Positions 1-64,000 of a stretch of DNA of 64,000 nucleotides are shown here, piece by piece (position 1 is the first letter of the stretch; the number at the start of each line of letters is the position of its first letter). The translations under genes and the position numbers were made by a program. The DNA is taken from the NCBI GenBank assembly GCA_017540265.1, contig JAFYBJ010000011.1, positions 1 to 64,000 on the forward strand. Direction: 5' to 3'. Source of the DNA: Lachnospiraceae bacterium (GTDB lineage Bacteria; Bacillota; Clostridia; Lachnospirales; Lachnospiraceae). The notes beneath the pieces are model-generated. The model was not told the origin of the DNA, did no database searches, and was given only the letters and a program-made list of their open reading frames with translations.

Positions 1-1728
1 GTTATCAAGTGGTATCTCGTAAAGGACGGCGAGGAGACTCTTGTTAAGACAGCTAATGCAAGCGACAAGACTTATACTATCGCTGATGAAGATGAAGGCT
101 GCACACTTAAGGTTGTTATTACTCCTGCTCTTGCAGATGGAACAACAGGTGAAGATGCAACAGTAACACTCGACACTGCGATCGTTAAGGCAGGCGAAAA
201 TCCTGAGGATCCCGAGAATCCTGAAGATCCCGTAAATCCTTCCGATGATGAGGAAAAGGATCCCGAGGTTCCCGCAGGTTTCGTTTCCAACATCGCAAAG
301 ATAAGTGTTCCCAACAACAACGTGCTTCTTGTTCCCGGACAGAAGGCAAGCATCGTTGCAGCATTCACAGCAGCAGCTGCAGATAAAGTTGTCGATGCAA
401 AGTATGTTGTATGGAAGAGCAGCAATAAGAATGTTGTAACAGTAGACAATAACGGAAACATCGTAGCTGTAGGCGCAGGCAAGGCAGTGATCACAGTTAC
501 ATCACTCGACAACGGCGTAACAGTAAGCTTCCCTGTAGAGGTTGGTGCAGAGGATACTCTTTATGCAGGATCCGATATCACACTCCAGCTTAAGGAAAGC
601 AAGAACATCGAAGTAACCTACGGCGGACATGTGATCTACGGAGCGAAGTATGCATCTTCCAATTCGAAGGCTGTAAAGGTAGACAAGAAGACAGGTCTTG
701 TTAGCGCAAAGGCTATCGGAACTTCAACAGTTACCGTAACCTACAACGGAAAGACAGCACAGGTAAAGGTTACCGTAGAAGATGCAGCAGCAAAGGCTGA
801 GCTTGCAGATGCTTCTTACAACAACACCGGTGCAGCTGTAAAGAAAGTGATCAAGGCTCCCAAGACTGTGAAGCTTAAGATCGATGCAAACGGAAAGAAG
901 CTCCAGAAGGCAATATCCGTAAAGGGCGGCGGCGTTCTTAAGAATGCAACTGTCATCGACGCATCAGTAAATGATGCAGGTATAGCAACAGTTGAAAAGA
1001 GCGGAAACAAGTTCCTCATCAAGGCTGTAAACAGCGGCGTTACTTACATCACATGGACTGTACAGAATGGTAACAGCCATGCGAAGAGAGTAACTAAAGT
1101 TATCGTAAGCAGGGGCTTACTTCCCGATGACTTAAAGATCTCTGCAAGGGATGCTTCCGGAAATCTTGTAAACCTCATCGGTAAAGCAATAGATGCTTCC
1201 GCAAACGATGCATCAGACAATGCAGTGGATGCTTCCGCAAATCATCTCATCACAGGACGCACTTCCTTCCTGCTTCGTGTAGGTATGGGCTTAAAGCTCA
1301 ATGCTTATCTGCCTGAAGGAATTACTGACAAGGTAAATATTAAGTGGAAGAGCGACAGCAGCGCAGTGAAGATCACAAAGCAGGGATACCTTGTAGTAAC
1401 AAAGGCGCCTAATGCACCTGTGACCATCACCGCAACAGCAGGCAAGGCAACAGCTACATTTACCGTAAATGTTCTCGGCGGAAGCTTCGGATTCAAGAAG
1501 GCCGGCGCAACACTCAAGGTAAAGAACGGCAAGGCTAAGACTGCAAAGCTTGCAACAAACGGCACAGTAACAAAGTGCGAAGTACTTGGCTCACCTGCAG
1601 GAGTAACCGCAAGTGCAGCAGGCAGCAAGGTAGTTGTAACTGCAACAAAGGCTGGCACATACTTTGTAAAGGCTTATGATGCAAACGGCAACAGCAGCAT
1701 AGCAGAGATCTTCGTACCTCAGAACTGA
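1..1728 (+). CDS. Secreted/surface protein with tandem Big_2 (Ig-like) domains, 5'-partial
   Basis: The frame is open from base 1 with no start in the window, so the N-terminus, and probably the catalytic or binding part, lies upstream. Visible are an acidic proline linker (about residues 60-85, repeated E-N-P-E-D-P), then Big_2-type beta-sandwich modules starting near residues 101 and 184, and further Ig-like modules near 288, 420 and 494. Typical Big_2 signatures are W-K-S-S-N-K followed by V-D-N-N-G and G-K-A-V-I-T-V. Such modules normally act as extracellular spacers or adhesins. A short low-complexity insert with DASAN and DASDN motifs sits near residues 396-412. No sorting signal is seen at the C-terminus. 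An intrinsic terminator follows. Confidence 0.85.
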   Translation, partial: VIKWYLVKDGEETLVKTANASDKTYTIADEDEGCTLKVVITPALADGTTGEDATVTLDTAIVKAGENPEDPENPEDPVNPSDDEEKDPEVPAGFVSNIAKISVPNNNVLLVPGQKASIVAAFTAAAADKVVDAKYVVWKSSNKNVVTVDNNGNIVAVGAGKAVITVTSLDNGVTVSFPVEVGAEDTLYAGSDITLQLKESKNIEVTYGGHVIYGAKYASSNSKAVKVDKKTGLVSAKAIGTSTVTVTYNGKTAQVKVTVEDAAAKAELADASYNNTGAAVKKVIKAPKTVKLKIDANGKKLQKAISVKGGGVLKNATVIDASVNDAGIATVEKSGNKFLIKAVNSGVTYITWTVQNGNSHAKRVTKVIVSRGLLPDDLKISARDASGNLVNLIGKAIDASANDASDNAVDASANHLITGRTSFLLRVGMGLKLNAYLPEGITDKVNIKWKSDSSAVKITKQGYLVVTKAPNAPVTITATAGKATATFTVNVLGGSFGFKKAGATLKVKNGKAKTAKLATNGTVTKCEVLGSPAGVTASAAGSKVVVTATKAGTYFVKAYDANGNSSIAEIFVPQN

Positions 1729-1740
1729 TAACGCATACTT

Positions 1741-1767
1741 TGTCATCCTGAGCAAAGCGAAGGATCT
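1741..1767 (+). repeat. REP-like dispersed palindrome, family A, copy 1
   Basis: TGTCATCCTGAG-caaag-CGAAGGATCT. The same element recurs in both orientations between genes elsewhere in this window, for example at 8891-8922 and 9141-9167. Confidence 0.75.
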
Positions 1768-1768
1768 G

Positions 1769-1800
1769 ATCCCCCGGGGAAATCCCCCGGGGGATTTTTT
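1769..1800 (+). terminator. Intrinsic terminator after the Big_2 protein
   Basis: A 10-bp stem ATCCCCCGGG / CCCGGGGGAT (1769-1778 and 1786-1795) with a 7-nt loop is followed by a run of T. Confidence 0.85.
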
Positions 1801-1817
1801 ATACCCAAAATTTCATG

Positions 1818-1846
1818 TTGACATTTGATCAGACATGTTTTATTCT
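1818..1846 (+). promoter_or_regulatory. Sigma-A-type promoter for the Rpn nuclease gene
   Basis: TTGACA (1818-1823), a 17-bp spacer, then TATTCT (1841-1846). It leaves a leader of about 155 nt before the ATG at 2009. Confidence 0.5.
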
Positions 1847-1868
1847 TTAGACACATTGTGAATATCTT

Positions 1869-1984
1869 GCAGCGGAGAAATCTGAACTTCGCTGCGTCTA
1901 AGAGGCGATTCGCCCCGGTTCACAGACAGTTATTTTAAAACCGCATACGGAAGGGGCAGAGATCGCAGCTGATCTTTCGTATGC
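1869..1984 (+). promoter_or_regulatory. Structured 5' leader of the Rpn nuclease gene
   Basis: Consecutive inverted repeats are visible: GCAGCG/CGCTGC (1869-1895), GGCGattCGCC near 1913, CGGTT/AACCG, and a larger imperfect hairpin GCATACG (1943-1949)/CGTATGC (1978-1984) enclosing AGATC-gcagct-GATCT. The last one ends just before the AAGGAGG ribosome site at 1994-2000. Any regulatory role is inferred. Confidence 0.4.
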
Positions 1985-2008
1985 ACGAAAACAAAGGAGG
2001 AAAAGTGT

Positions 2009-2926
2009 ATGCGAAGAAAACTTGAAGAACTGGATCTTATTGACGATTTTTTAATGAACGGGATAGCGAATAATGAAAAAGTGAAAGAGAAATTTTTTAA
2101 AAAGCTTCTCTCGGTACTGCTGGAACAGGATATCGGAAAGGTGACAGTGACAGCCCAGAAGATGATACCGGCCATAGATACGGATTACAGAGGTGTGAGG
2201 CTGGATGTGGAAGTGTCAGAGATAAAGAATAAAAATGGTATTGAACGTGTGGCGAATGTCTATGACATAGAGCCGCATTTAAGGAATGATACGGATTTTC
2301 CAAAGAGCAACCGCTTCCGCCAGGCAAAGATAGATTCAAAGTATATGAAGACCGGTAATAATGAATTTCAGAATATGCCGGGACTGTACGTGATCACCAT
2401 TACGAATTTTGACATTTTCAGGGAAGATTACATGCTGTATACATTTAAGAACAGTTGCGAGGAAGTGCCTGATCTTAAGTATGAAGACGGTTTGAAATTC
2501 ATCTATTTCAATACAAAGGGGCATAAGGGTGGTAGCAAGTCCATAGAGAATCTGTTAAGATACATTCAGAATAGTACTGACAATAATGTTGTGGATGAGA
2601 ACACAAAAGAATTATCCGGGTACGTTAGAGAGGTAAAATCCGGTGAAGCTTTTAAGGAGGCGTTTATGACAATAGGTGATCATCTGGACAGGGAAAGAGA
2701 AGAAGGCCGGGAAGAAGAACGTAAGAACACAGAAAGAGAACGCCTGCGTGCGGAGAAAGAACGTCTGCGAGCGGAGAAAGAGCAGAAGCGTGCGGAGAAA
2801 GCGGAAGCGGAAAAGGAGAAAGCAGAGGCGGAAAAGGAGAAAGCGGAAGCGGAAAAGAAGAAAGCGGAAGCGGAAATAAAAGCGCTGAAGGAGAAGCTCG
2901 CCAGGCTTGAGGCGGGAATGAGGTAA
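2009..2926 (+). CDS. Rpn family recombination-promoting nuclease / putative transposase (PDDEXK)
   Basis: This 305-aa protein resembles the PD-(D/E)XK family annotated as Rpn recombination-promoting nuclease/putative transposase, whose members cut DNA and can promote RecA-independent recombination. The nuclease core is about residues 1-225; the motif L-D-V-E-V followed by Y-D-I-E-P-H matches the family's L-D-V...I-E-x-Q segment, with P-H in place of the usual residues after the Glu. The C-terminal 85 residues are a highly charged coiled coil of A-E-K-E-K repeats, probably for oligomerisation. A perfect AAGGAGG lies 8 nt before the ATG. It stands alone, with its own promoter and leader. Confidence 0.8.
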   Translation: MRRKLEELDLIDDFLMNGIANNEKVKEKFFKKLLSVLLEQDIGKVTVTAQKMIPAIDTDYRGVRLDVEVSEIKNKNGIERVANVYDIEPHLRNDTDFPKSNRFRQAKIDSKYMKTGNNEFQNMPGLYVITITNFDIFREDYMLYTFKNSCEEVPDLKYEDGLKFIYFNTKGHKGGSKSIENLLRYIQNSTDNNVVDENTKELSGYVREVKSGEAFKEAFMTIGDHLDREREEGREEERKNTERERLRAEKERLRAEKEQKRAEKAEAEKEKAEAEKEKAEAEKKKAEAEIKALKEKLARLEAGMR

Positions 2927-3095
2927 CATAATGTCAGGTAAATTCATCCTGACAGCATTGCCAAGACACGTAAGATGGACCTCAACCGGTGGTGGAGTGC
3001 CGCATAAATAAAGGTTTTTTGCCATATCAACCAACAGTTCATGGTATAGTTACCTATCCTGCGATATGCTGGACGCAGGAAAGGAGGTGCCCGAT

Positions 3096-3707
3096 ATGGA
3101 CCAGATCAAGATTGGAAAATTCATAGCATCCTGCAGGAAGGAGGTGGGCATGACCCAGGCTGTCCTTGCTGAGAAGCTCGGGATAAGTGACCGGGCGGTC
3201 AGCAAATGGGAAACAGGAAAGTCTATGCCGGATTCCGGAATAATGCTGGAGTTATGTGAACTATTAAATATTAATGTAAACGAACTCCTGTCGGGCGAAA
3301 AGATCATGACAGAAACTTATAATAAGAAGGCAGAGGAAAATCTTCTTGCAATGAAGAAGGAGGTCGATGAAAAGAACAGGCTGCTGTTAAATCTGGAGAT
3401 CATCATCGGCGTTCCGGCAATGCTGGCAGACTTTGTTATATACGGGGTTGCGGCATATGTTGAGATGCCGGACGCTCTAAGGTCAGGCCTTATCATATTC
3501 GCTACCCTGATGATACTTGTGGTCGCGTTTATTGCAGTAGGAATAGAACAGAAAGCCGGGTATTATGAATGTAAAAACTGCCATGACAGGCATGTGCCCA
3601 CATATTGGCAGGCAAATCTCGCTCCGCATATAGGAAGATCAAGATATATGAAATGCCCGGCCTGCGGCAAATGGACTTATCAGAAAAAAGTCCTTACAAA
3701 AGAATAA
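3096..3707 (+). CDS. XRE-family HTH regulator with two membrane segments and a zinc-ribbon tail
   Basis: The start is placed at the ATG at 3096 because AAGGAGGTG (3081-3089) lies just upstream; an in-frame ATG at 3066 lacks a ribosome site. Residues 5-60 form a Cro/CI-type helix-turn-helix (I-G-K-F-I-A then M-T-Q, L-G-I-S-D-R-A-V-S-K-W-E). Two hydrophobic segments follow near residues 105-130 and 137-160. The C-terminus has two CxxC knuckles (C-K-N-C and C-P-A-C), likely binding zinc. Membrane-anchored XRE proteins of this design are common in Clostridia. The target genes and signal are unknown. Confidence 0.8.
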   Translation: MDQIKIGKFIASCRKEVGMTQAVLAEKLGISDRAVSKWETGKSMPDSGIMLELCELLNINVNELLSGEKIMTETYNKKAEENLLAMKKEVDEKNRLLLNLEIIIGVPAMLADFVIYGVAAYVEMPDALRSGLIIFATLMILVVAFIAVGIEQKAGYYECKNCHDRHVPTYWQANLAPHIGRSRYMKCPACGKWTYQKKVLTKE

Positions 3708-3717
3708 TCTTTATAAG

Positions 3718-3743
3718 ACACAGGGGCTTGTCCCCTGTGTTTT
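3718..3743 (+). terminator. Intrinsic terminator after the HTH membrane regulator
   Basis: ACACAGGGG / CCCCTGTGT with a 5-nt loop, then TTTT. Confidence 0.75.
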
Positions 3744-3818
3744 ATGTTATAATGACAGGGTGCGCAATAAATACGCCTGCCGGCGCATTATATTTATAGT
3801 GTACATGTTGACGATAAA

Positions 3819-3848
3819 GATTCTTCGGGCTGCGCCCTCAGAATGACA
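3819..3848 (-). repeat. REP-like dispersed palindrome, family A, copy 2 (inverted)
   Basis: A divergent, inverted copy: GATTCTTCGGGC-tgc-GCCC-TCAGAATGACA. A partial CGAAGGATCG follows at about 3856. It lies directly upstream of the SGNH esterase gene. Confidence 0.6.
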
Positions 3849-3889
3849 GGGTCGCCGAAGGATCGCAATAAAAAAATGGAGGTAAAGAA

Positions 3890-6800
3890 TTGAAAAAGAG
3901 AAAATTACTTCAGAGACTCGTTACCGGACTTTGCACGGCAGTGCTTACCGTTACGAGCGTGATCCCGGCAGGGGTTACATTAAAGGCACAGGCTGCAGCT
4001 GAACATACGCTGTGGATCGTGGGCGATTCGACGGTTTGCGAATTCAGTGATAATTATTATTATCCCAGATACGGCTATGGAACACAGATAGAGAATTATC
4101 TGGATGGCACATATGAGGTTAAGAACCTTGCGCTTTCAGGCAGAAGTTCGAAGAGTTTTACAACAGAAGCAGAGTACACTACTCTTATAGAAGGAATGCA
4201 GTCCGGGGATGTGCTTATCGTGGGCTTCGGTCATAATGATGAAAAGAATGACGATGCTGCAAGATTCACAAGCGCATCTAAGGGAGATTTTGCAAAGAGT
4301 CTTTATGACAATTATGTGTTACCCGCCCAGACGGCACAAACAGAGGTCATCCTTTGCACTCCTATAGTAAGAAGAAATCCTAATGCTGATACGCTTACAG
4401 ACAGTAACTGTCATATCACATCCGATGGTGATTATCCTCAGGCTATAAGAGATCTGGGAACTGAAAAAAATATCAGCGTGGTGGATCTTACAGCTCTTAC
4501 AAAGGCAAAATGGGAAGCACTCGGCAAGGATGAAACATTATACCTTCATGCATGGACAAGTGAAAAGCCTGCATCTGTGGATAATACTCATCTTAATATT
4601 TACGGTGCAAAAGAAGTTGCATACATGTTTGCAAGTGCAGCAAAGGAACTTAGCGGATCAGCTTTTGCCGGACATGTAAAAGGTGGTTTAGTTGAACCTA
4701 CAAAGGCAGGTGATCTGGTTTCAAATCCTAATTTTAAGCCGATTGAATATGTTACTCCTGTACAGCCGGATGATAAGAGCACGCTTTGGGAGGATTATAC
4801 AGTTAAAGGCGGATTAACCTATACCGGCAAAGATGCTTCCGTAAATGATCTGGTGATGCATGGGACAGTCTTTGGCAAAGTGGGTGGTGACACCAAGATA
4901 AATACAACTAATTTTACCCTCGGAGCAGATACCGAAGGGAAAATGAATATTGTTGCAAGGAAAGATGGTGGTCAGAAACTAGATGCTGGTTGTGATGGGT
5001 TTTCAATGTATTATTATCAGATTCCTGCGGGAAGAAAGTTTAATTTTAAAGCAACAGCCAGGCTTAACAGTATAGATACATCTACGACGCAGACTGCTTT
5101 TGGTATCATCGCAAGAGATGATATGTATATTGATAAACGAAATGATGCCCTTCAGTCAGATTATGTTGTGGCAGGATCTACCGGAAAGGGATGCAATTGT
5201 TTTTACAGACAGTCAGGCGTGCTTGGAGGACAGGCAAATCTTAATACAGCATTAGCTGTCGGCAATACGTATGATCTTTCCATAGCATACAATGGTGATG
5301 GATTCACCTGTAAGTTTGGCGATGAAGAAGCACAGAGCGGCGGATATGATTTCCAGCTTCTTACTGTTGATTCTGATTATGTGTATGTCGGTTGTTTTGT
5401 AGTAAGACAGGCGGATGTAACATTCTCTGACATTTCCCTTGAAATCGGAGCTGAGGATGACCTTCCCTCCGGTGGCGGCGAAGGCGGCAATGATCCCTCC
5501 GCTCCCGCCTCCACCCCCTACACCATCTCTTACAATGCAGCCGGGGGCACACTTCCCGAGGGCCTCACTGTAAGCGCAAACGAAGGTGATGTAGTCGAGC
5601 TCAAGGATTGCATAGCTCCCGAGGGATACAAGTTCAAGAGCTGGACCTTAAGCGGAAATACAGTTTCTTCAAATTACACCGTTTCCGGCAATGATGCTGT
5701 AGAAGGAACCATCACCTTCACTGCTGCATACGAAAAGACAGAGGAACTCGAGCCTGAAACTCCCGATGAACCCACACCCACTCCTATTCCGGTAGTGAAC
5801 GTAGGCGGAACAGATACCGTAAGCGTAAAGAACATAGACCTTGGCGTAAAGGGTGCGCAGACAATGAACGTTGGCGCAGAGGCAACACTTAAGGCTGCTG
5901 TTACATCAAAGGGCAGCGATGCATCTGTAAACAAAGTAAACTGGGTAGCACCTTCCGGACACGTGATCGATACTGTTGTTCAGGCAGACGGAAGCCTTAA
6001 GGTAAAGGCAGTCGGTCCCGGAACCGCATTCGTTACTGCTGTATGCGGCGGCAAGTCAAAGACAGTTAAGTACACAGTAAAGCAGCCTGTAAACAAGGCT
6101 GAGGCATCACTCAATGAGATCACTTTAAGCGCAAAGGAAAAATACAGGATCTGTGTAAACCTTGACGCAGCTACAACAGACAAGTTCTTCTACGCAACAA
6201 ATGACAAGAATGTCTGCGCTGTAAACGGCAAGGGCATTATTACAGCAAAGGCAGCCGGAACCACAACCGTTGATGTCTTTGCAGGAGAGAAGAAGAATAC
6301 CGCAAAGAAGGTTGCAAGCGTAAAGGTAACAGTAAAGGATGGCGTTGCAGCAGCTGTTGCAGTAAAGGATGTTTCCATCAACTATGTAGGTAACAAGACC
6401 CTCTTTACAGGCGAGATGGGGTACATCTCCACTCTTGTAAACGGCGGTGCAAACAATGGCGGACAGGCAGTTAAGTATACCTACAGCGCAAATGGTATCG
6501 TAAAGGTCGATGCTTTCGGACGCGTAACCGCAAAGAAGGCAGGTAAGGTAACGGTTACCGCTACCTGCGGCACAAAGAGCGCAAGCATCGAGCTTATTGT
6601 AAAGCAGCCCTTAAAGCTCTTTAAGATAAACAGAACCTACGTAAAGGTTAAGAGCGGTAAGGCAAAGAATGTTACCTTCAGTGTTAAGACAAATCCTGCT
6701 TTAAATAAGTCTGAAGCAAAGGTAAGCTTCGCAGTAGCCAATACAGATAACGGAGTGAAGAAGGTAAGCGATGCAAACGGTAAGGCAGTATTTGCAGTAT

Positions 6801-6895
6801 CCGAAACAGCAAAGGATACCGTTATAACAGCTACCATCACCGATGCAGCAACCGGAAACACTTACGTGGTAAACAGCGTGATAGATGTGAAGTAA
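3890..6895 (+). CDS. Secreted SGNH esterase (rhamnogalacturonan acetylesterase-like) with InlB- and Big_2-type modules
   Basis: This 1001-aa protein starts at TTG 3890, with GGAGGT at 3878-3883. A signal peptide ends near residue 36. Residues 40-265 are an SGNH/GDSL hydrolase: G-D-S-T (block I, nucleophile Ser), N-L-A-L-S-G-R (block II), G-F-G-H-N-D (block III) and D-N-T-H-L-N (block V, Asp/His). The blocks best match esterases that deacetylate pectin. Residues 300-535 form a beta-rich domain I cannot name. After a Gly/Pro linker come an InlB_B-type repeat (about 543-612) and about four Big_2-like modules to the end. Base composition changes sharply near 5460, at the linker. No sorting motif is seen, so release or non-covalent wall binding is likely. 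Confidence 0.85.
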   Translation: MKKRKLLQRLVTGLCTAVLTVTSVIPAGVTLKAQAAAEHTLWIVGDSTVCEFSDNYYYPRYGYGTQIENYLDGTYEVKNLALSGRSSKSFTTEAEYTTLIEGMQSGDVLIVGFGHNDEKNDDAARFTSASKGDFAKSLYDNYVLPAQTAQTEVILCTPIVRRNPNADTLTDSNCHITSDGDYPQAIRDLGTEKNISVVDLTALTKAKWEALGKDETLYLHAWTSEKPASVDNTHLNIYGAKEVAYMFASAAKELSGSAFAGHVKGGLVEPTKAGDLVSNPNFKPIEYVTPVQPDDKSTLWEDYTVKGGLTYTGKDASVNDLVMHGTVFGKVGGDTKINTTNFTLGADTEGKMNIVARKDGGQKLDAGCDGFSMYYYQIPAGRKFNFKATARLNSIDTSTTQTAFGIIARDDMYIDKRNDALQSDYVVAGSTGKGCNCFYRQSGVLGGQANLNTALAVGNTYDLSIAYNGDGFTCKFGDEEAQSGGYDFQLLTVDSDYVYVGCFVVRQADVTFSDISLEIGAEDDLPSGGGEGGNDPSAPASTPYTISYNAAGGTLPEGLTVSANEGDVVELKDCIAPEGYKFKSWTLSGNTVSSNYTVSGNDAVEGTITFTAAYEKTEELEPETPDEPTPTPIPVVNVGGTDTVSVKNIDLGVKGAQTMNVGAEATLKAAVTSKGSDASVNKVNWVAPSGHVIDTVVQADGSLKVKAVGPGTAFVTAVCGGKSKTVKYTVKQPVNKAEASLNEITLSAKEKYRICVNLDAATTDKFFYATNDKNVCAVNGKGIITAKAAGTTTVDVFAGEKKNTAKKVASVKVTVKDGVAAAVAVKDVSINYVGNKTLFTGEMGYISTLVNGGANNGGQAVKYTYSANGIVKVDAFGRVTAKKAGKVTVTATCGTKSASIELIVKQPLKLFKINRTYVKVKSGKAKNVTFSVKTNPALNKSEAKVSFAVANTDNGVKKVSDANGKAVFAVSETAKDTVITATITDAATGNTYVVNSVIDVK

Positions 6896-6926
6896 AGAAT
6901 AATTAAATGACACCCTGAGTGCAGTA

Positions 6927-6960
6927 ATCCCCCTCCGGAAAACCCGGAGGGGGATTTTTT
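6927..6960 (+). terminator. Intrinsic terminator after the SGNH esterase
   Basis: A 12-bp stem ATCCCCCTCCGG / CCGGAGGGGGAT, then T6. It separates this gene from the convergent SulP gene ending at 6965. Confidence 0.85.
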
Positions 6961-6964
6961 ATGT

Positions 6965-8854
6965 TTATTCTTCCTCATCCGGGAAAAGTTCATTTAAATG
7001 ATTTTGTGCATCCTTGCCAAAGGCCCATTCAAACAGCGCCAGTACTTTCCGGTCCTCCCTGGGATGTATGTCTTTTGAAGATCTGAAATCTTCCCAAACT
7101 GCAACCGAAAGCTGCGGGGCGCTGGTTCCTTTTCCCTCTGTGGAAATGCCATCCTGTATGCAGTAGGAAGGAAGCTCATCATCGAACTCATAAGGTTCCT
7201 TTATCCCGCAGGACCGCAGTGCATTTTCTATACGGGGGAGCGCTGCCCATTCCGAAAGCATTATGCCGCAGCCGAATTCATGCAGCTCGTCATTAAGCTT
7301 TCCCCTGTGTTCCGTGATAAAAAGTTTAATTCCTCTCGCCTTCAGACTTTCGTACATTCTGAGGAGATGATCCGCTGCAGTCATGTCTATGCTGCTTATA
7401 TTTCCTGCATCTATTATCACGGTCTTTATTTCTTTTCCCTTTTCACCGGATAGTGCATTTTCTATATCCTTCATGAAATCCTGTATATTCGCGAAAAAAA
7501 GCGGGGCCAGGAATCTGTATATGACAGCTCCTTTGATGGTCTTTACGCCGTGATATCTGTCTGCGGGATAGAAGCCTTCCTGTCCCGGTATGCACCCGAG
7601 GAAACTCTTTGCAGGCTTGGAAGCCCTTATTATATAAGTGATAAAAGAGAGGGCGACGCCTGCCGCCACGCCGCTCATGGTGCCGAAGAGCAGTACGGAA
7701 AAGAGTACTGCCATAAATATGATAAATTCCGTTCTGTCTACGTGATAAAGTTTTTTTGCAAGATCCGCTTCTATTATCCCCATCAGTGCCGAAACCACGA
7801 TCCCGGTAAGTATGGGCACAGGCAGGTATCCGATAAGAGGGGTGCCGAATAAAAGAATGAGGATCATCACGGCGGAAGCGGTAAAGGACATGATGCGGCT
7901 TTTAACTTTATATTGATCTGCGATGCCTGTTCTCGATACCGATCCGTTTACGGGGCAGCATCCTGAAACCGCAGCTGCCGCCATTGCAGCCGTGTAAGCA
8001 AAGATCTCTCTTCCTCCGTCTATCTTATCTCCGTGTTTAAACCCTATGTTTCTTGTTGCTAAAAGGGTTTCTGCCGTTACCACAAGAGCTATTGTAAAAG
8101 ATGTGATCATAATCTCAGAAGCTTCTTCTCCGCCAAGTATAGAAAGGTCCGGAAGTGCAAAAGGGATAAAGCTTTTTGCGGGGGCTTCCATTATCCTTAC
8201 GCCTGCATCTTTTATGGGCGTGAATACGGTAAGCAGCGCACCTGCAAGCATAAGTATGACGGTCATGGGGATGCGTGGAGCCTTCTTTTTAAAGAAGAGT
8301 ATGATCGCGATGGTTGTGATGCCGAGAATGAATGAGAGGATATTAAAATCTTTTGCGGCTGAATTTATGATCGCGGGGATAAGCTCCGTAAGCTCGCCGT
8401 GTATGGCATTTCCGCCAAAAAGCTTCGGACTCTGCATCAGTATTATCTCTATGCCTATTCCGGAAATGAATCCGCCCATAACCGGTGACGAGACGAAGCG
8501 TGTGAGCCTGTCTGCTTTTAAGAGAGCAAAGAGCAGGAGCCAGAGTGCTGTTACCACTGTGATCACGGGGACGATACGTATCGCTTCTTCCGACTGTCCT
8601 GCGATGCCAAGTGATGTGAGCATGCTTCCCACGATGGCGGCGGGAGCGGCATCCACGCCGAAGACAAATCGGGGGGATGAGGATATGCAGGCGAAGAAAA
8701 AGACAGGCAGCACGGATCCGTAGAGACCATAAACCGCAGGAAGACCGGCGATCATGGCATATCCCATGGAAATAGGGATAGATACGAATGCGATGATCAC
8801 GCCTATGAAAATATCATTTGAAATGTCTTTTATATCACGGGTCATCATTATCAT
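6965..8854 (-). CDS. SulP-family anion permease with C-terminal STAS domain
   Basis: This protein of about 629 aa is a SulP (SLC26-type) transporter for sulfate or a related anion. The N-terminus reads D-I-F-I-G-V-I-I-A-F-V-S-I-P, typical of SulP TM1, followed by roughly 10-12 hydrophobic segments to about residue 415. A STAS domain (about 430-545) contains D-A-G-N-I-S-S-I-D. A C-terminal acidic tail of about 80 residues is longer than usual. The start is uncertain: ATGs at 8854, 8848 and 8845 and a TTG at 8881 all lack a clear ribosome site. The upstream side is occupied by a family-A repeat. Nearby O-acetylhomoserine sulfhydrylase makes a sulfur role plausible, but the substrate is not shown. 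Confidence 0.85.
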   Translation of the reverse strand: MIMMTRDIKDISNDIFIGVIIAFVSIPISMGYAMIAGLPAVYGLYGSVLPVFFFACISSSPRFVFGVDAAPAAIVGSMLTSLGIAGQSEEAIRIVPVITVVTALWLLLFALLKADRLTRFVSSPVMGGFISGIGIEIILMQSPKLFGGNAIHGELTELIPAIINSAAKDFNILSFILGITTIAIILFFKKKAPRIPMTVILMLAGALLTVFTPIKDAGVRIMEAPAKSFIPFALPDLSILGGEEASEIMITSFTIALVVTAETLLATRNIGFKHGDKIDGGREIFAYTAAMAAAAVSGCCPVNGSVSRTGIADQYKVKSRIMSFTASAVMILILLFGTPLIGYLPVPILTGIVVSALMGIIEADLAKKLYHVDRTEFIIFMAVLFSVLLFGTMSGVAAGVALSFITYIIRASKPAKSFLGCIPGQEGFYPADRYHGVKTIKGAVIYRFLAPLFFANIQDFMKDIENALSGEKGKEIKTVIIDAGNISSIDMTAADHLLRMYESLKARGIKLFITEHRGKLNDELHEFGCGIMLSEWAALPRIENALRSCGIKEPYEFDDELPSYCIQDGISTEGKGTSAPQLSVAVWEDFRSSKDIHPREDRKVLALFEWAFGKDAQNHLNELFPDEEE

Positions 8855-8890
8855 TTTATCTTTTGAACGGAAGCCTTGCAAGACCGGGTA

Positions 8891-8922
8891 AGATCCTTCG
8901 GACTAAAGTCCTCAGGATGACA
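8891..8922 (-). repeat. REP-like dispersed palindrome, family A, copy 3 (inverted)
   Basis: AGATCCTTCGGACT-aa-AGTCCTCAGGATGACA. The central GGACT/AGTCC makes it a good hairpin. Confidence 0.75.
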
Positions 8923-9120
8923 TGCCGGTAACGGGAGAGGAGTCGACACGCAGATATAGTTTTAACTTATAACAGGATATTGAATGCCGGTATTAGACGA
9001 AAGTCCGGGGTGATCTTATAATCTGATTATCGAATGAAGGGAGTGAGATGAAATATGAATAGAGAGACAATATCAGGCTTCGAATACATAAGACTTAGCA
9101 GAGACCGAATGTGACTTGAA

Positions 9121-9167
9121 TGTCATCATGAGCCCACAAATGTCATCCTGAGCGAAGCGAAGGATCT
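9121..9167 (+). repeat. REP-like dispersed palindrome, family A, copy 4 with a half copy
   Basis: A half element TGTCATCATGAG (9121-9132) is followed by a full element TGTCATCCTGAG-CGAAG-CGAAGGATCT (9141-9167). The rest of the 8855-9211 gap shows only an isolated TATAAT at 9017-9022; no riboswitch-like structure was recognised. Confidence 0.75.
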
Positions 9168-9211
9168 TAAAATAAATACAAGACTAATTCAATAATAAGG
9201 AGGATACCATC

Positions 9212-10516
9212 ATGGCAGATATAAGGAATTCAAGCAACTGGAGTTTTGAAACAAAGCAGGTACATATAGGACAGGAACAGCCGGATCCGGCAACCGGAGC
9301 AAGAGCGGTGCCTATCTATGCATCATCATCCTACGTATTTAAGAACAGCGAACATGCAGCAGACCTTTTCGGTCTCCGTGATGTAGGAAACGTATACAGC
9401 AGGATAACAAATCCTACACAGGGAGTTTTTGAGGAAAGGATAGCGGCTCTTGAGGGCGGTGTGGCAGCCCTGGCAGTAAGTGCCGGCGCAGCAGCTGTAA
9501 ATTATGCCATAAGCGGTCTGGCAAAGAGTGGCGAACACATCGTATCTTCAAAGACAGTTTACGGAGGAACATATAATCTTTTGGCAAATACTCTTCCCCT
9601 TACCTCCGGCGTGACCACTACCTTTGTGGATCCGGATGAGGAAGGCGCATTTGAAAAAGCAATACAGGAGAATACGAAAGCCATTTATATAGAGGCACTC
9701 GGAAATCCGAAATCCAACATAGTTGATATTGAGGAGGTTGCGAAGATAGCCCATAAGCACAATATCCCCTTAGTTATTGATTCAACCTTCGCAACTCCTT
9801 ATATCTTAAGACCTATTGAGTATGGTGCTGATATCGTGATACATTCGGCTACCAAGTTCATAGGCGGGCACGGCACGGCCATAGGCGGAGTGATAGTAGA
9901 CAGCGGTAAGTTTGACTGGAGCGCATCCGGAAAATTCCCCTGGTTATCAGAACCCAATCCCAGCTACCATGGACTTAATTTCGCAAAGGATGTGGGAGCA
10001 GCGGCGTTTGCAACCTACCTTCGCACGGTTATCCTTCGCGATACGGGATCTACGGTTTCACCCTTCCATGCATTCCTCTTCCTGCAGGGACTTGAGACCC
10101 TGTCACTCAGAGTGGAGCGCCATGTGCAAAATGCGCTCAAGATAGTGGATTATCTTTCAAAGCATTCCCAGGTTGAAGCTGTTCATCATCCTTCACTTGA
10201 GAGCGAGCCCAGTCATAAGCTTTATAAGAAATACTTCCCGAAGGGAGCAGGCTCCATCTTCACCTTCGAGATAAAGGGAGATGCGGATACCGCAAAGAAA
10301 TTTATCGATAATCTTGCCATCTTCTCACTGCTTGCAAATGTGGCGGACGTGAAGTCCTTAGTAATACATCCTGCAAGCACCACGCATTCACAGCTTAGTG
10401 AAGCCGAGCTTTTAGATCAGGGTATAAAGCCCAATACCATCAGGCTTTCCATCGGTATCGAGGATGCGGATGATCTGATAGCAGCCCTGGATGCAGCATT
10501 TGAAGCAGTTAAGTAA
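9212..10516 (+). CDS. metY: O-acetylhomoserine sulfhydrylase / aminocarboxypropyltransferase
   Basis: This 434-aa PLP enzyme of the Cys/Met metabolism family forms homocysteine from O-acetylhomoserine and sulfide. Family marks include T-K-Q-V-H-I-G-Q near the N-terminus, Y-S-R-I-T-N-P-T, and the PLP lysine in H-S-A-T-K-F-I-G-G-H-G. The length of about 430 and the C-terminal segment N-V-A-D-V-K-S-L-V-I-H-P separate the MetY group from cystathionine synthases of about 380 aa. AAGGAGG sits 7-8 nt before the ATG. It is monocistronic, between a repeat-filled intergenic region and the flotillin gene. No SAM riboswitch was seen upstream. Confidence 0.92.
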   Translation: MADIRNSSNWSFETKQVHIGQEQPDPATGARAVPIYASSSYVFKNSEHAADLFGLRDVGNVYSRITNPTQGVFEERIAALEGGVAALAVSAGAAAVNYAISGLAKSGEHIVSSKTVYGGTYNLLANTLPLTSGVTTTFVDPDEEGAFEKAIQENTKAIYIEALGNPKSNIVDIEEVAKIAHKHNIPLVIDSTFATPYILRPIEYGADIVIHSATKFIGGHGTAIGGVIVDSGKFDWSASGKFPWLSEPNPSYHGLNFAKDVGAAAFATYLRTVILRDTGSTVSPFHAFLFLQGLETLSLRVERHVQNALKIVDYLSKHSQVEAVHHPSLESEPSHKLYKKYFPKGAGSIFTFEIKGDADTAKKFIDNLAIFSLLANVADVKSLVIHPASTTHSQLSEAELLDQGIKPNTIRLSIGIEDADDLIAALDAAFEAVK

Positions 10517-10562
10517 GGGCTTGCTGTAAACAGGAGTTTACAGATATTCAAAATCCGGTTTA

Positions 10563-10591
10563 TTGTAAATACCTTCCATATTTTCTATAAT
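10563..10591 (+). promoter_or_regulatory. Promoter for the flotillin gene
   Basis: TTGTAA (10563-10568), a 17-bp spacer, then TATAAT (10586-10591). The -10 overlaps the left arm of the metY terminator-like hairpin. Confidence 0.45.
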
Positions 10592-10626
10592 ATGACTGTC
10601 ACCATACGGGGCGGTCATATTTTTTT
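10589..10626 (+). terminator. Probable terminator between metY and the flotillin gene
   Basis: An 8-bp stem AATATGAC / GTCATATT spans a 17-nt loop and is followed by a T-rich run. The loop is long, so this is moderate evidence. Confidence 0.5.
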
Positions 10627-10654
10627 AAAGGATCTTACACAAAGGAGGGAAACA

Positions 10655-12196
10655 ATGAATTTTTCAGACGAATTACTTTTAATTGCAGGCATCATCGCGT
10701 TGGTAATCTTTTTACTTATTATCATCGCAATGGGATATGTGAAGGCGCCTACAGACCAGGCGGTGATCATATCGGGTCTTAAGAAGGAACCTAAATATGT
10801 TATCGGACGAAGCTCCGTGCGCATACCTTTCCTTCAGAGGTTAGACAGATTAAGCCTTAAGATGCTCTCGATAGATGTGAGAACATCAAAGACGATACCC
10901 ACACTGGACTATATCAATATAATGGTAGATTCCGTGGCCATAGTAAAGATCGGAACGTCGGATAGTCTTATAAAGGCAGCTGCAGAGAACTTCCTTAACA
11001 AGGATTCAGGCTATATCAATACAATGGTCGTTAATGTGCTTGAAGGTAACCTGCGTGAGATAATCGGTGCCATGAAGCTTGTTGATATCATGAATGACAG
11101 AAAGACCTTCGCGGCCATGGTACAGGAAAATGCAGCGCTTGATATGGCGAAGATGGGACTTGAGATAGTTTCCTTCAATATCCAGAATATCGACGATGCG
11201 GGTCTTGGAGTTATTGAAAACCTTGGTATTGCAAATACGGTAGCTATCCGCCAGAATGCAGAGATCTCAAGAGCAAATGCCGAGAAGGAGATAGCTGTGG
11301 CACAGGCGAGTGCAAGGAAGGAAGCAAATGATGCGCAGATCTCAGCAGAGACCGAGATAGCCCAGAAGAATAACGAACTGGATATCCGTAAATCCGAACT
11401 GAAAGTTCAGGCTGATATAAAGAGAGCTGAAGCTGATGCAGCTTATGAGATCCAGAAGCAGGAACAGGCAAAGACCATCGAGACCCAGACCGTGAACGTT
11501 CAGATCGCAAGGGCCGAGAGGGAAGCGGAACTTAAGCAGAAGGAAGTCATCGTCCGCCAGCAGGAACTTTCCGCACAGATCGAAAGACAGGCCGATGCAG
11601 AGAAATACCGTACCGAAAAAGATGCAGAGGCAAGGCTGGTACAGCGTCAGCGTCAGGCGGAAGCTGAGAAGTACGAGCAGGAAAAAGCTGCAGAAGCACA
11701 GAAAGCAAAGGCTGATGCTCTCAGATATGCCGCAGAGCAGGAAGCAGCAGGTATCACCGCAAAGGGTATTGCGGAAGCTGAAGCCATAAAGGCAAAAGGT
11801 CTTGCAGAGGCTGAGGCAATGGAAAAGAAAGCCGAAGCATATAAGAAGTATAACGGCGCCGCTGTCATCGAGATGATGGTGAACATCCTGCCCCAGATGG
11901 CTGCAGAGATATCAAAGCCCCTTTCTTCCATAGACAAGGTAAATATCTATGGTGGCGGAGATGGAAACGGAAGCGGTGTTTCGGGAATATCCGGAAATAT
12001 GCCGGTGGTCATGAAGCAGGTATTCGATACCATGACGGAAGCTACAGGCGTTGATTTCACAGAGATAATGAGAGCAAGCACCTACGATGCAAAGGTGACA
12101 AAGAACATCAACGTAAGCGGCCTTGAAGGCGTAACAAGACAGGTGGATGGTTCTTCTGTCTTATCGGCTGGAACTGATCCTGCATCCGAAAGTTGA
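10655..12196 (+). CDS. Flotillin-like SPFH-domain membrane protein
   Basis: This 513-aa protein starts at ATG 10655 behind AAAGGAGGG (10641-10649); the longer reading from 10592 has no ribosome site. It has one N-terminal membrane segment (residues about 8-30), an SPFH/band-7 domain (about 35-200), then a long Ala/Glu coiled coil (about 210-430) with repeated A-E-K-E, A-E-A-I-K-A-K-G and similar units, and a Gly-rich C-terminal tail. This is the architecture of bacterial flotillins (YuaG/FloT), which scaffold functional membrane microdomains. A NfeD partner, often next to floT, is absent here. Confidence 0.88.
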   Translation: MNFSDELLLIAGIIALVIFLLIIIAMGYVKAPTDQAVIISGLKKEPKYVIGRSSVRIPFLQRLDRLSLKMLSIDVRTSKTIPTLDYINIMVDSVAIVKIGTSDSLIKAAAENFLNKDSGYINTMVVNVLEGNLREIIGAMKLVDIMNDRKTFAAMVQENAALDMAKMGLEIVSFNIQNIDDAGLGVIENLGIANTVAIRQNAEISRANAEKEIAVAQASARKEANDAQISAETEIAQKNNELDIRKSELKVQADIKRAEADAAYEIQKQEQAKTIETQTVNVQIARAEREAELKQKEVIVRQQELSAQIERQADAEKYRTEKDAEARLVQRQRQAEAEKYEQEKAAEAQKAKADALRYAAEQEAAGITAKGIAEAEAIKAKGLAEAEAMEKKAEAYKKYNGAAVIEMMVNILPQMAAEISKPLSSIDKVNIYGGGDGNGSGVSGISGNMPVVMKQVFDTMTEATGVDFTEIMRASTYDAKVTKNINVSGLEGVTRQVDGSSVLSAGTDPASES

Positions 12197-12263
12197 ACGG
12201 AACTCCTTGTTTTTATATAATTAACTAAAACTTCCCACATATACTCAAATACGGGATTTATAA

Positions 12264-12370
12264 TGTCATCCTGAGGGCTTTAGCCCGAAGGATCTTATAC
12301 CCGGAAAGCCAGAAAGATTCTTCGCATACAGGAAACGGATTTATCCGTTTCCTGTACGCTCAAAATGACA
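12264..12370 (+). repeat. Composite REP-like element with nested hairpins, family A, copy 5
   Basis: It begins TGTCATCCTGAGGGC-ttta-GCCCGAAGGATCT. After about 35 nt comes a strong hairpin AGGAAACGGAT-tt-ATCCGTTTCCT, and it ends with CTCAAAATGACA, complementary in part to its own start. The unit fills most of the flotillin-DUF2225 gap. Confidence 0.65.
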
Positions 12371-12418
12371 TATGGGAAGTTTCAGCTATAAACAGTATAT
12401 ATTGCACAGGAGCCAATT

Positions 12419-13216
12419 ATGAGGGGGAATCTTCCGGGAAGTGAAAAAAGAGAAAAAAAGCGGAGCATTGATGAGTCAGAGCTGCTGACTGTCAGGGAAT
12501 ATACCTGCCCTGCATGTGAAACCGTATTCAGCTCAGGTAGGCCTTTAGTGAGCAAGGTTGTCAAAAACGGTAATGATGCAGATCTAAGACCCCTGTATAC
12601 TAACATTGATGTATTAAAATACCAGATCGTGGAATGCCCGGTATGCGGATATGCCGATATGGAAAAAGATTTTCTAAATGCTTCCCGTGTGGAGGTAAAG
12701 GCATATAAAGCATTTGGAATGAATACGGGTAACGGGGGGATGTCTGCCGAAAAGACCAGAGATTATGATTCGGCATACAGGCATTACAAAAGCGCATTAA
12801 GATGTCTGATGATCAGAAACAGTAAAAAGGGCAAGCGTGGATACATGTTCCTTCTTACTGCATGGCTGCTAAGGGGCTGGCGTGAATACAGGGAAGCTGC
12901 CGGTGAAAGCGTAGCGGAAAGTGATATGATGAGCCGCAGCGAAGAGACTAAGATGCTTGCTCATGCAGTGGAGAATTTTAAAGAGGCTCAGCTTACAGAG
13001 GATTTTCCTATATGCGGAATAGATGAGCCGACGTTTTATTATCTTATGGGTGTTTTGGCTTTTTGGCTTGATGATCTGGGAAGTGCTTCGGTATATACTT
13101 TGAGGGCATTGCAGGTCAAAGAGCTGAAACCTGTTTATCGTATAAAAGCTGAAAATCTTTTAGAGGATATCCGTAAGGCAAAACGTACCGGACAGGGAGG
13201 AAAGGATGAAAAGTGA
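12419..13216 (+). CDS. DUF2225 protein with N-terminal zinc knuckles
   Basis: This 265-aa soluble protein matches the DUF2225 pattern: C-P-A-C near residue 31 and C-P-V-C-G-Y-A near residue 74, probably one zinc site, followed by an alpha-helical region with TPR-like character (Y-R-H-Y-K-S-A-L, A-S-V-Y-T-L-R-A-L). The biochemical function of the family is unknown. AGGAG lies before the ATG. Its last 11 bases overlap the STAS-kinase gene, so the two are almost certainly co-translated. Confidence 0.8.
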   Translation: MRGNLPGSEKREKKRSIDESELLTVREYTCPACETVFSSGRPLVSKVVKNGNDADLRPLYTNIDVLKYQIVECPVCGYADMEKDFLNASRVEVKAYKAFGMNTGNGGMSAEKTRDYDSAYRHYKSALRCLMIRNSKKGKRGYMFLLTAWLLRGWREYREAAGESVAESDMMSRSEETKMLAHAVENFKEAQLTEDFPICGIDEPTFYYLMGVLAFWLDDLGSASVYTLRALQVKELKPVYRIKAENLLEDIRKAKRTGQGGKDEK

Positions 13217-14300
13217 TTTTACAAATGGCGCTCTGACCATATATCTCGAGGGTCGTATTGATTCCGGAAGCGCATCAAAGGTGGAATCAGAAATACTGGA
13301 TATCATAAAATTTATGGATAATGTAGATATTTCTTTTGATGCCAAAAAGCTTGATTACATATCCAGCGCGGGTCTGCGTGTTTTACTTAAGATAAAAAAG
13401 AAGATACCAAAGAACATAAAGATCCTCAACGTATCCGATGAAATATTTGATATATTCAATGTTACCGGCTTTGATAATATTTTTGAGATCGAAAGACAGA
13501 TGCGTATGATCTCTCTTGACGGGTGCAAAAAAATAAGCTCTGCCCTGAATGGCGAGATATATAAGCTGTCTGATGATGAGATGTTCAAGCTGTATGGCAG
13601 AAATATATCGCTGGATGAAATAAAGAAGGAAAGAAACTATGCGCAGACCGCTCTTGCCTGCGGGGTCCCTACTCTTATTCCTTATGATGTGGTGAAATGT
13701 GAACAGGGATACGGGATAGTATTTGAAAAGGCAGAAATGTCATCACTTGCGTTCCTGATAAAACAAAATCCCGATAAACTTGATAAATATGCAACAATGC
13801 TGGGAAATCTTTTAAAGGAACTGCATTCAACTCGTGTTCCGGAAGGTAAGCTCCCCAATATCAAGGACAGATACAGGGAGTGGTTTACTTTGATCGATTC
13901 CCCGGAAGATATAAACGTTCAGGTCTTTGAAAACCTGATATCATCCATTCAGGACAGCCGTACATATGTACATGGAGATATCAACTTAAACAGCGTGATG
14001 GTGCAGGGGGATGAGCTTTTGCTGCTCGATATGTCCGGAAGCGCCTGCGGCCATGGCATATTTGATTTACAGGCTTTATTTGCATCGCTTGTCGCTCTGG
14101 AGAAGAAGGCACCGGGGTATTGTAATGATAACTTCGGACTTTCACAGGCTGAATGTGCAAGATTCTGGAATGTTTTCTTTGATACATACATGGAACACAG
14201 AAAACAGGAGATCACTTCAATGAATGAGCTTCTCGCAAAGACATTCATTCTTAAGGAAAATATACTGATCAGACTGGAACAGTCGAATCGCATAAGATAA
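13206..14300 (+). CDS. STAS domain fused to an APH-like kinase (TIGR02172-like)
   Basis: This 364-aa protein starts at ATG 13206 behind GGGAGGAAAGG. Residues 1-98 form a STAS (SpoIIAA-like) domain with the phosphorylatable serine region Y-I-S-S-A-G-L-R-V-L. Residues about 105-360 resemble aminoglycoside/choline-type phosphotransferases: Y-V-H-G-D-I-N-L-N-S-V supplies the catalytic H-G-D-x4-N, and L-L-L-D-M-S supplies the metal-binding Asp. It most resembles the TIGR02172 family as I remember it. The fusion suggests a kinase acting in an anti-anti-sigma-like circuit, which is an inference. The gene overlaps the DUF2225 gene by 11 bp. Confidence 0.75.
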   Translation: MKSDFTNGALTIYLEGRIDSGSASKVESEILDIIKFMDNVDISFDAKKLDYISSAGLRVLLKIKKKIPKNIKILNVSDEIFDIFNVTGFDNIFEIERQMRMISLDGCKKISSALNGEIYKLSDDEMFKLYGRNISLDEIKKERNYAQTALACGVPTLIPYDVVKCEQGYGIVFEKAEMSSLAFLIKQNPDKLDKYATMLGNLLKELHSTRVPEGKLPNIKDRYREWFTLIDSPEDINVQVFENLISSIQDSRTYVHGDINLNSVMVQGDELLLLDMSGSACGHGIFDLQALFASLVALEKKAPGYCNDNFGLSQAECARFWNVFFDTYMEHRKQEITSMNELLAKTFILKENILIRLEQSNRIR

Positions 14301-14313
14301 AGCAGACAAGACA

Positions 14314-14352
14314 GGGCTGTTACACTAAAAGAGTGTAACAGCCCCCTTCTTT
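14314..14352 (+). terminator. Intrinsic terminator after the STAS-kinase gene
   Basis: A 13-bp stem GGGCTGTTACACT / AGTGTAACAGCCC with a 5-nt loop, then CCTTCTTTTT. It may also serve the convergent VWA gene. Confidence 0.85.
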
Positions 14353-16206
14353 TTAATACAGCTGCTTCATCAGCTCTGCGAATTCTTCTTTATACTTATC
14401 TCCTTCCGCATAAGATGCGGCGCGTTCTGCAGCGGCGCTTATGCTTGCATCGTCTTTATACTGACTGTCGGTGATGACAAGAGCAGCTTCAGCCACAGCC
14501 GAGCTAAAGAGGAAATCAGCCGAAGGATCATCAGAAGATGCAAATACCGGATAAGTTTCTTCAGTGCCTGTATCGCCTGCAGGCTCTTTATATCTTACTG
14601 CAAGTGTACATAATTCGCCGGATGCAGCTGCGTCGCTTAAGTTTCCTTTATCCTGGTATTTGAGATCTATATCATCCGGAAGGCTTGCGGAGGCGCTGTC
14701 CTTAAGGACCAGCTCGTACATAACGGTCACCTGAGCACCTGCGCCCACTTCACCGCCGTCTTTAGTATCATCCTTAAAATCCTCTGCAGCCATTTTTCTG
14801 TTCTCGTATCCGACAAGTCTGTAACCATCCACTGCAGCGGGGTTAAATTCAAGCTGGAATTTAACATCCTTTGCAACTGTGATAAAGGACTGGGCAGCCT
14901 TCTCACAGAGTACACGCTTAGCTTCATTCATGCAGTCGATATAATAATAATTTCCGTTTCCGGCATCTGCGATCTGTTCCATGTTTGCATCCGAATAATT
15001 TCCGTTTCCGAAGCCCAGGGTGGTTAAGAAAATGCCGGATTCTTTTTTCCTTGTTATAAGATCCACAAGCCCCGACTGATCGGATATGCCGAGGTTCATA
15101 TCTCCGTCAGATGCTATTATCACACGATTATTACCGCCTTCGATGTAGCTCTTTTCCGCAGCTTTATATGCTGCTTCTATACCTCCGGAACCGTTGGTGC
15201 CGCCGCCGTAGCAATAGCACTGCATATATGCTTTATCAAGCGCTTCGTCTATGGCACTTTCATCTGTTCCGGAAGCGTTTTCAAGGAGTACTTCGGAGGA
15301 GCCTGAATATGTTACCACAGACACTTTATCTGAAGCGGTAAGTGTGTTTGCAAATTTCTTAAAGGATGTTATGGCAAGGTCTATCTTATTTTCTGTGGAC
15401 ATTGATCCCGAGGTATCTATCAGGAAAACATAATTGCTTCCGGTATAGGGTGAGCTCTTCCTGTTTGCCTGTACCGTCATCATGAGCAGTTTATTATCCT
15501 TATTCCACGGGCAGTCACCAAGCTCGCTCTTTACGGAAAATGCGCCATCCGAGATGTCACTGTCACTTAATGAGTGATCGAAATAATTGAGCATTTCCTC
15601 CACACGCACAGCTCCGGAAGGAATGTCGTTTAGTCTGTATCCTTCGTTTATCATGCGCCTTAAGTTGCTGTAGGAACCGGTGTCCACATCGGCTGCAAAG
15701 GTGGAAAGAGGTGATACGGAAGTTCTCTGGAATCCGTTTTCGTCCACGGAATTATACTCTTCGGTATTAAAATCAGGAAGCGGCTTATCCCATTCTTCCG
15801 TATACACGCTGTTCATGCCGGATAAATTGGGCGCTGCCATGGCTGAATCCATCGTATTTTCTGCTTCGGCCACTGCTTCAGTCATGACTGCTCCTGCAGA
15901 AGACTGTGTCTTGTATTTTCCTGCGGTCCGGCCAAACAGCCTTCCGGATAAACTGTCGGAATCATCGCCGTATATCGATGCCATGTATTCAGATATTTTT
16001 TCTTCAGAGGGAAGCTGTTCATCCTTGTCGAATGCCGAGAAATCACGGCTGTCTGTATTCCCGGCAGATCTGCCGTCTTCACCGGTCTGACCTGCACTTA
16101 CGGAAGGTGTTACACCCGGATTGGCAGAGCCGGAATTTCCGCACCCTGTGATGCTTCCCGCAAGAACCGTAAAACACATTATCAAAGCAAATACTCTCTT
16201 TTTCAT
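14353..16206 (-). CDS. VWA-domain lipoprotein (YfbK-like)
   Basis: This 617-aa lipoprotein has a lipobox S-I-T-G-C with the cysteine at residue 22 and a Ser/Gly-rich linker. An N-terminal VWA-associated region (about 150-240, V-R-V-E-E-M-L-N-Y-F) precedes a von Willebrand A domain (about 255-430) with an intact MIDAS motif D-T-S-G-S-M-S. The C-terminal region corresponds to DUF3520. The YfbK-type family occurs in many bacteria, with no firmly established role; metal-dependent protein binding at the cell surface is likely. AGGGAGGA precedes the ATG. It is transcribed away from the M13 peptidase gene. Confidence 0.88.
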   Translation of the reverse strand: MKKRVFALIMCFTVLAGSITGCGNSGSANPGVTPSVSAGQTGEDGRSAGNTDSRDFSAFDKDEQLPSEEKISEYMASIYGDDSDSLSGRLFGRTAGKYKTQSSAGAVMTEAVAEAENTMDSAMAAPNLSGMNSVYTEEWDKPLPDFNTEEYNSVDENGFQRTSVSPLSTFAADVDTGSYSNLRRMINEGYRLNDIPSGAVRVEEMLNYFDHSLSDSDISDGAFSVKSELGDCPWNKDNKLLMMTVQANRKSSPYTGSNYVFLIDTSGSMSTENKIDLAITSFKKFANTLTASDKVSVVTYSGSSEVLLENASGTDESAIDEALDKAYMQCYCYGGGTNGSGGIEAAYKAAEKSYIEGGNNRVIIASDGDMNLGISDQSGLVDLITRKKESGIFLTTLGFGNGNYSDANMEQIADAGNGNYYYIDCMNEAKRVLCEKAAQSFITVAKDVKFQLEFNPAAVDGYRLVGYENRKMAAEDFKDDTKDGGEVGAGAQVTVMYELVLKDSASASLPDDIDLKYQDKGNLSDAAASGELCTLAVRYKEPAGDTGTEETYPVFASSDDPSADFLFSSAVAEAALVITDSQYKDDASISAAAERAASYAEGDKYKEEFAELMKQLY

Positions 16207-16315
16207 ATGATATTCCTCCCTTTTTTAAGTATTCCTTGCGTTTGCAAAGGATTTATAAGATTTTTTGTTGTGCCGGGGACTTTTTTTCCCCTTCTGTATA
16301 GTATACGTACCGGGA

Positions 16316-16345
16316 TTGGCATTTTTATGGGGAAATTTGTATAAT
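16316..16345 (+). promoter_or_regulatory. Promoter for the M13 peptidase gene
   Basis: TTGGCA (16316-16321), an 18-bp spacer, then TATAAT (16340-16345), 65 nt before the ATG. Confidence 0.55.
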
Positions 16346-16410
16346 TACAGGGTATTATGCGAAAAACAGCAAAGATAATACCGATCAACTAAGAAAGCAG
16401 AGGGAGAAAA

Positions 16411-18591
16411 ATGAGATCAAAGAAATTGTTTAAACGAATGGCAGGAGGACTTTTAAGTACCGTAATGACACTTAGCAGCTTCACCGCTATGACCGGATGC
16501 GGAACCACAGCAACAACACCGCCCGCAGAAGAAAAAACGGAACCGACGGAAGCTGAAGTCCCTGTAGTCAGTGAGGATACAGCGCCCACTGAGACTGTCC
16601 AGGCTGACACAGGGCTTCCGATGGATCCTTCGGTTATGAAACCCTGGGTAAATACAAATATCATTGGTATGGCAGATATGGAGGATGTTCCTTCTTATAA
16701 AGATGATTTCTATTTTGCCACCAACTGTGACTGGTTAAGAGAGTCAAAGCTGCGTCCGGGATATCCGCTTGAAGCTCCGTACCTTGATGCAATGGAGACA
16801 GTTAAAACGAGATGTATTGATATTCTTAATGATGAAAGCATAGGCGGTGATGATGCGGATCTTATAAAGAATTATTATGAGCTCTCATTAGACTGGGAAG
16901 GACGCAATGAGGAAGGACTTACGTCTATCAAACCACTGGTAGATGCTATAAATTCTATAGAGACAAGAGATGATCTGACAGAGTTCCTTTTGTCAGATTT
17001 AAATTATGAATATGGATTTACATTTATACTTCCGGTAGGGCTTGGGATCAATTCGGAAGATTCAAACCTCTATGAGGTAAAGATCTATAAGCCATCGCTG
17101 CTCCTCGGTGACGGAGCCGAATATACGGAACTTACGGAAAATGGCAAAAGGACCAGGGAATATGTGGATGGCTGCTCGTCCTATATGCTGGAAAGGCTTG
17201 GAATGAGTGAAGAAGAGATACAGGATACACTGACCAAAGCATATGATCTTGACAAAAAACTGGCAGGACAGCAGAAAACACTTCTTGAACAGTATGATCC
17301 GTCTTATATCAATGAATCCATCAATATGGTCACGATGAAAGATCTTGCGGAAATGTCGCCTGATTTTCCACTTGTTCAATATATGGAAAAATACGGATGG
17401 GCAGAGTCTGAACTTATAGATGTGGAATGGCCGGAGAGCATAACCGGGCTTAATGAAATCTATACCGAAGAAAATGTAGATGAGTTCAAGGCAAGCCTTT
17501 TAGTTGCAAATGTCAGCAAGTATATTGACTATCTTGATGAAGATGCTTACAGAAAAGAGCAGGAGTTATCAAGAATCTATTCCGGTATAGATGAGAGCAA
17601 ATCGGATGAGGAACTGGCGTACAGTGAAACAAGAAGCCTCTTTCCTGACAGTTTTGCAAGAATATATATAGACAGATATCTTGATGCCGGAATGAAAGCA
17701 GATATAACGAAAATGTGTGAAGACAGCATAGCAACCTACAGGCAGATGCTCGATACGGAAGAATGGCTTACAGAAGAAACAAGGGAAGCTGCCAAATATA
17801 AGCTTGATAATATAAAGATCCATGCGGTATATCCGGACAAATGGGAAGATTATTCTATTTTCCATGTGACGCCAAAGTCTGAAGGCGGTACGTATTTTCA
17901 GGCTGTGACAGATTATTACGGTGCGCTGGATAAACAGAGCCGCAGCCGGATAAACGGAAAAGTAGATAAGGAGATCTGGGGTATCGACATCCTTGAAACA
18001 AACGCATTCTATAGCTGGAGCGACAATTCCATAAATATCATTCCCGGTTTCTTCTGTGACGCAACCTATTCAGAGGATATGACCACAGAACAGAAATATG
18101 GAGCGATCGGAGCTGTGATCGGGCATGAGATAAGCCACGCCTTCGATACATACGGCGCACAGTATGATGCCGAAGGTAATCTCAATGACTGGTGGACAGA
18201 GGATGATAGGAATGCGTTTGATGAGCGCGCACAGAAACTTATTAACTATTATGATAATGTAGTGGCTTTTGATGACGGAACTCCATATCAGGGTCAGATC
18301 GTTCAGTCAGAGGCAATAGCTGACATGGCCGGATTAAAATGCATGCTCCTTATGTCAAAAGAGGTTGATGATTTTGACTACAAGGCCTTTTTTGAGGCAA
18401 ATGTGCATCTGTGGGCCAGCATTGAGACTGTGGAAAGAGCTGAATCGTCAGCACTTACGGACCCGCATCCACTTGCATATCTGCGCGGAAATGTAACAGT
18501 GCAGCAGTTTGATGAGTTCTATGATACTTATGGGATTGTTCAGGGTGATGGCATGTACCTTGCGCCGGAAGACAGAATAGCAGTGTGGTAA
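16411..18591 (+). CDS. M13-family (neprilysin-like) metallopeptidase lipoprotein
   Basis: This 726-aa lipoprotein has a signal peptide ending in the lipobox T-A-M-T-G-C. It is followed by a Thr/Glu-rich linker, an M13 N-terminal domain and an M13 catalytic domain. The zinc site H-E-I-S-H lies at about residues 572-576, and the third ligand is in S-E-A-I-A-D-M-A-G near 633, the M13 ExxxD motif. M13 enzymes cleave short peptides outside the cell. GAGGGAG precedes the ATG. It is followed 11 nt later by a second lipoprotein gene, so the two form an operon. Confidence 0.92.
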   Translation: MRSKKLFKRMAGGLLSTVMTLSSFTAMTGCGTTATTPPAEEKTEPTEAEVPVVSEDTAPTETVQADTGLPMDPSVMKPWVNTNIIGMADMEDVPSYKDDFYFATNCDWLRESKLRPGYPLEAPYLDAMETVKTRCIDILNDESIGGDDADLIKNYYELSLDWEGRNEEGLTSIKPLVDAINSIETRDDLTEFLLSDLNYEYGFTFILPVGLGINSEDSNLYEVKIYKPSLLLGDGAEYTELTENGKRTREYVDGCSSYMLERLGMSEEEIQDTLTKAYDLDKKLAGQQKTLLEQYDPSYINESINMVTMKDLAEMSPDFPLVQYMEKYGWAESELIDVEWPESITGLNEIYTEENVDEFKASLLVANVSKYIDYLDEDAYRKEQELSRIYSGIDESKSDEELAYSETRSLFPDSFARIYIDRYLDAGMKADITKMCEDSIATYRQMLDTEEWLTEETREAAKYKLDNIKIHAVYPDKWEDYSIFHVTPKSEGGTYFQAVTDYYGALDKQSRSRINGKVDKEIWGIDILETNAFYSWSDNSINIIPGFFCDATYSEDMTTEQKYGAIGAVIGHEISHAFDTYGAQYDAEGNLNDWWTEDDRNAFDERAQKLINYYDNVVAFDDGTPYQGQIVQSEAIADMAGLKCMLLMSKEVDDFDYKAFFEANVHLWASIETVERAESSALTDPHPLAYLRGNVTVQQFDEFYDTYGIVQGDGMYLAPEDRIAVW

Positions 18592-18602
18592 AGGGGCTTA
18601 TT

Positions 18603-20522
18603 ATGAAAAGAAAAAATCTGTTTATCATTGCGATCCTTGCGGCGTCTCTCACCGCCTGCGGGAACGGAAATACATCAGAGCCTGCTCTTTCAGTCATAGA
18701 AGAGGGGGGCGTATCTGAGGGCCGTGCGGATGCGGCGTCAGTTTCCGGAAATGAAGGGGATTCAGTGTCTGAAGCCCTTGCGGAGGAAGCTGCAGATATA
18801 AAGCCTGTGAATTATCTGTATGATTTTTACAATGATTCAGAAATCTGCTATTTCCTTGATGAAAATGGAAATATGGCTGGTTTTTGGGATACGGAAAAGC
18901 ATCCGGAGAAGCTTGACGGCACGGATATAAGTAACTGTTACTTCAAATGTGCAGACGGCAGCAATATCATATATGTTCTTTATGAAACGGATGAAGCATA
19001 TAATTCGCTTTATACGGTTTTCGCATATGATCCTGCAAAGGAAGAGATTGAACTCATCAAATCTTTCCCTGCAGGCTACAATGTGCAATACGTGGATGCT
19101 TTTGCCGGAAAGCTCTGCATCACAGTGACTGATAAAGACTGGAAACCTTTTGAGTGTGTTTTTGAAAATGAAGAAGGCAGCACACATTATACGGAGACAG
19201 ATTTTGAATACAGGGATGTGATATCGGGAGCAGGCAATACAATAAAAGCCATACCCGGAAACAGTTTGGGTATGCATGGTCTGTATGACTGCAGTATCAC
19301 AAGGGCTGAAGAGGATGGAGGCTGTGTTATAGCCGATATTGAAGGATCCTGTCAAAGGCTACTTCCGGATGGCGTGATGATTCCCGTAAACGGGATTGAA
19401 AATGATTTCTACAATATAAATTTCCGTGACGGGGATTGTTTGTATCTTACAACAAGTGAAGAGGGCACTGACGGACAGCAGATCGTAAAACTCAATATGA
19501 ATGACGGCAGCAGAGAAGTGCTGGTAGAGCCGAAGTACGGACTGAACACGCTGGGTTTTTATGAGGGAAAGATCTATTACAGCTACGATCAGGTAAAAGA
19601 ATTCAATATGTATGTGACTCATGTCTGTACTTATGATACCGCAAGCGGTAAGGATACGGAGCTTTACAGTGCGGGTACTATGCCGGGAGTAAATATAAGC
19701 CCTGCGGATGAAGGTTTTACCATACTTCCCGATGGCCTGTATTTTGCGAATATATCCGGAAATGAGCTTAAATGGTTTAAATATACGGAGACGGGAAAAG
19801 CTGCTCCCACGGAATGTGTCATTGATAAGATTGCAGCATTAACCTATGGAAAAATAGAATACAGGACCGCAAAATATGAGTGCCCCTTTTGCGGTATCAC
19901 TACAGGAGAGTATTACAGGGAATGTTTTGTCCTGGATAAAAAATATTCGGACAAGGCTGATATGATAAATAAACAGCTTAAAGAAATCTTTGATTCGGAT
20001 AATAAGAATGACATAGACAATGAAAATATTCCGGGCGAGGTTGATGACAGTGAATGTGAAGAACATCTTGATGCGCCATATATGTACTGCGAGACGGATG
20101 AGGACAGGGTAAGCGATGTGCACATATTAGCCGGCCATTATATCGCAATAGATATGTCCGGATACTGGTACGGCGGCGGCGCTCACGGATACCCTGAAAG
20201 AAATGAGCTTCTTTTTGATCTTGAAACCGGAAAGAAGATTGAATTCAAAGATATCTTCAAGGGCAGTGAACAGGAATTCAAGGAGATAGCCGCAACTGCA
20301 ACACGGAAGGTTTATGAGGAGGAACCCGAATTATTCTTTGCGGAAGATGAGGATGCGGTATACACCCAGGCCTATGAAAGTGCAGGTATAGAAATATCTT
20401 ACGTGGAATACGGACAGGATGGGATAACACTTATATTCTATCCATATGAACTGGGACCGTTTTCCTCAGGTTTTATAGAGGTTCCCATAAGCTATGCTGA
20501 GCTTGGGTACAGGCTGAAGTAA
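18603..20522 (+). CDS. Lipoprotein with C-terminal DUF3298 (RsiV-like) domain
   Basis: This 639-aa lipoprotein is placed at ATG 18603 (AAAGGGG just upstream), rather than the in-frame start at 18585 that would overlap the peptidase gene. The lipobox is A-S-L-T-A-C. The middle (about residues 60-400) is beta-rich and looks like a propeller of short repeats, similar to the DUF5050 style. The C-terminal 140 residues contain Y-G-G-G-A-H-G and F-D-L-E-T-G-K-K, typical of DUF3298, the extracellular domain of the anti-sigma factor RsiV. No membrane helix or anti-sigma domain is present, so it is not RsiV itself. Confidence 0.75.
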   Translation: MKRKNLFIIAILAASLTACGNGNTSEPALSVIEEGGVSEGRADAASVSGNEGDSVSEALAEEAADIKPVNYLYDFYNDSEICYFLDENGNMAGFWDTEKHPEKLDGTDISNCYFKCADGSNIIYVLYETDEAYNSLYTVFAYDPAKEEIELIKSFPAGYNVQYVDAFAGKLCITVTDKDWKPFECVFENEEGSTHYTETDFEYRDVISGAGNTIKAIPGNSLGMHGLYDCSITRAEEDGGCVIADIEGSCQRLLPDGVMIPVNGIENDFYNINFRDGDCLYLTTSEEGTDGQQIVKLNMNDGSREVLVEPKYGLNTLGFYEGKIYYSYDQVKEFNMYVTHVCTYDTASGKDTELYSAGTMPGVNISPADEGFTILPDGLYFANISGNELKWFKYTETGKAAPTECVIDKIAALTYGKIEYRTAKYECPFCGITTGEYYRECFVLDKKYSDKADMINKQLKEIFDSDNKNDIDNENIPGEVDDSECEEHLDAPYMYCETDEDRVSDVHILAGHYIAIDMSGYWYGGGAHGYPERNELLFDLETGKKIEFKDIFKGSEQEFKEIAATATRKVYEEEPELFFAEDEDAVYTQAYESAGIEISYVEYGQDGITLIFYPYELGPFSSGFIEVPISYAELGYRLK

Positions 20523-20532
20523 AAAGAGGTTT

Positions 20533-20562
20533 AAAAAAACGGGGCTTTCGCCCCGTTTTTTA
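20533..20562. terminator. Bidirectional intrinsic terminator
   Basis: AAAAACGGGGC-ttt-GCCCCGTTTTT. A-run and T-run flank a GC stem, so it can stop both the + strand lipoprotein gene and the minus-strand zinc-ribbon operon that converge here. Confidence 0.9.
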
Positions 20563-20579
20563 TATGCATGCTTTCTATA

Positions 20580-22685
20580 TCACTCTACCGGTGTGCCGCA
20601 GCTGTCGCAGAATTTTGCATCAGCGTCAAGCTTATTTCCGCAGTTTGCGCAGAATCTTACAGCGCTTTCGGGTTTCATCTGTGCTGCGCCTGCAGAAGCT
20701 GTATTCCCGGGCTCTGCAGCAGGCTGTGCTTCAGAAGATGTATTCACGGGCTCTACAGCAGGCTGTGTCTGAGGTGCAGCTGCGAAAGGATTGCTGCCCT
20801 GGGGCATTGCCACGCCGTAGGGAGGCTGTGCTGCGCCTGCAGCGGGAGCGGGCTTTGCGGGACGGTTTGCAGCTGCTTCTTTTACAAAGAGGAAGATGCG
20901 GTATGCCGCAAAAGCAATGAGCGCTGCTGTAACTATCCAGAGCAGTATTGCAAAGAAGTTTGATGTCGTACCGGTAACATTGTTTTCAAGCCTGGTACCG
21001 GCATCAAGATCGGTATAGGTTCTTACGTAGTTCTTTCCTTCTCTTGTAATGGTATCGGATGCTTCCTTATCTTCGCCTTCATCCTTATCCTTTTTCTTAT
21101 CTGAATCCTTATTAAACTTTAATTCCTTACCTACGCCCTTGATGGTATAGGTTACGGAAGGAATGTTTCCGGATGCGAAACGGCTTAAGTCAAAGCGGTC
21201 GTCAACATTTGTTATCCTTGATGCTGCAAGAGGCGCCTTGCTGCTTCTTGATACCGCAAGCTTATTTGATACGCCGAAGACACTCTTATAAAGCTCGCTG
21301 TCATCGGAATCACTGCTTTCGGTTTCGATCTCTACCGTTACTCCGCTGTTTTCATTTGCCTCGCAGCTCTTAAGCTTCATGCCTTTTTCGGGCATGGCTG
21401 CTTCAAGATCGGAAGAGAGCCTCTGTCTGCGTTCATCGCTCAATGCGCCGAAATTTAGTTTTACATTTCTTGTAATGCCTTTTCTCTTTACGTTAAGAGT
21501 GATCTCTGCGGAATCCATGAAGAAGCTGTGTGTGTAAACATAATCCGCTTCTACGGAAGTGGTGTATGATGTGAAGAGCTGCATGCTCTCATCAGAGCCG
21601 CTTCCGGGATAAGTATAAAGTGTATGATCATTATCACCTGTCTTATATTTGCCATCATACTGGCCTTCCGCAGGTGCATTGTAAGTAAAGTTTACTTCGT
21701 TGTACTGGTTGGATACGTAATTGTCGAAACGGAAGTTTTCGACTACTCTTGTGCGGTCCTCAAAATAATTGGGAATGGCGTTTTCATCTTCTTCGTCATC
21801 ATCATCATCTTCTTCAGCGTCCATAACGGAGAACCAGTCACCGTTCTCGCCGTAGAAGGAATCCATCCATTCATCCATCTCTGATGCGCTTAAGCCCGTA
21901 CCCGTAAGAGTGCAGACATTAACACCGTTTTCAAAAGACCAGTCTGAGCTTATCTTTCCGGATGCTGAACTCTCAAGGAATTCTTTAATTTCATCTTCCT
22001 TAAGATCCATGGAAGCCTGGGGTACATCAACACGTATCTCTCTGTCAAAGGTACCGTCACTGTTGAAACCGGTAGTATAGGATATGCCGTTTAATGCGAG
22101 GTAGGATATCGTATTAATATTTACTCTTGAGCTTGTGTCCTCATTTCCGCAGATATTGTTCTGATAGTTCTTTCCCTTATAGTAGATATTTCCGCGGTCT
22201 CCGCTGCTTACATATCCTCCGTTAACAAGCGTATCCTGGAACCAGTTCATCAGATCTTCGGAGGTGAAATTTTCCTTGTAGCTTATGCCTGTAGCAAAGA
22301 CCGAAGAGGGTGCCATATATTCAATGGGGGTCTCCGGTGCATCTTTGCCGCTTGCTTCGATTATAGAGCGTACCTTGTGTGCGTATTCGTCGATGTCTGA
22401 AAATTCAAGAGTGAAAACAAGTTCTATATTGTCATCGGTGGATCTGTCATCAAGCTTTAAGCCGTCGGGACAGCTTTTTGCGATAACGGATCTTGCAGAG
22501 GCATAATCACCCTTGAAATAACTATCCTGGTCATGACAGTCCGCGGTATAGGTCATCACCCTTTTTCCGGAAAGGTCATCATTTACTGTAAGTTCGGTAT
22601 TTAATGCTCCGCCGCAGCCGGTGAGTGCAAAGAGCATTATAAGTATGGCGCTAAGCAGCAGTTTTTTATTAAATCTTTTATTCAT
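20580..22685 (-). CDS. Large membrane lipoprotein with C-terminal cytoplasmic double-cysteine zinc ribbon
   Basis: This 701-aa protein has a lipobox A-L-T-G-C at residue 24, then about 540 residues of predicted extracellular domain (with an acidic Asp/Glu run near 290-300). One transmembrane segment lies near 575-600, then a Pro/Ala-rich linker and a terminal zinc ribbon F-C-A-N-C-G...F-C-D-S-C-G. The topology would put the ribbon inside the cell while the body is outside and lipid-anchored. The extracellular part is not recognised. GGAGGAG precedes the ATG. It is the last gene of a four-gene minus-strand operon. Confidence 0.75.
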   Translation of the reverse strand: MNKRFNKKLLLSAILIMLFALTGCGGALNTELTVNDDLSGKRVMTYTADCHDQDSYFKGDYASARSVIAKSCPDGLKLDDRSTDDNIELVFTLEFSDIDEYAHKVRSIIEASGKDAPETPIEYMAPSSVFATGISYKENFTSEDLMNWFQDTLVNGGYVSSGDRGNIYYKGKNYQNNICGNEDTSSRVNINTISYLALNGISYTTGFNSDGTFDREIRVDVPQASMDLKEDEIKEFLESSASGKISSDWSFENGVNVCTLTGTGLSASEMDEWMDSFYGENGDWFSVMDAEEDDDDDEEDENAIPNYFEDRTRVVENFRFDNYVSNQYNEVNFTYNAPAEGQYDGKYKTGDNDHTLYTYPGSGSDESMQLFTSYTTSVEADYVYTHSFFMDSAEITLNVKRKGITRNVKLNFGALSDERRQRLSSDLEAAMPEKGMKLKSCEANENSGVTVEIETESSDSDDSELYKSVFGVSNKLAVSRSSKAPLAASRITNVDDRFDLSRFASGNIPSVTYTIKGVGKELKFNKDSDKKKDKDEGEDKEASDTITREGKNYVRTYTDLDAGTRLENNVTGTTSNFFAILLWIVTAALIAFAAYRIFLFVKEAAANRPAKPAPAAGAAQPPYGVAMPQGSNPFAAAPQTQPAVEPVNTSSEAQPAAEPGNTASAGAAQMKPESAVRFCANCGNKLDADAKFCDSCGTPVE

Positions 22686-22697
22686 GACAGCTCCTCC

Positions 22698-23129
22698 TTA
22701 TAATATTTCCACGAGCCAGCTTCCGCTTGCTTTTGTGAGATTCAGGCTTTCTGTGTCTGCGGTTCCGTCCTCAAAAAGGATAGTGACGCTTACCCTTGCT
22801 TCGTTTTCATCTTCCTTGTCATAAACGGGATCTGAAACAAGTATTTCTTTTATGCTATCAATTCCTTCAAAACCTATAAGGTCTTTTACATTTTCACTGT
22901 TTATTTTTTTGCCTCCGAAACCTAAGTCTGACATAAGGTCGTTTAAATTGTAAGACATGTATTTCTGTGCTTTGTCAAAATTCCCGTCAGCTACAGCCTT
23001 TGCAAAGGCATAAGCTGTCTTTGAGGGTCCTTTAAATCCGCCGGATGTAAGCGAAGATGTGATCACTAAGGCTATGATGGCGATCACGGTTGCTATCACC
23101 GCAGGGATTAGATTCTTATTCTTTTCCAT
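22698..23129 (-). CDS. Single-pass membrane protein with DUF4878/NTF2-like extracellular domain
   Basis: This 143-aa protein has an N-terminal membrane segment (about residues 8-28). It is followed by a small domain starting S-K-T-A-Y-A-F-A-K-A-V-A-D-G-N-F-D-K-A that fits the DUF4878 / lumazine-binding-like NTF2 fold, usually a ligand-binding or scaffold module outside the membrane. It ends 13 nt before the start of the 701-aa lipoprotein gene. AAAGGAC precedes its ATG. The ligand is unknown. Confidence 0.7.
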   Translation of the reverse strand: MEKNKNLIPAVIATVIAIIALVITSSLTSGGFKGPSKTAYAFAKAVADGNFDKAQKYMSYNLNDLMSDLGFGGKKINSENVKDLIGFEGIDSIKEILVSDPVYDKEDENEARVSVTILFEDGTADTESLNLTKASGSWLVEIL

Positions 23130-23158
23130 AATGTTGTCCTTTCTTTTTTATAAAATGA

Positions 23159-23968
23159 TCAGTTACTTATTCCTGAGGTTAAGAGCATTACCACCAGAGC
23201 TATCACCAGTACAAATACTACGGGAGTGATGACGCAGGAGAACATTGTCTTTAAGCCTGCTTTATCCCTGTCGAGTTTTCCGTCCACCGTCATGGTGTAG
23301 TATGTGGTGAGGATGGTAAGTGCGTTAAGCGTCACAAACATAAGTGTCAGGAATAAGTTCAGGAGCTTGGGTGAAAAAACAGAACCTACGAATGCAAGGA
23401 CCGCTAAAACCATGGGAAGTCCCATGCAGGTATTTATCCTGCCCATGAAGAGCTTGCGGTTTATGGTTTTGTTTCCTCCGATCAGATAAACTATCTGTGA
23501 AAAACACCAGTAATAGAATATAAAGAGCAATCCTGTCATGACAGCTGCAAATATCCTTCCGATGAGGAGACCGAGCTGTGCATCTTTACTCATGGATGTA
23601 AGGCCTGACACGATCGAGTTTGGCTTTGTGGCTATCCATACGAGAAGTATTATCACTGCAGCGAAAATATCCTTTATTATGCCTGCAGCTTTAAGATTAT
23701 TTTCCGGAACCGTTGCAGCAGTATCAAAAGGATCAGTTATGGATCTTATAAAAAGATTTATAAAATCCGTGCCGAGGTTTCCGGTTACAACGCTGCGGTC
23801 AACGGGAGGTACGGGAGCTGCGCCCGCGAAACCGTTCGGGATGCCATTATCCTGAGTGCTGCCGGTTACTGCTACGGTTGAAGCAGAGCCTTCAGCCTGT
23901 ATGAACTGATCACAGGTGCATTTTCCGTCTGTGAGTGGTTTTCCACAATATTTACAAAAATTACCCAT
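23159..23968 (-). CDS. Zinc-ribbon multi-pass membrane protein (Yip1-like)
   Basis: This 269-aa protein begins M-G-N-F-C-K-Y-C-G-K-P-L-T, a one-knuckle zinc ribbon completed by C-T-C near residue 18. About 60 residues of linker follow, then about five hydrophobic segments (from residue 95 to the C-terminus). It resembles zinc-ribbon plus Yip1-type membrane proteins of Firmicutes, whose function is not known. It shares an almost identical first 20 residues with the gene upstream, 18 nt away. AAAGGAG precedes the ATG. Confidence 0.7.
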   Translation of the reverse strand: MGNFCKYCGKPLTDGKCTCDQFIQAEGSASTVAVTGSTQDNGIPNGFAGAAPVPPVDRSVVTGNLGTDFINLFIRSITDPFDTAATVPENNLKAAGIIKDIFAAVIILLVWIATKPNSIVSGLTSMSKDAQLGLLIGRIFAAVMTGLLFIFYYWCFSQIVYLIGGNKTINRKLFMGRINTCMGLPMVLAVLAFVGSVFSPKLLNLFLTLMFVTLNALTILTTYYTMTVDGKLDRDKAGLKTMFSCVITPVVFVLVIALVVMLLTSGISN

Positions 23969-23986
23969 TGTTTCTCCTTTCTGACC

Positions 23987-24835
23987 TTAAAAACCTATGA
24001 GTCCCGATAACAGGTCGCCTATCTGTGATGTGAAGATATCCGCAACATTTGAGAGGAATACCTTGGTGCAGATAAAGCTGCAGAGATAGGAAAGAGCCTC
24101 TCCGGCAAGTATTGCCCAGAGCTTCATTGACTTTCCTGCATTTACATACTCGGCAACGATGATATCACTGTAAACAGTCCATATGCCGATAGCCAGGATG
24201 ACAATGAGAACAGTAAGCTTACCGAATATGGGTGAGACTATCGTAAGTGCTGCGGGTATCACGCAGGCTGTGCAGAATCTGGTAAGCAGCGTGACAAAAG
24301 ATGTGCGCGCAGTATCATATTTATTACCGAAGACATATGCCGTCACAGCTTTGCTGACAACGGCTAAAGCCGCTGCAAACATTACGTATAAAGCTATGGG
24401 AGCATAGAATTTTTCAAAGAATCTTCCGAGCTCTTTACCTAATGCCAGCTTTACTGTGATGAAAGACATGATGAAGAGTATTGCGGCATATATGCCAAGG
24501 AATATGAGGCCGGCGGTATCGGTGGTCTTGCTCATATAAAGCCCCGTGGTAACGGGTCTTGTAAGACCGCCCTTGATGATGGATGTTAACTGGCTGCCAA
24601 TGGGGCTTACAGGAACCGTACCTGCATTTCCGTACTGCATCTGAGGGGCAGATTCAGTAGCAGGGCCTGCCTGATTCTGAAATGAAAGACCCGGATCATT
24701 TGGCTGAGCTGAAGTATCTGTATTTGACACTTCGGGTGCAGGGGGTGTCTGTACCGGGTTTGCGGCAATAAATGCCGCGCAGTCGCAGCGCCCGTCGGTT
24801 AAGGGCTTGCCGCAGAACTTGCAAAAATTTCCCAT
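23987..24835 (-). CDS. Zinc-ribbon multi-pass membrane protein, paralogue of the next gene
   Basis: This 282-aa protein has the N-terminal ribbon M-G-N-F-C-K-F-C-G-K-P-L-T and a C-D-C pair. A Pro/Gln-rich linker of about 80 residues and about five membrane helices follow. The ribbon is near identical to that of the 23159-23968 product, while linker and membrane parts have diverged, indicating an old tandem duplication. It is the first gene of the operon, with GAGAGGAG before the ATG. The common ribbon suggests shared partners on the inner face of the membrane; this is inference. Confidence 0.7.
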   Translation of the reverse strand: MGNFCKFCGKPLTDGRCDCAAFIAANPVQTPPAPEVSNTDTSAQPNDPGLSFQNQAGPATESAPQMQYGNAGTVPVSPIGSQLTSIIKGGLTRPVTTGLYMSKTTDTAGLIFLGIYAAILFIMSFITVKLALGKELGRFFEKFYAPIALYVMFAAALAVVSKAVTAYVFGNKYDTARTSFVTLLTRFCTACVIPAALTIVSPIFGKLTVLIVILAIGIWTVYSDIIVAEYVNAGKSMKLWAILAGEALSYLCSFICTKVFLSNVADIFTSQIGDLLSGLIGF

Positions 24836-24940
24836 TTTCTATCTCCTCTCTCTATGGGTGTGTGATCTGTTGCGAAAAGGTGCATTGAAGTACCTGCCGT
24901 AACATAACAACAAAAACATGTAATTATATAATTAAGGCAG

Positions 24941-24993
24941 GAATCATGTCAAATAAAGGGTTGACCATGATTCTGATATGGAAATCATGATCT
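24941..24993 (+). promoter_or_regulatory. Three-armed inverted repeat upstream of the HD-GYP receptor
   Basis: Arm 1 GAATCATGTCAA (24941-24952), arm 2 TTGACCATGATTC (24961-24973) and arm 3 AATCATGATC (about 24983-24993). Arm 2 can pair with either arm 1 or arm 3. It lies just before a TATAAT at 25002-25007, so it may be an operator rather than an RNA switch. Confidence 0.4.
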
Positions 24994-25007
24994 GAAGGGG
25001 ATATAAT
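24979..25007 (+). promoter_or_regulatory. Possible promoter for the HD-GYP receptor operon
   Basis: TGGAAA (24979-24984), a 17-bp spacer, then TATAAT (25002-25007). The -35 matches only 4 of 6 bases. Confidence 0.35.
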
Positions 25008-25057
25008 CTGTGGAGATAGAAGTTGTTGAAAATGGCATTTTCACACATGCCTTATAT

Positions 25058-25090
25058 CCCTCCCGGGAAATTATTTCGGGAGGGCGTTTT
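25058..25090 (+). terminator. Terminator-like hairpin in the leader of the HD-GYP receptor gene
   Basis: CCCTCCC / GGGAGGG with further GAAAT/ATTTC pairing inside, then CGTTTTG. It sits between the putative promoter and the ATG at 25141, so it could attenuate the operon or end a short leader RNA. Confidence 0.55.
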
Positions 25091-25140
25091 GTAATATATA
25101 GGAAGCGACAAAAGCTGCGGCTTGATTTTCCGGAGGGAGA

Positions 25141-28100
25141 ATGAAAAACTGGAGTTCAATAAAAATTTCATTGTTTGCATTGTTCTGCGTGGTGATAAAC
25201 TGCGCCGGTAAATTTATTGCTCAAAAATTTAATCTTCCGCTTTGGATGGATGCTTACGGTACAGTCCTTATGGCTTATGCCGCAGGTCCTTTATGCGGAG
25301 CGGTTGTGGGTATCACGACGAATCTTGCTTTTGGTTTTTATGATGTCATGTCATCTTATTATGCTCCGGTAAGTATGGTGATCGGTATCATTGCAGGGGT
25401 GGCAGCGAGACGCCGCTGGATGGATAGTTTTTTTGGAGCGATCTCCAGCAGTGTGCTCATAACCTTTGCATCCGGAATTATATCCTCGTGGTTAAACTGG
25501 CTTTTCTGGGAGGGAGAAACGGGTAACGTATGGGGAGACGGAGTGATACATTTCCTGGATGAACAGAATTTTAATCATATCATGGGTTCCGTATTGGGAG
25601 AATTCTATGTGGACTTTCTTGACAAAGTGATATTAATGGCGGTTTTTTACGGATTATTGCGATTTTGGAGAAAACGTAGAAAAGAGGCGAAAGAGCGTAT
25701 TGCAGGCAGACTGGATGAAGGAAATAATATCATTCTGACGCTTATACTTTCAGGACTTCTTGCTGCTCTGCCTGCTCTGCAGGGTCTGGCAGCATCCGAA
25801 GATACGCTTCCTGATTTTGATTCTTATGTCCAGACTGTTTATAACGCTGAAAACGGACTGCCCTGCGGAGAAGCAAATGATATAGCCCAGACAAAGGACG
25901 GTATCATATGGTTTGGAACCTACGCGGGACTCTATCGATATAACGGATCTGATTTCAGGCTGATGCAGGATTTTGAATCTGTTCATAATGTAAACTGTCT
26001 TTATACGGATAACGAAGGACGTCTCTGGATAGGAACAAATGACAACGGTATATCGATCTGTATAAACGAAAAAATATCCAATGTTCTGGATGAAGAAGAA
26101 GGACTGGCTTCCGGATCGGTAAGAAGCATCGTACAGGGGGCGGATGGTCTTTATTATATAGGAACGTCAGGCAGTCTTCAGACGGTGACATTAAACGGCG
26201 GTCTCATGGTAAAAAAAGAGATCCCCGAGGTAAAATACGCCTCATCCATGAATGCGGATGAGAGGGGCTTTGTTGCTGCAGTAACAGCTTCCGGGGAACT
26301 TTTTATCCTGAAGGATGAAGAAGTGATAGATTCATTTTTTAAAGAAGATGATCCCTGCACTTTTGCCAGATTCGGAGCTGACGGAAGCCTTTATGTCGGC
26401 ACTGCCGGAGACAGGATCTTACGTTACAGCATAAGCCCGGGTGAAAGCAGATCATGTTTGAAACAGACAGGCACTATCCGCTGTGAGGGATTCAGCTATA
26501 TAAATAACATCTACGAGTATGGAAAAGGATTTTTCGTATGCGCCGATAACGGAATCGGATACTGGGACGGACGCAGTTTTGTAAGGATCAATTCGAATGG
26601 TTTTGATAATTCGATAGATCATATGTTAATGGATTATCAGCAGAATTTCTGGTTTACATCTTCAAGGCTGGGACTGATGCGGATGTCTCTTTCGGTTTTT
26701 TCCAATATGTATGTTGCGGCCGGCCTGGAAGGCAAGGTGGTAAATGCCACGGAAAAATGGAACGGACAATATTATGTCGGAACGGACAAAGGCCTGGATA
26801 TAATAGACGGCAGCGGGAAGAAATATATAAGAAATGAATTATGCGAGGAACTTGACGGTGTTCGTATCCGATGTATCAAAAAGGACAGGGATGGGAATCT
26901 GTGGATATGCACCTACGGCCGTGGGCTGATGGAAGTACATACCGGCGGAAGTTTCCATTATTACAACAGTTCGGAAGGAACCTTCGGAGACTGGACAAGA
27001 GTGGTTTTGGAGCTTTCGGATCGTACTATCGCAGCGGCCGGAGATACGGGTGTATCTTTTTTGAAGAACGGGAAGATCGTAAAAACATTACGTTACGGAG
27101 ACGGACTGGTAAATGCCATGATCCTTTGTCTTTTTGAACGCGAAGACGGGATTCTTTTTGCAGGATCGGACGGGGATGGTATCGCAGTTATCGAGAATGA
27201 AGAAGTAGTGAAGGTTATCTCGCGTGCGGATGGCTTAAGCTCGGGAGTTATCTTAAGGATAGTCGGGGATACCGAGGGAAAGGGTGTATTTATTGTCACA
27301 AGCAACGGCCTTTGCTATATGGATGAAGAATATAATATCCGCAAGCTGGACAAATTTCCCTATTATAATAATTATGACATTACATTCTTTGAAGATGGAA
27401 GAGTATTTGTGCTTGGAAGTGCAGGGATCTACGTGACAACAAGAGATGAACTGCTTGCAAATAAAAAATCGACACGTCCGGAGCTTCTTGATTCAAAACA
27501 GGGACTTACATCTTCCCTGACCGCCAATGCATGGAATTACCGTGATGATGACGGATGTCTGTTTCTCTCAACCGACAGCGGCGTTCTTAAGCTGAACATG
27601 TCGGAATATCTTAGCGTCCGCCGCCCGTATCGTATGATGGTTTCATCCATAAAGCAGGATGATGTGCCTTATTACATTGAGAGAGGCATCGATTTTAATA
27701 TTGACCGTGATACAACCAAGATAGAGATCTTTCCCGAAGTGATCAACTATTCCATTGAAGATCCGCAAGTCAGTTATCAGCTGGTTGGAGTCGATCCGGA
27801 ACCCGTAGTTTTGCGTCGGAGTGAACTGGGCAGTATTGTTTATACCAATCTCCCTTCGGGGGATTATGTGTTCAATCTTTCCGTGATCGATCAGTCGACA
27901 GGTGAGATAAAGGAGATCAGTTCTTATAATCTGACAAAAGAAAAAGAGATACAGGACAATCGATTTTTTCACTGGTATATGATCATTGTAGGTGTATTGG
28001 CGGTAGCGTGGTTAACCTGGTTTCTTGTAAGGACACAGTTGCAGACTACTTTGGAATTCCAGAGAAAAGAACTGGAATTTTCCAGAGAACAGGTACGCAT

Positions 28101-28710
28101 GGGAAATGAAACTGTTTTAGCTATAGCACGTGCAGTCGATGCCAAGGATGTAAATACTTCACAGCATTCCAAACGTGTTTCGGAGTATTCTGTTCTGATA
28201 GGAGAGGAGTTAGGGCTTGGCAAAGAAGAATGTGAGAACTTAAGAAAAGCTGCTCTGCTGCATGATATAGGAAAGATCGCCGTACCGGATGGCGTGTTAA
28301 ATAAGCCTGCGCCTTTAAATGAAAAGGAATACGAAATAATGAAGACGCATGTGACGGAAGGCGCAAAGATACTTGCGGATTTCACTCTGGTAAAAAATGT
28401 GGTGGAAGGAGCCAGATATCATCATGAAAAATATGACGGTACAGGATATGTTGAGGGCTTAAAGGGCGATGATATTCCCCTTTACGGACGTATCATAGGT
28501 ATAGCGGATGCATTTGATGCCATGACCGCAAACCGTGTATATCGAAAAAAGCTGGATTTTTCCCAGGTTATGGATCAGCTGATCAAGGGAAGAGGAACAC
28601 AGTTTGATCCGAAACTCCTGGATATATTCCTGAAACTGATCGAAGAAAAAAAGATCGATGTGGACTCTTTATACAGGGATGACAGCGTGTTTGGAGGAAA
28701 AGAAGAATGA
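25141..28710 (+). CDS. Membrane receptor: ECF-S-like domain, beta-propeller, Y_Y_Y and HD-GYP phosphodiesterase
   Basis: This 1189-aa protein begins with about six membrane helices (residues 1-175) that look like an ECF-transporter S component. A second membrane segment lies near 198-218. Then comes a long run of two-component-regulator propeller repeats (about 225-830; units such as G-I-I-W-F-G-T-Y-A-G-L-Y and G-N-L-W-I-C-T-Y-G-R-G-L), a Y_Y_Y domain (about 850-925) and a membrane helix near 945-965. The HD-GYP domain (about 990-1165) has L-L-H-D-I-G-K at about 1040 and H-H-E-K-Y-D-G-T-G-Y-V-E-G-L at about 1094. HD-GYP domains hydrolyse cyclic di-GMP; here GYP reads GYV. GGAGGGA precedes the ATG. 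It overlaps the next gene by 4 bp. Confidence 0.85.
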   Translation: MKNWSSIKISLFALFCVVINCAGKFIAQKFNLPLWMDAYGTVLMAYAAGPLCGAVVGITTNLAFGFYDVMSSYYAPVSMVIGIIAGVAARRRWMDSFFGAISSSVLITFASGIISSWLNWLFWEGETGNVWGDGVIHFLDEQNFNHIMGSVLGEFYVDFLDKVILMAVFYGLLRFWRKRRKEAKERIAGRLDEGNNIILTLILSGLLAALPALQGLAASEDTLPDFDSYVQTVYNAENGLPCGEANDIAQTKDGIIWFGTYAGLYRYNGSDFRLMQDFESVHNVNCLYTDNEGRLWIGTNDNGISICINEKISNVLDEEEGLASGSVRSIVQGADGLYYIGTSGSLQTVTLNGGLMVKKEIPEVKYASSMNADERGFVAAVTASGELFILKDEEVIDSFFKEDDPCTFARFGADGSLYVGTAGDRILRYSISPGESRSCLKQTGTIRCEGFSYINNIYEYGKGFFVCADNGIGYWDGRSFVRINSNGFDNSIDHMLMDYQQNFWFTSSRLGLMRMSLSVFSNMYVAAGLEGKVVNATEKWNGQYYVGTDKGLDIIDGSGKKYIRNELCEELDGVRIRCIKKDRDGNLWICTYGRGLMEVHTGGSFHYYNSSEGTFGDWTRVVLELSDRTIAAAGDTGVSFLKNGKIVKTLRYGDGLVNAMILCLFEREDGILFAGSDGDGIAVIENEEVVKVISRADGLSSGVILRIVGDTEGKGVFIVTSNGLCYMDEEYNIRKLDKFPYYNNYDITFFEDGRVFVLGSAGIYVTTRDELLANKKSTRPELLDSKQGLTSSLTANAWNYRDDDGCLFLSTDSGVLKLNMSEYLSVRRPYRMMVSSIKQDDVPYYIERGIDFNIDRDTTKIEIFPEVINYSIEDPQVSYQLVGVDPEPVVLRRSELGSIVYTNLPSGDYVFNLSVIDQSTGEIKEISSYNLTKEKEIQDNRFFHWYMIIVGVLAVAWLTWFLVRTQLQTTLEFQRKELEFSREQVRMGNETVLAIARAVDAKDVNTSQHSKRVSEYSVLIGEELGLGKEECENLRKAALLHDIGKIAVPDGVLNKPAPLNEKEYEIMKTHVTEGAKILADFTLVKNVVEGARYHHEKYDGTGYVEGLKGDDIPLYGRIIGIADAFDAMTANRVYRKKLDFSQVMDQLIKGRGTQFDPKLLDIFLKLIEEKKIDVDSLYRDDSVFGGKEE

Positions 28711-29915
28711 AAAATCCGGATAAAAGAATACTTTTATGCACCTGTATCACCTGTGCACTGATACTGCTTTTTTGCGGGATACTTAAAAATCTTATGGGTG
28801 GGACTGATGAAGACAGGATGATAAAGGTCGGATTCATATATAACATGGATGAAAGCGTGCCGTATACGTACAATTTTGTACGTGCACAGCATGCAATTGA
28901 GGCAAAATACGGAGATCGGGTGCAAACGATCGTCAAGAGCAATGTTCCCGAAGATGATTGCGAGCATGCCATGAGAATGCTTGCGGATGAGGGGTGTGAA
29001 CTCATTTTTATCACCAGCTACGGATATCAGGAGACTGCAAAAAAGCTTGCACAGGAATATCCTGAAATTCAGTTTTGCCAGGCAACAGGCGATAATGCAA
29101 ATGCTGAGCCGGTACTTGATAATTATCATAACTTCATGGGACATATATATGAAGGCAGGTACGTAACAGGCAGAGTTGCGGGGATGAAGCTTAAGGAAAT
29201 GATAGAAAAAGGTGAGCTTTCCCCGGAGGATGCAAAGATAGGATATGTGGCTGCATTTCCTTATTCGGAGGTGATCTCGGGATATACTGCTTTTTTCATG
29301 GGCATCAGAAAAGAGGTTCCTACCGCGGTCATGACCGTAAAATATACGGGGACCTGGGGCGATTACACAAAGGAATACCGCATCGCAAAGGAACTGATAG
29401 AAGATGGCTGTGTGCTAATTTCCCAGCATTCCGATACCATAGGGCCGGCAGTTGCCTGCGAAGAGGCGGCGGAAAGAACGCGGGTATATCATGTGGGATA
29501 CAGCCAGAGCATGATCGATGTGGCCCCCACAACGTCTTTGATCAGCAGCAGGATCAACTGGGAGCCTTATATGCTTGAGGCCGTGGATGCTGTTTTAAAT
29601 AAGCGGAAGATCGAAAAAAATATGCATGCATCGATAAACGGGAATGATGCCGGAGCGGGTTTCGAGCATGACTGGGTGGTTCTCCTTGGTTTAAATGACC
29701 TTATCGCTGCAGATAATACCGCCGAAATGATAAATGAGACCGTCGCGGATCTTGAAAAAGGAAAAATAGCAGTATTTCAGGGAGATTATATTGGGTACGA
29801 CCCTTATGATCCTTCGGATACCTGGGACCTTAATAATGCATATCCCGAAAATGAAAAAGCTTCATCGCCTTCATTTCACTATATTCTTGACGGTGTGATA
29901 AAGGTAGAGGAATAA
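28707..29915 (+). CDS. BMP/PnrA-type substrate-binding protein, partner of the HD-GYP receptor
   Basis: This 402-aa protein starts inside the end of the receptor gene (ATGA overlap). An N-terminal hydrophobic segment (about residues 8-27) anchors or exports it; no convincing lipobox is seen. The rest matches the basic membrane protein family of periplasmic-binding-protein-like folds: K-V-G-F-I-Y-N at the start, then I-F-I-T-S-Y-G-Y and G-R-V-A-G-M-K. Known members (PnrA, Med-like proteins) bind purine nucleosides. No ABC ATPase or permease lies next to it, which argues for a sensory role feeding the propeller receptor rather than uptake. Confidence 0.8.
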   Translation: MKNPDKRILLCTCITCALILLFCGILKNLMGGTDEDRMIKVGFIYNMDESVPYTYNFVRAQHAIEAKYGDRVQTIVKSNVPEDDCEHAMRMLADEGCELIFITSYGYQETAKKLAQEYPEIQFCQATGDNANAEPVLDNYHNFMGHIYEGRYVTGRVAGMKLKEMIEKGELSPEDAKIGYVAAFPYSEVISGYTAFFMGIRKEVPTAVMTVKYTGTWGDYTKEYRIAKELIEDGCVLISQHSDTIGPAVACEEAAERTRVYHVGYSQSMIDVAPTTSLISSRINWEPYMLEAVDAVLNKRKIEKNMHASINGNDAGAGFEHDWVVLLGLNDLIAADNTAEMINETVADLEKGKIAVFQGDYIGYDPYDPSDTWDLNNAYPENEKASSPSFHYILDGVIKVEE

Positions 29916-30033
29916 TAATTCTCTTTAATATGATGCTGATTTGGTGTAAAATATCATGCAGTACGCCCTGTGGGAAATGCGGGGCGCGGAAGAAATAAGG
30001 AAAGAGCAGCTTGAAAGAAAACGAGGTAATCAA

Positions 30034-31785
30034 ATGAAAGAACTGATGCTTGGAAACAAGGCTGTGGCAAGGGGGCTTTATGAAGCCGGCGTATGCGTTG
30101 CCAGCTCCTATCCCGGAACGCCCAGCACTGAAACGACAGAGGAGGCCGCAAAATATGATGAGATATATTGCGAATGGGCTCCCAATGAAAAAGTGGCAAT
30201 GGAGACGGCTTTTGGTGCGAGCCGCGCGGGAAAGAGAAGCTATTGCGCCATGAAGCATGTGGGACTTAACGTGGCAGCAGACCCTCTTTTTACCATATCT
30301 TATACAGGTGTAAACGCCGGAATGGTGATCCTGGTTGCAGACGATCCCGGCATGCATTCTTCCCAGAACGAGCAGGATTCCAGGCATTATGCAATAGCGG
30401 CAAAGCTTCCCATGCTTGAGCCCTCGGATTCCCAGGAAGCATTGGACTTTACAAAGAAAGCATACGAGATATCCGAGCAGTTTGATACTCCCGTATTTAT
30501 CAAGATGTGCACGAGAGTGGCTCACTCCCAGTCCATAGTAGAGACAGGGGAGCGCGCCGATGTTCCCATGAAGGAATATGTTAAGGATGCTGCAAAATAT
30601 GTAATGGTGCCTGCAAATGCGAAGAAGCGTCATCCCATAGTTGAGGAGCGTACAAGAAAGCTTATAGAATTCGCGGAGACCAGTGAACTTAACCGCGTTG
30701 AGAAAGGTACGGATAATAAGCTCGGTATAATTACTTCTTCCACCTGCTATCAGTATGTGAAGGAAGTGTTCGGGGACAGTGTGAGCGTTCTTAAGCTGGG
30801 CATCATAAATCCTCTTCCGGAAAAGCTTATAAAGGATTTTGCAGCTTCAGTGGAAAAGCTTGCTGTAGTTGAAGAGCTTGATCCCATCATAGAAAATCAC
30901 TGTAAAGTACTGGGACTTGAGGTGACGGGCAAGGATGTGTTCCCTCTTATTGATGAGTTTTCACAGGGACTTGTATCAACGGCTCTGGGCGGAGAAGAAA
31001 AGCCTGCCTGCAGTGCGATAGAAGGTCTGCCCGGACGTCCACCCGCAATGTGCTCGGGATGCCCTCACAGAGGTCTCTTTTATACCCTTTCAAAGAACAA
31101 GTGCACTGTGTTTGGCGATATAGGATGCTATACACTCGGAGCCACGCCTCCTCTTTCAGCAATTGATACCACAGAGTGCATGGGCGCGTCCATAAGCTCC
31201 CTTCACGGTTTTAATAAGGCAAGGGGAGAAGAGAGCGAGAAGAAGACAGTGGCTGTCATAGGTGATTCCACTTTCATGCATTCAGGTATGACGGGTCTTG
31301 CGAATATCGCTTATAACCAGACCAATTCCACAGTTATCATTCTTGATAACTCCATCACCGGCATGACCGGACACCAGCAGAATCCCACCACGGGAAAGAA
31401 TCTGCGCGGCGAGCCTGCCGGAAAGATCGACCTTGAAGCTCTTTGCAGGGCAATGGGCTTTAACAGGGTAAGAGTGGTGGATCCTTATGATCTTGCAGAG
31501 ACTGACAAGGCAGTTAAGGAAGAGCTTGCGGCAGCAGAGCCTTCCGTGATCATAAGCAGACGTCCCTGCGCGCTTCTTAAATACGTGGAGAAGAAGCCTC
31601 CTATTAAGGTAAATCCTGACAAGTGCCGTTCCTGCAGAGCCTGCATGCAGCTTGGCTGTCCTTCCATTTCGTTTAAGGACGGACACGCGCATGTGGATAA
31701 TACATTATGTTTCGGCTGCGGCGTATGCAGTGAGCTCTGTCATTTTGATGCATTCGAGACTATGGAAGGAGAGCCTGTAAGATGA
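30034..31785 (+). CDS. iorA: Indolepyruvate:ferredoxin oxidoreductase, alpha subunit
   Basis: This 583-aa protein starts at ATG 30034 (GAGGT 5-6 nt upstream); an in-frame start at 29956 has no ribosome site. The enzyme decarboxylates aryl 2-oxo acids from Trp, Phe and Tyr to aryl-acetyl-CoA, reducing ferredoxin. Visible are the N-terminal pyrimidine-binding domain (S-S-Y-P-G-T-P-S-T-E), a TPP-binding domain (G-D-I-G-C-Y-T-L-G and G-D-S-T-F-M-H-S-G), and two C-terminal 4Fe-4S motifs, C-R-S-C-R-A-C and C-F-G-C-G-V-C. It overlaps iorB by 4 bp and leads a five-gene operon. Confidence 0.95.
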   Translation: MKELMLGNKAVARGLYEAGVCVASSYPGTPSTETTEEAAKYDEIYCEWAPNEKVAMETAFGASRAGKRSYCAMKHVGLNVAADPLFTISYTGVNAGMVILVADDPGMHSSQNEQDSRHYAIAAKLPMLEPSDSQEALDFTKKAYEISEQFDTPVFIKMCTRVAHSQSIVETGERADVPMKEYVKDAAKYVMVPANAKKRHPIVEERTRKLIEFAETSELNRVEKGTDNKLGIITSSTCYQYVKEVFGDSVSVLKLGIINPLPEKLIKDFAASVEKLAVVEELDPIIENHCKVLGLEVTGKDVFPLIDEFSQGLVSTALGGEEKPACSAIEGLPGRPPAMCSGCPHRGLFYTLSKNKCTVFGDIGCYTLGATPPLSAIDTTECMGASISSLHGFNKARGEESEKKTVAVIGDSTFMHSGMTGLANIAYNQTNSTVIILDNSITGMTGHQQNPTTGKNLRGEPAGKIDLEALCRAMGFNRVRVVDPYDLAETDKAVKEELAAAEPSVIISRRPCALLKYVEKKPPIKVNPDKCRSCRACMQLGCPSISFKDGHAHVDNTLCFGCGVCSELCHFDAFETMEGEPVR

Positions 31786-32357
31786 TAACAAGTGTAATGA
31801 TAGTAGGTGTAGGCGGACAGGGTACGCTCCTTGCGAGCAGAGTGCTCGGAAGAGCCGCAATGGATAAAGGTTATGATGTGAAGGTGTCCGAGGTTCACGG
31901 AATGAGCCAGAGAGGCGGATCCGTGGTGACCTATGTGCGTTTCGGAGACAAGGTAAATTCCCCCATAATAGATAAGGGTGGGGCTGATTATATAATCTCC
32001 TTCGAGCTTTTAGAGGCAGCGCGTTATACGCAGTTCTTAAAGCCCGGCGGCACGATAATAACCAGCACCCAGCAGATAGATCCCATGCCTGTCATAGCGG
32101 GGAATGTGGAATATCCTTCCGGTCTTCTTGAAAAGATAAAGGCAGCAGGTGCTGAAGTGGATGCTTTTGATGCACTTTCCACAGCTGAAGAGGCAGGTTC
32201 TGCAAAGGCCTGCAATATAGTCCTTATGGGAAGATTTTCAAAATATATAAAGGATATAAGCGGAGAAGAATGGATAAAGGCCGTAGAGGCATGCGTGCCG
32301 GCCAAATTCCTTGATCTTAATAAAAAAGCTTTCGAAATGGGACTTAAGGCGGAGTGA
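31782..32357 (+). CDS. iorB: Indolepyruvate:ferredoxin oxidoreductase, beta subunit
   Basis: This 191-aa gamma-type domain pairs with IorA. The N-terminus has V-G-V-G-G-Q-G-T-L-L-A-S, the nucleotide-like glycine loop of the pyruvate ferredoxin oxidoreductase gamma domain, followed by S-E-V-H-G-M-S-Q-R-G-G-S. The start overlaps the iorA stop (ATGA), ensuring coupled translation. The next gene begins 3 nt later. Confidence 0.94.
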   Translation: MITSVMIVGVGGQGTLLASRVLGRAAMDKGYDVKVSEVHGMSQRGGSVVTYVRFGDKVNSPIIDKGGADYIISFELLEAARYTQFLKPGGTIITSTQQIDPMPVIAGNVEYPSGLLEKIKAAGAEVDAFDALSTAEEAGSAKACNIVLMGRFSKYIKDISGEEWIKAVEACVPAKFLDLNKKAFEMGLKAE

Positions 32358-32360
32358 TAT

Positions 32361-32771
32361 ATGGCTGAACTTGCGGAGATAAGGGAATTCTTTAAGGGAG
32401 ACAGATATGCCACGGAAGCTACGGGCATCATAATAGAAAAAGCGGAAAAGGGACACAGTGAAGTGTCCCTTATTCCGGATGAGAGACATCTTAATGCGGT
32501 AGGAGCACTTATGGGCGCGGTATACTGCACCATGGCTGATTTTGCTTTTGCAGTGGCTGAAAATTGCGATCTTTCATCCGATACGGTGACTGTTACCCAG
32601 AGTACCCAGATGAATTTTTTAAGAGCATATAAAGGCGGAAAGATAAGCTGCAGGGCGGATATCGTGAAGGATGGAAGGAATATATGCCTTTACGAAGTGA
32701 AAGCCTATGGTGAAAACGGAGATTTACTTGCGATGGCTGTTACAAACGGCTGTAAGACAAAAAAGAGATGA
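32361..32771 (+). CDS. PaaI-family hotdog thioesterase
   Basis: This 136-aa protein has a single hotdog fold; N-A-V-G-A-L-M-G-A-V-Y-C-T-M-A-D-F-A fits the PaaI/YdiI helix region with the catalytic Asp. PaaI-type enzymes hydrolyse aryl-acetyl-CoA esters. In this operon it would release arylacetates from the CoA esters made by IorAB, or clear dead-end esters. CGGAG precedes the ATG, and it lies between iorB (3 nt) and the CoA-ligase gene (15 nt). Confidence 0.85.
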   Translation: MAELAEIREFFKGDRYATEATGIIIEKAEKGHSEVSLIPDERHLNAVGALMGAVYCTMADFAFAVAENCDLSSDTVTVTQSTQMNFLRAYKGGKISCRADIVKDGRNICLYEVKAYGENGDLLAMAVTNGCKTKKR

Positions 32772-32786
32772 CAGGAGGATGAGAAG

Positions 32787-34088
32787 GTGATCTGGAATGA
32801 AGCAAAGGAGTGCATGTCCCGTGACGAACTGGAGTCGCTTCAGAGTGCGAGACTTGTAAAGACTGTAAACAGAGTGTACCACAATGTGGAATATTACAGG
32901 AAGAAGATGCAGGAAAAAGGCCTTGAACCCGGAGATATCAGGGGCATAGAGGATCTTTCAAAGCTTCCCTATACCACCTACCAGGATCTGAGGGATACAT
33001 ATCCCTTCGGTCTTGCTGCGGTGCCCCGTTCCGAGCTTGTGCGCGTGCATGCATCCAGCGGGACCACCGGAAAACCCAAGATCGGAGTATATACAAGACG
33101 TTATATAGATGTATGGGCAGAATGCGTCGCCAGATGCCTTGCCATGGCGGGGATTACAAAGGATGATGTGATACAGATAGGTTACGGCTACGGTCTCTTC
33201 ACAGGCGGCCTGGGAGCTCATTACGGAGCGGAATATCTGGGCGCCCTTGTGTTACCCATGTCTACGGGTAATACGAAGAAACTCATCGATATGATGATAG
33301 ACTGTGACGTGACGGCCATCGCCTGCACACCTTCATATCTGCTTCATGTGGCTGAAGATCTTGAAAAAGAAGGTCTTGTGGATAAAATTAAATTAAAGAC
33401 TGCCATATGCGGTGCAGAGCCCTGGACGGATGAGATGAGGGATCAGATGGAATCCCGTCTTCATATTAAGGCCCATGATATTTACGGTCTTACCGAAATC
33501 TGCGGCCCGGGAGTTGCCTGCGACTGTGAATACCACAGAGGTCTTCATATCTGGGAGGATCATTTCCTTCCTGAGGTTATAGACCCTGAAACACTTGAGC
33601 ATAAGCCTGCCGGATCCGACGGTGAGCTTGTTATCACAAATCTTACAAAAGAGGGCATGCCTCTTATCCGTTACAGGACAAAGGATCTTACCCGCCTTGA
33701 ATACGATAAGTGTGAATGCGGACGTACCATGGCGCGTATACAGCGCTTCCGCGGAAGATCCGATGATATGCTCATCATACGCGGCGTGAATGTATTCCCC
33801 TCACAGGTAGAGGCGGCTCTGCTTACCGTTGAGGGCACCACACCTCACTATATGCTGGTGGTGGATCGCGTGGATAATACCGATACGCTGGAAGTTCAGG
33901 TAGAAGTTTCCGAGAATGCATTTACCGATGAGGTAAAGAGCCTTGAGAAGCTTTCAAAGGAGATACATGATAAGTTAAAGACTGCCATAGGGCTTAATGC
34001 GAAGGTGCGTCTCATGGAACCCGGCGGACTTGAGCATTTTGACGGAAAATCAAAGCATGTTACGGATAAGCGCAAGCTTTACAGCTAA
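32787..34088 (+). CDS. paaK: Phenylacetate-CoA ligase
   Basis: This 433-aa AMP-forming ligase starts at GTG 32787 behind AGGAGGATGAGAAG. The P-loop-like motif S-S-G-T-T-G-K-P matches the adenylate-forming family, and the C-terminal portion I-R-G-V-N-V-F-P-S-Q-V and K-R-K-L-Y are PaaK-like. In ior operons it can run in reverse, turning aryl-acetyl-CoA into free acid with ATP gain, or activate arylacetates. It is followed by the ACT gene 20 nt on. Confidence 0.93.
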   Translation: MIWNEAKECMSRDELESLQSARLVKTVNRVYHNVEYYRKKMQEKGLEPGDIRGIEDLSKLPYTTYQDLRDTYPFGLAAVPRSELVRVHASSGTTGKPKIGVYTRRYIDVWAECVARCLAMAGITKDDVIQIGYGYGLFTGGLGAHYGAEYLGALVLPMSTGNTKKLIDMMIDCDVTAIACTPSYLLHVAEDLEKEGLVDKIKLKTAICGAEPWTDEMRDQMESRLHIKAHDIYGLTEICGPGVACDCEYHRGLHIWEDHFLPEVIDPETLEHKPAGSDGELVITNLTKEGMPLIRYRTKDLTRLEYDKCECGRTMARIQRFRGRSDDMLIIRGVNVFPSQVEAALLTVEGTTPHYMLVVDRVDNTDTLEVQVEVSENAFTDEVKSLEKLSKEIHDKLKTAIGLNAKVRLMEPGGLEHFDGKSKHVTDKRKLYS

Positions 34089-34108
34089 TATCAAAGGGGG
34101 AATTGAAG

Positions 34109-34528
34109 ATGTTTATAAAACAGCTTTCTGTATTTCTTGAAAATAAAGAGGGGCGTCTGGATGACGTCCTCGGAGTTTTGGCTGATAACGGAATAAACCT
34201 TCTTTCAACAAGCATTGCCGATACTACGGAATTCGGCGTGCTGCGTCTGATCACAAAGGAGGCGGATAAGGCAAAGGATATACTTAAAAATGCCGGATTC
34301 ACCGCCCGTGTGGATGATGTGATAGCGGTGGTGGTGCCTGATGCCGTGGGCAGTCTCGCAAAGGTGATGAAGGATATACATAGGGCAGGGATAAATGTGA
34401 GTTATATCTACGGGCTTTCCATCGACGGTCCCGGTGCTCCCATTGCCATAAAGACAGACGATAACGAAAAGGCATCCGCTGTACTTGAGGAAAGCGGTGT
34501 GAAGATGCTTTCAACCGAAGAGCTCTGA
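34109..34528 (+). CDS. Tandem ACT-domain protein of the ior/paaK operon
   Basis: This 139-aa protein is placed at ATG 34109 (AAAGGGGG at 34093-34100); a TTG at 34103 is less well spaced. Two ACT units are visible: residues 3-65 (L-E-N-K-E-G-R-L) and 70-138 (A-V-G-S-L-A-K-V-M). ACT domains bind amino acids. The conserved placement behind paaK suggests an aromatic amino-acid sensor or a regulator of the ligase. The role has not been shown for this family. Confidence 0.85.
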   Translation: MFIKQLSVFLENKEGRLDDVLGVLADNGINLLSTSIADTTEFGVLRLITKEADKAKDILKNAGFTARVDDVIAVVVPDAVGSLAKVMKDIHRAGINVSYIYGLSIDGPGAPIAIKTDDNEKASAVLEESGVKMLSTEEL

Positions 34529-34550
34529 TATCCGGGGAGAGGGAATACAG

Positions 34551-34799
34551 GTGAAGATAGATTGGATGAGGCGGTTCAGACCCATGGAAGGTCTGGGGTC
34601 CTTTACCTGGTATCCTCTGAGCCAGGCCGGGACCGAGATATACGGTTATGAGATCATATATCTCTATGAAGCCGGTAAATATGTGGTGACCATAGGTGCC
34701 GGGGATGTGATAATCGATAACGAATATGACACACTTGAGGCCGCGCAGGAAAGAGCGGATCATCTGATAAGCACGGCATACGGATATCAGGAAGCATAG
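34551..34799 (+). CDS. Small protein of unknown function, end of the ior operon
   Basis: An 82-aa protein starting at GTG 34551, seven bases after GGAGAGGG. It has mixed beta character with many Tyr and Gly residues (Y-G-Y-E-I-I-Y-L-Y near the middle) and no membrane segment or cysteines. It lies 22 nt after the ACT gene and before a terminator. I do not recognise the family. Confidence 0.55.
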   Translation: MKIDWMRRFRPMEGLGSFTWYPLSQAGTEIYGYEIIYLYEAGKYVVTIGAGDVIIDNEYDTLEAAQERADHLISTAYGYQEA

Positions 34800-34824
34800 C
34801 ATGAGGCGAATATAGGCGGCATAA

Positions 34825-34848
34825 GGAATTGCAGCAGCGCAATTTTTT
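34825..34848 (+). terminator. Intrinsic terminator at the end of the ior operon
   Basis: GGAATTGC-agcagc-GCAATTTTTT. A short stem with a good T-run. Confidence 0.6.
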
Positions 34849-34897
34849 ATGTCGCTTGAATTATTGTAGTATGCGTTTTTATTTCAAACGGAGATCG

Positions 34898-35974
34898 ATG
34901 CAAATGGACAGAGAAGAAAAGTTAAAAAAGATTGAGACTGAAATAGAAAAGCTTAAGATAGAGATCGCAAGGAAAGAGATAAAGCTGGAGGATCTGGAAG
35001 AACTCAGGGCTTCCATCGAGGTAAACGGTGAGAAGGCAGCAGAGCCGACGCGGAAGAAGCCGGATAATATCTATTCGGGATATGATGATCTGCCCCGGGG
35101 GAGTGCGTCAGGCGGTATAATAAAGGGCTGCCTGGTGGCAGAGGGCGGTGCCTTCAGAGGAGTATATACAGCCGGAGTAATGGACAGGCTTATGGAAGAA
35201 GGCATAAATATGGAGTGTACCGTAGGGGTTTCCGCAGGCGCCCTTTGCGGTATGAATTATGTATCCGGTCAGCTGGGACGCTCCGCAAGGGTCAATCTCG
35301 GATATCGTCATGACGGAAGATATGTGGGTTTGAGATCCTTAAGGGAGGATAAGAGCATAGTAAATTTCAGATTCCTCTTTGAGACTTTCAACGAGATAGA
35401 GCCTTTTGATATGGATTCTTTCAGGAGAAAGGACCGGAGATATATAGCGGTAGCAACGGATATGAAAAACGGAAAGGCTGCATATTTTGAAAGAGGAAAA
35501 TGCAAGGGGATAAGGCGTGCCATTAAAGCTTCGGCTTCCATGCCGTTTGTGACGAAGCCTACGGTAATGGACGGAGTGCCGTATCTTGACGGGGGATGCG
35601 CGGATAAGGTTCCTTATGAATGGGCAATGGAGCAGGGATACGAGAAAATAATCGTAATAAGGACAAGGGAACGCGGATACAGGAAGCCGCCCATGGGTAC
35701 AGGAGAAAGGAGAGCGGCAGAGCTGTTTTTCCATCAGTATCCGGAATTCATAGAAACCCTTGTTACGTCAAACGATATGTGCAACAGACAGTTTGAAGAG
35801 GTGGAAAAGCTTTCGGATGAGGGAAAGCTGTTTCTGCTGGGTCCCGAAAGCGAGGTAAAGGTGGGACGGCTTGAGGACGATATGGAAAAGCTGGGAGCAT
35901 TGTATCATCAGGGATATGATGAAACGGATGCGAAGATACCACAGATCAGGGATTATCTGAACTCAGGGTTTTAA
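34898..35974 (+). CDS. Patatin-like phospholipase with N-terminal coiled coil
   Basis: A protein of about 358 aa starting at ATG 34898 or 34904 (GGAG at 34890-34893). Residues 1-48 form a charged coiled coil. The patatin domain (about 75-300) has the oxyanion strip G-G-A-F-R-G, the nucleophile elbow G-V-S-A-G-A, and the catalytic Asp in L-D-G-G. It belongs to the bacterial RssA/YjjU-like group of lipid acyl hydrolases. The recU gene begins 3 nt after the stop, so it heads a compact gene group. Confidence 0.88.
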   Translation: MQMDREEKLKKIETEIEKLKIEIARKEIKLEDLEELRASIEVNGEKAAEPTRKKPDNIYSGYDDLPRGSASGGIIKGCLVAEGGAFRGVYTAGVMDRLMEEGINMECTVGVSAGALCGMNYVSGQLGRSARVNLGYRHDGRYVGLRSLREDKSIVNFRFLFETFNEIEPFDMDSFRRKDRRYIAVATDMKNGKAAYFERGKCKGIRRAIKASASMPFVTKPTVMDGVPYLDGGCADKVPYEWAMEQGYEKIIVIRTRERGYRKPPMGTGERRAAELFFHQYPEFIETLVTSNDMCNRQFEEVEKLSDEGKLFLLGPESEVKVGRLEDDMEKLGALYHQGYDETDAKIPQIRDYLNSGF

Positions 35975-35977
35975 CAG

Positions 35978-36529
35978 ATGGCTACATGGACGGGAAGAGG
36001 TCTCAGGGGATCTGTCCTTGAGGATATGATAAACAGGACAAATGAGAAATACAGGGATGCGGGTCTGGCTCTGGTTCAGAAGATCCCTACACCCATTACG
36101 CCGATCACGATCGACAAGAAGAGTTCACAGATCACGCTTGCATATTTCGATCAGAAATCTACGGTGGATTATATCGGAGCCGTGCAGGGGATACCTGTAT
36201 GTTTCGATGCAAAGGAATCGGCAAGCGATACTTTTTCCCTTCAAAATATACATGATCATCAGGTCCGTTTCATGAGCGATTTCGAAAAACAGGAGGGTGT
36301 GGCATTTTTTCTTATTTACTATACGAAAAAGGATACGCTGTATTATTTGAGACTGCGTGATATGCTGCCTTTCTGGGAAAGAGCAAAAAGCGGAGGACGC
36401 AAGAGCTTCCGTTACGACGAGCTTGATGAAAGCTGGGTGCTGCCAAAGAAGAGGGATGTGTTTGTTCCGTATCTGGATATGATAAATATGGATCTGATGT
36501 ACAGGGAAGAGAGAGGGGGATCTGAATGA
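35978..36529 (+). CDS. recU: Holliday junction resolvase RecU
   Basis: This 183-aa protein matches RecU: R-G-x-x-L-E-D-M-I-N at the N-terminus, K-I-P-T-P-I-T, then S-T-V-D-Y-I-G and C-F-D-A-K-E-S, the metal-binding D...D-x-K cluster where Bacillus RecU has F-E-A-K-E. RecU resolves recombination intermediates and usually neighbours a penicillin-binding protein gene; here it sits between a patatin and an unknown gene. No strong ribosome site is visible, so translational coupling to the patatin gene is likely. Confidence 0.85.
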   Translation: MATWTGRGLRGSVLEDMINRTNEKYRDAGLALVQKIPTPITPITIDKKSSQITLAYFDQKSTVDYIGAVQGIPVCFDAKESASDTFSLQNIHDHQVRFMSDFEKQEGVAFFLIYYTKKDTLYYLRLRDMLPFWERAKSGGRKSFRYDELDESWVLPKKRDVFVPYLDMINMDLMYREERGGSE

Positions 36530-36978
36530 TGGAAGAAAACTCGGGATCGCTTAGCGGAAGGAGACCCATGTCGCGCAGCCAGATAGAGCGGCGTACCATG
36601 ACAAGGGAAGAGATCGCGGAATGGAAATCCAATGCAGACTTAAAAACGGTCCCCTACAGGCATTATTGGGAAACTGAAGAACAGGAAGAAATAGTCTGCG
36701 TTGGGGATGAATATCTTGTCTTTGTGGGATATAATGAGGGGATGACAGCAAAGGTCTGGAATGTAATAGACAGATCGGTCCCGCATAATATCTTTATTTT
36801 GAGGAAAAGCAATGAATTCCGTTATGATCTCGGGGCAAAAGAAGGCGTGCTCCTCCGTTTCCAGTTTAAGGGAGAGATGAGGATATTTAATAAAGACGCT
36901 CTGATAAAGATCATAGAGGGCGGAAGCCTGGATGTATTTCAGAAAAATGATGATATAATCATAAGAATAGATGACTAA
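36526..36978 (+). CDS. Protein of unknown function overlapping recU
   Basis: A 150-aa protein that overlaps recU by 4 bp (ATGA). The N-terminal 35 residues are basic and polar (R-R-P-M-S-R-S-Q-I-E-R-R), followed by a compact beta-rich region (V-C-V-G-D-E-Y-L-V-F-V-G-Y). No cysteines, signal peptide or membrane helix are seen. I do not recognise it. The overlap suggests a role linked to RecU or to DNA, but that is only context. Confidence 0.6.
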   Translation: MMEENSGSLSGRRPMSRSQIERRTMTREEIAEWKSNADLKTVPYRHYWETEEQEEIVCVGDEYLVFVGYNEGMTAKVWNVIDRSVPHNIFILRKSNEFRYDLGAKEGVLLRFQFKGEMRIFNKDALIKIIEGGSLDVFQKNDDIIIRIDD

Positions 36979-36996
36979 AAACGGAGGTTTTTTAAA

Positions 36997-38769
36997 ATGG
37001 TACAGTCAAGAACACACAATTGCGGAGAACTGAGGCTTTCAGATGCAGGAAAGACGGTAACGCTTGCGGGATATTATGAAAATATGAGGCAGGTGAGCAA
37101 AAATCTTGCATTCCTTCAGCTGCGTGATTTTTACGGTGTGACACAGATAGTATTCGAGGATGAAGGGATGCTTTCCTGTCTGGATGGTGTGAACAAGGAA
37201 TCTACGCTGCAGATCACAGGTCTGGTGAGGGAGCGTTCCAACAAAACGGATAAGCTTGCCACCGGAGAGATAGAGGTGGTTCCCACAGAGGTGAATGTAC
37301 TTGGAAAGAATATCCATAACGAGCTTCCTTTCGAGATAAGGCAGTCAAGGCAGGCAGATGAGAATGCCCGTCTTAAATTCAGATATCTGGATCTGAGGAA
37401 TCCTGAAGTAAAGGACAGGATACTTATAAGGAGCAAAGTGGTGACTGAGCTGAGGCAAAGGATGAACGATGAGGATTTCGTTGAGATCACTACTCCCATA
37501 CTTACCTGTTCATCACCTGAGGGAGCAAGAGATTACCTTGTGCCTTCCAGAAAATTTCCGGGGCATTTTTATGCGCTTCCCCAGGCTCCCCAGCAGTTTA
37601 AGCAGATACTCATGGCATCCGGATTTGACCGTTACTTCCAGATAGCGCCCTGCTTCCGTGATGAGGATGCAAGGGCAGACAGAAGCCCGGGAGAATTCTA
37701 TCAGCTGGATATGGAGATGGCATTTGCGGGACAGGAGGATGTGTTCTCCGTGATCGAAAAGGTACTTCCTCCGGTTTTTGAAAAATACGGAACCTATAAA
37801 ACGGCATCAAAGCCGCCCTTCAAGCGTATACCTTATCTTGAGAGCCTTGAAAAGTACGGTACCGACAAGCCGGATCTGCGTATAGATCTTACGGTACAGG
37901 ATGTGACGGAGCTCATGGGGCGGACTGAATTCGGCCCGTTCAAGGATGGGGCTGTGATAAAGGCTGTAAAAACAGACGGTTACAAGGCGACAAGAAAAGA
38001 AATAGACAAGATGATCGCTGATGCGGAAACGGAATCCGGATTTAAGGGATACTGGTTCAGGCTCGATGAGAACGGTGAATTTGTAGGCGGTATTTCAAAA
38101 TTTCTTGCAGATATAAAGCAGGAGGTGCTGGATACTCTTTCATTAAAGCCGGGTGATTTCGTGGCGCTTTCCGCAGGAAAGAAAAATGATGCCATAAAGC
38201 TTGCGGGTGTCTTAAGACGAATGCTCGGTCAGGCTTCTGAGGGTCATTTCGATAAAGAAAGATATGAATTCTGCTGGATAGTTGATTTCCCCATGTATGA
38301 GATAGGAGAGGAATCCGGACAGCTTGAATTCTGCCACAATCCCTTCTCAATGCCCCAGGGCGGCGCTAAAGCTCTTGATGCGGCTGATCCGCTTTCCATA
38401 CTTGCTTATCAGTACGATCTTGTCTGCAACGGCGTAGAGCTTTCTTCCGGAGCGGTAAGAAACCATGATCCCGAGATAATGGTGAAGGCGTTTAAGTTAG
38501 TGGGGCTCGGAGAAGAGGATGTGAAGGCGAAATTCCCTGCAATGTATAACGCCTTTACATACGGTGCACCTCCTCATGCAGGCATAGCACCGGGCGTTGA
38601 CAGAATGGTGATGCTGCTTACCGGTGAGGAATCCATACGTGAGATCATTCCCTTCCCCATGAACAAGCAGGCTCAGGATATCATGATGGGCGCGCCTGCA
38701 GAAGTGGATAAGAAACAGTTGGATGAGGTGCATATATGCATCTGTGAGGAAAAAGAGAAAGAGTCTTAA
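36997..38769 (+). CDS. aspS: Aspartyl-tRNA synthetase
   Basis: This 590-aa class II synthetase is of the bacterial type: an N-terminal OB anticodon-binding domain (about 1-105), a catalytic core with motif 2 F-R-D-E-D-A-R-A-D-R, an inserted GAD domain (about 285-405), and motif 3 G-V-D-R-M-V-M-L-L-T. Length and order match bacterial AspRS. ACGGAGG precedes the ATG. No T-box leader was seen. Confidence 0.95.
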   Translation: MVQSRTHNCGELRLSDAGKTVTLAGYYENMRQVSKNLAFLQLRDFYGVTQIVFEDEGMLSCLDGVNKESTLQITGLVRERSNKTDKLATGEIEVVPTEVNVLGKNIHNELPFEIRQSRQADENARLKFRYLDLRNPEVKDRILIRSKVVTELRQRMNDEDFVEITTPILTCSSPEGARDYLVPSRKFPGHFYALPQAPQQFKQILMASGFDRYFQIAPCFRDEDARADRSPGEFYQLDMEMAFAGQEDVFSVIEKVLPPVFEKYGTYKTASKPPFKRIPYLESLEKYGTDKPDLRIDLTVQDVTELMGRTEFGPFKDGAVIKAVKTDGYKATRKEIDKMIADAETESGFKGYWFRLDENGEFVGGISKFLADIKQEVLDTLSLKPGDFVALSAGKKNDAIKLAGVLRRMLGQASEGHFDKERYEFCWIVDFPMYEIGEESGQLEFCHNPFSMPQGGAKALDAADPLSILAYQYDLVCNGVELSSGAVRNHDPEIMVKAFKLVGLGEEDVKAKFPAMYNAFTYGAPPHAGIAPGVDRMVMLLTGEESIREIIPFPMNKQAQDIMMGAPAEVDKKQLDEVHICICEEKEKES

Positions 38770-38778
38770 GGTATAGCC

Positions 38779-39525
38779 ATGGATACAGATATTGAAAAGC
38801 TGCAGGAGCTTATAGACAGTTCGGAAAAGATCGTTTTTTTCGGTGGAGCAGGAGTCTCCACCGAAAGCGGCATACCGGATTTCAGAAGTGTTGACGGTCT
38901 GTATAATCAGAAATATAAATATCCTCCCGAGACCATGCTCTCCCACAGTTTTTATGTGGGGCATAAGGAGGAATTCTTTGAATTCTACAGGGATAAGCTC
39001 TTACTTAAGGTGGTAGGGACTGATGAAGTGGAAAAGGCCATGCCCAATGCCGCCCATGAATTTCTTGCAAAGCTTGAAGAGGCCGGGAAGCTTACTGCTG
39101 TAGTCACACAGAATATAGACGGTCTTCGTCAGGCGGCGGGAAGTAAAAGAGTATATGAGCTTCACGGATCTGTCCTCAGGAATTTCTGCCAGAGATGCGG
39201 AAAGAATTACGGTGCAGATGAGATATTTAAAATGAAGGGCGTGCCGAAGTGTGACTGCGGCGGCGATATTAAGCCTGATGTGGTCCTTTACGAGGAAGGC
39301 CTTGATAATGACATAATGAACGGCGCGGTAAGGGCCATAAGAGAAGCTGATATGCTGATCATAGGCGGCACGTCACTTGTGGTATATCCTGCGGCGGGGC
39401 TTGTCGATTATTACAGGGGAAATAAGCTGGTGCTTGTAAACCGCGATGCCACCGCAAGGGATTCCGTGGCTGATTATGTTATACACGGAAGCATAGGAGA
39501 GATATTCTCAAGGCTTCATGTCTGA
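38779..39525 (+). CDS. cobB: Sir2-family NAD-dependent protein deacylase
   Basis: This 248-aa sirtuin has the NAD-binding G-A-G-V-S-T-E-S-G-I-P-D-F-R, T-Q-N-I-D-G-L, the catalytic His in E-L-H-G-S, and a zinc site with C-x-x-C (F-C-Q-R-C) and C-D-C. Sirtuins remove acetyl and other acyl groups from lysines. It begins 9 nt after aspS and overlaps the first ATP-grasp gene by 8 bp, so the three belong to one transcript. Confidence 0.92.
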   Translation: MDTDIEKLQELIDSSEKIVFFGGAGVSTESGIPDFRSVDGLYNQKYKYPPETMLSHSFYVGHKEEFFEFYRDKLLLKVVGTDEVEKAMPNAAHEFLAKLEEAGKLTAVVTQNIDGLRQAAGSKRVYELHGSVLRNFCQRCGKNYGADEIFKMKGVPKCDCGGDIKPDVVLYEEGLDNDIMNGAVRAIREADMLIIGGTSLVVYPAAGLVDYYRGNKLVLVNRDATARDSVADYVIHGSIGEIFSRLHV

Positions 39526-40402
39526 TATGAGAGCTGCGCTTGTCACAAATGAATTTGTAAAGAGTGAAAAATTTGAAGAGCTCTTTGCCATGTTAAATGA
39601 GGCAGCCTTAAAAGAAGGTGTGGAGCTTGTAAGATCATCGAATGCGGAATGTTTTGAAAAGCTTGGGCTTTCGGATTACGAGGAACACTCGCTTGGGGAT
39701 TATGATTTCATCCTTTTCTGGGATAAGGACGTGAGGCTTGCGGGGGAGCTGGAACGGATCGGTTATCGTGTTTTTAACAGTGCGGAAGCTATTGCCGCCT
39801 GCGATGATAAGAGCATTACATATATGCGTTTAAAAAAAGCGGGTGTAAGGCAGCCGCTTAGCTTTATCTCTCCCAAGAAATTTCATTCTGACGGATTGCT
39901 CCCTGAAGCTTTCCTTCGCAGCGCCGGGAAAAAACTGTCGTATCCGCTTGTCTTTAAGGAAGTCTTCGGATCCTTCGGAGACAGGGTATATCTTATTAAT
40001 GACGAAGAGGAACTATTTGAACGAGCCCGCATTACAGGTGAAAGAGCCTATATGCTTCAGGAATTCATAGAAAGCTCGAAGGGGCGTGATATACGTCTGC
40101 AGGTAGCGGGAGATAAAGTCTGTGCCGCAATGCTTCGTTATAATGACGGTGATTTCAGGGCAAATATCACAAACGGCGGAAGCATGAAACCATATACGCC
40201 TTCGGAAGATGAGGTAAAGATGGCTTTGGAGGCCTGCAGGGCCATGAATCTAAGCTTCGCCGGAGTGGATATATTATTCGGTGAGGACGGCCCGTTTCTC
40301 TGTGAAGTTAATTCCAACGCACATTTTAAAAATCTTTATGACTGCACAGGTATCAATGCTGCGGAGCATATAATAGCTCACCTTAGGGAAATATGCTCAT
40401 GA
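39518..40402 (+). CDS. RimK-like ATP-grasp ligase, copy 1
   Basis: This 294-aa protein has an ATP-grasp fold: an N-terminal substrate domain (about 1-100), the ATP-binding Lys in L-V-F-K-E-V-F-G-S-F-G, Q-E-F-I-E hinge residues, G-R-D-I-R, and metal ligands in C-E-V-N-S-N. RimK-type enzymes join amino acids to carboxylates (polyglutamylation, peptide or cofactor tails). The substrate is unknown. It overlaps the sirtuin upstream and the second ATP-grasp gene downstream. Confidence 0.8.
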   Translation: MSDMRAALVTNEFVKSEKFEELFAMLNEAALKEGVELVRSSNAECFEKLGLSDYEEHSLGDYDFILFWDKDVRLAGELERIGYRVFNSAEAIAACDDKSITYMRLKKAGVRQPLSFISPKKFHSDGLLPEAFLRSAGKKLSYPLVFKEVFGSFGDRVYLINDEEELFERARITGERAYMLQEFIESSKGRDIRLQVAGDKVCAAMLRYNDGDFRANITNGGSMKPYTPSEDEVKMALEACRAMNLSFAGVDILFGEDGPFLCEVNSNAHFKNLYDCTGINAAEHIIAHLREICS

Positions 40403-41223
40403 AAGATCTGTGGTGGCTCATATATTCTCATGAAGATATAGAGAGGAACCGCTCTTATATCGATCTGTATTTTAAATATGCTTCAGAAAAAGGTAAAAAA
40501 TTAGAACTGCTTGAAAGCGGATCGTTTTCCGAACTGCCGGATAAAATGCCAGAGGCAGTCATAAACCGCTCAAGAAATGTTTATATATCAAAATGTTTCG
40601 AGGAAGCCGGAGTAAGAGTATACAACAGTGCGAAGGTTGCAGAGCTTGGTAATGATAAATTAAAAGCCATAGTTTTTGCAGGAGCCCTTGAAATTCCGGT
40701 AATGAGGACTTTGAATGAGAGAGGTGATCTCGCTTTCCCTTTTGTGATGAAGAGCAGGGGAGGTCACGGCGGGAAAGAAGTCTTTCTCATAAATAACGAA
40801 GAAGAATATGAAAGTCTTAAATGTATAAAGAGCGCGGACGGAAGTGATTTCATATTTCAGGAAATGGCATCGGATACCGGAAAGGATCTGCGTATCTATA
40901 CGGTGGGAGATGAGATGATCGGATCGATGATGAGGATCTCGGATACGGATTTTAAGAGCAATTATTCACTGGGCGGAAAAGCCTTTGTGCATGAGCTTAC
41001 GGATGAAGAGAGAGGGATCGCGGAAAAGATCATAGAAGCCCTGCATCCCGGACACATCGGTATAGATCTTATTTATGATCATGGCAGACCTGTATTTAAC
41101 GAGCTGGAGGATGCTGTGGGCAGCAGGATGCTCTACAGATATACGGATACGGATGCCGTAAGGCTGTATGTGGATCATATAGACCGTGATATCAAGAAAG
41201 CTTATTCTCCTCTTACGAGGTGA
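40399..41223 (+). CDS. RimK-like ATP-grasp ligase, copy 2
   Basis: A protein of about 274 aa, placed at ATG 40399 because AGGGAA ends 8 nt upstream; ATG 40393 is also possible. It has the same fold as the preceding gene but is distant in sequence: V-M-K-S-R-G-G-H-G-G (ATP loop), Q-E-M-A hinge, K-D-L-R-I-Y, and N-E-L-E-D-A-V-G-S-R at the metal site, where Asp stands in for the usual Asn. It overlaps the first ligase by 4 bp and its 3' end overlaps the convergent RelA/SpoT-like gene by 22 bp. Confidence 0.8.
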   Translation: MKDLWWLIYSHEDIERNRSYIDLYFKYASEKGKKLELLESGSFSELPDKMPEAVINRSRNVYISKCFEEAGVRVYNSAKVAELGNDKLKAIVFAGALEIPVMRTLNERGDLAFPFVMKSRGGHGGKEVFLINNEEEYESLKCIKSADGSDFIFQEMASDTGKDLRIYTVGDEMIGSMMRISDTDFKSNYSLGGKAFVHELTDEERGIAEKIIEALHPGHIGIDLIYDHGRPVFNELEDAVGSRMLYRYTDTDAVRLYVDHIDRDIKKAYSPLTR

Positions 41224-42734
41224 TTCATCTGGAAATATTTTACCAGCTTATCCTTTGCCTTACTGGTTGAAAGATAGCGGAACCATTCTATGGAAGGTCT
41301 GGTATTTCTGTTGCAGACTATCTCTACGGTATCATTCTCATTTACCCTGGTATAAGGCCCCAGCTGGGCTGTTGAACCGTTTATCAGCGCATATGAAAAA
41401 TGCAGACCTATATCCGTATGTATGCGGAAAGCAAAATCCAGCACGGATGCGCCGGCTTCTATGGTATCCCGCATGCCGTTCTTTCTGAAAACAGTGATCC
41501 TGGGAATATAGGTATCCCTGGGTTCCACTTCGTTTACATCATAGCTTAATACGGAATCGTCATCTATCATTATCTTTCCGAAACAATAATCGAAATATTC
41601 TGATTCGGTGCGCACAAAGAGTCTGTAATAATTTCCCGAGGCATCCTGAAGTTTATAATACGAGGAAATACCGTTGGTGGTATTTTTAATTTTGACTACG
41701 TATATTCCTGCCGGTATAAGTACATTTTTAAGATATGAGAAAACTATATCCTCGGCAGATACCACGCTTTCCTTATCTGCAACTGAATCATCCAGAATGA
41801 GCATCAGATCATAGAGCGCTACATTCTTTCTGTTCATGATACCCTGATCAAGGGTTTTGTTTACATTGTCGCTTATGGTCTTTAAATATCTGAAGACAGA
41901 TATCATATAACGTTCATCTGCGTGGAAATCCACTATCCTGCCGCAGTAGGCATCTGTTCCGTATTTTTCCTGAAGGCTGGTCTCCTTCTTGTCAAAAGCC
42001 CTGCTCATAAGCTCAAGGGTCTTATCGGTGCTGTATGCGCTTAAACTTAAGAGATTCCTGTAGTGGGAATTGATCTGATTGTATATATTTCTGTGGACGG
42101 TTTTAAAGCAGAGCTCCTCAAGTATATCTGCAAGCATGAATGCTCCGGCGTCCCTTATCATGGGGAGTATTATCTCCCTGGTCCGCTGGGCCTTCTTAAG
42201 CTGCTTTTCTGCAGACATTGCCTCGATGGTTTTTAAGTTATCTATTCTGTCGGCGGCTTTTACAAGGAGGCCTCTGGGGTTCATGATACTCTGCATCTTT
42301 ACTTCGCTCATGATATCCAGCTCGGCCTTTGAAAGCTCGGGATCGGTATGCTCTCCCAGTTTGGTGACGGCATTTACTATATCCGCAACCGCCTGTCCGT
42401 ATTCCGATGCGATAAGCTCTATGGAGGCGCCTTTTTCGCTGCAGTCTTCCACCACGTCATGAAGAAGGGCTGCAGTCACGGTCTCAACATCTGCACCGCA
42501 GAGCGCAACCGTATAGGCCACCCTTAAAGGGTGATATATGTAGGGCTCGCCGCTTTTCCTGAAGATGCCATCATGCATGTTTTCGGCGTAGTTATATGCT
42601 TTTGCGAGCTTGTCCTCGTCGAAGAATTTGTGATGGACCTTTACCTCGGCAAGTACTTTTTCAAAGCTGCCTCCGGTATCATAATCCTTCATGGAAGCGA
42701 GGAACCTGTTTATGGATCTGATCTTCTCATGCAT
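41202..42734 (-). CDS. RelA/SpoT-like protein: HD hydrolase, degenerate synthetase, TGS
   Basis: This 510-aa protein shows the RSH order. The HD (p)ppGpp hydrolase domain (about 30-185) has H-P-L-R-V-A, L-L-H-D-V-V-E-D and A-D-R-I-D-N-L-K-T. A middle segment (about 230-400) aligns with the synthetase domain: N-G-I-S-S-Y-Y-K-L-Q and F-V-R-T-E-S stand where active enzymes have G-Y-Q-S-L-H and E-V-Q-I-R-T. A TGS domain (about 405-475) follows. The C-terminal ACT region of full-length Rel is absent. It is likely an alarmone hydrolase or a pseudo-enzyme. It follows the HTH gene by 10 nt. Confidence 0.8.
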   Translation of the reverse strand: MHEKIRSINRFLASMKDYDTGGSFEKVLAEVKVHHKFFDEDKLAKAYNYAENMHDGIFRKSGEPYIYHPLRVAYTVALCGADVETVTAALLHDVVEDCSEKGASIELIASEYGQAVADIVNAVTKLGEHTDPELSKAELDIMSEVKMQSIMNPRGLLVKAADRIDNLKTIEAMSAEKQLKKAQRTREIILPMIRDAGAFMLADILEELCFKTVHRNIYNQINSHYRNLLSLSAYSTDKTLELMSRAFDKKETSLQEKYGTDAYCGRIVDFHADERYMISVFRYLKTISDNVNKTLDQGIMNRKNVALYDLMLILDDSVADKESVVSAEDIVFSYLKNVLIPAGIYVVKIKNTTNGISSYYKLQDASGNYYRLFVRTESEYFDYCFGKIMIDDDSVLSYDVNEVEPRDTYIPRITVFRKNGMRDTIEAGASVLDFAFRIHTDIGLHFSYALINGSTAQLGPYTRVNENDTVEIVCNRNTRPSIEWFRYLSTSKAKDKLVKYFQMNHLVRGE

Positions 42735-42744
42735 AGGTGTACCC

Positions 42745-43869
42745 TCACGAATTATCCTTATCCTTCTTTATGCCGTAATACTTAATGGTATGATACCACT
42801 CGTCATCGTCTATCTCGGATACTTTTGCATATCTGAGAAGGTTTCTTGTAAGGCTTTCTTTTATGATACGCTCCAGATTAGACTGGATCAGAAGCTGACG
42901 CTGTGTGTCGTTAAAGGAAAAGCCGGTATTCTCATCGTTCATATAGAGATTCTTGAAGGTACGGATCAGCTCATCGCTCTCAAGCCCTGCATGATAATTG
43001 GGATAAGAGAGCAGCATCGCTTTGTGTATATCTTCTTCGGAAAGATTTAAGGCAAGGCGGGAAAGTCCGATGAACTGGACTGTAGGCATATGCTGACGCC
43101 CTCTGGATACGGAATTAGTTGTGCCTATACCGCCTATATATTCGTTCTTTCTTGTGTTGGGGCGGTGAAGTATGACAGAGATCCTGTCTTCGCTTTCGTG
43201 GATCAGGGTGATATAGTAATGATCCTTTGAAGTAAGGACATTTCCGTAATAGACATATTTGCCGAGTCCCTTTTTGAAAAAGTATCTCACTGCTTCCCTG
43301 CCGTCATTTATATCTTCCAGATCCTTCTTGAGCCCGGCTACCATATCCCTGTCCTTTTTTCCGAGCATGGCAACGCAGTCATAGGTGGGAATACCGGTGG
43401 CGGTTTCCGCCTCACATATCTTTAAAACGCCGTAATTCATGGAAGTATCGGCGGAATTATTATCTTTGCCCTTGTAATTTTCCGTGTCGAGATAATAGGC
43501 GAAATAGGTGCCTGCAAGACGTTTAAGTTCCACGGGATCGTTGAGCTCGAAGAGGCTTCTGAAGTCGTCATCACCCGTGCTTATATCCTCGGAGACGCGC
43601 AGCTCTTTGAGATACACATCCTCGGGAGTTTCCTTTCTCATGAGGATATCATCAACAGACAGGCCGAACAGATCCTTGAGACGTAAAAGCATGTAATAAT
43701 CGGGGATCTTTTTCCCGTCACAGCATTCATTTAATTCTTCGAAGTCAATATGAAGGCGTTCTGCAAGGCGCACTCTGTCGGTCCCCAGACGTTCTATCAG
43801 ACTGTTTAAGTTAAAAGCCGTATTTTCAAGGATGGCCTTTTCTGTTTCCTGTCTGTTTCTTTCCTGCAT
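42745..43869 (-). CDS. HTH-domain protein upstream of the RSH-like gene
   Basis: This 374-aa protein has an N-terminal XRE-like helix-turn-helix (about residues 20-80; L-A-E-R-L-H-I-D-F-E-E-L and L-R-L-K-D-L-F-G-L-S-V-D-D-I-L). A large region of no recognised family, rich in charged residues and with a Y-Y-F/Y-Y-L pattern, follows. AGGAGGTGC sits just before the ATG. The 10-nt gap to the RSH-like gene makes an operon likely, perhaps a regulator controlling or responding to alarmone metabolism. That link is inferred from context. Confidence 0.6.
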   Translation of the reverse strand: MQERNRQETEKAILENTAFNLNSLIERLGTDRVRLAERLHIDFEELNECCDGKKIPDYYMLLRLKDLFGLSVDDILMRKETPEDVYLKELRVSEDISTGDDDFRSLFELNDPVELKRLAGTYFAYYLDTENYKGKDNNSADTSMNYGVLKICEAETATGIPTYDCVAMLGKKDRDMVAGLKKDLEDINDGREAVRYFFKKGLGKYVYYGNVLTSKDHYYITLIHESEDRISVILHRPNTRKNEYIGGIGTTNSVSRGRQHMPTVQFIGLSRLALNLSEEDIHKAMLLSYPNYHAGLESDELIRTFKNLYMNDENTGFSFNDTQRQLLIQSNLERIIKESLTRNLLRYAKVSEIDDDEWYHTIKYYGIKKDKDNS

Positions 43870-44003
43870 GCTGCACCTCCTATGACATGGCGTGGAAAAA
43901 TATAGGGAATATTATATCAAACTGCGGGATATTTGTGAATAATATCCGATGTATAACAAAGTATCAGGATAACAAGATTACATAATACCGCTTGCCATAT
44001 TTA

Positions 44004-44012
44004 TGATATAAT
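44004..44012 (+). promoter_or_regulatory. Extended -10 promoter for hisS
   Basis: TGATATAAT (TGn plus TATAAT), 39 nt before the hisS ATG. No good -35 is seen, as expected for extended -10 promoters. Confidence 0.5.
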
Positions 44013-44050
44013 CTTGTAGATATATTTTTTTGATGGAAGGGTAAAAGAAA

Positions 44051-45367
44051 ATGAGTGATGTAAAGGTAAAACCGGGCATACTTTCAGGCTTTATGGAGCT
44101 TCTGCCCGGAAAACAGAAGATATTTGACAATATGCAGGCCACTTTAAGGGAGGTATTTTCCTCCTATGGTTTTTATGGCCTTGATACTCCTGTACTTGAG
44201 CGTACGGAGATCCTTCTTGCAAAGGGCGGCGGAGAGACGGAAAAGCAGGTTTACCGCTTTGACAGGGGCGATACGGATATAACCATGCGTTATGATCTTA
44301 CCGTTCCCCTCGCAAGGTATGTTGCCGAGCACTATTCGGATCTTTCCTTTCCTTTTAAGAGGTACCAGATAGGCAAGGTTTACAGGGGAGAACGCAGCCA
44401 GAAGGGGCGGTTTCGTGAATTCTATCAGTGCGATATCGATATAATCGGAGACGGAAAGCTTTCCGTGTTAAACGAGGCCGAGTGCCCGGCTGTTATGGCA
44501 GAGGCTCTCACGGCTCTCGGTATTCCCGATTTTAAGATAAGGATAAACAACAGAAAGCTCTTAAACGGGCTCTTTGAGATATACGGCGTACAGGATAAGA
44601 AAACGGAGATACTGCGTGCCGTGGATAAGATCGAAAAGATCGGCAGGGAAAAGGTGATAGAGGAACTTAAAGAGAACGGACTTGCAGAAGAGAACGCCGC
44701 AGATATCCTTGATACCGTGACCTTTGGTAAGAGTAGTGCCGAAACCGAGGAAATGCTTTCATCCTTTGCGGGAAAGTCAGCGCTTTTTGATGAGGGCGTA
44801 TCGGATCTTAAGCGTGTAATGGATGCAATGAGGTCTCTTGGAGTAAAGGAAGAGAATTTCGGCTATGACTTAAGCATTGCCAGAGGGCTTGATTATTATA
44901 CAGGTTCCGTGTATGAGACACAGTTTACTCCTGATCCGTCCATCGGCAGCATATGCAGCGGCGGCCGTTATGACGATCTGGCAGGATATTTTACCGACAG
45001 GCCCCTTCCGGGCGTCGGAATGTCCATCGGCCTTACACGTCTTTTCTATATACTTAATGAGAAGGAGTATTTTAAAGATGAGGCAGGCAGTGCCGCGGAG
45101 GTGCTCTTTATACCCATGACGGATGATATGGATAAGGCGCTTTCATTCTCTGCACAGTTAAGAAGCGCGGGTGTAAGGGTTCAGACCTACTATGAGGATA
45201 AGAAATTTAAAAAGAAGATGGATTATGCAAACAAATTAGGCATACCCTTTGTGGCACTCCTCGGAGAGGACGAAATAAAGGAAGGAAAGATATCCCTTAA
45301 AGATATGAGAAGCGGTGAACAGGCAATGCTTGATATCAAAGAGGCTGCAGCAAGGATAAAGGCATAG
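44051..45367 (+). CDS. hisS: Histidyl-tRNA synthetase
   Basis: This 438-aa class II synthetase carries R-Y-D-L-T-V-P-L-A-R, motif 2 F-R-E-F-Y-Q-C-D-I-D, and the histidine-binding motif G-L-D-Y-Y-T-G-S-V-Y. A C-terminal anticodon-binding domain (about 345-438) is present. This separates it from HisZ, which lacks that domain. GGAAGGG precedes the ATG. No T-box leader is visible in the 180-nt upstream region. Confidence 0.95.
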   Translation: MSDVKVKPGILSGFMELLPGKQKIFDNMQATLREVFSSYGFYGLDTPVLERTEILLAKGGGETEKQVYRFDRGDTDITMRYDLTVPLARYVAEHYSDLSFPFKRYQIGKVYRGERSQKGRFREFYQCDIDIIGDGKLSVLNEAECPAVMAEALTALGIPDFKIRINNRKLLNGLFEIYGVQDKKTEILRAVDKIEKIGREKVIEELKENGLAEENAADILDTVTFGKSSAETEEMLSSFAGKSALFDEGVSDLKRVMDAMRSLGVKEENFGYDLSIARGLDYYTGSVYETQFTPDPSIGSICSGGRYDDLAGYFTDRPLPGVGMSIGLTRLFYILNEKEYFKDEAGSAAEVLFIPMTDDMDKALSFSAQLRSAGVRVQTYYEDKKFKKKMDYANKLGIPFVALLGEDEIKEGKISLKDMRSGEQAMLDIKEAAARIKA

Positions 45368-45372
45368 GGTTG

Positions 45373-45400
45373 TGTCATCTTTAGCGAAGCGAAGGATCTT
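45373..45400 (+). repeat. REP-like dispersed palindrome, family A, copy 6
   Basis: TGTCATCTTTAGCGAAGCGAAGGATCTT, a slightly degenerate copy after hisS. The left arm has lost part of its complement. Confidence 0.65.
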
Positions 45401-45434
45401 TAAACAATAGAACAACTCACAGGGAGGAATGTCC

Positions 45435-45629
45435 ATGGAACCCATGAAGAAAAGAGAGATAATCGAAAAATATGCATCGGAGATCTACAAGGCGGGTAAG
45501 GATGAAAGCTTAAAGGAAGAGCTGCATGAGGAATTTACTGCGGTATGTGAGGCAAATGGTTTTATAGGCGAATTAAGAGAACAGCTCTGGCAGTCTATTA
45601 CCAAGAGAGTGGATATAATGAACAGATAA
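45435..45629 (+). CDS. Small helical protein of unknown function
   Basis: A 64-aa protein placed at ATG 45435, seven bases after GGGAGG; ATG 45429 is too close to the ribosome site. It is highly charged and predicted all-helical (K-K-R-E-I-I-E-K-Y-A-S-E-I). No known family is recognised. It stands between a family-A repeat and a terminator, so it forms its own short transcript or a tail of hisS. Confidence 0.55.
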   Translation: MEPMKKREIIEKYASEIYKAGKDESLKEELHEEFTAVCEANGFIGELREQLWQSITKRVDIMNR

Positions 45630-45644
45630 TACAGATAATGAAAG

Positions 45645-45667
45645 TCCCCGGTATTCCGGGGATTTTT
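45645..45667 (+). terminator. Intrinsic terminator after the small helical protein
   Basis: TCCCCGG-tatt-CCGGGGA, then TTTTT. Confidence 0.8.
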
Positions 45668-45717
45668 ACGGAAAGAAAAAGTGATCGTTTTTTGGATACC
45701 AATTTTGGAGAAGGGTA

Positions 45718-46365
45718 ATGGATAAAAAAGAACTTGCGGGAAAGATAGACCATACACTTTTAAAAGCCTTTGCTGATGCTGATTCCATATACAGTCTCTG
45801 TGAAGAGGCGGTCCGGGCGGGGGCAGCATCCGTGTGCATACCGCCCTGCTATGTTAAAGAAGTGCATGAGCGATATAAAGACAGGCTAAAAATATGCACC
45901 GTTATAGGTTTTCCTTTAGGGTATTCTGTGACATCGGCAAAAGCTAAAGAGGCAGAGTCCGCCATTGAAGACGGAGCGGATGAGATAGATACCGTGATAA
46001 ATATAAGCGATGTGAAAAACGGCCGTTTTGACAGCGTACTTGACGAGCTTAAGCTGTTAAAGAAGATCGCGGGAGAGCATGTACTTAAAGTGATAATAGA
46101 AACCTGCTATCTCACTGAGGAAGAGAAGATAAAGCTTTGCGGCATAGTAACAGAGGCCGGAGCGGATTATATAAAAACATCCACGGGATTTGGCAGTGCG
46201 GGAGCTGATATAACGGATATACGTTTGTTCAGGGAAAATATCGGAGCATCCGTAAAAATAAAGGCAGCCGGCGGTATAAGGACTGTGGAAGAGGCAGAGC
46301 TTTTTGTCAAGGCAGGCGCCGACAGGATAGGTTCGTCCGCAGTGATACCGCTTCTTTTGAAGTAA
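45718..46365 (+). CDS. deoC: Deoxyribose-phosphate aldolase
   Basis: This 215-aa class I aldolase converts 2-deoxyribose-5-phosphate to glyceraldehyde-3-phosphate and acetaldehyde. It shows D-H-T-L-L-K at the N-terminus, V-L-K-V-I-I-E-T, and the Schiff-base Lys in Y-I-K-T-S-T-G-F. GGAGAAGGG precedes the ATG. Other deo genes are not nearby. Confidence 0.93.
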   Translation: MDKKELAGKIDHTLLKAFADADSIYSLCEEAVRAGAASVCIPPCYVKEVHERYKDRLKICTVIGFPLGYSVTSAKAKEAESAIEDGADEIDTVINISDVKNGRFDSVLDELKLLKKIAGEHVLKVIIETCYLTEEEKIKLCGIVTEAGADYIKTSTGFGSAGADITDIRLFRENIGASVKIKAAGGIRTVEEAELFVKAGADRIGSSAVIPLLLK

Positions 46366-46399
46366 AGTCCTTTGATCATCCCTATGGAGGTATGTGTTT

Positions 46400-47179
46400 A
46401 TGAAGAATAAAAAGGGGATATTGACAGTATTGGCAGGTGCAGCGGTTTTACTTACCGCCTGTGGCACTCTTTCCGGATCACAGTCCGCAGTGAAAAAAAA
46501 CGGTGTGCTGAGGATAGGCATGGAGGGAGACTGGATGCCGTGGAATTTCCACAATGAAGCGGGAGAGCTTATAGGCTATGATACGGATATAGCCAGGAAT
46601 ATAGCCGGACGTATGGGCGTTGAAGCAGAGTTTGTGGAGATGAACTGGAACGATCTTTTTACAGGGCTTGAAAGCGGAGATTTTGATGTGGTGATAAACG
46701 GAGTCGGAGTTACTCCCGAGAGAATGGAAACCTATGATTTCTCCGAACCATATGGTTATACCAGGACCGTGATCATGGTAAGATCCGATAATACCGATAT
46801 AGCATCCTTTGAGGATCTTGATGGAAAGAAAGTCGCAAACACTCCTACAAGTGAATATGCGGTAAGGGCTGATGAAAACGGCGCACAGGTCATACCTGTT
46901 AAGGATTTTCAGGAAACAATGGATCTTCTTGCTTCGGGTGAGGTGGATGCCACGCTTAATTCTGAATTAACATACCTTATCTATATGATGAAAAATCCGG
47001 ATGCGGAAGTAAAAGTTGCGGCTTATTCTACGGATGTTTCCCCGGTGGGTGTGCTCATGCGGAAGGGTGATGATACACTTAAGAATGAGATCAATAACGC
47101 TCTTGCCGGTTTATATAATGACGGGACGCTTTCATCGCTTTCCATACAATATTTCGGAAGCGATATAACCAGAGACTGA
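46400..47179 (+). CDS. Amino-acid ABC transporter substrate-binding lipoprotein
   Basis: A protein of about 259 aa, placed at ATG 46400 (GGAGGT about 9 nt upstream; GTG 46394 is the longer alternative). The lipobox is L-L-T-A-C. The mature part is a type-II periplasmic-binding protein of the SBP_bac_3 family: L-R-I-G-M-E-G-D-W-M-P-W-N and G-Y-D-T-D-I-A match the polar amino-acid binders. No permease or ATPase gene lies beside it; instead a large surface protein gene follows after 17 nt. Confidence 0.88.
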   Translation: MKNKKGILTVLAGAAVLLTACGTLSGSQSAVKKNGVLRIGMEGDWMPWNFHNEAGELIGYDTDIARNIAGRMGVEAEFVEMNWNDLFTGLESGDFDVVINGVGVTPERMETYDFSEPYGYTRTVIMVRSDNTDIASFEDLDGKKVANTPTSEYAVRADENGAQVIPVKDFQETMDLLASGEVDATLNSELTYLIYMMKNPDAEVKVAAYSTDVSPVGVLMRKGDDTLKNEINNALAGLYNDGTLSSLSIQYFGSDITRD

Positions 47180-47196
47180 ATTACGGAGGTACAGTG

Positions 47197-50100
47197 ATGG
47201 TATCGCTGAAAAAGTTTAAAGATTTTTTACGCCGTGGTTTTTCACTTATGACGGTATTCTGCGTGCTCTCTTCACAGGCGCTTCCCGTAATTGCCGCAAA
47301 TGAAGGTGAGACGGAATATGCGGATACGGAAAATACCGAAGACGGAAGCAATGGTGATGCAAATACCGTAAGACTGAATGCGGCAGGCGGATATTTTGAT
47401 GTGGGAAGCGGAATGCGCACGGACAGCATCGATATAAGCAGCCCGGATCCCATTACCCTTAATTCTTTTGTTTACAACGACACCGGCAAGGTAATAGATG
47501 TGAGCGGTTCGAGCGGTGATGTAAGACGCGATCATTATTATTTCAAGGGCTGGTATGAGAACGGAAAGGTGGCGCTCACAACGGGTCTTGTGGGAAACCG
47601 TACGCTTACAGCCGGATGGGATCCCGAAAATTACACCTTTGAGTTTTCAAACGGAGATACCTATACATGGAAGTTGGGAAGTAGTTTTAAATTCCCGAAG
47701 GTAAAGGGTGTGACCGGATGGATAGATGAACGCACGGATTACTATTATGATGCAGGTTCCGTGACTAACGGTATGGAAGATGTGGATGGTGACGGTGTAA
47801 AGGAATATCTTTTCACCGAGTATTCTTCCTTCCGTGCGGTGGATGAACCGCAGGATAAGCAGAAGGTGGATTTCAAAGCCTGCGGCGGTTCCGGAAGTAT
47901 GAAGAGCCAGACTTATGATTACGGCTCAGAGAGCTGTCTGCCTTCCTGCACGTTTAGCAGAAATGGATATGTATTTGCCGGATGGGCTATATATGACAGT
48001 GACAGGGAATATGATGTAACGGAAGTGGTCTATTACGATAATGCCATATCCTACAATGCTTTTATGGATTATGACCGTGACGGATCTCTTACACTTGCCG
48101 CAGTATGGGTTAAGGATGAAAAGAGCAGCTATGATGTTTATATCAATTTTAACTACCCCTCTGCTCTTTCCGGAAGGGAAAGGTCATATTCGGACGGAGA
48201 CAGCTACACACTTTACTCGGATCAGTGGACTTACCTGGATCTGAAGGGAATATATGCAAAAGGTTATACACTTGCAGGTTTTTCGGACAGTCCTTCGGGA
48301 CGAGCGAAGGTAAGCCGTGAGCTTATAGTGATATCCGACAGCAAAGGAACATATATTTCAGATGACAACGGTTCATTTAAGTGGAACGGTAAGACCATCT
48401 ATGCGATATGGATGCCGGAAACCGTAACAGTTAAATTCATCGGAAACGGTGCTGATTCAGGCAGCATGAACGATCAGACCGTGACCATGGGAGAGAAGGC
48501 AAGCCTTAAGGCAAACGGCTTTAAGAAAAGCGGTAGCAGCTTTCAGGGCTGGGATACGGACAGCTCAGGAAAGACTGTAAGGCTTTCCGACAAGCAGAAG
48601 CTTGGAAGTACGGATGCCGGCGAAGACGGTCTTTTCGGGGATCCCGTATCGGCTCTTTTAAATGACGGCAATTCGGATACCATATATCTCTATGCTGTCT
48701 GGTCCGGAAATTCATATACGATCAAATATGATGCAAACACATCGTCACTTGGAAACAATATAAGCGTATCCGGTTCCATGAAAGACCAGACCGTGGGAGC
48801 ATCGGAAATGGTAAAGATAGCCGAATGCGGATTTTCAATACCAAATTATGTGTTTGACGGCTGGAATACAAAGGCTGACAGTACGGGTGCCGGTTATGCG
48901 CCGGGAGCACAGGTAAGAGGCCTTTCCTCCGGAAACGGCAGCACCGTGAAGCTTTATGCAAGGTGGAAGCCTGTGAACGCTACCGCTTCAACGGTTAAGA
49001 TATCCACGACCTGGGATGATTCAAACAACAGGGACGGCCTGCGCCCCATGCAGGTAACATATACCGTGACAGGCACTGCAAACGGAAAGAATGTAAGCAC
49101 GGAATATATAACCGTAAATACACAGAGCGGTACGGCAGAGCTTAAGAACAAGCCTGTTACCTGGGCGGAGAACGGAAAGGCTTATACCATAAAATATACC
49201 GTGAGTGTTCCGCAGCTTACGGGATATGTGTCAAGCGTGGCATCATCCGGTGACGGATTTACGCAGACCGTGAATTTTGTTCATTCCTCATATTCAAAGA
49301 ATATAAAGGTGACGCTGAATTTTGCGGATAATAACGATCAGGCGCGTAAGAGACCTGCAAAGGTGAATATAGTTTTAACAGGTTCGGACGGAACCGCTTA
49401 CCAGGGTGAAGCATTTGTAAATAATGCATCGGCATCCTATATCTTTACCGGGCTTCCCGTAAACACATCGGGACGCGGAGTTTCATATACTCCTTCCGTA
49501 AAGCTTGATGCTGCTTACACTACAGGAATAGCTCAGTCGGGTGATGATTTTGAGATCACGGCAACCTGTTCAAAGGCATCCGCCGACATAGCATCCGGAA
49601 GAGGAAATAAAGTGGAGACCATAACAGCACAGCCTGAAGTACAGAATATTCAGCCTGCTGCAGCGGATAAAAGGGATGTTGTGGTAAGAACGCTTTGGCA
49701 TGACAACGGAAGCGGCGTGGTAAGGCCCGAAAGAATAGAGCTTGTGCTTATGGGATCAAATGGCGCTGCCTATGCAAAGACTCTTACTCCGGCGTCCGAT
49801 TATGCGGCACAGTTTGATCAGATAGCTGCAAAGGATGAAAACGGAAACAACATAACTTATTCCTTATCTGCAGGAGTGCTGGCGGATTATGCATTAAAGG
49901 TAAATGAATTAAATGACGGAAATTTTCTTCTTGAGATCACCTATTATGGCGGATCAGGGGTAGAAAAAGAAGAGCCTGAAGCAGCGGATACTATACTGGA
50001 CGGGATCACTGTTTACAGTGCGGAGGACGGAAACTATACCACGGATAAGAAAGCGGCGGTTCTTAATTCCTCAAAGACAATGCGTAAGGAAAATAAGAAC

Positions 50101-50199
50101 ACCGGCGCCAGAGGAGCTCTGATAACTGCTGTTTCCGTTACGGCCGGCGCAGCTGCAACAGCACTTGTGCTTTATATTTTCGGAAGGAGAAGAAAATGA
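47197..50199 (+). CDS. Giant cell-surface protein with InlB-type repeats, Cna_B-like modules and a C-terminal sorting-like tail
   Basis: A protein of about 1000 aa, placed at ATG 47197 (GGAGG at 47185-47189); GTG 47194 is also in frame. After a signal peptide (about 1-30) come several Listeria-Bacteroides (flg_new/InlB_B) repeats, seen as G-S-M-K-S-Q-T plus G-Y-V-F-A-G-W, near residues 228-270, 405-470 and 510-590. About three Cna_B-like beta-modules (from about 595 to 910) follow. The end reads K-N-T-G-A-R-G, a hydrophobic segment and R-R-R-K, like a sortase signal with K-N-T-G in place of L-P-x-T-G. It probably acts in adhesion. It overlaps dtd by 4 bp. Confidence 0.8.
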   Translation: MVSLKKFKDFLRRGFSLMTVFCVLSSQALPVIAANEGETEYADTENTEDGSNGDANTVRLNAAGGYFDVGSGMRTDSIDISSPDPITLNSFVYNDTGKVIDVSGSSGDVRRDHYYFKGWYENGKVALTTGLVGNRTLTAGWDPENYTFEFSNGDTYTWKLGSSFKFPKVKGVTGWIDERTDYYYDAGSVTNGMEDVDGDGVKEYLFTEYSSFRAVDEPQDKQKVDFKACGGSGSMKSQTYDYGSESCLPSCTFSRNGYVFAGWAIYDSDREYDVTEVVYYDNAISYNAFMDYDRDGSLTLAAVWVKDEKSSYDVYINFNYPSALSGRERSYSDGDSYTLYSDQWTYLDLKGIYAKGYTLAGFSDSPSGRAKVSRELIVISDSKGTYISDDNGSFKWNGKTIYAIWMPETVTVKFIGNGADSGSMNDQTVTMGEKASLKANGFKKSGSSFQGWDTDSSGKTVRLSDKQKLGSTDAGEDGLFGDPVSALLNDGNSDTIYLYAVWSGNSYTIKYDANTSSLGNNISVSGSMKDQTVGASEMVKIAECGFSIPNYVFDGWNTKADSTGAGYAPGAQVRGLSSGNGSTVKLYARWKPVNATASTVKISTTWDDSNNRDGLRPMQVTYTVTGTANGKNVSTEYITVNTQSGTAELKNKPVTWAENGKAYTIKYTVSVPQLTGYVSSVASSGDGFTQTVNFVHSSYSKNIKVTLNFADNNDQARKRPAKVNIVLTGSDGTAYQGEAFVNNASASYIFTGLPVNTSGRGVSYTPSVKLDAAYTTGIAQSGDDFEITATCSKASADIASGRGNKVETITAQPEVQNIQPAAADKRDVVVRTLWHDNGSGVVRPERIELVLMGSNGAAYAKTLTPASDYAAQFDQIAAKDENGNNITYSLSAGVLADYALKVNELNDGNFLLEITYYGGSGVEKEEPEAADTILDGITVYSAEDGNYTTDKKAAVLNSSKTMRKENKNTGARGALITAVSVTAGAAATALVLYIFGRRRK

Positions 50200-50645
50200 A
50201 ATTCTTAATACAGCGTGTAAAGGAAGCTGCGGTTGATATAGAGGGACGCCGCGTTGCGGAGTCGGGAAAAGGACTTCTTGTTTTTGTGGGAGTTGAAAAA
50301 GACGATACGGAAGCACAGGCTGACAGGTTTTTTGAAAAACTGCTTAAACTCAGGATATTTGAGGATGAAAACGGAAAGACAAATCTTAATATAAAAGATG
50401 CGGGAGGTGATCTGATATTTGTATCTCAGTTTACGCTTCTTGCAGACTGCAAGGGACAGAACAGACCGGGCTTTACAGCTGCGGGTTCTCCGGAAGATGC
50501 AAAGAGGATATTTGAATATATCGTTGAAAGATCGAAAAAAGAATTTTCCGGAAAAACAGGCTCCGGCGAATTTGCTGCAGATATGGCAGTATCTCTTATA
50601 AATGACGGACCGTTTACGATATATCTTGACAATACACAGGTGTGA
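50196..50645 (+). CDS. dtd: D-aminoacyl-tRNA deacylase
   Basis: This 149-aa protein removes D-amino acids from tRNA. Family marks are M-K-F-L-I-Q-R-V at the N-terminus, S-Q-F-T-L-L-A-D, and the C-terminal N-D-G-P-F-T where most members read G-P-V-T. Its ATG lies inside the end of the surface-protein gene, an unusual neighbour for dtd. Confidence 0.93.
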   Translation: MKFLIQRVKEAAVDIEGRRVAESGKGLLVFVGVEKDDTEAQADRFFEKLLKLRIFEDENGKTNLNIKDAGGDLIFVSQFTLLADCKGQNRPGFTAAGSPEDAKRIFEYIVERSKKEFSGKTGSGEFAADMAVSLINDGPFTIYLDNTQV

Positions 50646-50649
50646 ATAT

Positions 50650-51105
50650 ATGGACTATATGGATATCGCATTGGAAGAAGCATACGAGGGGATCAGAGCG
50701 CATCATGGCGGCCCTTTTGGCTGTGTGATAGTTAAAGACGGAAAGATCATAGGAAGAGGGCACAACAGAGTGCTGCTTAAGCATGATCCCACCTGCCACG
50801 GTGAGGTGGAAGCAATAAGGGATGCCTGTGAAAAAACAGGTAGCCACGATCTTTCGGGAAGTATTCTTTATACAACAGCAGAACCCTGTCCCATGTGCCT
50901 TGGCGCATCGCTCTGGGCGAATATAAAAGAGATCAGGTACGGCTGCACCGTGGCGGATACGGACAGCATAGGCTTCAGGGATGAACGTTTTTATGAATAC
51001 TTAAACGGCAACAGGGATATACTTCCGCTTAAAGAAGAGAGCAGGGAGGAATGCCTTAAGCTTTTTAAAGAATACAGTGCAGATAAAGAAAAGCAGGTTT
51101 ATTAA
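50650..51105 (+). CDS. Nucleoside/guanine deaminase (cytidine-deaminase fold)
   Basis: A 151-aa protein placed at ATG 50650, just after dtd ends; the open frame extends back to 50602 but overlaps dtd. Zinc-site motifs are C-H-G-E-V-E-A-I and P-C-P-M-C-L-G-A. H-G-E instead of H-A-E and P-C-P-M-C point to the guanine deaminase-like (GuaD) branch rather than cytidine deaminase or TadA. The hypE gene starts 1 nt after it. The ribosome site is weak, so coupled translation is likely. Confidence 0.85.
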   Translation: MDYMDIALEEAYEGIRAHHGGPFGCVIVKDGKIIGRGHNRVLLKHDPTCHGEVEAIRDACEKTGSHDLSGSILYTTAEPCPMCLGASLWANIKEIRYGCTVADTDSIGFRDERFYEYLNGNRDILPLKEESREECLKLFKEYSADKEKQVY

Positions 51106-51106
51106 A

Positions 51107-52108
51107 ATGTCAGATGTTATAACACTTTCTCACGGAAGCGGAGGCAGCAGTACAAAAAAACTTATAGATGAGATATTTGCGCCGGCGTTTGCAAACGACA
51201 CATTGCTTGCGATGGAAGACAGCGCGGTGGTCGCGGGGGGAGAAAAGATCGCTGTTACGACAGACAGCTTTGTGGTAACTCCGCTTGAATATAATGGCGG
51301 TGATATAGGGAGGTTATGCGTATGCGGCACCGTGAACGATCTGCTGATGCGCGGAGCAAAACCTGCATATATCACCTGTGGTTTTATACTCGAGGAAGGG
51401 CTTGATATAAAGCTCCTTGGAAGAGTGGTGAAGTCACTTGCAAAAACTGCAAAAGAAGCAGGCGTAAAAATAGTCGCAGGTGATACTAAAGTGATCGAGG
51501 GAAGAGGCGGCCTGTATATCAATACGGCAGGTGTCGGTATTTTGAAAGCGGATATGCCGGATATATCCGCATCTAAGGCCTCTGTGGGTGATGCAGTGAT
51601 AGTTTCCGGAACAATGGGTGATCATCACTGTACCATAATGGCTTCACGTCTGGGTATAGAAAGTGAGATAAAGAGTGATAATGCGCCTCTTACGGAAATG
51701 GTTGAAAAGCTTTTAAATAATGGGATCCCGGTTCATGCCATGCGTGATGTGACAAGAGGCGGACTGGGCACCGTATTAAAAGAGCTTGCCGAAAGCAGTG
51801 GGAAGACTGTATATGCCGATGAAGAAGCAATACCCGTAAGCGAAGCTGTCAGGGATTTTGCAGGTCTTATGGGCACAGATGTGATATATATGGGAAATGA
51901 GGGCAAGATGGTGCTTATCCTTCCCGGAGAATATGCCGGGGAAGCTGTGGATATCATCCGGAAATGCAGGTATGGAGAAAATGCGGCGGTCATAGGTGAA
52001 GTAAAGGAAGAGACAGGAAGAGAGGGCAGCTTTATACTCCGCACAGCTCTTGGCGGCGAAAGGAATATTGATATCTTAAGGGGCGAGGGTCTGCCCCGGA
52101 TCTGTTAA
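51107..52108 (+). CDS. hypE: Hydrogenase maturation protein HypE, without other hyp genes
   Basis: A 333-aa protein placed at ATG 51107; the longer reading from 51077 overlaps the deaminase gene. HypE dehydrates the thiocarboxamide on its C-terminal cysteine to make the cyanide ligand of NiFe hydrogenases. The sequence has L-S-H-G-S-G-G, A-G-D-T-K-V, M-G-D-H-H, and ends P-R-I-C with the essential C-terminal cysteine. No hypA-F, hydrogenase or nickel genes appear in the window. A terminator follows. Confidence 0.93.
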   Translation: MSDVITLSHGSGGSSTKKLIDEIFAPAFANDTLLAMEDSAVVAGGEKIAVTTDSFVVTPLEYNGGDIGRLCVCGTVNDLLMRGAKPAYITCGFILEEGLDIKLLGRVVKSLAKTAKEAGVKIVAGDTKVIEGRGGLYINTAGVGILKADMPDISASKASVGDAVIVSGTMGDHHCTIMASRLGIESEIKSDNAPLTEMVEKLLNNGIPVHAMRDVTRGGLGTVLKELAESSGKTVYADEEAIPVSEAVRDFAGLMGTDVIYMGNEGKMVLILPGEYAGEAVDIIRKCRYGENAAVIGEVKEETGREGSFILRTALGGERNIDILRGEGLPRIC

Positions 52109-52144
52109 CAGGACAGGGGGACGGTTCTCCTGTCCTGTTCTTTT
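52107..52144 (+). terminator. Terminator made from a family-B palindrome
   Basis: An 11-bp stem AACAGGACAGG / CCTGTCCTGTT enclosing GGGACGGTTCT, then TTTT. The left arm overlaps the hypE stop codon. Confidence 0.8.
52111..52135 (+). repeat. REP-like palindrome, family B, copy 1
   Basis: GGACAGG-ggGACGGTTCT-CCTGTCC. It is the same element, inverted, as at 54041-54070. Confidence 0.7.
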
Positions 52145-52156
52145 GTTTTATCGGAA

Positions 52157-53194
52157 TTACAGAGACCGTATCACCATCTGCAGCTCATCAGGATAAATGC
52201 AGTTTGGAAAAGACGGATCATTTAACTTATTAAAGCATTCGACCGGGTCCATCCATTTTGCATCATCTACTTCCGATTCCTGAAATACGAGGTTTTGAAA
52301 TTTTTTTCCGTCAAAGCTGATATGTCCGTCATTATCTCTGATGCATTTGCACAGATATACAAAGCTCACCTCGTCATCCTTAAAAAGTTTTCCGTGAAAT
52401 TCTTTTTCAAAACTTCCCTTGTGCAGACCGAGAAATATAAGATCATTTTCTTTTATATCAAGTCCCAGTTCTTCTTTCATTTCTCTGATGGCAGAAGAAA
52501 CGGGATCATCACCCGCAGCTATGTGTCCCGCTGATGAGATATCATAACATCCGGGATTTGAGTCTTTACAGGCAGCTCTTTTCTGAAACAATACATTTTT
52601 TCCGTCGCTTATCCACATATGTGATGAGCGGTGCTTCGTGCCAAGGAAGTGGGCGGTCTCTCTTTCCTCTGTTTTTCCGGTAGGATTGCCGTTATCATCA
52701 ACTATATCGAAAAGCTCAAGATCTTTTCCGTTGAGAACGGCAGCTGTGAACCTGTCATCTCCGTCATATACAAGTTTAAGCGAGAAAAAGGGGGATTTTT
52801 GCGCAAGCAGTCTTAAGAACACCCTGTCCCCGTCCCAGAGATCCATATTCCAGAGAAGCTCTTTGGGCACCCATTCCAGCACGCCTTCATCACAGACTGG
52901 GAGTTCTTCAGGTTCGATAAAATCTGATGAGGTGAATATCATCATATACTCTGTGAATATTTTTTCAGCTCCGGAAACAAAAGTAACAATACCTCTGAAA
53001 TCCGGTGATTCAACTATTATCCCGGTTTCCTCAAGGATCTCACGTTTTATACAGTCCTCTGGGCTTTCGCCTTCTTCGCAGTGTCCTCCGATACCTATCC
53101 ATTTATCCTTATTCATGTCCTGTTCTTTTTTGATACGGTGGAGCATGAGGTATTTTTCATCTTTTTCAAGATAGCATAAAGTTGTACAGGTCAT
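52157..53194 (-). CDS. Tandem NUDIX hydrolase
   Basis: A protein of about 345 aa, placed at ATG 53194 (AAAGGA upstream); an in-frame ATG at 53221 has no site. Domain 1 (about 1-140) is MutT-like with G-G-H-C-E-E-G-E-S and R-E-I-L-E-E-T-G-I, fitting 8-oxo-dGTP diphosphatases. Domain 2 (about 160-345) resembles the Idi/YfcD branch, with Y-D-I-S-S-A-G-H-I-A-A-G and R-E-M-K-E-E-L-G-L. Both NUDIX boxes look intact. The double arrangement suggests two linked hydrolase activities. The gene converges on hypE. Confidence 0.88.
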   Translation of the reverse strand: MTCTTLCYLEKDEKYLMLHRIKKEQDMNKDKWIGIGGHCEEGESPEDCIKREILEETGIIVESPDFRGIVTFVSGAEKIFTEYMMIFTSSDFIEPEELPVCDEGVLEWVPKELLWNMDLWDGDRVFLRLLAQKSPFFSLKLVYDGDDRFTAAVLNGKDLELFDIVDDNGNPTGKTEERETAHFLGTKHRSSHMWISDGKNVLFQKRAACKDSNPGCYDISSAGHIAAGDDPVSSAIREMKEELGLDIKENDLIFLGLHKGSFEKEFHGKLFKDDEVSFVYLCKCIRDNDGHISFDGKKFQNLVFQESEVDDAKWMDPVECFNKLNDPSFPNCIYPDELQMVIRSL

Positions 53195-53301
53195 TTGATT
53201 TTTCCTTTTCAAACATTTCAACCAATATGTTCATGGAGATGTCCTCATTTTTATCTTTTCTGTTCGATTCCAAGCATTTCAGCGGATTCCGAATGTTTGC
53301 A

Positions 53302-53335
53302 GGATTGCGAGAGTTGCGGAGCAACGAAGCAATCC
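53302..53335. repeat. Palindromic element (third family)
   Basis: GGATTGC-gaga-GTTGC-gga-GCAAC-gaa-GCAATCC, a nested hairpin resembling other dispersed intergenic palindromes. One copy is seen in this window. Confidence 0.5.
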
Positions 53336-53347
53336 GTGGCATCTATT

Positions 53348-53372
53348 GGGGGCAAAATACCTTTTGACCCCA
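53348..53372. repeat. Small inverted repeat
   Basis: GGGGGCAAAA-tac-cTTTTGACCCC. No T-run on the + strand, so it is not clearly a terminator. Confidence 0.45.
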
Positions 53373-53503
53373 ACATCATTATATTAATTATGGAATTATT
53401 CATACAAGGGTAAGTTACCAAAAGTATAGAGGCATAGCTATAAGTTCAGGCAAGTTGAAGAATAATATAGATGTTACCCTGGGATATGTTTCGATCTCCG
53501 AGT

Positions 53504-54008
53504 GAAAAGCAATAATATTAGGCGGAAGTAAGATAATTATTGCTTTTAGGTATAAAGGTGCGGGAAAGCCGGTATGAAAAGCAATAATATTAGGCGGAAG
53601 TAAGATAATTATTGCTTTTAGGCATAAAGGTGCGGGAAAGCCGGTATGAAAAGCAATAATATTAGGCGGAAGTAAGATAATTATTGCTTTTAGGCATAAA
53701 GCCGTTGGGAAAGCAGGTGAGAAAAGCAATAAAAACAGGCGGAGGTGAGAGAATTATTGCTTTTAGGTATAAAGGTGCGGGGGTGCCGACGAGAAAAGCA
53801 ATAAAAACAGGCGGGAGTAAGAAATTTATTGCTTTTAGGTATAAAGGTGCGGGGGTGCAGGTGAGAAAAGCAATAAAAACAGGCGGAGATGAGAAAATTA
53901 TTGCTTTTAGGTATAAAGGTGCGGGGGTGCCGGCGAGAAAAGCAATAAAAACAGGCGGGAGTAAGAAATTTATTGCTTTTAGGCATGGTGCAGGGCACAG
54001 CATGTGAG
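53504..54008. repeat. Seven-unit 72-bp tandem hairpin array
   Basis: Units begin at 53504, 53576, 53648, 53721, 53793, 53865 and 53937 (periods 72, 72, 73, 72, 72, 72). Each unit reads AAAAGCAATAA, about 20 nt of loop containing GGCGG, TTATTGCTTTTAGG, then a GC-rich linker with GGTGCGGG. Units 1-3 share one variant and units 5 and 7 another; the stem's twelfth pair is T:A in the first set and A:T in the second. The last unit ends in a divergent linker (GGTGCAGGGCACAG). The two sides are short, otherwise gene-free DNA. Confidence 0.9.
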
Positions 54009-54040
54009 CAGATTAGCTCAGTAGTATGAATGATCCTGAG

Positions 54041-54070
54041 CAAGACAGGAGAACCGTCCCCCCTGTCTTG
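54041..54070 (-). repeat. REP-like palindrome, family B, copy 2 (inverted)
   Basis: CAAGACAGG / CCTGTCTTG around AGAACCGTCCCC, the reverse complement of the 52111 element. Confidence 0.7.
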
Positions 54071-54075
54071 CCCTG

Positions 54076-54141
54076 ACGCAGTTTGGAATCACGGAAAGCT
54101 ATCTGAATAAGCTGACAAAAGAGGTTAATAAGAGATTTTAG
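54076..54141 (+). pseudogene. Possible C-terminal remnant of a lost gene
   Basis: A 21-codon open stretch ending in TAG translates to a plausible helical end (T-Q-F-G-I-T-E-S-Y-L-N-K). It has no start and begins right after a family-B palindrome. Weak evidence. Confidence 0.25.
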
Positions 54142-54188
54142 TTATACGAATTTGGAGAAGTTAAGGTAAAAACAGGCGTAATTGGGAG

Positions 54189-54216
54189 TTGACAGGATTT
54201 GAAATAAGGATATAAT
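54189..54216 (+). promoter_or_regulatory. Distal promoter of the exporter operon
   Basis: TTGACA (54189-54194), a 16-bp spacer, then TATAAT (54211-54216). Both hexamers match the consensus fully. Confidence 0.7.
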
Positions 54217-54280
54217 ACAAACGTATGAATAAGTGTTCATATAATCAAAGAAAAGAGTACGGGGCGTTGAGTCCCGGCAA

Positions 54281-54308
54281 TTGACTTTTTTTATCGAGTT
54301 AGTATAAT
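54281..54308 (+). promoter_or_regulatory. Proximal promoter of the exporter operon
   Basis: TTGACT (54281-54286), a 16-bp spacer, then TATAAT (54303-54308), 72 nt before the ATG at 54380. Confidence 0.7.
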
Positions 54309-54313
54309 CTAAC
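54298..54313 (+). promoter_or_regulatory. Operator-like palindrome over the proximal -10
   Basis: GTTAG-TATAAT-CTAAC: a 5-bp inverted repeat exactly flanking the -10 box, a natural place for a repressor. No regulator gene is adjacent. Confidence 0.45.
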
Positions 54314-54379
54314 CTGAGTTTTAAATGTAACACATGTGTTTCAAGTGTCGTCAGAAGCAGATGACAGAATGGAGAAGCT

Positions 54380-55963
54380 ATGAAAACAAAAGATACGAAA
54401 GCAAATGAAATGAAACTGAAAGTTGCAAAAAAAAGTAATATGAGGAATATCTTTATCAGATCCATTGCGGCAGGCACTGCTCTTATCTCGCTTGCTTTAG
54501 CCGGATGCGGGAAAAAAGAAGCACTTTCTCCCGGAAGTATCACTGTTCTTGAGCCGGTCAGTTTTGTGGAGAAAGTAAGGGCAGACGGAACAGTGGAATG
54601 TTCGGAGCCTCATTATATTTATTCAAACCTTACACTTCCGGTTCAGGAGATATACGTTAAGGAAGGCGATCATGTCAGTGAAGGAGACCTGCTCTGCAAG
54701 CTGGATGTCAGGACTATCGAAGAGCAGATTGAGATCCAGCAGGCGGCGATGGAACTTACACAGAAAAATGCATCCTCACAGGAAGATGCCGCAAGAAGAC
54801 AATACAATATATACAGTGAAGGCCTTAAAGGCGGAACCGATGTAAATCTGGTAGCGGCAAAGGCTGCGATGGAAAGCGCCAGAGAAGTATATGAAACAGC
54901 AAAGAAGCGTTATGACGATTATATGGAATCACTTAACATGGGCATGGATCCCGCGCTTTCGGCGGCGGATCAGGCTGTCGCAAAAGCTGCTACGGCTCTT
55001 CATCAGGCAAAGTCAATGCAATATGAGCTTGATGATGAAGAGCATGTAACCGACATCCAGAAAGAGGAAGCAGAGGATGCGGTAGACAGCGCAAGCCTTG
55101 CATATGTACAGGCAGTTGAGAGTAAAAAGAATCTGCTGCGTCAGAGCGATATAACTCTTGCGGATTACGCAAAGAATGCAGATGATGCAAACTTAAACTA
55201 CATCATAGCCCAGAGCGCTTATAACGCTGCTGTGCGCGCACTTGAAAATGCGAAAGCAACTACTACGGACGCCATTAATAAGGCTGTTCTTTCGGGTGAT
55301 ATGAGCGTTGAAGATTTAAAACTCGCCCAGCTCAGGCAGAAGCTTGTCGATTCAAACATCACTTCGGATTTTGAAGGTACTGTCACCGCAGTGAATGTTG
55401 AAGTCGGGGAAAATTCCACGGGTGTTCTGTTTGTGGTAGAAGATACTTCAGATCTTATTCTGACGGCAAGAGTTCCCGAAAAAGATATCAATTCCATTTC
55501 ATCAGATATGGCCATCACGGTAACGCCAAAGGCGGATAATTCAGGTTCCTACAAAGGCGTGATAAGCCGCGTGGCGGATTCATCGGAAAAGAACGCATCC
55601 GGAAAAACCGATACCTCAGGTGAAGACGCCGAATATAAAGTGACCATCGTCATCGAGGATCCTGATGAGCGCATCAGGATAGGAATGAATGCAGATGCAG
55701 AATTTACAGTGTTTGAACAGGAAGGCTGTTTTACGGTTCCAAAGGATGCCGTGTATAAGGATGAAGAAGGAAGCACTTCAGTTCTTGCTGTCAATACAGC
55801 AGAAGGGAGCGGAACCGTAATAAAAACGCCTGTAAGCGTAGTATATGCGGGGAAGAGCATGAACGTGATAGAAGGAAGCGGTATAGCAAGCGGAACACGC
55901 GTGCTTACGGATGCCTCGGCCGGTATGGAACTTGTGGGGACCCGTGTCAACATTGGCAAATAA
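54380..55963 (+). CDS. Membrane-fusion (HlyD/MacA-like) lipoprotein of an ABC exporter
   Basis: This 527-aa protein has a basic N-terminus, a signal segment and the lipobox A-L-A-G-C. The adaptor body follows the MacA/YknX plan: a lipoyl-like half (V-Q-E-I-Y-V-K-E-G-D-H-V), a long coiled coil (about 110-320), then beta-barrel and membrane-proximal domains. It would link the permease to the outer side of the membrane or cell wall. GGAG lies 6 nt before the ATG. It heads an operon with the ATPase and FtsX-type permease genes. Confidence 0.88.
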   Translation: MKTKDTKANEMKLKVAKKSNMRNIFIRSIAAGTALISLALAGCGKKEALSPGSITVLEPVSFVEKVRADGTVECSEPHYIYSNLTLPVQEIYVKEGDHVSEGDLLCKLDVRTIEEQIEIQQAAMELTQKNASSQEDAARRQYNIYSEGLKGGTDVNLVAAKAAMESAREVYETAKKRYDDYMESLNMGMDPALSAADQAVAKAATALHQAKSMQYELDDEEHVTDIQKEEAEDAVDSASLAYVQAVESKKNLLRQSDITLADYAKNADDANLNYIIAQSAYNAAVRALENAKATTTDAINKAVLSGDMSVEDLKLAQLRQKLVDSNITSDFEGTVTAVNVEVGENSTGVLFVVEDTSDLILTARVPEKDINSISSDMAITVTPKADNSGSYKGVISRVADSSEKNASGKTDTSGEDAEYKVTIVIEDPDERIRIGMNADAEFTVFEQEGCFTVPKDAVYKDEEGSTSVLAVNTAEGSGTVIKTPVSVVYAGKSMNVIEGSGIASGTRVLTDASAGMELVGTRVNIGK

Positions 55964-56013
55964 ATCTCTTCTGCAGTTTTATGGAAAACGGCAAAATAAG
56001 GAAAGGAAATGCC

Positions 56014-56724
56014 ATGGCGGATAAAGTCATATTAAGAGATGTATCTAAGATCTATAAAACAGGTGAAAAAGAATACAGGGCGCTGGATCATGTAAATCTG
56101 AATATAGAAGAAGGCAGGTTTGTAGTCATCCTCGGTCCCTCCGGTGCCGGAAAATCGACACTTCTTAATCTTATCGGAGGCATGGACAATCCCTCAGAAG
56201 GTGATGTGATAGTTAACGGAGAAAATATTTCAAATTACAGTGATAAGCAGCTAAGCGATTTCAGAGCTCACAGCATAGGCTTTATATTTCAGTTTTACAA
56301 TATCCTCCCTTCACTTACAGTGCTTGAGAATGTTGAACTGGTTAAGGAGATAACCACTTCGGGCATTAATGCAAAACAGGCTGTGGAAGATGTGGGTCTT
56401 GGTGAACATCTTTATAAATTTCCAAATCAGCTTTCCGGAGGTGAACAGCAGAGGGTTTCCATAGCCAGAGCCATTGCAAAAAATCCCGCACTGCTCTTAT
56501 GTGACGAACCTACGGGAGCGCTGGATTCGATGACGGGAGCCATGGTTCTTAAAATCCTTAAAAGACAGTGTGACAGTGACAGGGGAAACAATACGGTTAT
56601 CATAGTTACCCACAATGCTCTTATCGCAGATACCGCCGATGTTGTGATACGTGTAAAGAACGGACATATAGAAAGCGTATACGAGAATCCGTCGCCGATG
56701 AATATAGATGATGTTTCCTGGTAG
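56014..56724 (+). CDS. ABC exporter ATPase (MacB/LolD-like)
   Basis: A 236-aa protein placed at ATG 56014 (AAGGAAAGG upstream); the longer reading from 55981 has no ribosome site. It has Walker [10 protein letters not shown], the Q-loop, the signature L-S-G-G-E-Q-Q-R, and Walker [13 protein letters not shown]. All fit the MacB/LolD subfamily, which drives mechanotransmission with FtsX-type permeases. It follows the adaptor by about 50 nt. Confidence 0.93.
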
Positions 56725-56733
56725 GATATTTTT

Positions 56734-56756
56734 TGTCATCTTAAAGCGAAGGATCT
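56734..56756 (+). repeat. REP-like dispersed palindrome, family A, copy 7
   Basis: TGTCATCTTAAAGCGAAGGATCT, a shortened copy within the operon, between the ATPase and permease genes. Confidence 0.6.
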
Positions 56757-56789
56757 AACCATGTACTTCCCTGCAAATGGAGGAATAAA

Positions 56790-59453
56790 ATGCTCATAAG
56801 AAAAATGCTGCGTGATATAAAAAACAACTTCACGCAGTTTGTAACCATCTTTGCCATGGTTACAATAGCAATGACAGTATATGCCGGTATCTGTTCCTAC
56901 GGAGACGGTATGAAAGTTTCGGGAGACCGGTTTTATACAGATCTGAATATGCCGGATCTGTGGCTTTCCGGTGAAGGCTTTACAAAAAGTGATATGGAAA
57001 AGATAAAAGCAGTAAGCGGCGTAAAAGATGCCATGCGTTATATCTCCATATCAATGACAGGTGAGATCGAATATGCCGGAGGAAGAAAGGCTTCCTTTAC
57101 TGTTCCCATGGAAGGAAACTTTATAGATACGGCACAAAAAGAGATCACGATAAACCGCTTTCATGTGACAGAGGGCATACCCTATGATCCCGATGCGGAA
57201 GGAATGTGGCTTGGCAGACTCTTTGCCGAAGCACGGGATATCCATCCCGGCGATACCATAAGCCTGACTTATGAAGAAACCGAGATCACGGGAAAGGTAC
57301 TCGGCATAATATCCGTTCCGGATCATGTATATGTGACCCAGGACTCATCCGTCATCTTCCAGCAGGCTAAAGACTTTGGATGGGTGTATATGTCCATGCG
57401 CTATTTTCCGCGGGAGGCCATGTATGACAGGATAATAGAAAGTGAAGGTATTCAGGGATTTCTTGAATCCCGGGATGAACTTGCTTTAATGCATGAAAAC
57501 GGTATGTCCTGGCGCGACATACTTGTGACAGCTCTTAGTGATATGGATCCCGATACGGATCTTAAGACTGCTCTGGATCTTGCGCCCGGGATCGCAAATG
57601 ATACAGCCGGTGAAGGGGAGAAACATGATTTTATAAAAGCGTTGGATCCCGGTTTTAATCCTGAAGACGCTTATGTATATCCGATTGTTTGCGTCGATGT
57701 TGAAGGAGAGGCGCCGGGGATATACCCGGGCAATAAGGACGATGGATCTTTTGATAAAAAAATTGACCGTATAAAAAATGAACTCTACACTATAGATGCT
57801 GTGGATTCGGTCACAGGCAGAGATATGTCTTCTTCGTATGCGAGTTATAAATCGGAAGCCGAAGAAGGAGACACCTATTCCGGAATGTTTACGTTTCTCT
57901 TTCTTTTCATTGCCTCGCTTTCCGTCGTTACTACCATGAACCGGTTTGTAAAAAAACAGAGGATGCAGATAGGCGCACTTAAGGCACTGGGATTCAGAAA
58001 CAGCCGTATATACAGGCATTACATTTCCTACGGCTTTTTTGTAAGTCTTGTGGGAGTGGTGACAGGTTTTGCTATCGGTATTCCCACACTTGGTGTTCAT
58101 TTCTTTGATATGGAAATGGATTTTTATGATGTGTCCGGCGGAGGTCTCTATATTGCTCCAAAGAATTATATAGTGGCTGTGCTCATAGTGATCATGGTCA
58201 CCTGTGTCACATTCTTTTCAAGCAGAAAGATACTTTCCGAACCTGCAGCGCAGACATTAAAGCTTGAGGTTCCAAAGATAAAACCAAAAAAGAAGAGCGA
58301 AAAACCGGGGGGAATAATGTCCCGTCTTTCTTTTGCGGTTAAATGGAACCTGCGCGATGTGGCAAGGAGCAAAGCAAGGACCATGATGGGTGTAGTGGGT
58401 GTGGCAGGTTCCACACTGTTGATCGTAATGGCATTTGGCATGGAGGATTCCATGAACCACTATCTTGACTGGGAATTCTCAAACATTCTCAGGTTTAAGT
58501 CAAAGCTTACAATGGACTCTGATATAACAAATGTTGAAAGAGGCGATCTGTATCGTGAATACGGAAATTCAACAACACAGAATGTGCCCATAGAATATTA
58601 TGACGGCAACGGCATGCTTCAGACATCCGTCATTACTGTTAATGATTCATCAGGCATGGTGGCTGTCTGCGATCATGATCAAAATCCTCACGACATAAAC
58701 GAAGGGATACCGGGTAATACCTTTGGTGATATCAATGCTCCGGGGGCGCTTTATGCAACGGAAAAACTGGTCATCAATAAAAAGATCGATACAAACGGGA
58801 AGATAAGATGGCATATACTTGGAATCGATGACTGGTATGAAACAAAGATCGCGGCAATAAACCGTGATCCCCAGGCACAGCAGTTTGCCATGACAAGGGC
58901 GGCTTTTGAAGGTCTCGGTGAAAAATATGAACCCGATACTCTGTATACCGATGCAGACCTTACCGGAGTGGATGATGAAGAAATTGACGGCGTGAGCGCA
59001 ATAAGCACGCTTTCTTCACTCAGGGAACAGATGGGAGGAATGTTAAATATGATAAAGGGAATGCTTGGCCTCTTTATCGTCATGTCCGGTCTGCTGGGAT
59101 TCATAATAATCTATAATATGGGGCTGCTTTCAATGAGTGAGAAGATGTATCAGTTCTCGACGCTGAAGGTCCTTGGATTCGGGTTTTACAGGATCGTTAA
59201 GATTTATACCATGCAGAATATATGGATAACCGTTACAGGCATACTTTTGGGCCTTCCTATGGGATTTGTATTTACGGATTTTCTGTTTAAATATGCCATA
59301 GGTGAAGATTACGATTTCGGGGCTTATATCGAGCCTTCAGCATATATAATAGCAACTCTTGGAACAATGGCGGTAATGATATTTACAAGTATCGTCCTTG
59401 CCCGCAATATTAAAAAGATAGATATGGTCGCAAGCTTAAAGGCAAATGAATGA
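56790..59453 (+). CDS. FtsX-family ABC exporter permease
   Basis: This 887-aa membrane protein starts with one helix and a large extracytoplasmic domain (about 45-360). The first FtsX domain (three helices, about 365-490) follows, then a linker and a helix near 540-560. A second extracytoplasmic region and a C-terminal FtsX domain (about 740-880) complete it. The two-FtsX, double-loop layout is that of LolC/E-like and antimicrobial-peptide exporters rather than the one-domain MacB. GGAGG precedes the ATG. Its substrate is not shown. Confidence 0.9.
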   Translation: MLIRKMLRDIKNNFTQFVTIFAMVTIAMTVYAGICSYGDGMKVSGDRFYTDLNMPDLWLSGEGFTKSDMEKIKAVSGVKDAMRYISISMTGEIEYAGGRKASFTVPMEGNFIDTAQKEITINRFHVTEGIPYDPDAEGMWLGRLFAEARDIHPGDTISLTYEETEITGKVLGIISVPDHVYVTQDSSVIFQQAKDFGWVYMSMRYFPREAMYDRIIESEGIQGFLESRDELALMHENGMSWRDILVTALSDMDPDTDLKTALDLAPGIANDTAGEGEKHDFIKALDPGFNPEDAYVYPIVCVDVEGEAPGIYPGNKDDGSFDKKIDRIKNELYTIDAVDSVTGRDMSSSYASYKSEAEEGDTYSGMFTFLFLFIASLSVVTTMNRFVKKQRMQIGALKALGFRNSRIYRHYISYGFFVSLVGVVTGFAIGIPTLGVHFFDMEMDFYDVSGGGLYIAPKNYIVAVLIVIMVTCVTFFSSRKILSEPAAQTLKLEVPKIKPKKKSEKPGGIMSRLSFAVKWNLRDVARSKARTMMGVVGVAGSTLLIVMAFGMEDSMNHYLDWEFSNILRFKSKLTMDSDITNVERGDLYREYGNSTTQNVPIEYYDGNGMLQTSVITVNDSSGMVAVCDHDQNPHDINEGIPGNTFGDINAPGALYATEKLVINKKIDTNGKIRWHILGIDDWYETKIAAINRDPQAQQFAMTRAAFEGLGEKYEPDTLYTDADLTGVDDEEIDGVSAISTLSSLREQMGGMLNMIKGMLGLFIVMSGLLGFIIIYNMGLLSMSEKMYQFSTLKVLGFGFYRIVKIYTMQNIWITVTGILLGLPMGFVFTDFLFKYAIGEDYDFGAYIEPSAYIIATLGTMAVMIFTSIVLARNIKKIDMVASLKANE

Positions 59454-59465
59454 AATTAAAGGGAA

Positions 59466-59494
59466 TTGCACCACGTAAGCTGATATTTTATAAT
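59466..59494 (+). promoter_or_regulatory. Promoter for the DUF3298 lipoprotein
   Basis: TTGCAC (59466-59471), a 17-bp spacer, then TATAAT (59489-59494). Confidence 0.5.
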
Positions 59495-59538
59495 GTAAAG
59501 GTTGTCTGATATATGAGATAGGGTTTACGGAGGATATC

Positions 59539-61191
59539 ATGATAAAGAAAAAGTTTGCGGCTGCACTAGTCCTTTCGGGTGCGTTAATGCTTTCTGCCTG
59601 TGGAAACGGGGCTGATGATGTTTCGGCGGAACCTTCTGCTTCAGCTGATCAGGCTGTCCCGGCTGATGCTGCGGAGAGTATATCGGAGGATGAACCTGCA
59701 CAGGCAGAGGATTATAAGTCCGAAGCTCCGGTCACAATTGTCAATGAAAAGCAGGACTGCACACACAGTTTTGCAACTCTTTTCAGCACGGAATGCAGTC
59801 TGTATTATCTGAACAGTGAAACGGCAGATAAATATCCGTTACTGGCTAAAGCCCTTAAGGAAGTTAATGATGAGACAAGGCAGATTGTAAAGACCAATGT
59901 TGATAACTGCGTAAGGGATGCATATGCACTTTTTAAAGATGCAGGGAGTGACGCGCCTCTTCCGTATACTTACAGCTCTTTGGGCGATATTTCAAGATTT
60001 GATGACAGGCTTTTTGTTATCTCAACTTATATCGACGAATATTACGGCGGCGCTCACGGGATGTATTATAAGCATTACGTGAATATTGATGTAAACAGCG
60101 GAAAGAGACTTACCGCTTCCGATCTCATAACAGATAAGGACGGAGCAGTGGATGCGATATGCAAGAGGCTCCGTGAGGATTATGATGGAGTGATCGATGA
60201 GACTCTTATGTATGAACCGTCTCTTGAATCTTTTGTCAAAAAATCAGTCGATAATGATTCCATAGATATTACAATGGTGAACGGGTATGTAGAGGTTTAT
60301 TATCCCGTATATTCATTTGGAAGCTATGCTGCCGGAGATTATCAGATACAGCTTTCACCGGAAGATTGTCCCGGGGTATTCAATGAAGAATATACAGAGG
60401 ATACATCAGGGGATATTATTTTTGAAACTGCCAGACAGGAAAGGAAAGCCGGGGATATCACATATGATGGGCCGGAAGAAAATTATATAAGCGTATCCTG
60501 TCCTTCATGGGATCATTATACCGACGGAAAGCATGAAGCTGAAGAAATGCATACCACGATCGATCTGGTGCACAAAGAGGTTATGGAGCCAATGCTGACA
60601 GATGACTGGGCTTATGCTGAGGGCTATGATGTGCAGGGAGCTTTTTATACCAGGGATGACGGAGTATCTTTTTCGCTTGAAAATCCTGTGGATTATTTCT
60701 ATGATTACCAGAGTTTAAGTATTTATGATACTAATGCGGATAAAAAATACATCTATTACCTTGGTGAACTTGCGAACGGTCCGGATAAGGCAAAAAATAA
60801 AACGAGCAGGGCATCCATGAATCAGTACGTTCAGTATGCCTGCGAGCAGAACGGAGTGGTATATGTGGAACTTATGTTTAACGGTTATTCCAGCGAAGAG
60901 CCGAATACCGCATATATCTGCGCTTTCGATAAGGAAAGCGGCGAGGTGATATGGAAGAGTGATCCGTTAGTGGCAAATGCCGAGAATTTCATAGTGACCG
61001 AGAGTTCGGTGATATGCGGATACGGCTTTACGGATGAAGATGATTATCTGTATGAGCTTGATATTCAGACGGGTGAGACGGTAGATCGCATAAAGCTTGA
61101 TAAAAAACCGGATGTATTTGTGCGTGACGGAAGCAGGCTGACTGTATGGGCGTATGATACGGAATATGAATTCCGGGTTGCGGAAGGGTAA
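59539..61191 (+). CDS. Lipoprotein with DUF3298-like domain and PQQ-like C-terminal repeats
   Basis: This 550-aa lipoprotein has the lipobox L-S-A-C and an acidic Ala/Glu linker. The N-terminal globular part has Y-Y-G-G-A-H-G and D-V-N-S-G-K-R-L-T, the DUF3298/RsiV hallmark also present in the 18603-20522 product. The C-terminal half has beta-propeller-like units (I-C-A-F-D-K-E-S-G-E-V-I-W-K). GGAGGA precedes the ATG. It is followed 27 nt later by another lipoprotein gene. Confidence 0.75.
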   Translation: MIKKKFAAALVLSGALMLSACGNGADDVSAEPSASADQAVPADAAESISEDEPAQAEDYKSEAPVTIVNEKQDCTHSFATLFSTECSLYYLNSETADKYPLLAKALKEVNDETRQIVKTNVDNCVRDAYALFKDAGSDAPLPYTYSSLGDISRFDDRLFVISTYIDEYYGGAHGMYYKHYVNIDVNSGKRLTASDLITDKDGAVDAICKRLREDYDGVIDETLMYEPSLESFVKKSVDNDSIDITMVNGYVEVYYPVYSFGSYAAGDYQIQLSPEDCPGVFNEEYTEDTSGDIIFETARQERKAGDITYDGPEENYISVSCPSWDHYTDGKHEAEEMHTTIDLVHKEVMEPMLTDDWAYAEGYDVQGAFYTRDDGVSFSLENPVDYFYDYQSLSIYDTNADKKYIYYLGELANGPDKAKNKTSRASMNQYVQYACEQNGVVYVELMFNGYSSEEPNTAYICAFDKESGEVIWKSDPLVANAENFIVTESSVICGYGFTDEDDYLYELDIQTGETVDRIKLDKKPDVFVRDGSRLTVWAYDTEYEFRVAEG

Positions 61192-61218
61192 TGTTTTTTC
61201 ATTCGGGGAGGGCAGAAT

Positions 61219-62499
61219 ATGAAAAGATCAAGGTTATTTGTACCGCTGTTTCTGGCACTTGCATTTACTGCATGCGGTGAGATAAAGACCGGTATAGATG
61301 CGGACGCCTTAAGAGGCATGGACAGGACCCAGGCAGAGGATATGCTTACAAAGGCCGGTTTTTCCACCTTTGATGTGACCGGATATGTGAGAGCCATGGC
61401 TGATACATCCGTAACCGATGGAGAGATAATAGATGTAAGGATAGACGGTGATCCGGATTTTAAAGGGACCACGCCTTTCAAAAAAGAAGCGCAGGTGAGC
61501 TTTACGGTCTATGAAAGACCGGCGGATACGCGTTCCTGGAAGACTGCGGAGAGTTTTTTTAAGCCTGATATCAATCCGGCAAGATGCAGACTTGAGATAC
61601 CGGATTATTGGGAGAAAGAATCGGAAGATTCCGAAAAGGCAGTTTACGCAGTCGAGGGAGGATATGCAAAACTTACGCTCACGAATGTTAAAACAGAGGG
61701 AGTTCCGGAGGAAACATCAGCCGGATCGGATAAATCACTGTTTATCCTAAGGGTCGAGAATGACGGCTTTGAAGATTTTAAATACCTTGATTCGGAAACG
61801 ATCGAGAGTAAGAGCGGAAATATGCTGCTGCTTCATTACATTTATGAAAGTGAAGGGCTGTGGGGAGAAGGATTTGACTGTATAATACCTTCTGCCGGTG
61901 AAAAGACCGGAGTGATAAGCTTAAGGCAGGCTGATGATACGGTATTTAATTATGCGGAAGGCTTTAGAAATATCTGTAAAGGGATAGAACCTTTTTCGGA
62001 TAAAATAGCGATAGGCGGACTTGAATTCAAGATACCCGACGGTCTTGTGACTCTTGAGAATAACAGCAAGGCCATCGAAGAGATGATAAAGCAGACGAAT
62101 TCGGCATCTCTCGATGAACTTTTAAAGGACGCGGGGCCGTTAGAGAGCGCGATGTTAGTTCCGGAGGATTATAACGGAAAGAATGCGCCGGACGAGTTTA
62201 TGCTGTTTATGGTGTTTGAGGAAAATATCTTCGGCGAAGTGACACATACCGATCTTGCGTATAACAGCAGCCTTATAAAGATACTGCTTGCGGGGCAGAT
62301 GCCGGAAGGTATGGAATTTACCATGGTACAGAGTATGCCCGGATTTTTGATGTTCCAGAATGACGAGGATGTGGTCGGAGGTATGTTCATGGGACTTACC
62401 ACATCCAACGAAACATTCTTCGCAATCTATTCAAACGAAGATAAAACAGTGGGTGAAAAGAGATTCCGTGAATTTCTTAAATCAGCAAAAGTAAAATAA
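61219..62499 (+). CDS. Lipoprotein with an N-terminal PASTA-like unit
   Basis: This 426-aa lipoprotein has the lipobox F-T-A-C at residue 19. Residues about 30-95 resemble one PASTA-like module (R-T-Q-A-E-D-M-L-T-K-A-G-F, then a V-x-F-T-V-Y strand). The remaining part is not recognised. GGGGAGGG lies just before the ATG. It ends 20 nt before the aminotransferase gene, so co-transcription with it is possible. Confidence 0.6.
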   Translation: MKRSRLFVPLFLALAFTACGEIKTGIDADALRGMDRTQAEDMLTKAGFSTFDVTGYVRAMADTSVTDGEIIDVRIDGDPDFKGTTPFKKEAQVSFTVYERPADTRSWKTAESFFKPDINPARCRLEIPDYWEKESEDSEKAVYAVEGGYAKLTLTNVKTEGVPEETSAGSDKSLFILRVENDGFEDFKYLDSETIESKSGNMLLLHYIYESEGLWGEGFDCIIPSAGEKTGVISLRQADDTVFNYAEGFRNICKGIEPFSDKIAIGGLEFKIPDGLVTLENNSKAIEEMIKQTNSASLDELLKDAGPLESAMLVPEDYNGKNAPDEFMLFMVFEENIFGEVTHTDLAYNSSLIKILLAGQMPEGMEFTMVQSMPGFLMFQNDEDVVGGMFMGLTTSNETFFAIYSNEDKTVGEKRFREFLKSAKVK

Positions 62500-62519
62500 T
62501 AACAGAAAGGAAGTAAAGT

Positions 62520-63710
62520 ATGTTATCACAGAAATATAAGGATATGTGCAACACACCGTCCGTAATACGTTCACTTGCGGTATACGCATCAGAGAGAGGA
62601 AAGGAGATAGGATACGAAAACGTATTTGATTACAGTCTCGGTAATCCCTCTGTTCCCGTGCCGGAGGAATTTAATAAAGCGATAAGGGAGCTTACTGAAA
62701 CTCTTTCATCAAATGAGCTTCACGGATACAGCCCTAATCCCGGAAATCCCGGAGTACGTACAGCGATAGCTGAATCTTTAAAAAAGCGTTTCGGACTTCC
62801 TTATGAGCAGAAGCATATATTCATGACATCTGCCGCGGCATCAGCCATCGCTCATGCGGTTCGCTGCGTTACGGCACCCGGTGATGAGGTGCTCACCTTT
62901 GCTCCTCATTTCCCTGAATATGTGCCTTACATAAACGAGACAGGTGCAGTGCTTAAGGTGGTTCCCGCCGATACGGGAAGCTTCCAGATAAACTTTGATG
63001 AATTTGAAAAGATGCTCAATCCTAAGGTGCAGGCGGTGCTCATAAACACCCCGAATAATCCTTCCGGAGTTGCTTATTCAAGCGCAACATTAAAGCGACT
63101 CGCTGATACACTGTATGAGAAGCAGAAAGAATACGGCCATGAGATATTCCTTATCTCGGATGAGCCTTACAGGGAGATAGTATTTAAAGGAGCAGATGCG
63201 CCGTATGTATCTTCTTTCTATGATAATACGCTTTCCTGCTACAGCTTTTCAAAGTCGCTTTCCGTACCCGGAGAAAGAATAGGGTATGTAGCTGTAAACC
63301 CGGCTGCCAAAGATGCGGATATGATAGTTCCCATGTGTGTGCAGATATCAAGAGGAACGGGACATAACTGTCCTTCTTCGATCATCCAGATGGCCGCAGC
63401 GCGCTGTGCATATCTTACAAGTGATCTTTCCGTATATGAGACCAATATGAATCTTATATATGACAAGCTGATCGAACTTGGTTTTACCGTAGTAAAGCCC
63501 GGCGGGACTTTCTATATATTCCCGAAGGCGCTTGAGGAAGATTCACAGGCCTTCTGCGAAAAAGCAAAGAAATATGATCTTATACTTGTGCCCGGAGACA
63601 GCTTCAAGGCAAAGGGATTCTTCAGGATGGCTTACTGCATAGATACGGAAAAAGTAAAGAGATCTTTACCCGTGCTTGAAAAGTTTGTAAAAGAAGAGTA
63701 TGGAAGATAA
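62520..63710 (+). CDS. PLP-dependent class I/II aminotransferase
   Basis: This 396-aa enzyme shows G-N-P-S-V-P, N-T-P-N-N-P-S-G, S-D-E-P-Y, and the PLP lysine in S-F-S-K-S-L-S, followed by G-E-R-I-G-Y. It is in the aspartate aminotransferase fold group; the specific amino acid is not clear from sequence alone. GAAAGGAAG precedes the ATG. An SCP2-domain gene follows. Confidence 0.9.
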   Translation: MLSQKYKDMCNTPSVIRSLAVYASERGKEIGYENVFDYSLGNPSVPVPEEFNKAIRELTETLSSNELHGYSPNPGNPGVRTAIAESLKKRFGLPYEQKHIFMTSAAASAIAHAVRCVTAPGDEVLTFAPHFPEYVPYINETGAVLKVVPADTGSFQINFDEFEKMLNPKVQAVLINTPNNPSGVAYSSATLKRLADTLYEKQKEYGHEIFLISDEPYREIVFKGADAPYVSSFYDNTLSCYSFSKSLSVPGERIGYVAVNPAAKDADMIVPMCVQISRGTGHNCPSSIIQMAAARCAYLTSDLSVYETNMNLIYDKLIELGFTVVKPGGTFYIFPKALEEDSQAFCEKAKKYDLILVPGDSFKAKGFFRMAYCIDTEKVKRSLPVLEKFVKEEYGR

Positions 63711-63745
63711 AACGGAATGTTTTATTACATAATGGAGGTATGAAA

Positions 63746-64000
63746 ATGAAATTTGATGAATTACTTGAAAAGGTAAGAAAGATCGCAGGAAGCAAGGAGA
63801 TCACTACCGATGATTTCCTTGCAGTACAGGTGAATATCACAGGAAAGGAAAGCGGTGTATTCTATGTAGAGCTTAAGGACAGAAAGGTCAGTGTAGAGCC
63901 CTACGAATATTATGACAGGAACTGTGCTATTACCATGAGCCTGGCGGATTTCAATAAACTGATAGACGGAAAGCTCGATCCGATACTTGCCTTTGGAACA
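63746..64000 (+). CDS. SCP2-domain protein, 3'-partial
   Basis: The gene starts at ATG 63746, six bases after TGGAGGT (63733-63739), and runs off the window. The visible 85 residues have the SCP2 sterol-carrier pattern: F-Y-V-E-L-K-D, then I-T-M-S-L-A-D-F-N-K-L-I-D-G-K-L-D-P. SCP2 domains bind lipids. Confidence 0.75.
   Translation, partial: MKFDELLEKVRKIAGSKEITTDDFLAVQVNITGKESGVFYVELKDRKVSVEPYEYYDRNCAITMSLADFNKLIDGKLDPILAFGT

Follow-up and report, generated by a model that had tools for sequence, protein, structure and literature searches.

The tandem array described here belongs to a composite repeat family that occurs in two genera of Lachnospiraceae. Its members share a fixed geometry, with an inverted-repeat unit of 43–44 nt that recurs at a period of about 73, and combine near-invariant arms with loops and linkers that are roughly ten times more divergent. 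With moderate confidence, we read the family as a probable miniature mobile element carrying paired inverted 11-base sites that are putatively bound by a protein on one face of the helix. It is an intergenic repeat that resembles a folded RNA, but DNA sites account for it better: its arms are frozen, its loops free and its length fixed.

The array and its relatives

Within the window, by which we mean the whole 64,000-nt stretch that was analysed, the array comprises seven units, each made of AAAAGCAATAA, a 21-nt loop, TTATTGCTTTT and a 29-nt linker (30 nt after unit 3), with a period of 72 that rises once to 73 between units 3 and 4 (Table 1). The earlier note had described this architecture correctly: a seven-unit array in a gene-free stretch, 11-bp arms that are exact in all seven units, GGCGG retained in all seven loops, and a twelfth position that reads T:A in units 1–3, A:A in units 4 and 6, and A:T in units 5 and 7. 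Its dismissal of a CRISPR array also stands: the regular spacing is CRISPR-like, whereas here the loops and linkers between repeats recur as well and the unit is a tandemly multiplied inverted repeat. That everything between the hairpins repeats holds for the linkers, with two exceptions: the linker that follows unit 3 and the sequence running out beyond unit 7. With up to one mismatch allowed, the window has 19 copies of AAAAGCAATAA, including the 14 arms, against a mean of 2.87 and a maximum of 9 in 100 shuffles.

Table 1. Positions of the array, its units and neighbouring intergenic features in the window
Feature	Position	Strand	Basis
Tandem array of seven 72-bp inverted-repeat units	53504..53983	+	
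Unit 1 hairpin: arm AAAAGCAATAA, 21-nt loop, arm TTATTGCTTTT; type a, loop TATTAGGCGG...	53505..53547	+	
Unit 2 hairpin, type a	53577..53619	+	
Unit 3 hairpin, type a; linker divergent, 30 nt	53649..53691	+	
Unit 4 hairpin, type b, loop AAACAGGCGG...	53722..53764	+	
Unit 5 hairpin, type b	53794..53836	+	
Unit 6 hairpin, type b	53866..53908	+	
Unit 7 hairpin, type b; downstream sequence departs from the repeat	53938..53980	+	
Intergenic region between divergent genes, with the array inside	53222..54379	.	
GCAAGACAGGAGAACCGTCCCCCCTGTCTTGC hairpin, about 60 nt past the last unit; has the GACAG..GAAC.G.CCC motif	54040..54071	+	
Two candidate sigma-70-like promoters between array and HlyD-type gene: TTGACA-16-TATAAT from 54189, TTGACT-16-TATAAT from 54281	54189..54308	+	consensus match only

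The surrounding gap measures 1,158 bp and is bounded on the left by a NUDIX gene (52157–53221, minus strand) and on the right by an HlyD-type gene (54380–55963, plus strand) that is followed by ABC and FtsX genes. Comparing the flanks of the array for repeats returned a 10-bp inverted match and nothing else. Two further hairpins are seen in the sequence left of the array, in the same gap (53302–53335 and 53346–53373). A link to ABC-transporter genes, as the window and L145 might suggest, was considered and rejected: by eye, other arrays adjoin different genes.

How widespread is the family? With a doubled consensus as query and E values up to 0.001, blastn placed the array in one of the 35 genomes of its genus, namely its own, and across 397 genomes of the bacterial family returned short, weak matches in 22 others (best E 1.2e-4). 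Relatives that blastn had missed were retrieved with a pattern of the two arms and a free gap of 14–60. In the window's own genome (G000, a 73% complete assembly), this pattern matched 11 times, seven times in the window array and four times in a second array on contig C52. It matched 72 times in G429, the uncultured Lachnospiraceae bacterium RUG11815, in whose name we take RUG to stand for rumen; since G429 is not among the 35 genomes of the window's genus, we treat it as a member of another. Of the 61 genomes in that second genus, 51 lack any match, G488 has five and G442 has one, within a three-unit array, while seven more have one to three each that look unrelated by eye. The search of other genomes called for in the earlier note thus places the family in three genomes of another genus. 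Elsewhere, 12 of the 34 other genomes of the window's own genus yielded a single match apiece, which by eye belonged to other kinds, and a tighter arm pattern gave one match each in 8 of 396 other genomes of the bacterial family. A scan of genome contigs matched six stretches, one array (L045) and five single hairpins; a scan of viral contigs matched 13, of which the nine inspected were all single, chance-like matches, and another scan gave two. Window positions 53480–54110 had no blastn match among phages and plasmids.

Altogether, we read 82 units in 22 arrays from four genomes: 62 units in 17 arrays of G429 (drawn from about 0.6 of its 3.0 Mb), six in two arrays of G488 and three in one array of G442, to which the two arrays of the window's own genome add 11. 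The arrays number 23 if one that is split by an insertion sequence is counted twice; at L117 2830–4800, an array linker is interrupted by an insertion sequence whose transposase is, by eye, IS3-like. Outside units, AAAAGCAATAA occurs three times in 607,551 bases of G429 (1.4 expected), and two of these three are half units at array or contig edges.

The window array and the second-genus arrays have their geometry in common, together with the arms: unit length and period agree, and the window units additionally share 18 nt, AAAAGCAATAAAAACAGG, with units of two G429 arrays (L118 and L212). Under a search that allowed 41–46 nt, units were 43 nt long in 15 cases and 44 nt in 67; with the arm pattern and gaps of 14–60, the matches listed for G429 were all of the same length within one base. 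Arrays hold one to seven units. Of 59 periods, 56 fall within 72–74 and 42 equal 73; the outlying values of 62, 63 and 83, all from two arrays (L104 and L168), are about one helical turn less or more, which is suggestive only of a helical phasing of the units. No array has a period near 146, so no unit inside the arrays was missed by the finder.

Arm sequence, folding and reading frames

Between neighbouring units, 25 of 1298 arm positions differ (1.9%), as opposed to 251 of 1200 loop positions (20.9%) and 177 of 869 linker positions (20.4%), a comparison in which the unit finder, with up to three mismatches per arm and five in total, is biased towards conserved arms. Both arms are exact in 63 of the 82 units. 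The earlier note had taken paired changes in different units as a sign that the fold, and not just the sequence, is kept. Across the family, this does not hold up: the 21 arm deviations in the 82 units comprise one G:C pair, changed on both sides and hence compensated, six G:T wobbles, and fourteen broken pairs (eight A:C, three C:T, three T:T). Near-invariant arms, drifting loops and linkers, and so little compensation argue for DNA sites that are read as sequence rather than for a kept fold, and point to arms conserved as sequence.

The same conclusion emerges from an alignment of 54 of the 70 distinct units, from which near-duplicates had been removed by hand. RNAalifold predicted the 11 arm pairs and no others, with a covariation term of 0.05 kcal/mol. 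When the helix was extended to 18 pairs, 74.9% of cells were paired, compared with 74.4% in shuffles, and on the five measures applied to it, between 76 and 465 of 500 shuffles did at least as well, so that none gives the helix a clear win. Slid versions of the helix paired in 38.6–55.4% of cells, as is expected for any inverted repeat. Apart from position 12 alone, compensatory changes beyond chance were absent. Out of 70 distinct units, 44 have this position paired, versus 33.2 in shuffles, and about one in 2000 shuffles reached the observed count (p 0.0005, with relatedness ignored). In the remaining 26, however, it reads A:A or T:T, and duplication makes the units kin to one another; pairing at positions 13–18 is not above that in shuffles. 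The T:A, A:A and A:T series of the window thus represents a few inherited states, mismatch included, and not the covariation that the earlier note saw there. Herein lies a trap: in a comparison confined to a single array, tandem duplication can mimic covariation.

These results also bear on whether the array might be transcribed and its tandem stem-loops kept as RNA structure, be it for processing, stability or attenuation. Window units of 72 nt do fold at −14.3 to −19.0 kcal/mol each, their arms pair perfectly, and both the excess at position 12 and the advantage over slid helices are in line with such a role, the latter as it would be for any inverted repeat. However, the negligible covariation term, the five measures without clear excess over shuffles, and the predominance of pair-breaking over compensated deviations all speak against it, and an Rfam scan of the window found no match at gathering scores. 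Promoter consensus matches numbered 6, compared with 4.2 in shuffles, and the two candidates for the right-hand gene are situated past the array, so that the HlyD-type mRNA, if they are used, would exclude it. We therefore regard a stable RNA as quite improbable. A coding repeat was rejected as well. Open reading frames of 104–117 aa span the array because 72 equals 3 × 24; the three that were scanned against Pfam gave nothing over a cut-off, and most arrays elsewhere have a period of 73, at which no reading frame survives.

Element ends and IS1182-type terminal repeats

Beyond the arrays of the second genus, the sequence becomes common again, ending in ...CCGGTGTGATTTACCACAACCGGCTTTGTCTACAGTCTGA on one side and in ...GACAGTGGAACTGCCCCTGACTTTGTCTACAGTCTGA on the other, with CTTTGTCTACAGTCTGA as the terminal 17-mer. 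Searching 260 nt outward with up to four mismatches (three at most were found), we located this 17-mer on 14 of 44 array sides and at 10 of 22 arrays; six of the sides are cut shorter than 260 nt by contig ends, four of them to under 60. All ten belong to the 20 second-genus arrays, with the 17-mer on one side in six and on both sides in four (L114, L116, L117, L166). The other 12 of the 22 arrays lack it at either side, and it is absent from the four sides of the two arrays in the window's genome, where it also has no match genome-wide. At up to two mismatches, its genome-wide occurrences lie at array ends in eight of nine cases in G429, three of three in G488 and none of three in G442, and a reversed 17-mer used as control matched once in G429, twice in G488 and never in the others. 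Two of the three occurrences in G442 form a bare 64-bp mini-element (L178 1501–1564, on contig C50) in which a hairpin separates two terminal repeats; it is itself flanked by two hairpins, one of them after a tRNA-like stretch (by eye).

A separate scan of viral contigs located the 17-mer in six stretches. L195, the one examined for a transposase, has an identical copy 82 nt beyond the stop codon of a reading frame assigned to NF033551, the IS1182 family transposase (E = 3.2e-63). This match is partial owing to the contig end and scores 214 bits, under the 270-bit cut-off. No IS1182 transposase exceeded the cut-off in G000, G429, G488 or G442, with one weak match in G429 (E 4.5e-7), and the elements may therefore be old or mobilised from outside.

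Terminal repeats in the second genus mostly adjoin hairpins: a fold of −10 kcal/mol or better lies within 45 nt of 11 of the 14, a raw count without shuffled control, and four of these 11 have a T run. At L166 and L167, the hairpin beside the terminal repeat follows a gene end. In G429, the orthologous genes (68–69% identical, on contig C334) have no array beside them at the places of these two G488 arrays, but at each locus the second flanking gene is a different one, so that these are not clean empty sites and rearrangement is possible. Among 29 loci of about 3 kb, none was a syntenic relative of the window locus. Since the arrays of its own genome carry no terminal repeat, it is by analogy alone that the window copy, too, may have moved as a unit.

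A motif defined post hoc from array ends, GACAG..GAAC.G.CCC, recurs 33–38 nt past six arrays besides that of the window; of its 10 matches, seven are no more than 64 nt from an array, and both genera are represented among these. The arrayless matches are at window position 52117, in another genome of the genus, and in 245 kb of G000. At 52117, on the minus strand between an AIRS-domain gene and the NUDIX gene, the sequence forms a second GACAGGAGAACCGTCCCCCTGTC-type hairpin, without an array.

Origin of the arrays and comparison with known repeats

What, then, might multiply and maintain these arrays? We favour a putative protein that binds the paired arms along one helix face, the arms serving as binding sites for a host nucleoid-type protein or for a transposition or recombination protein. 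Unit number would grow by slippage or unequal crossing-over, and whole elements could have been dispersed in the past by an IS1182-family transposase acting in trans. The window copy would then be a derived member of the family, or a different one, in which transposon ends can no longer be recognised. Two options that the earlier note had raised, a structured DNA target and an expanding satellite, both come near to this reading. If a protein does read the arms, the arrays would give a handle on chromosome organisation or on the growth of BOX-like composite repeats.

In another scenario, palindromic units multiply through slippage during replication or through template switching at hairpins; they would have no function and no reader acting in trans. 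The spread of one to seven units per array, the greater likeness of units within an array, and arrays that by eye are mosaics of unit types would all follow. Such a palindrome process should homogenise arm pairs yet allow them to drift between arrays, whereas one arm sequence is kept in two genera, in units whose loops and linkers differ by 20–21%, and loop length is nearly constant; we hence consider a passive satellite rather unlikely. The mosaics themselves, in which the same unit types turn up in register in several arrays and in changed order (L112, L116, L119, L167; by eye), show exchange between arrays and do not distinguish homologous from site-specific exchange. One could picture the arms as crossover sites of a recombinase, with 73-bp modules inserted and shuffled like integron cassettes. 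The in-register recurrence would suit this, but the loop of L116 unit 4, which by eye resembles a hybrid of two types, is explicable by ordinary homologous recombination, and we deem site-specific exchange highly improbable. A bolder version of protein binding, in which an undescribed DNA-binding protein reads helically phased arm pairs and causes 73-bp modules to be amplified and also to be exchanged from array to array, seems to us unlikely; if true, the arrays would be a protein-organised modular repeat system instead of inert repeats.

As tested, the arrays are a proven member of none of the kinds with which we compared them (BOX, IS1182-family, REPIN, NIME). The nearest architecture is that of pneumococcal BOX and the nearest terminal repeat, where present, is that of the IS1182 family; REPINs and NIMEs are further away. 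Passages of PMC3049150 describe BOX, boxA-(boxB)n-boxC, as a composite intergenic element with conserved ends, variable tandem inner modules and IS-like terminal repeats. The likeness, in architecture and not in sequence, lies in the one to seven tandem inner modules and in ends that are conserved at part of the second-genus arrays. Unlike in BOX, an inverted repeat of 73 bp forms the inner module, its arms almost invariant while loop and linker drift, and the terminal repeat is of IS1182 type and present at part of the arrays only.

According to a section of PMC4923244, IS1272 of the IS1182 family inserts at terminator hairpins. Similarly to IS1272 and TnSha1, the second-genus terminal repeats adjoin hairpins and their 17-mer is identical to one beside an IS1182-type transposase. 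In contrast to elements of that family, the arrays contain no transposase, their cargo is a hairpin array, and the window copy lacks the terminal repeat; whole hairpins adjoin the repeat here, whereas insertion of IS1272 breaks the stem and removes a portion.

REPINs and BIMEs, which are REP doublets, appear in part of PMC3116915 as conserved inverted repeats of short length that enclose variable sequence and at times form regular tandem arrays. Our arrays share these features; their arms differ in not being palindromic themselves, as seen in the sequence. A RAYT/REPIN system was rejected, with no PF01797 match in the 73% complete assembly of G000 and two in G429. Conserved inverted short repeats around variable sequence are likewise shared with neisserial NIME/dRS3 arrays; the fixed 73-bp period and loop length set our arrays apart from NIME/dRS3 by description. 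NIMEs are named alongside BOX in the passages of PMC3049150.

Other tandem repeats also occur at the loci studied. L145 has a 17-bp repeat, GAAGTATAATTACATAC, in 8.5 copies (3438–3579) adjoining its hairpin array, and in the window's genome a different repeat with a period of 74, in 2.2 copies and with a AAAAGCAAGCGCTTTT stretch, occupies positions 376–535 of L258 (contig C2).
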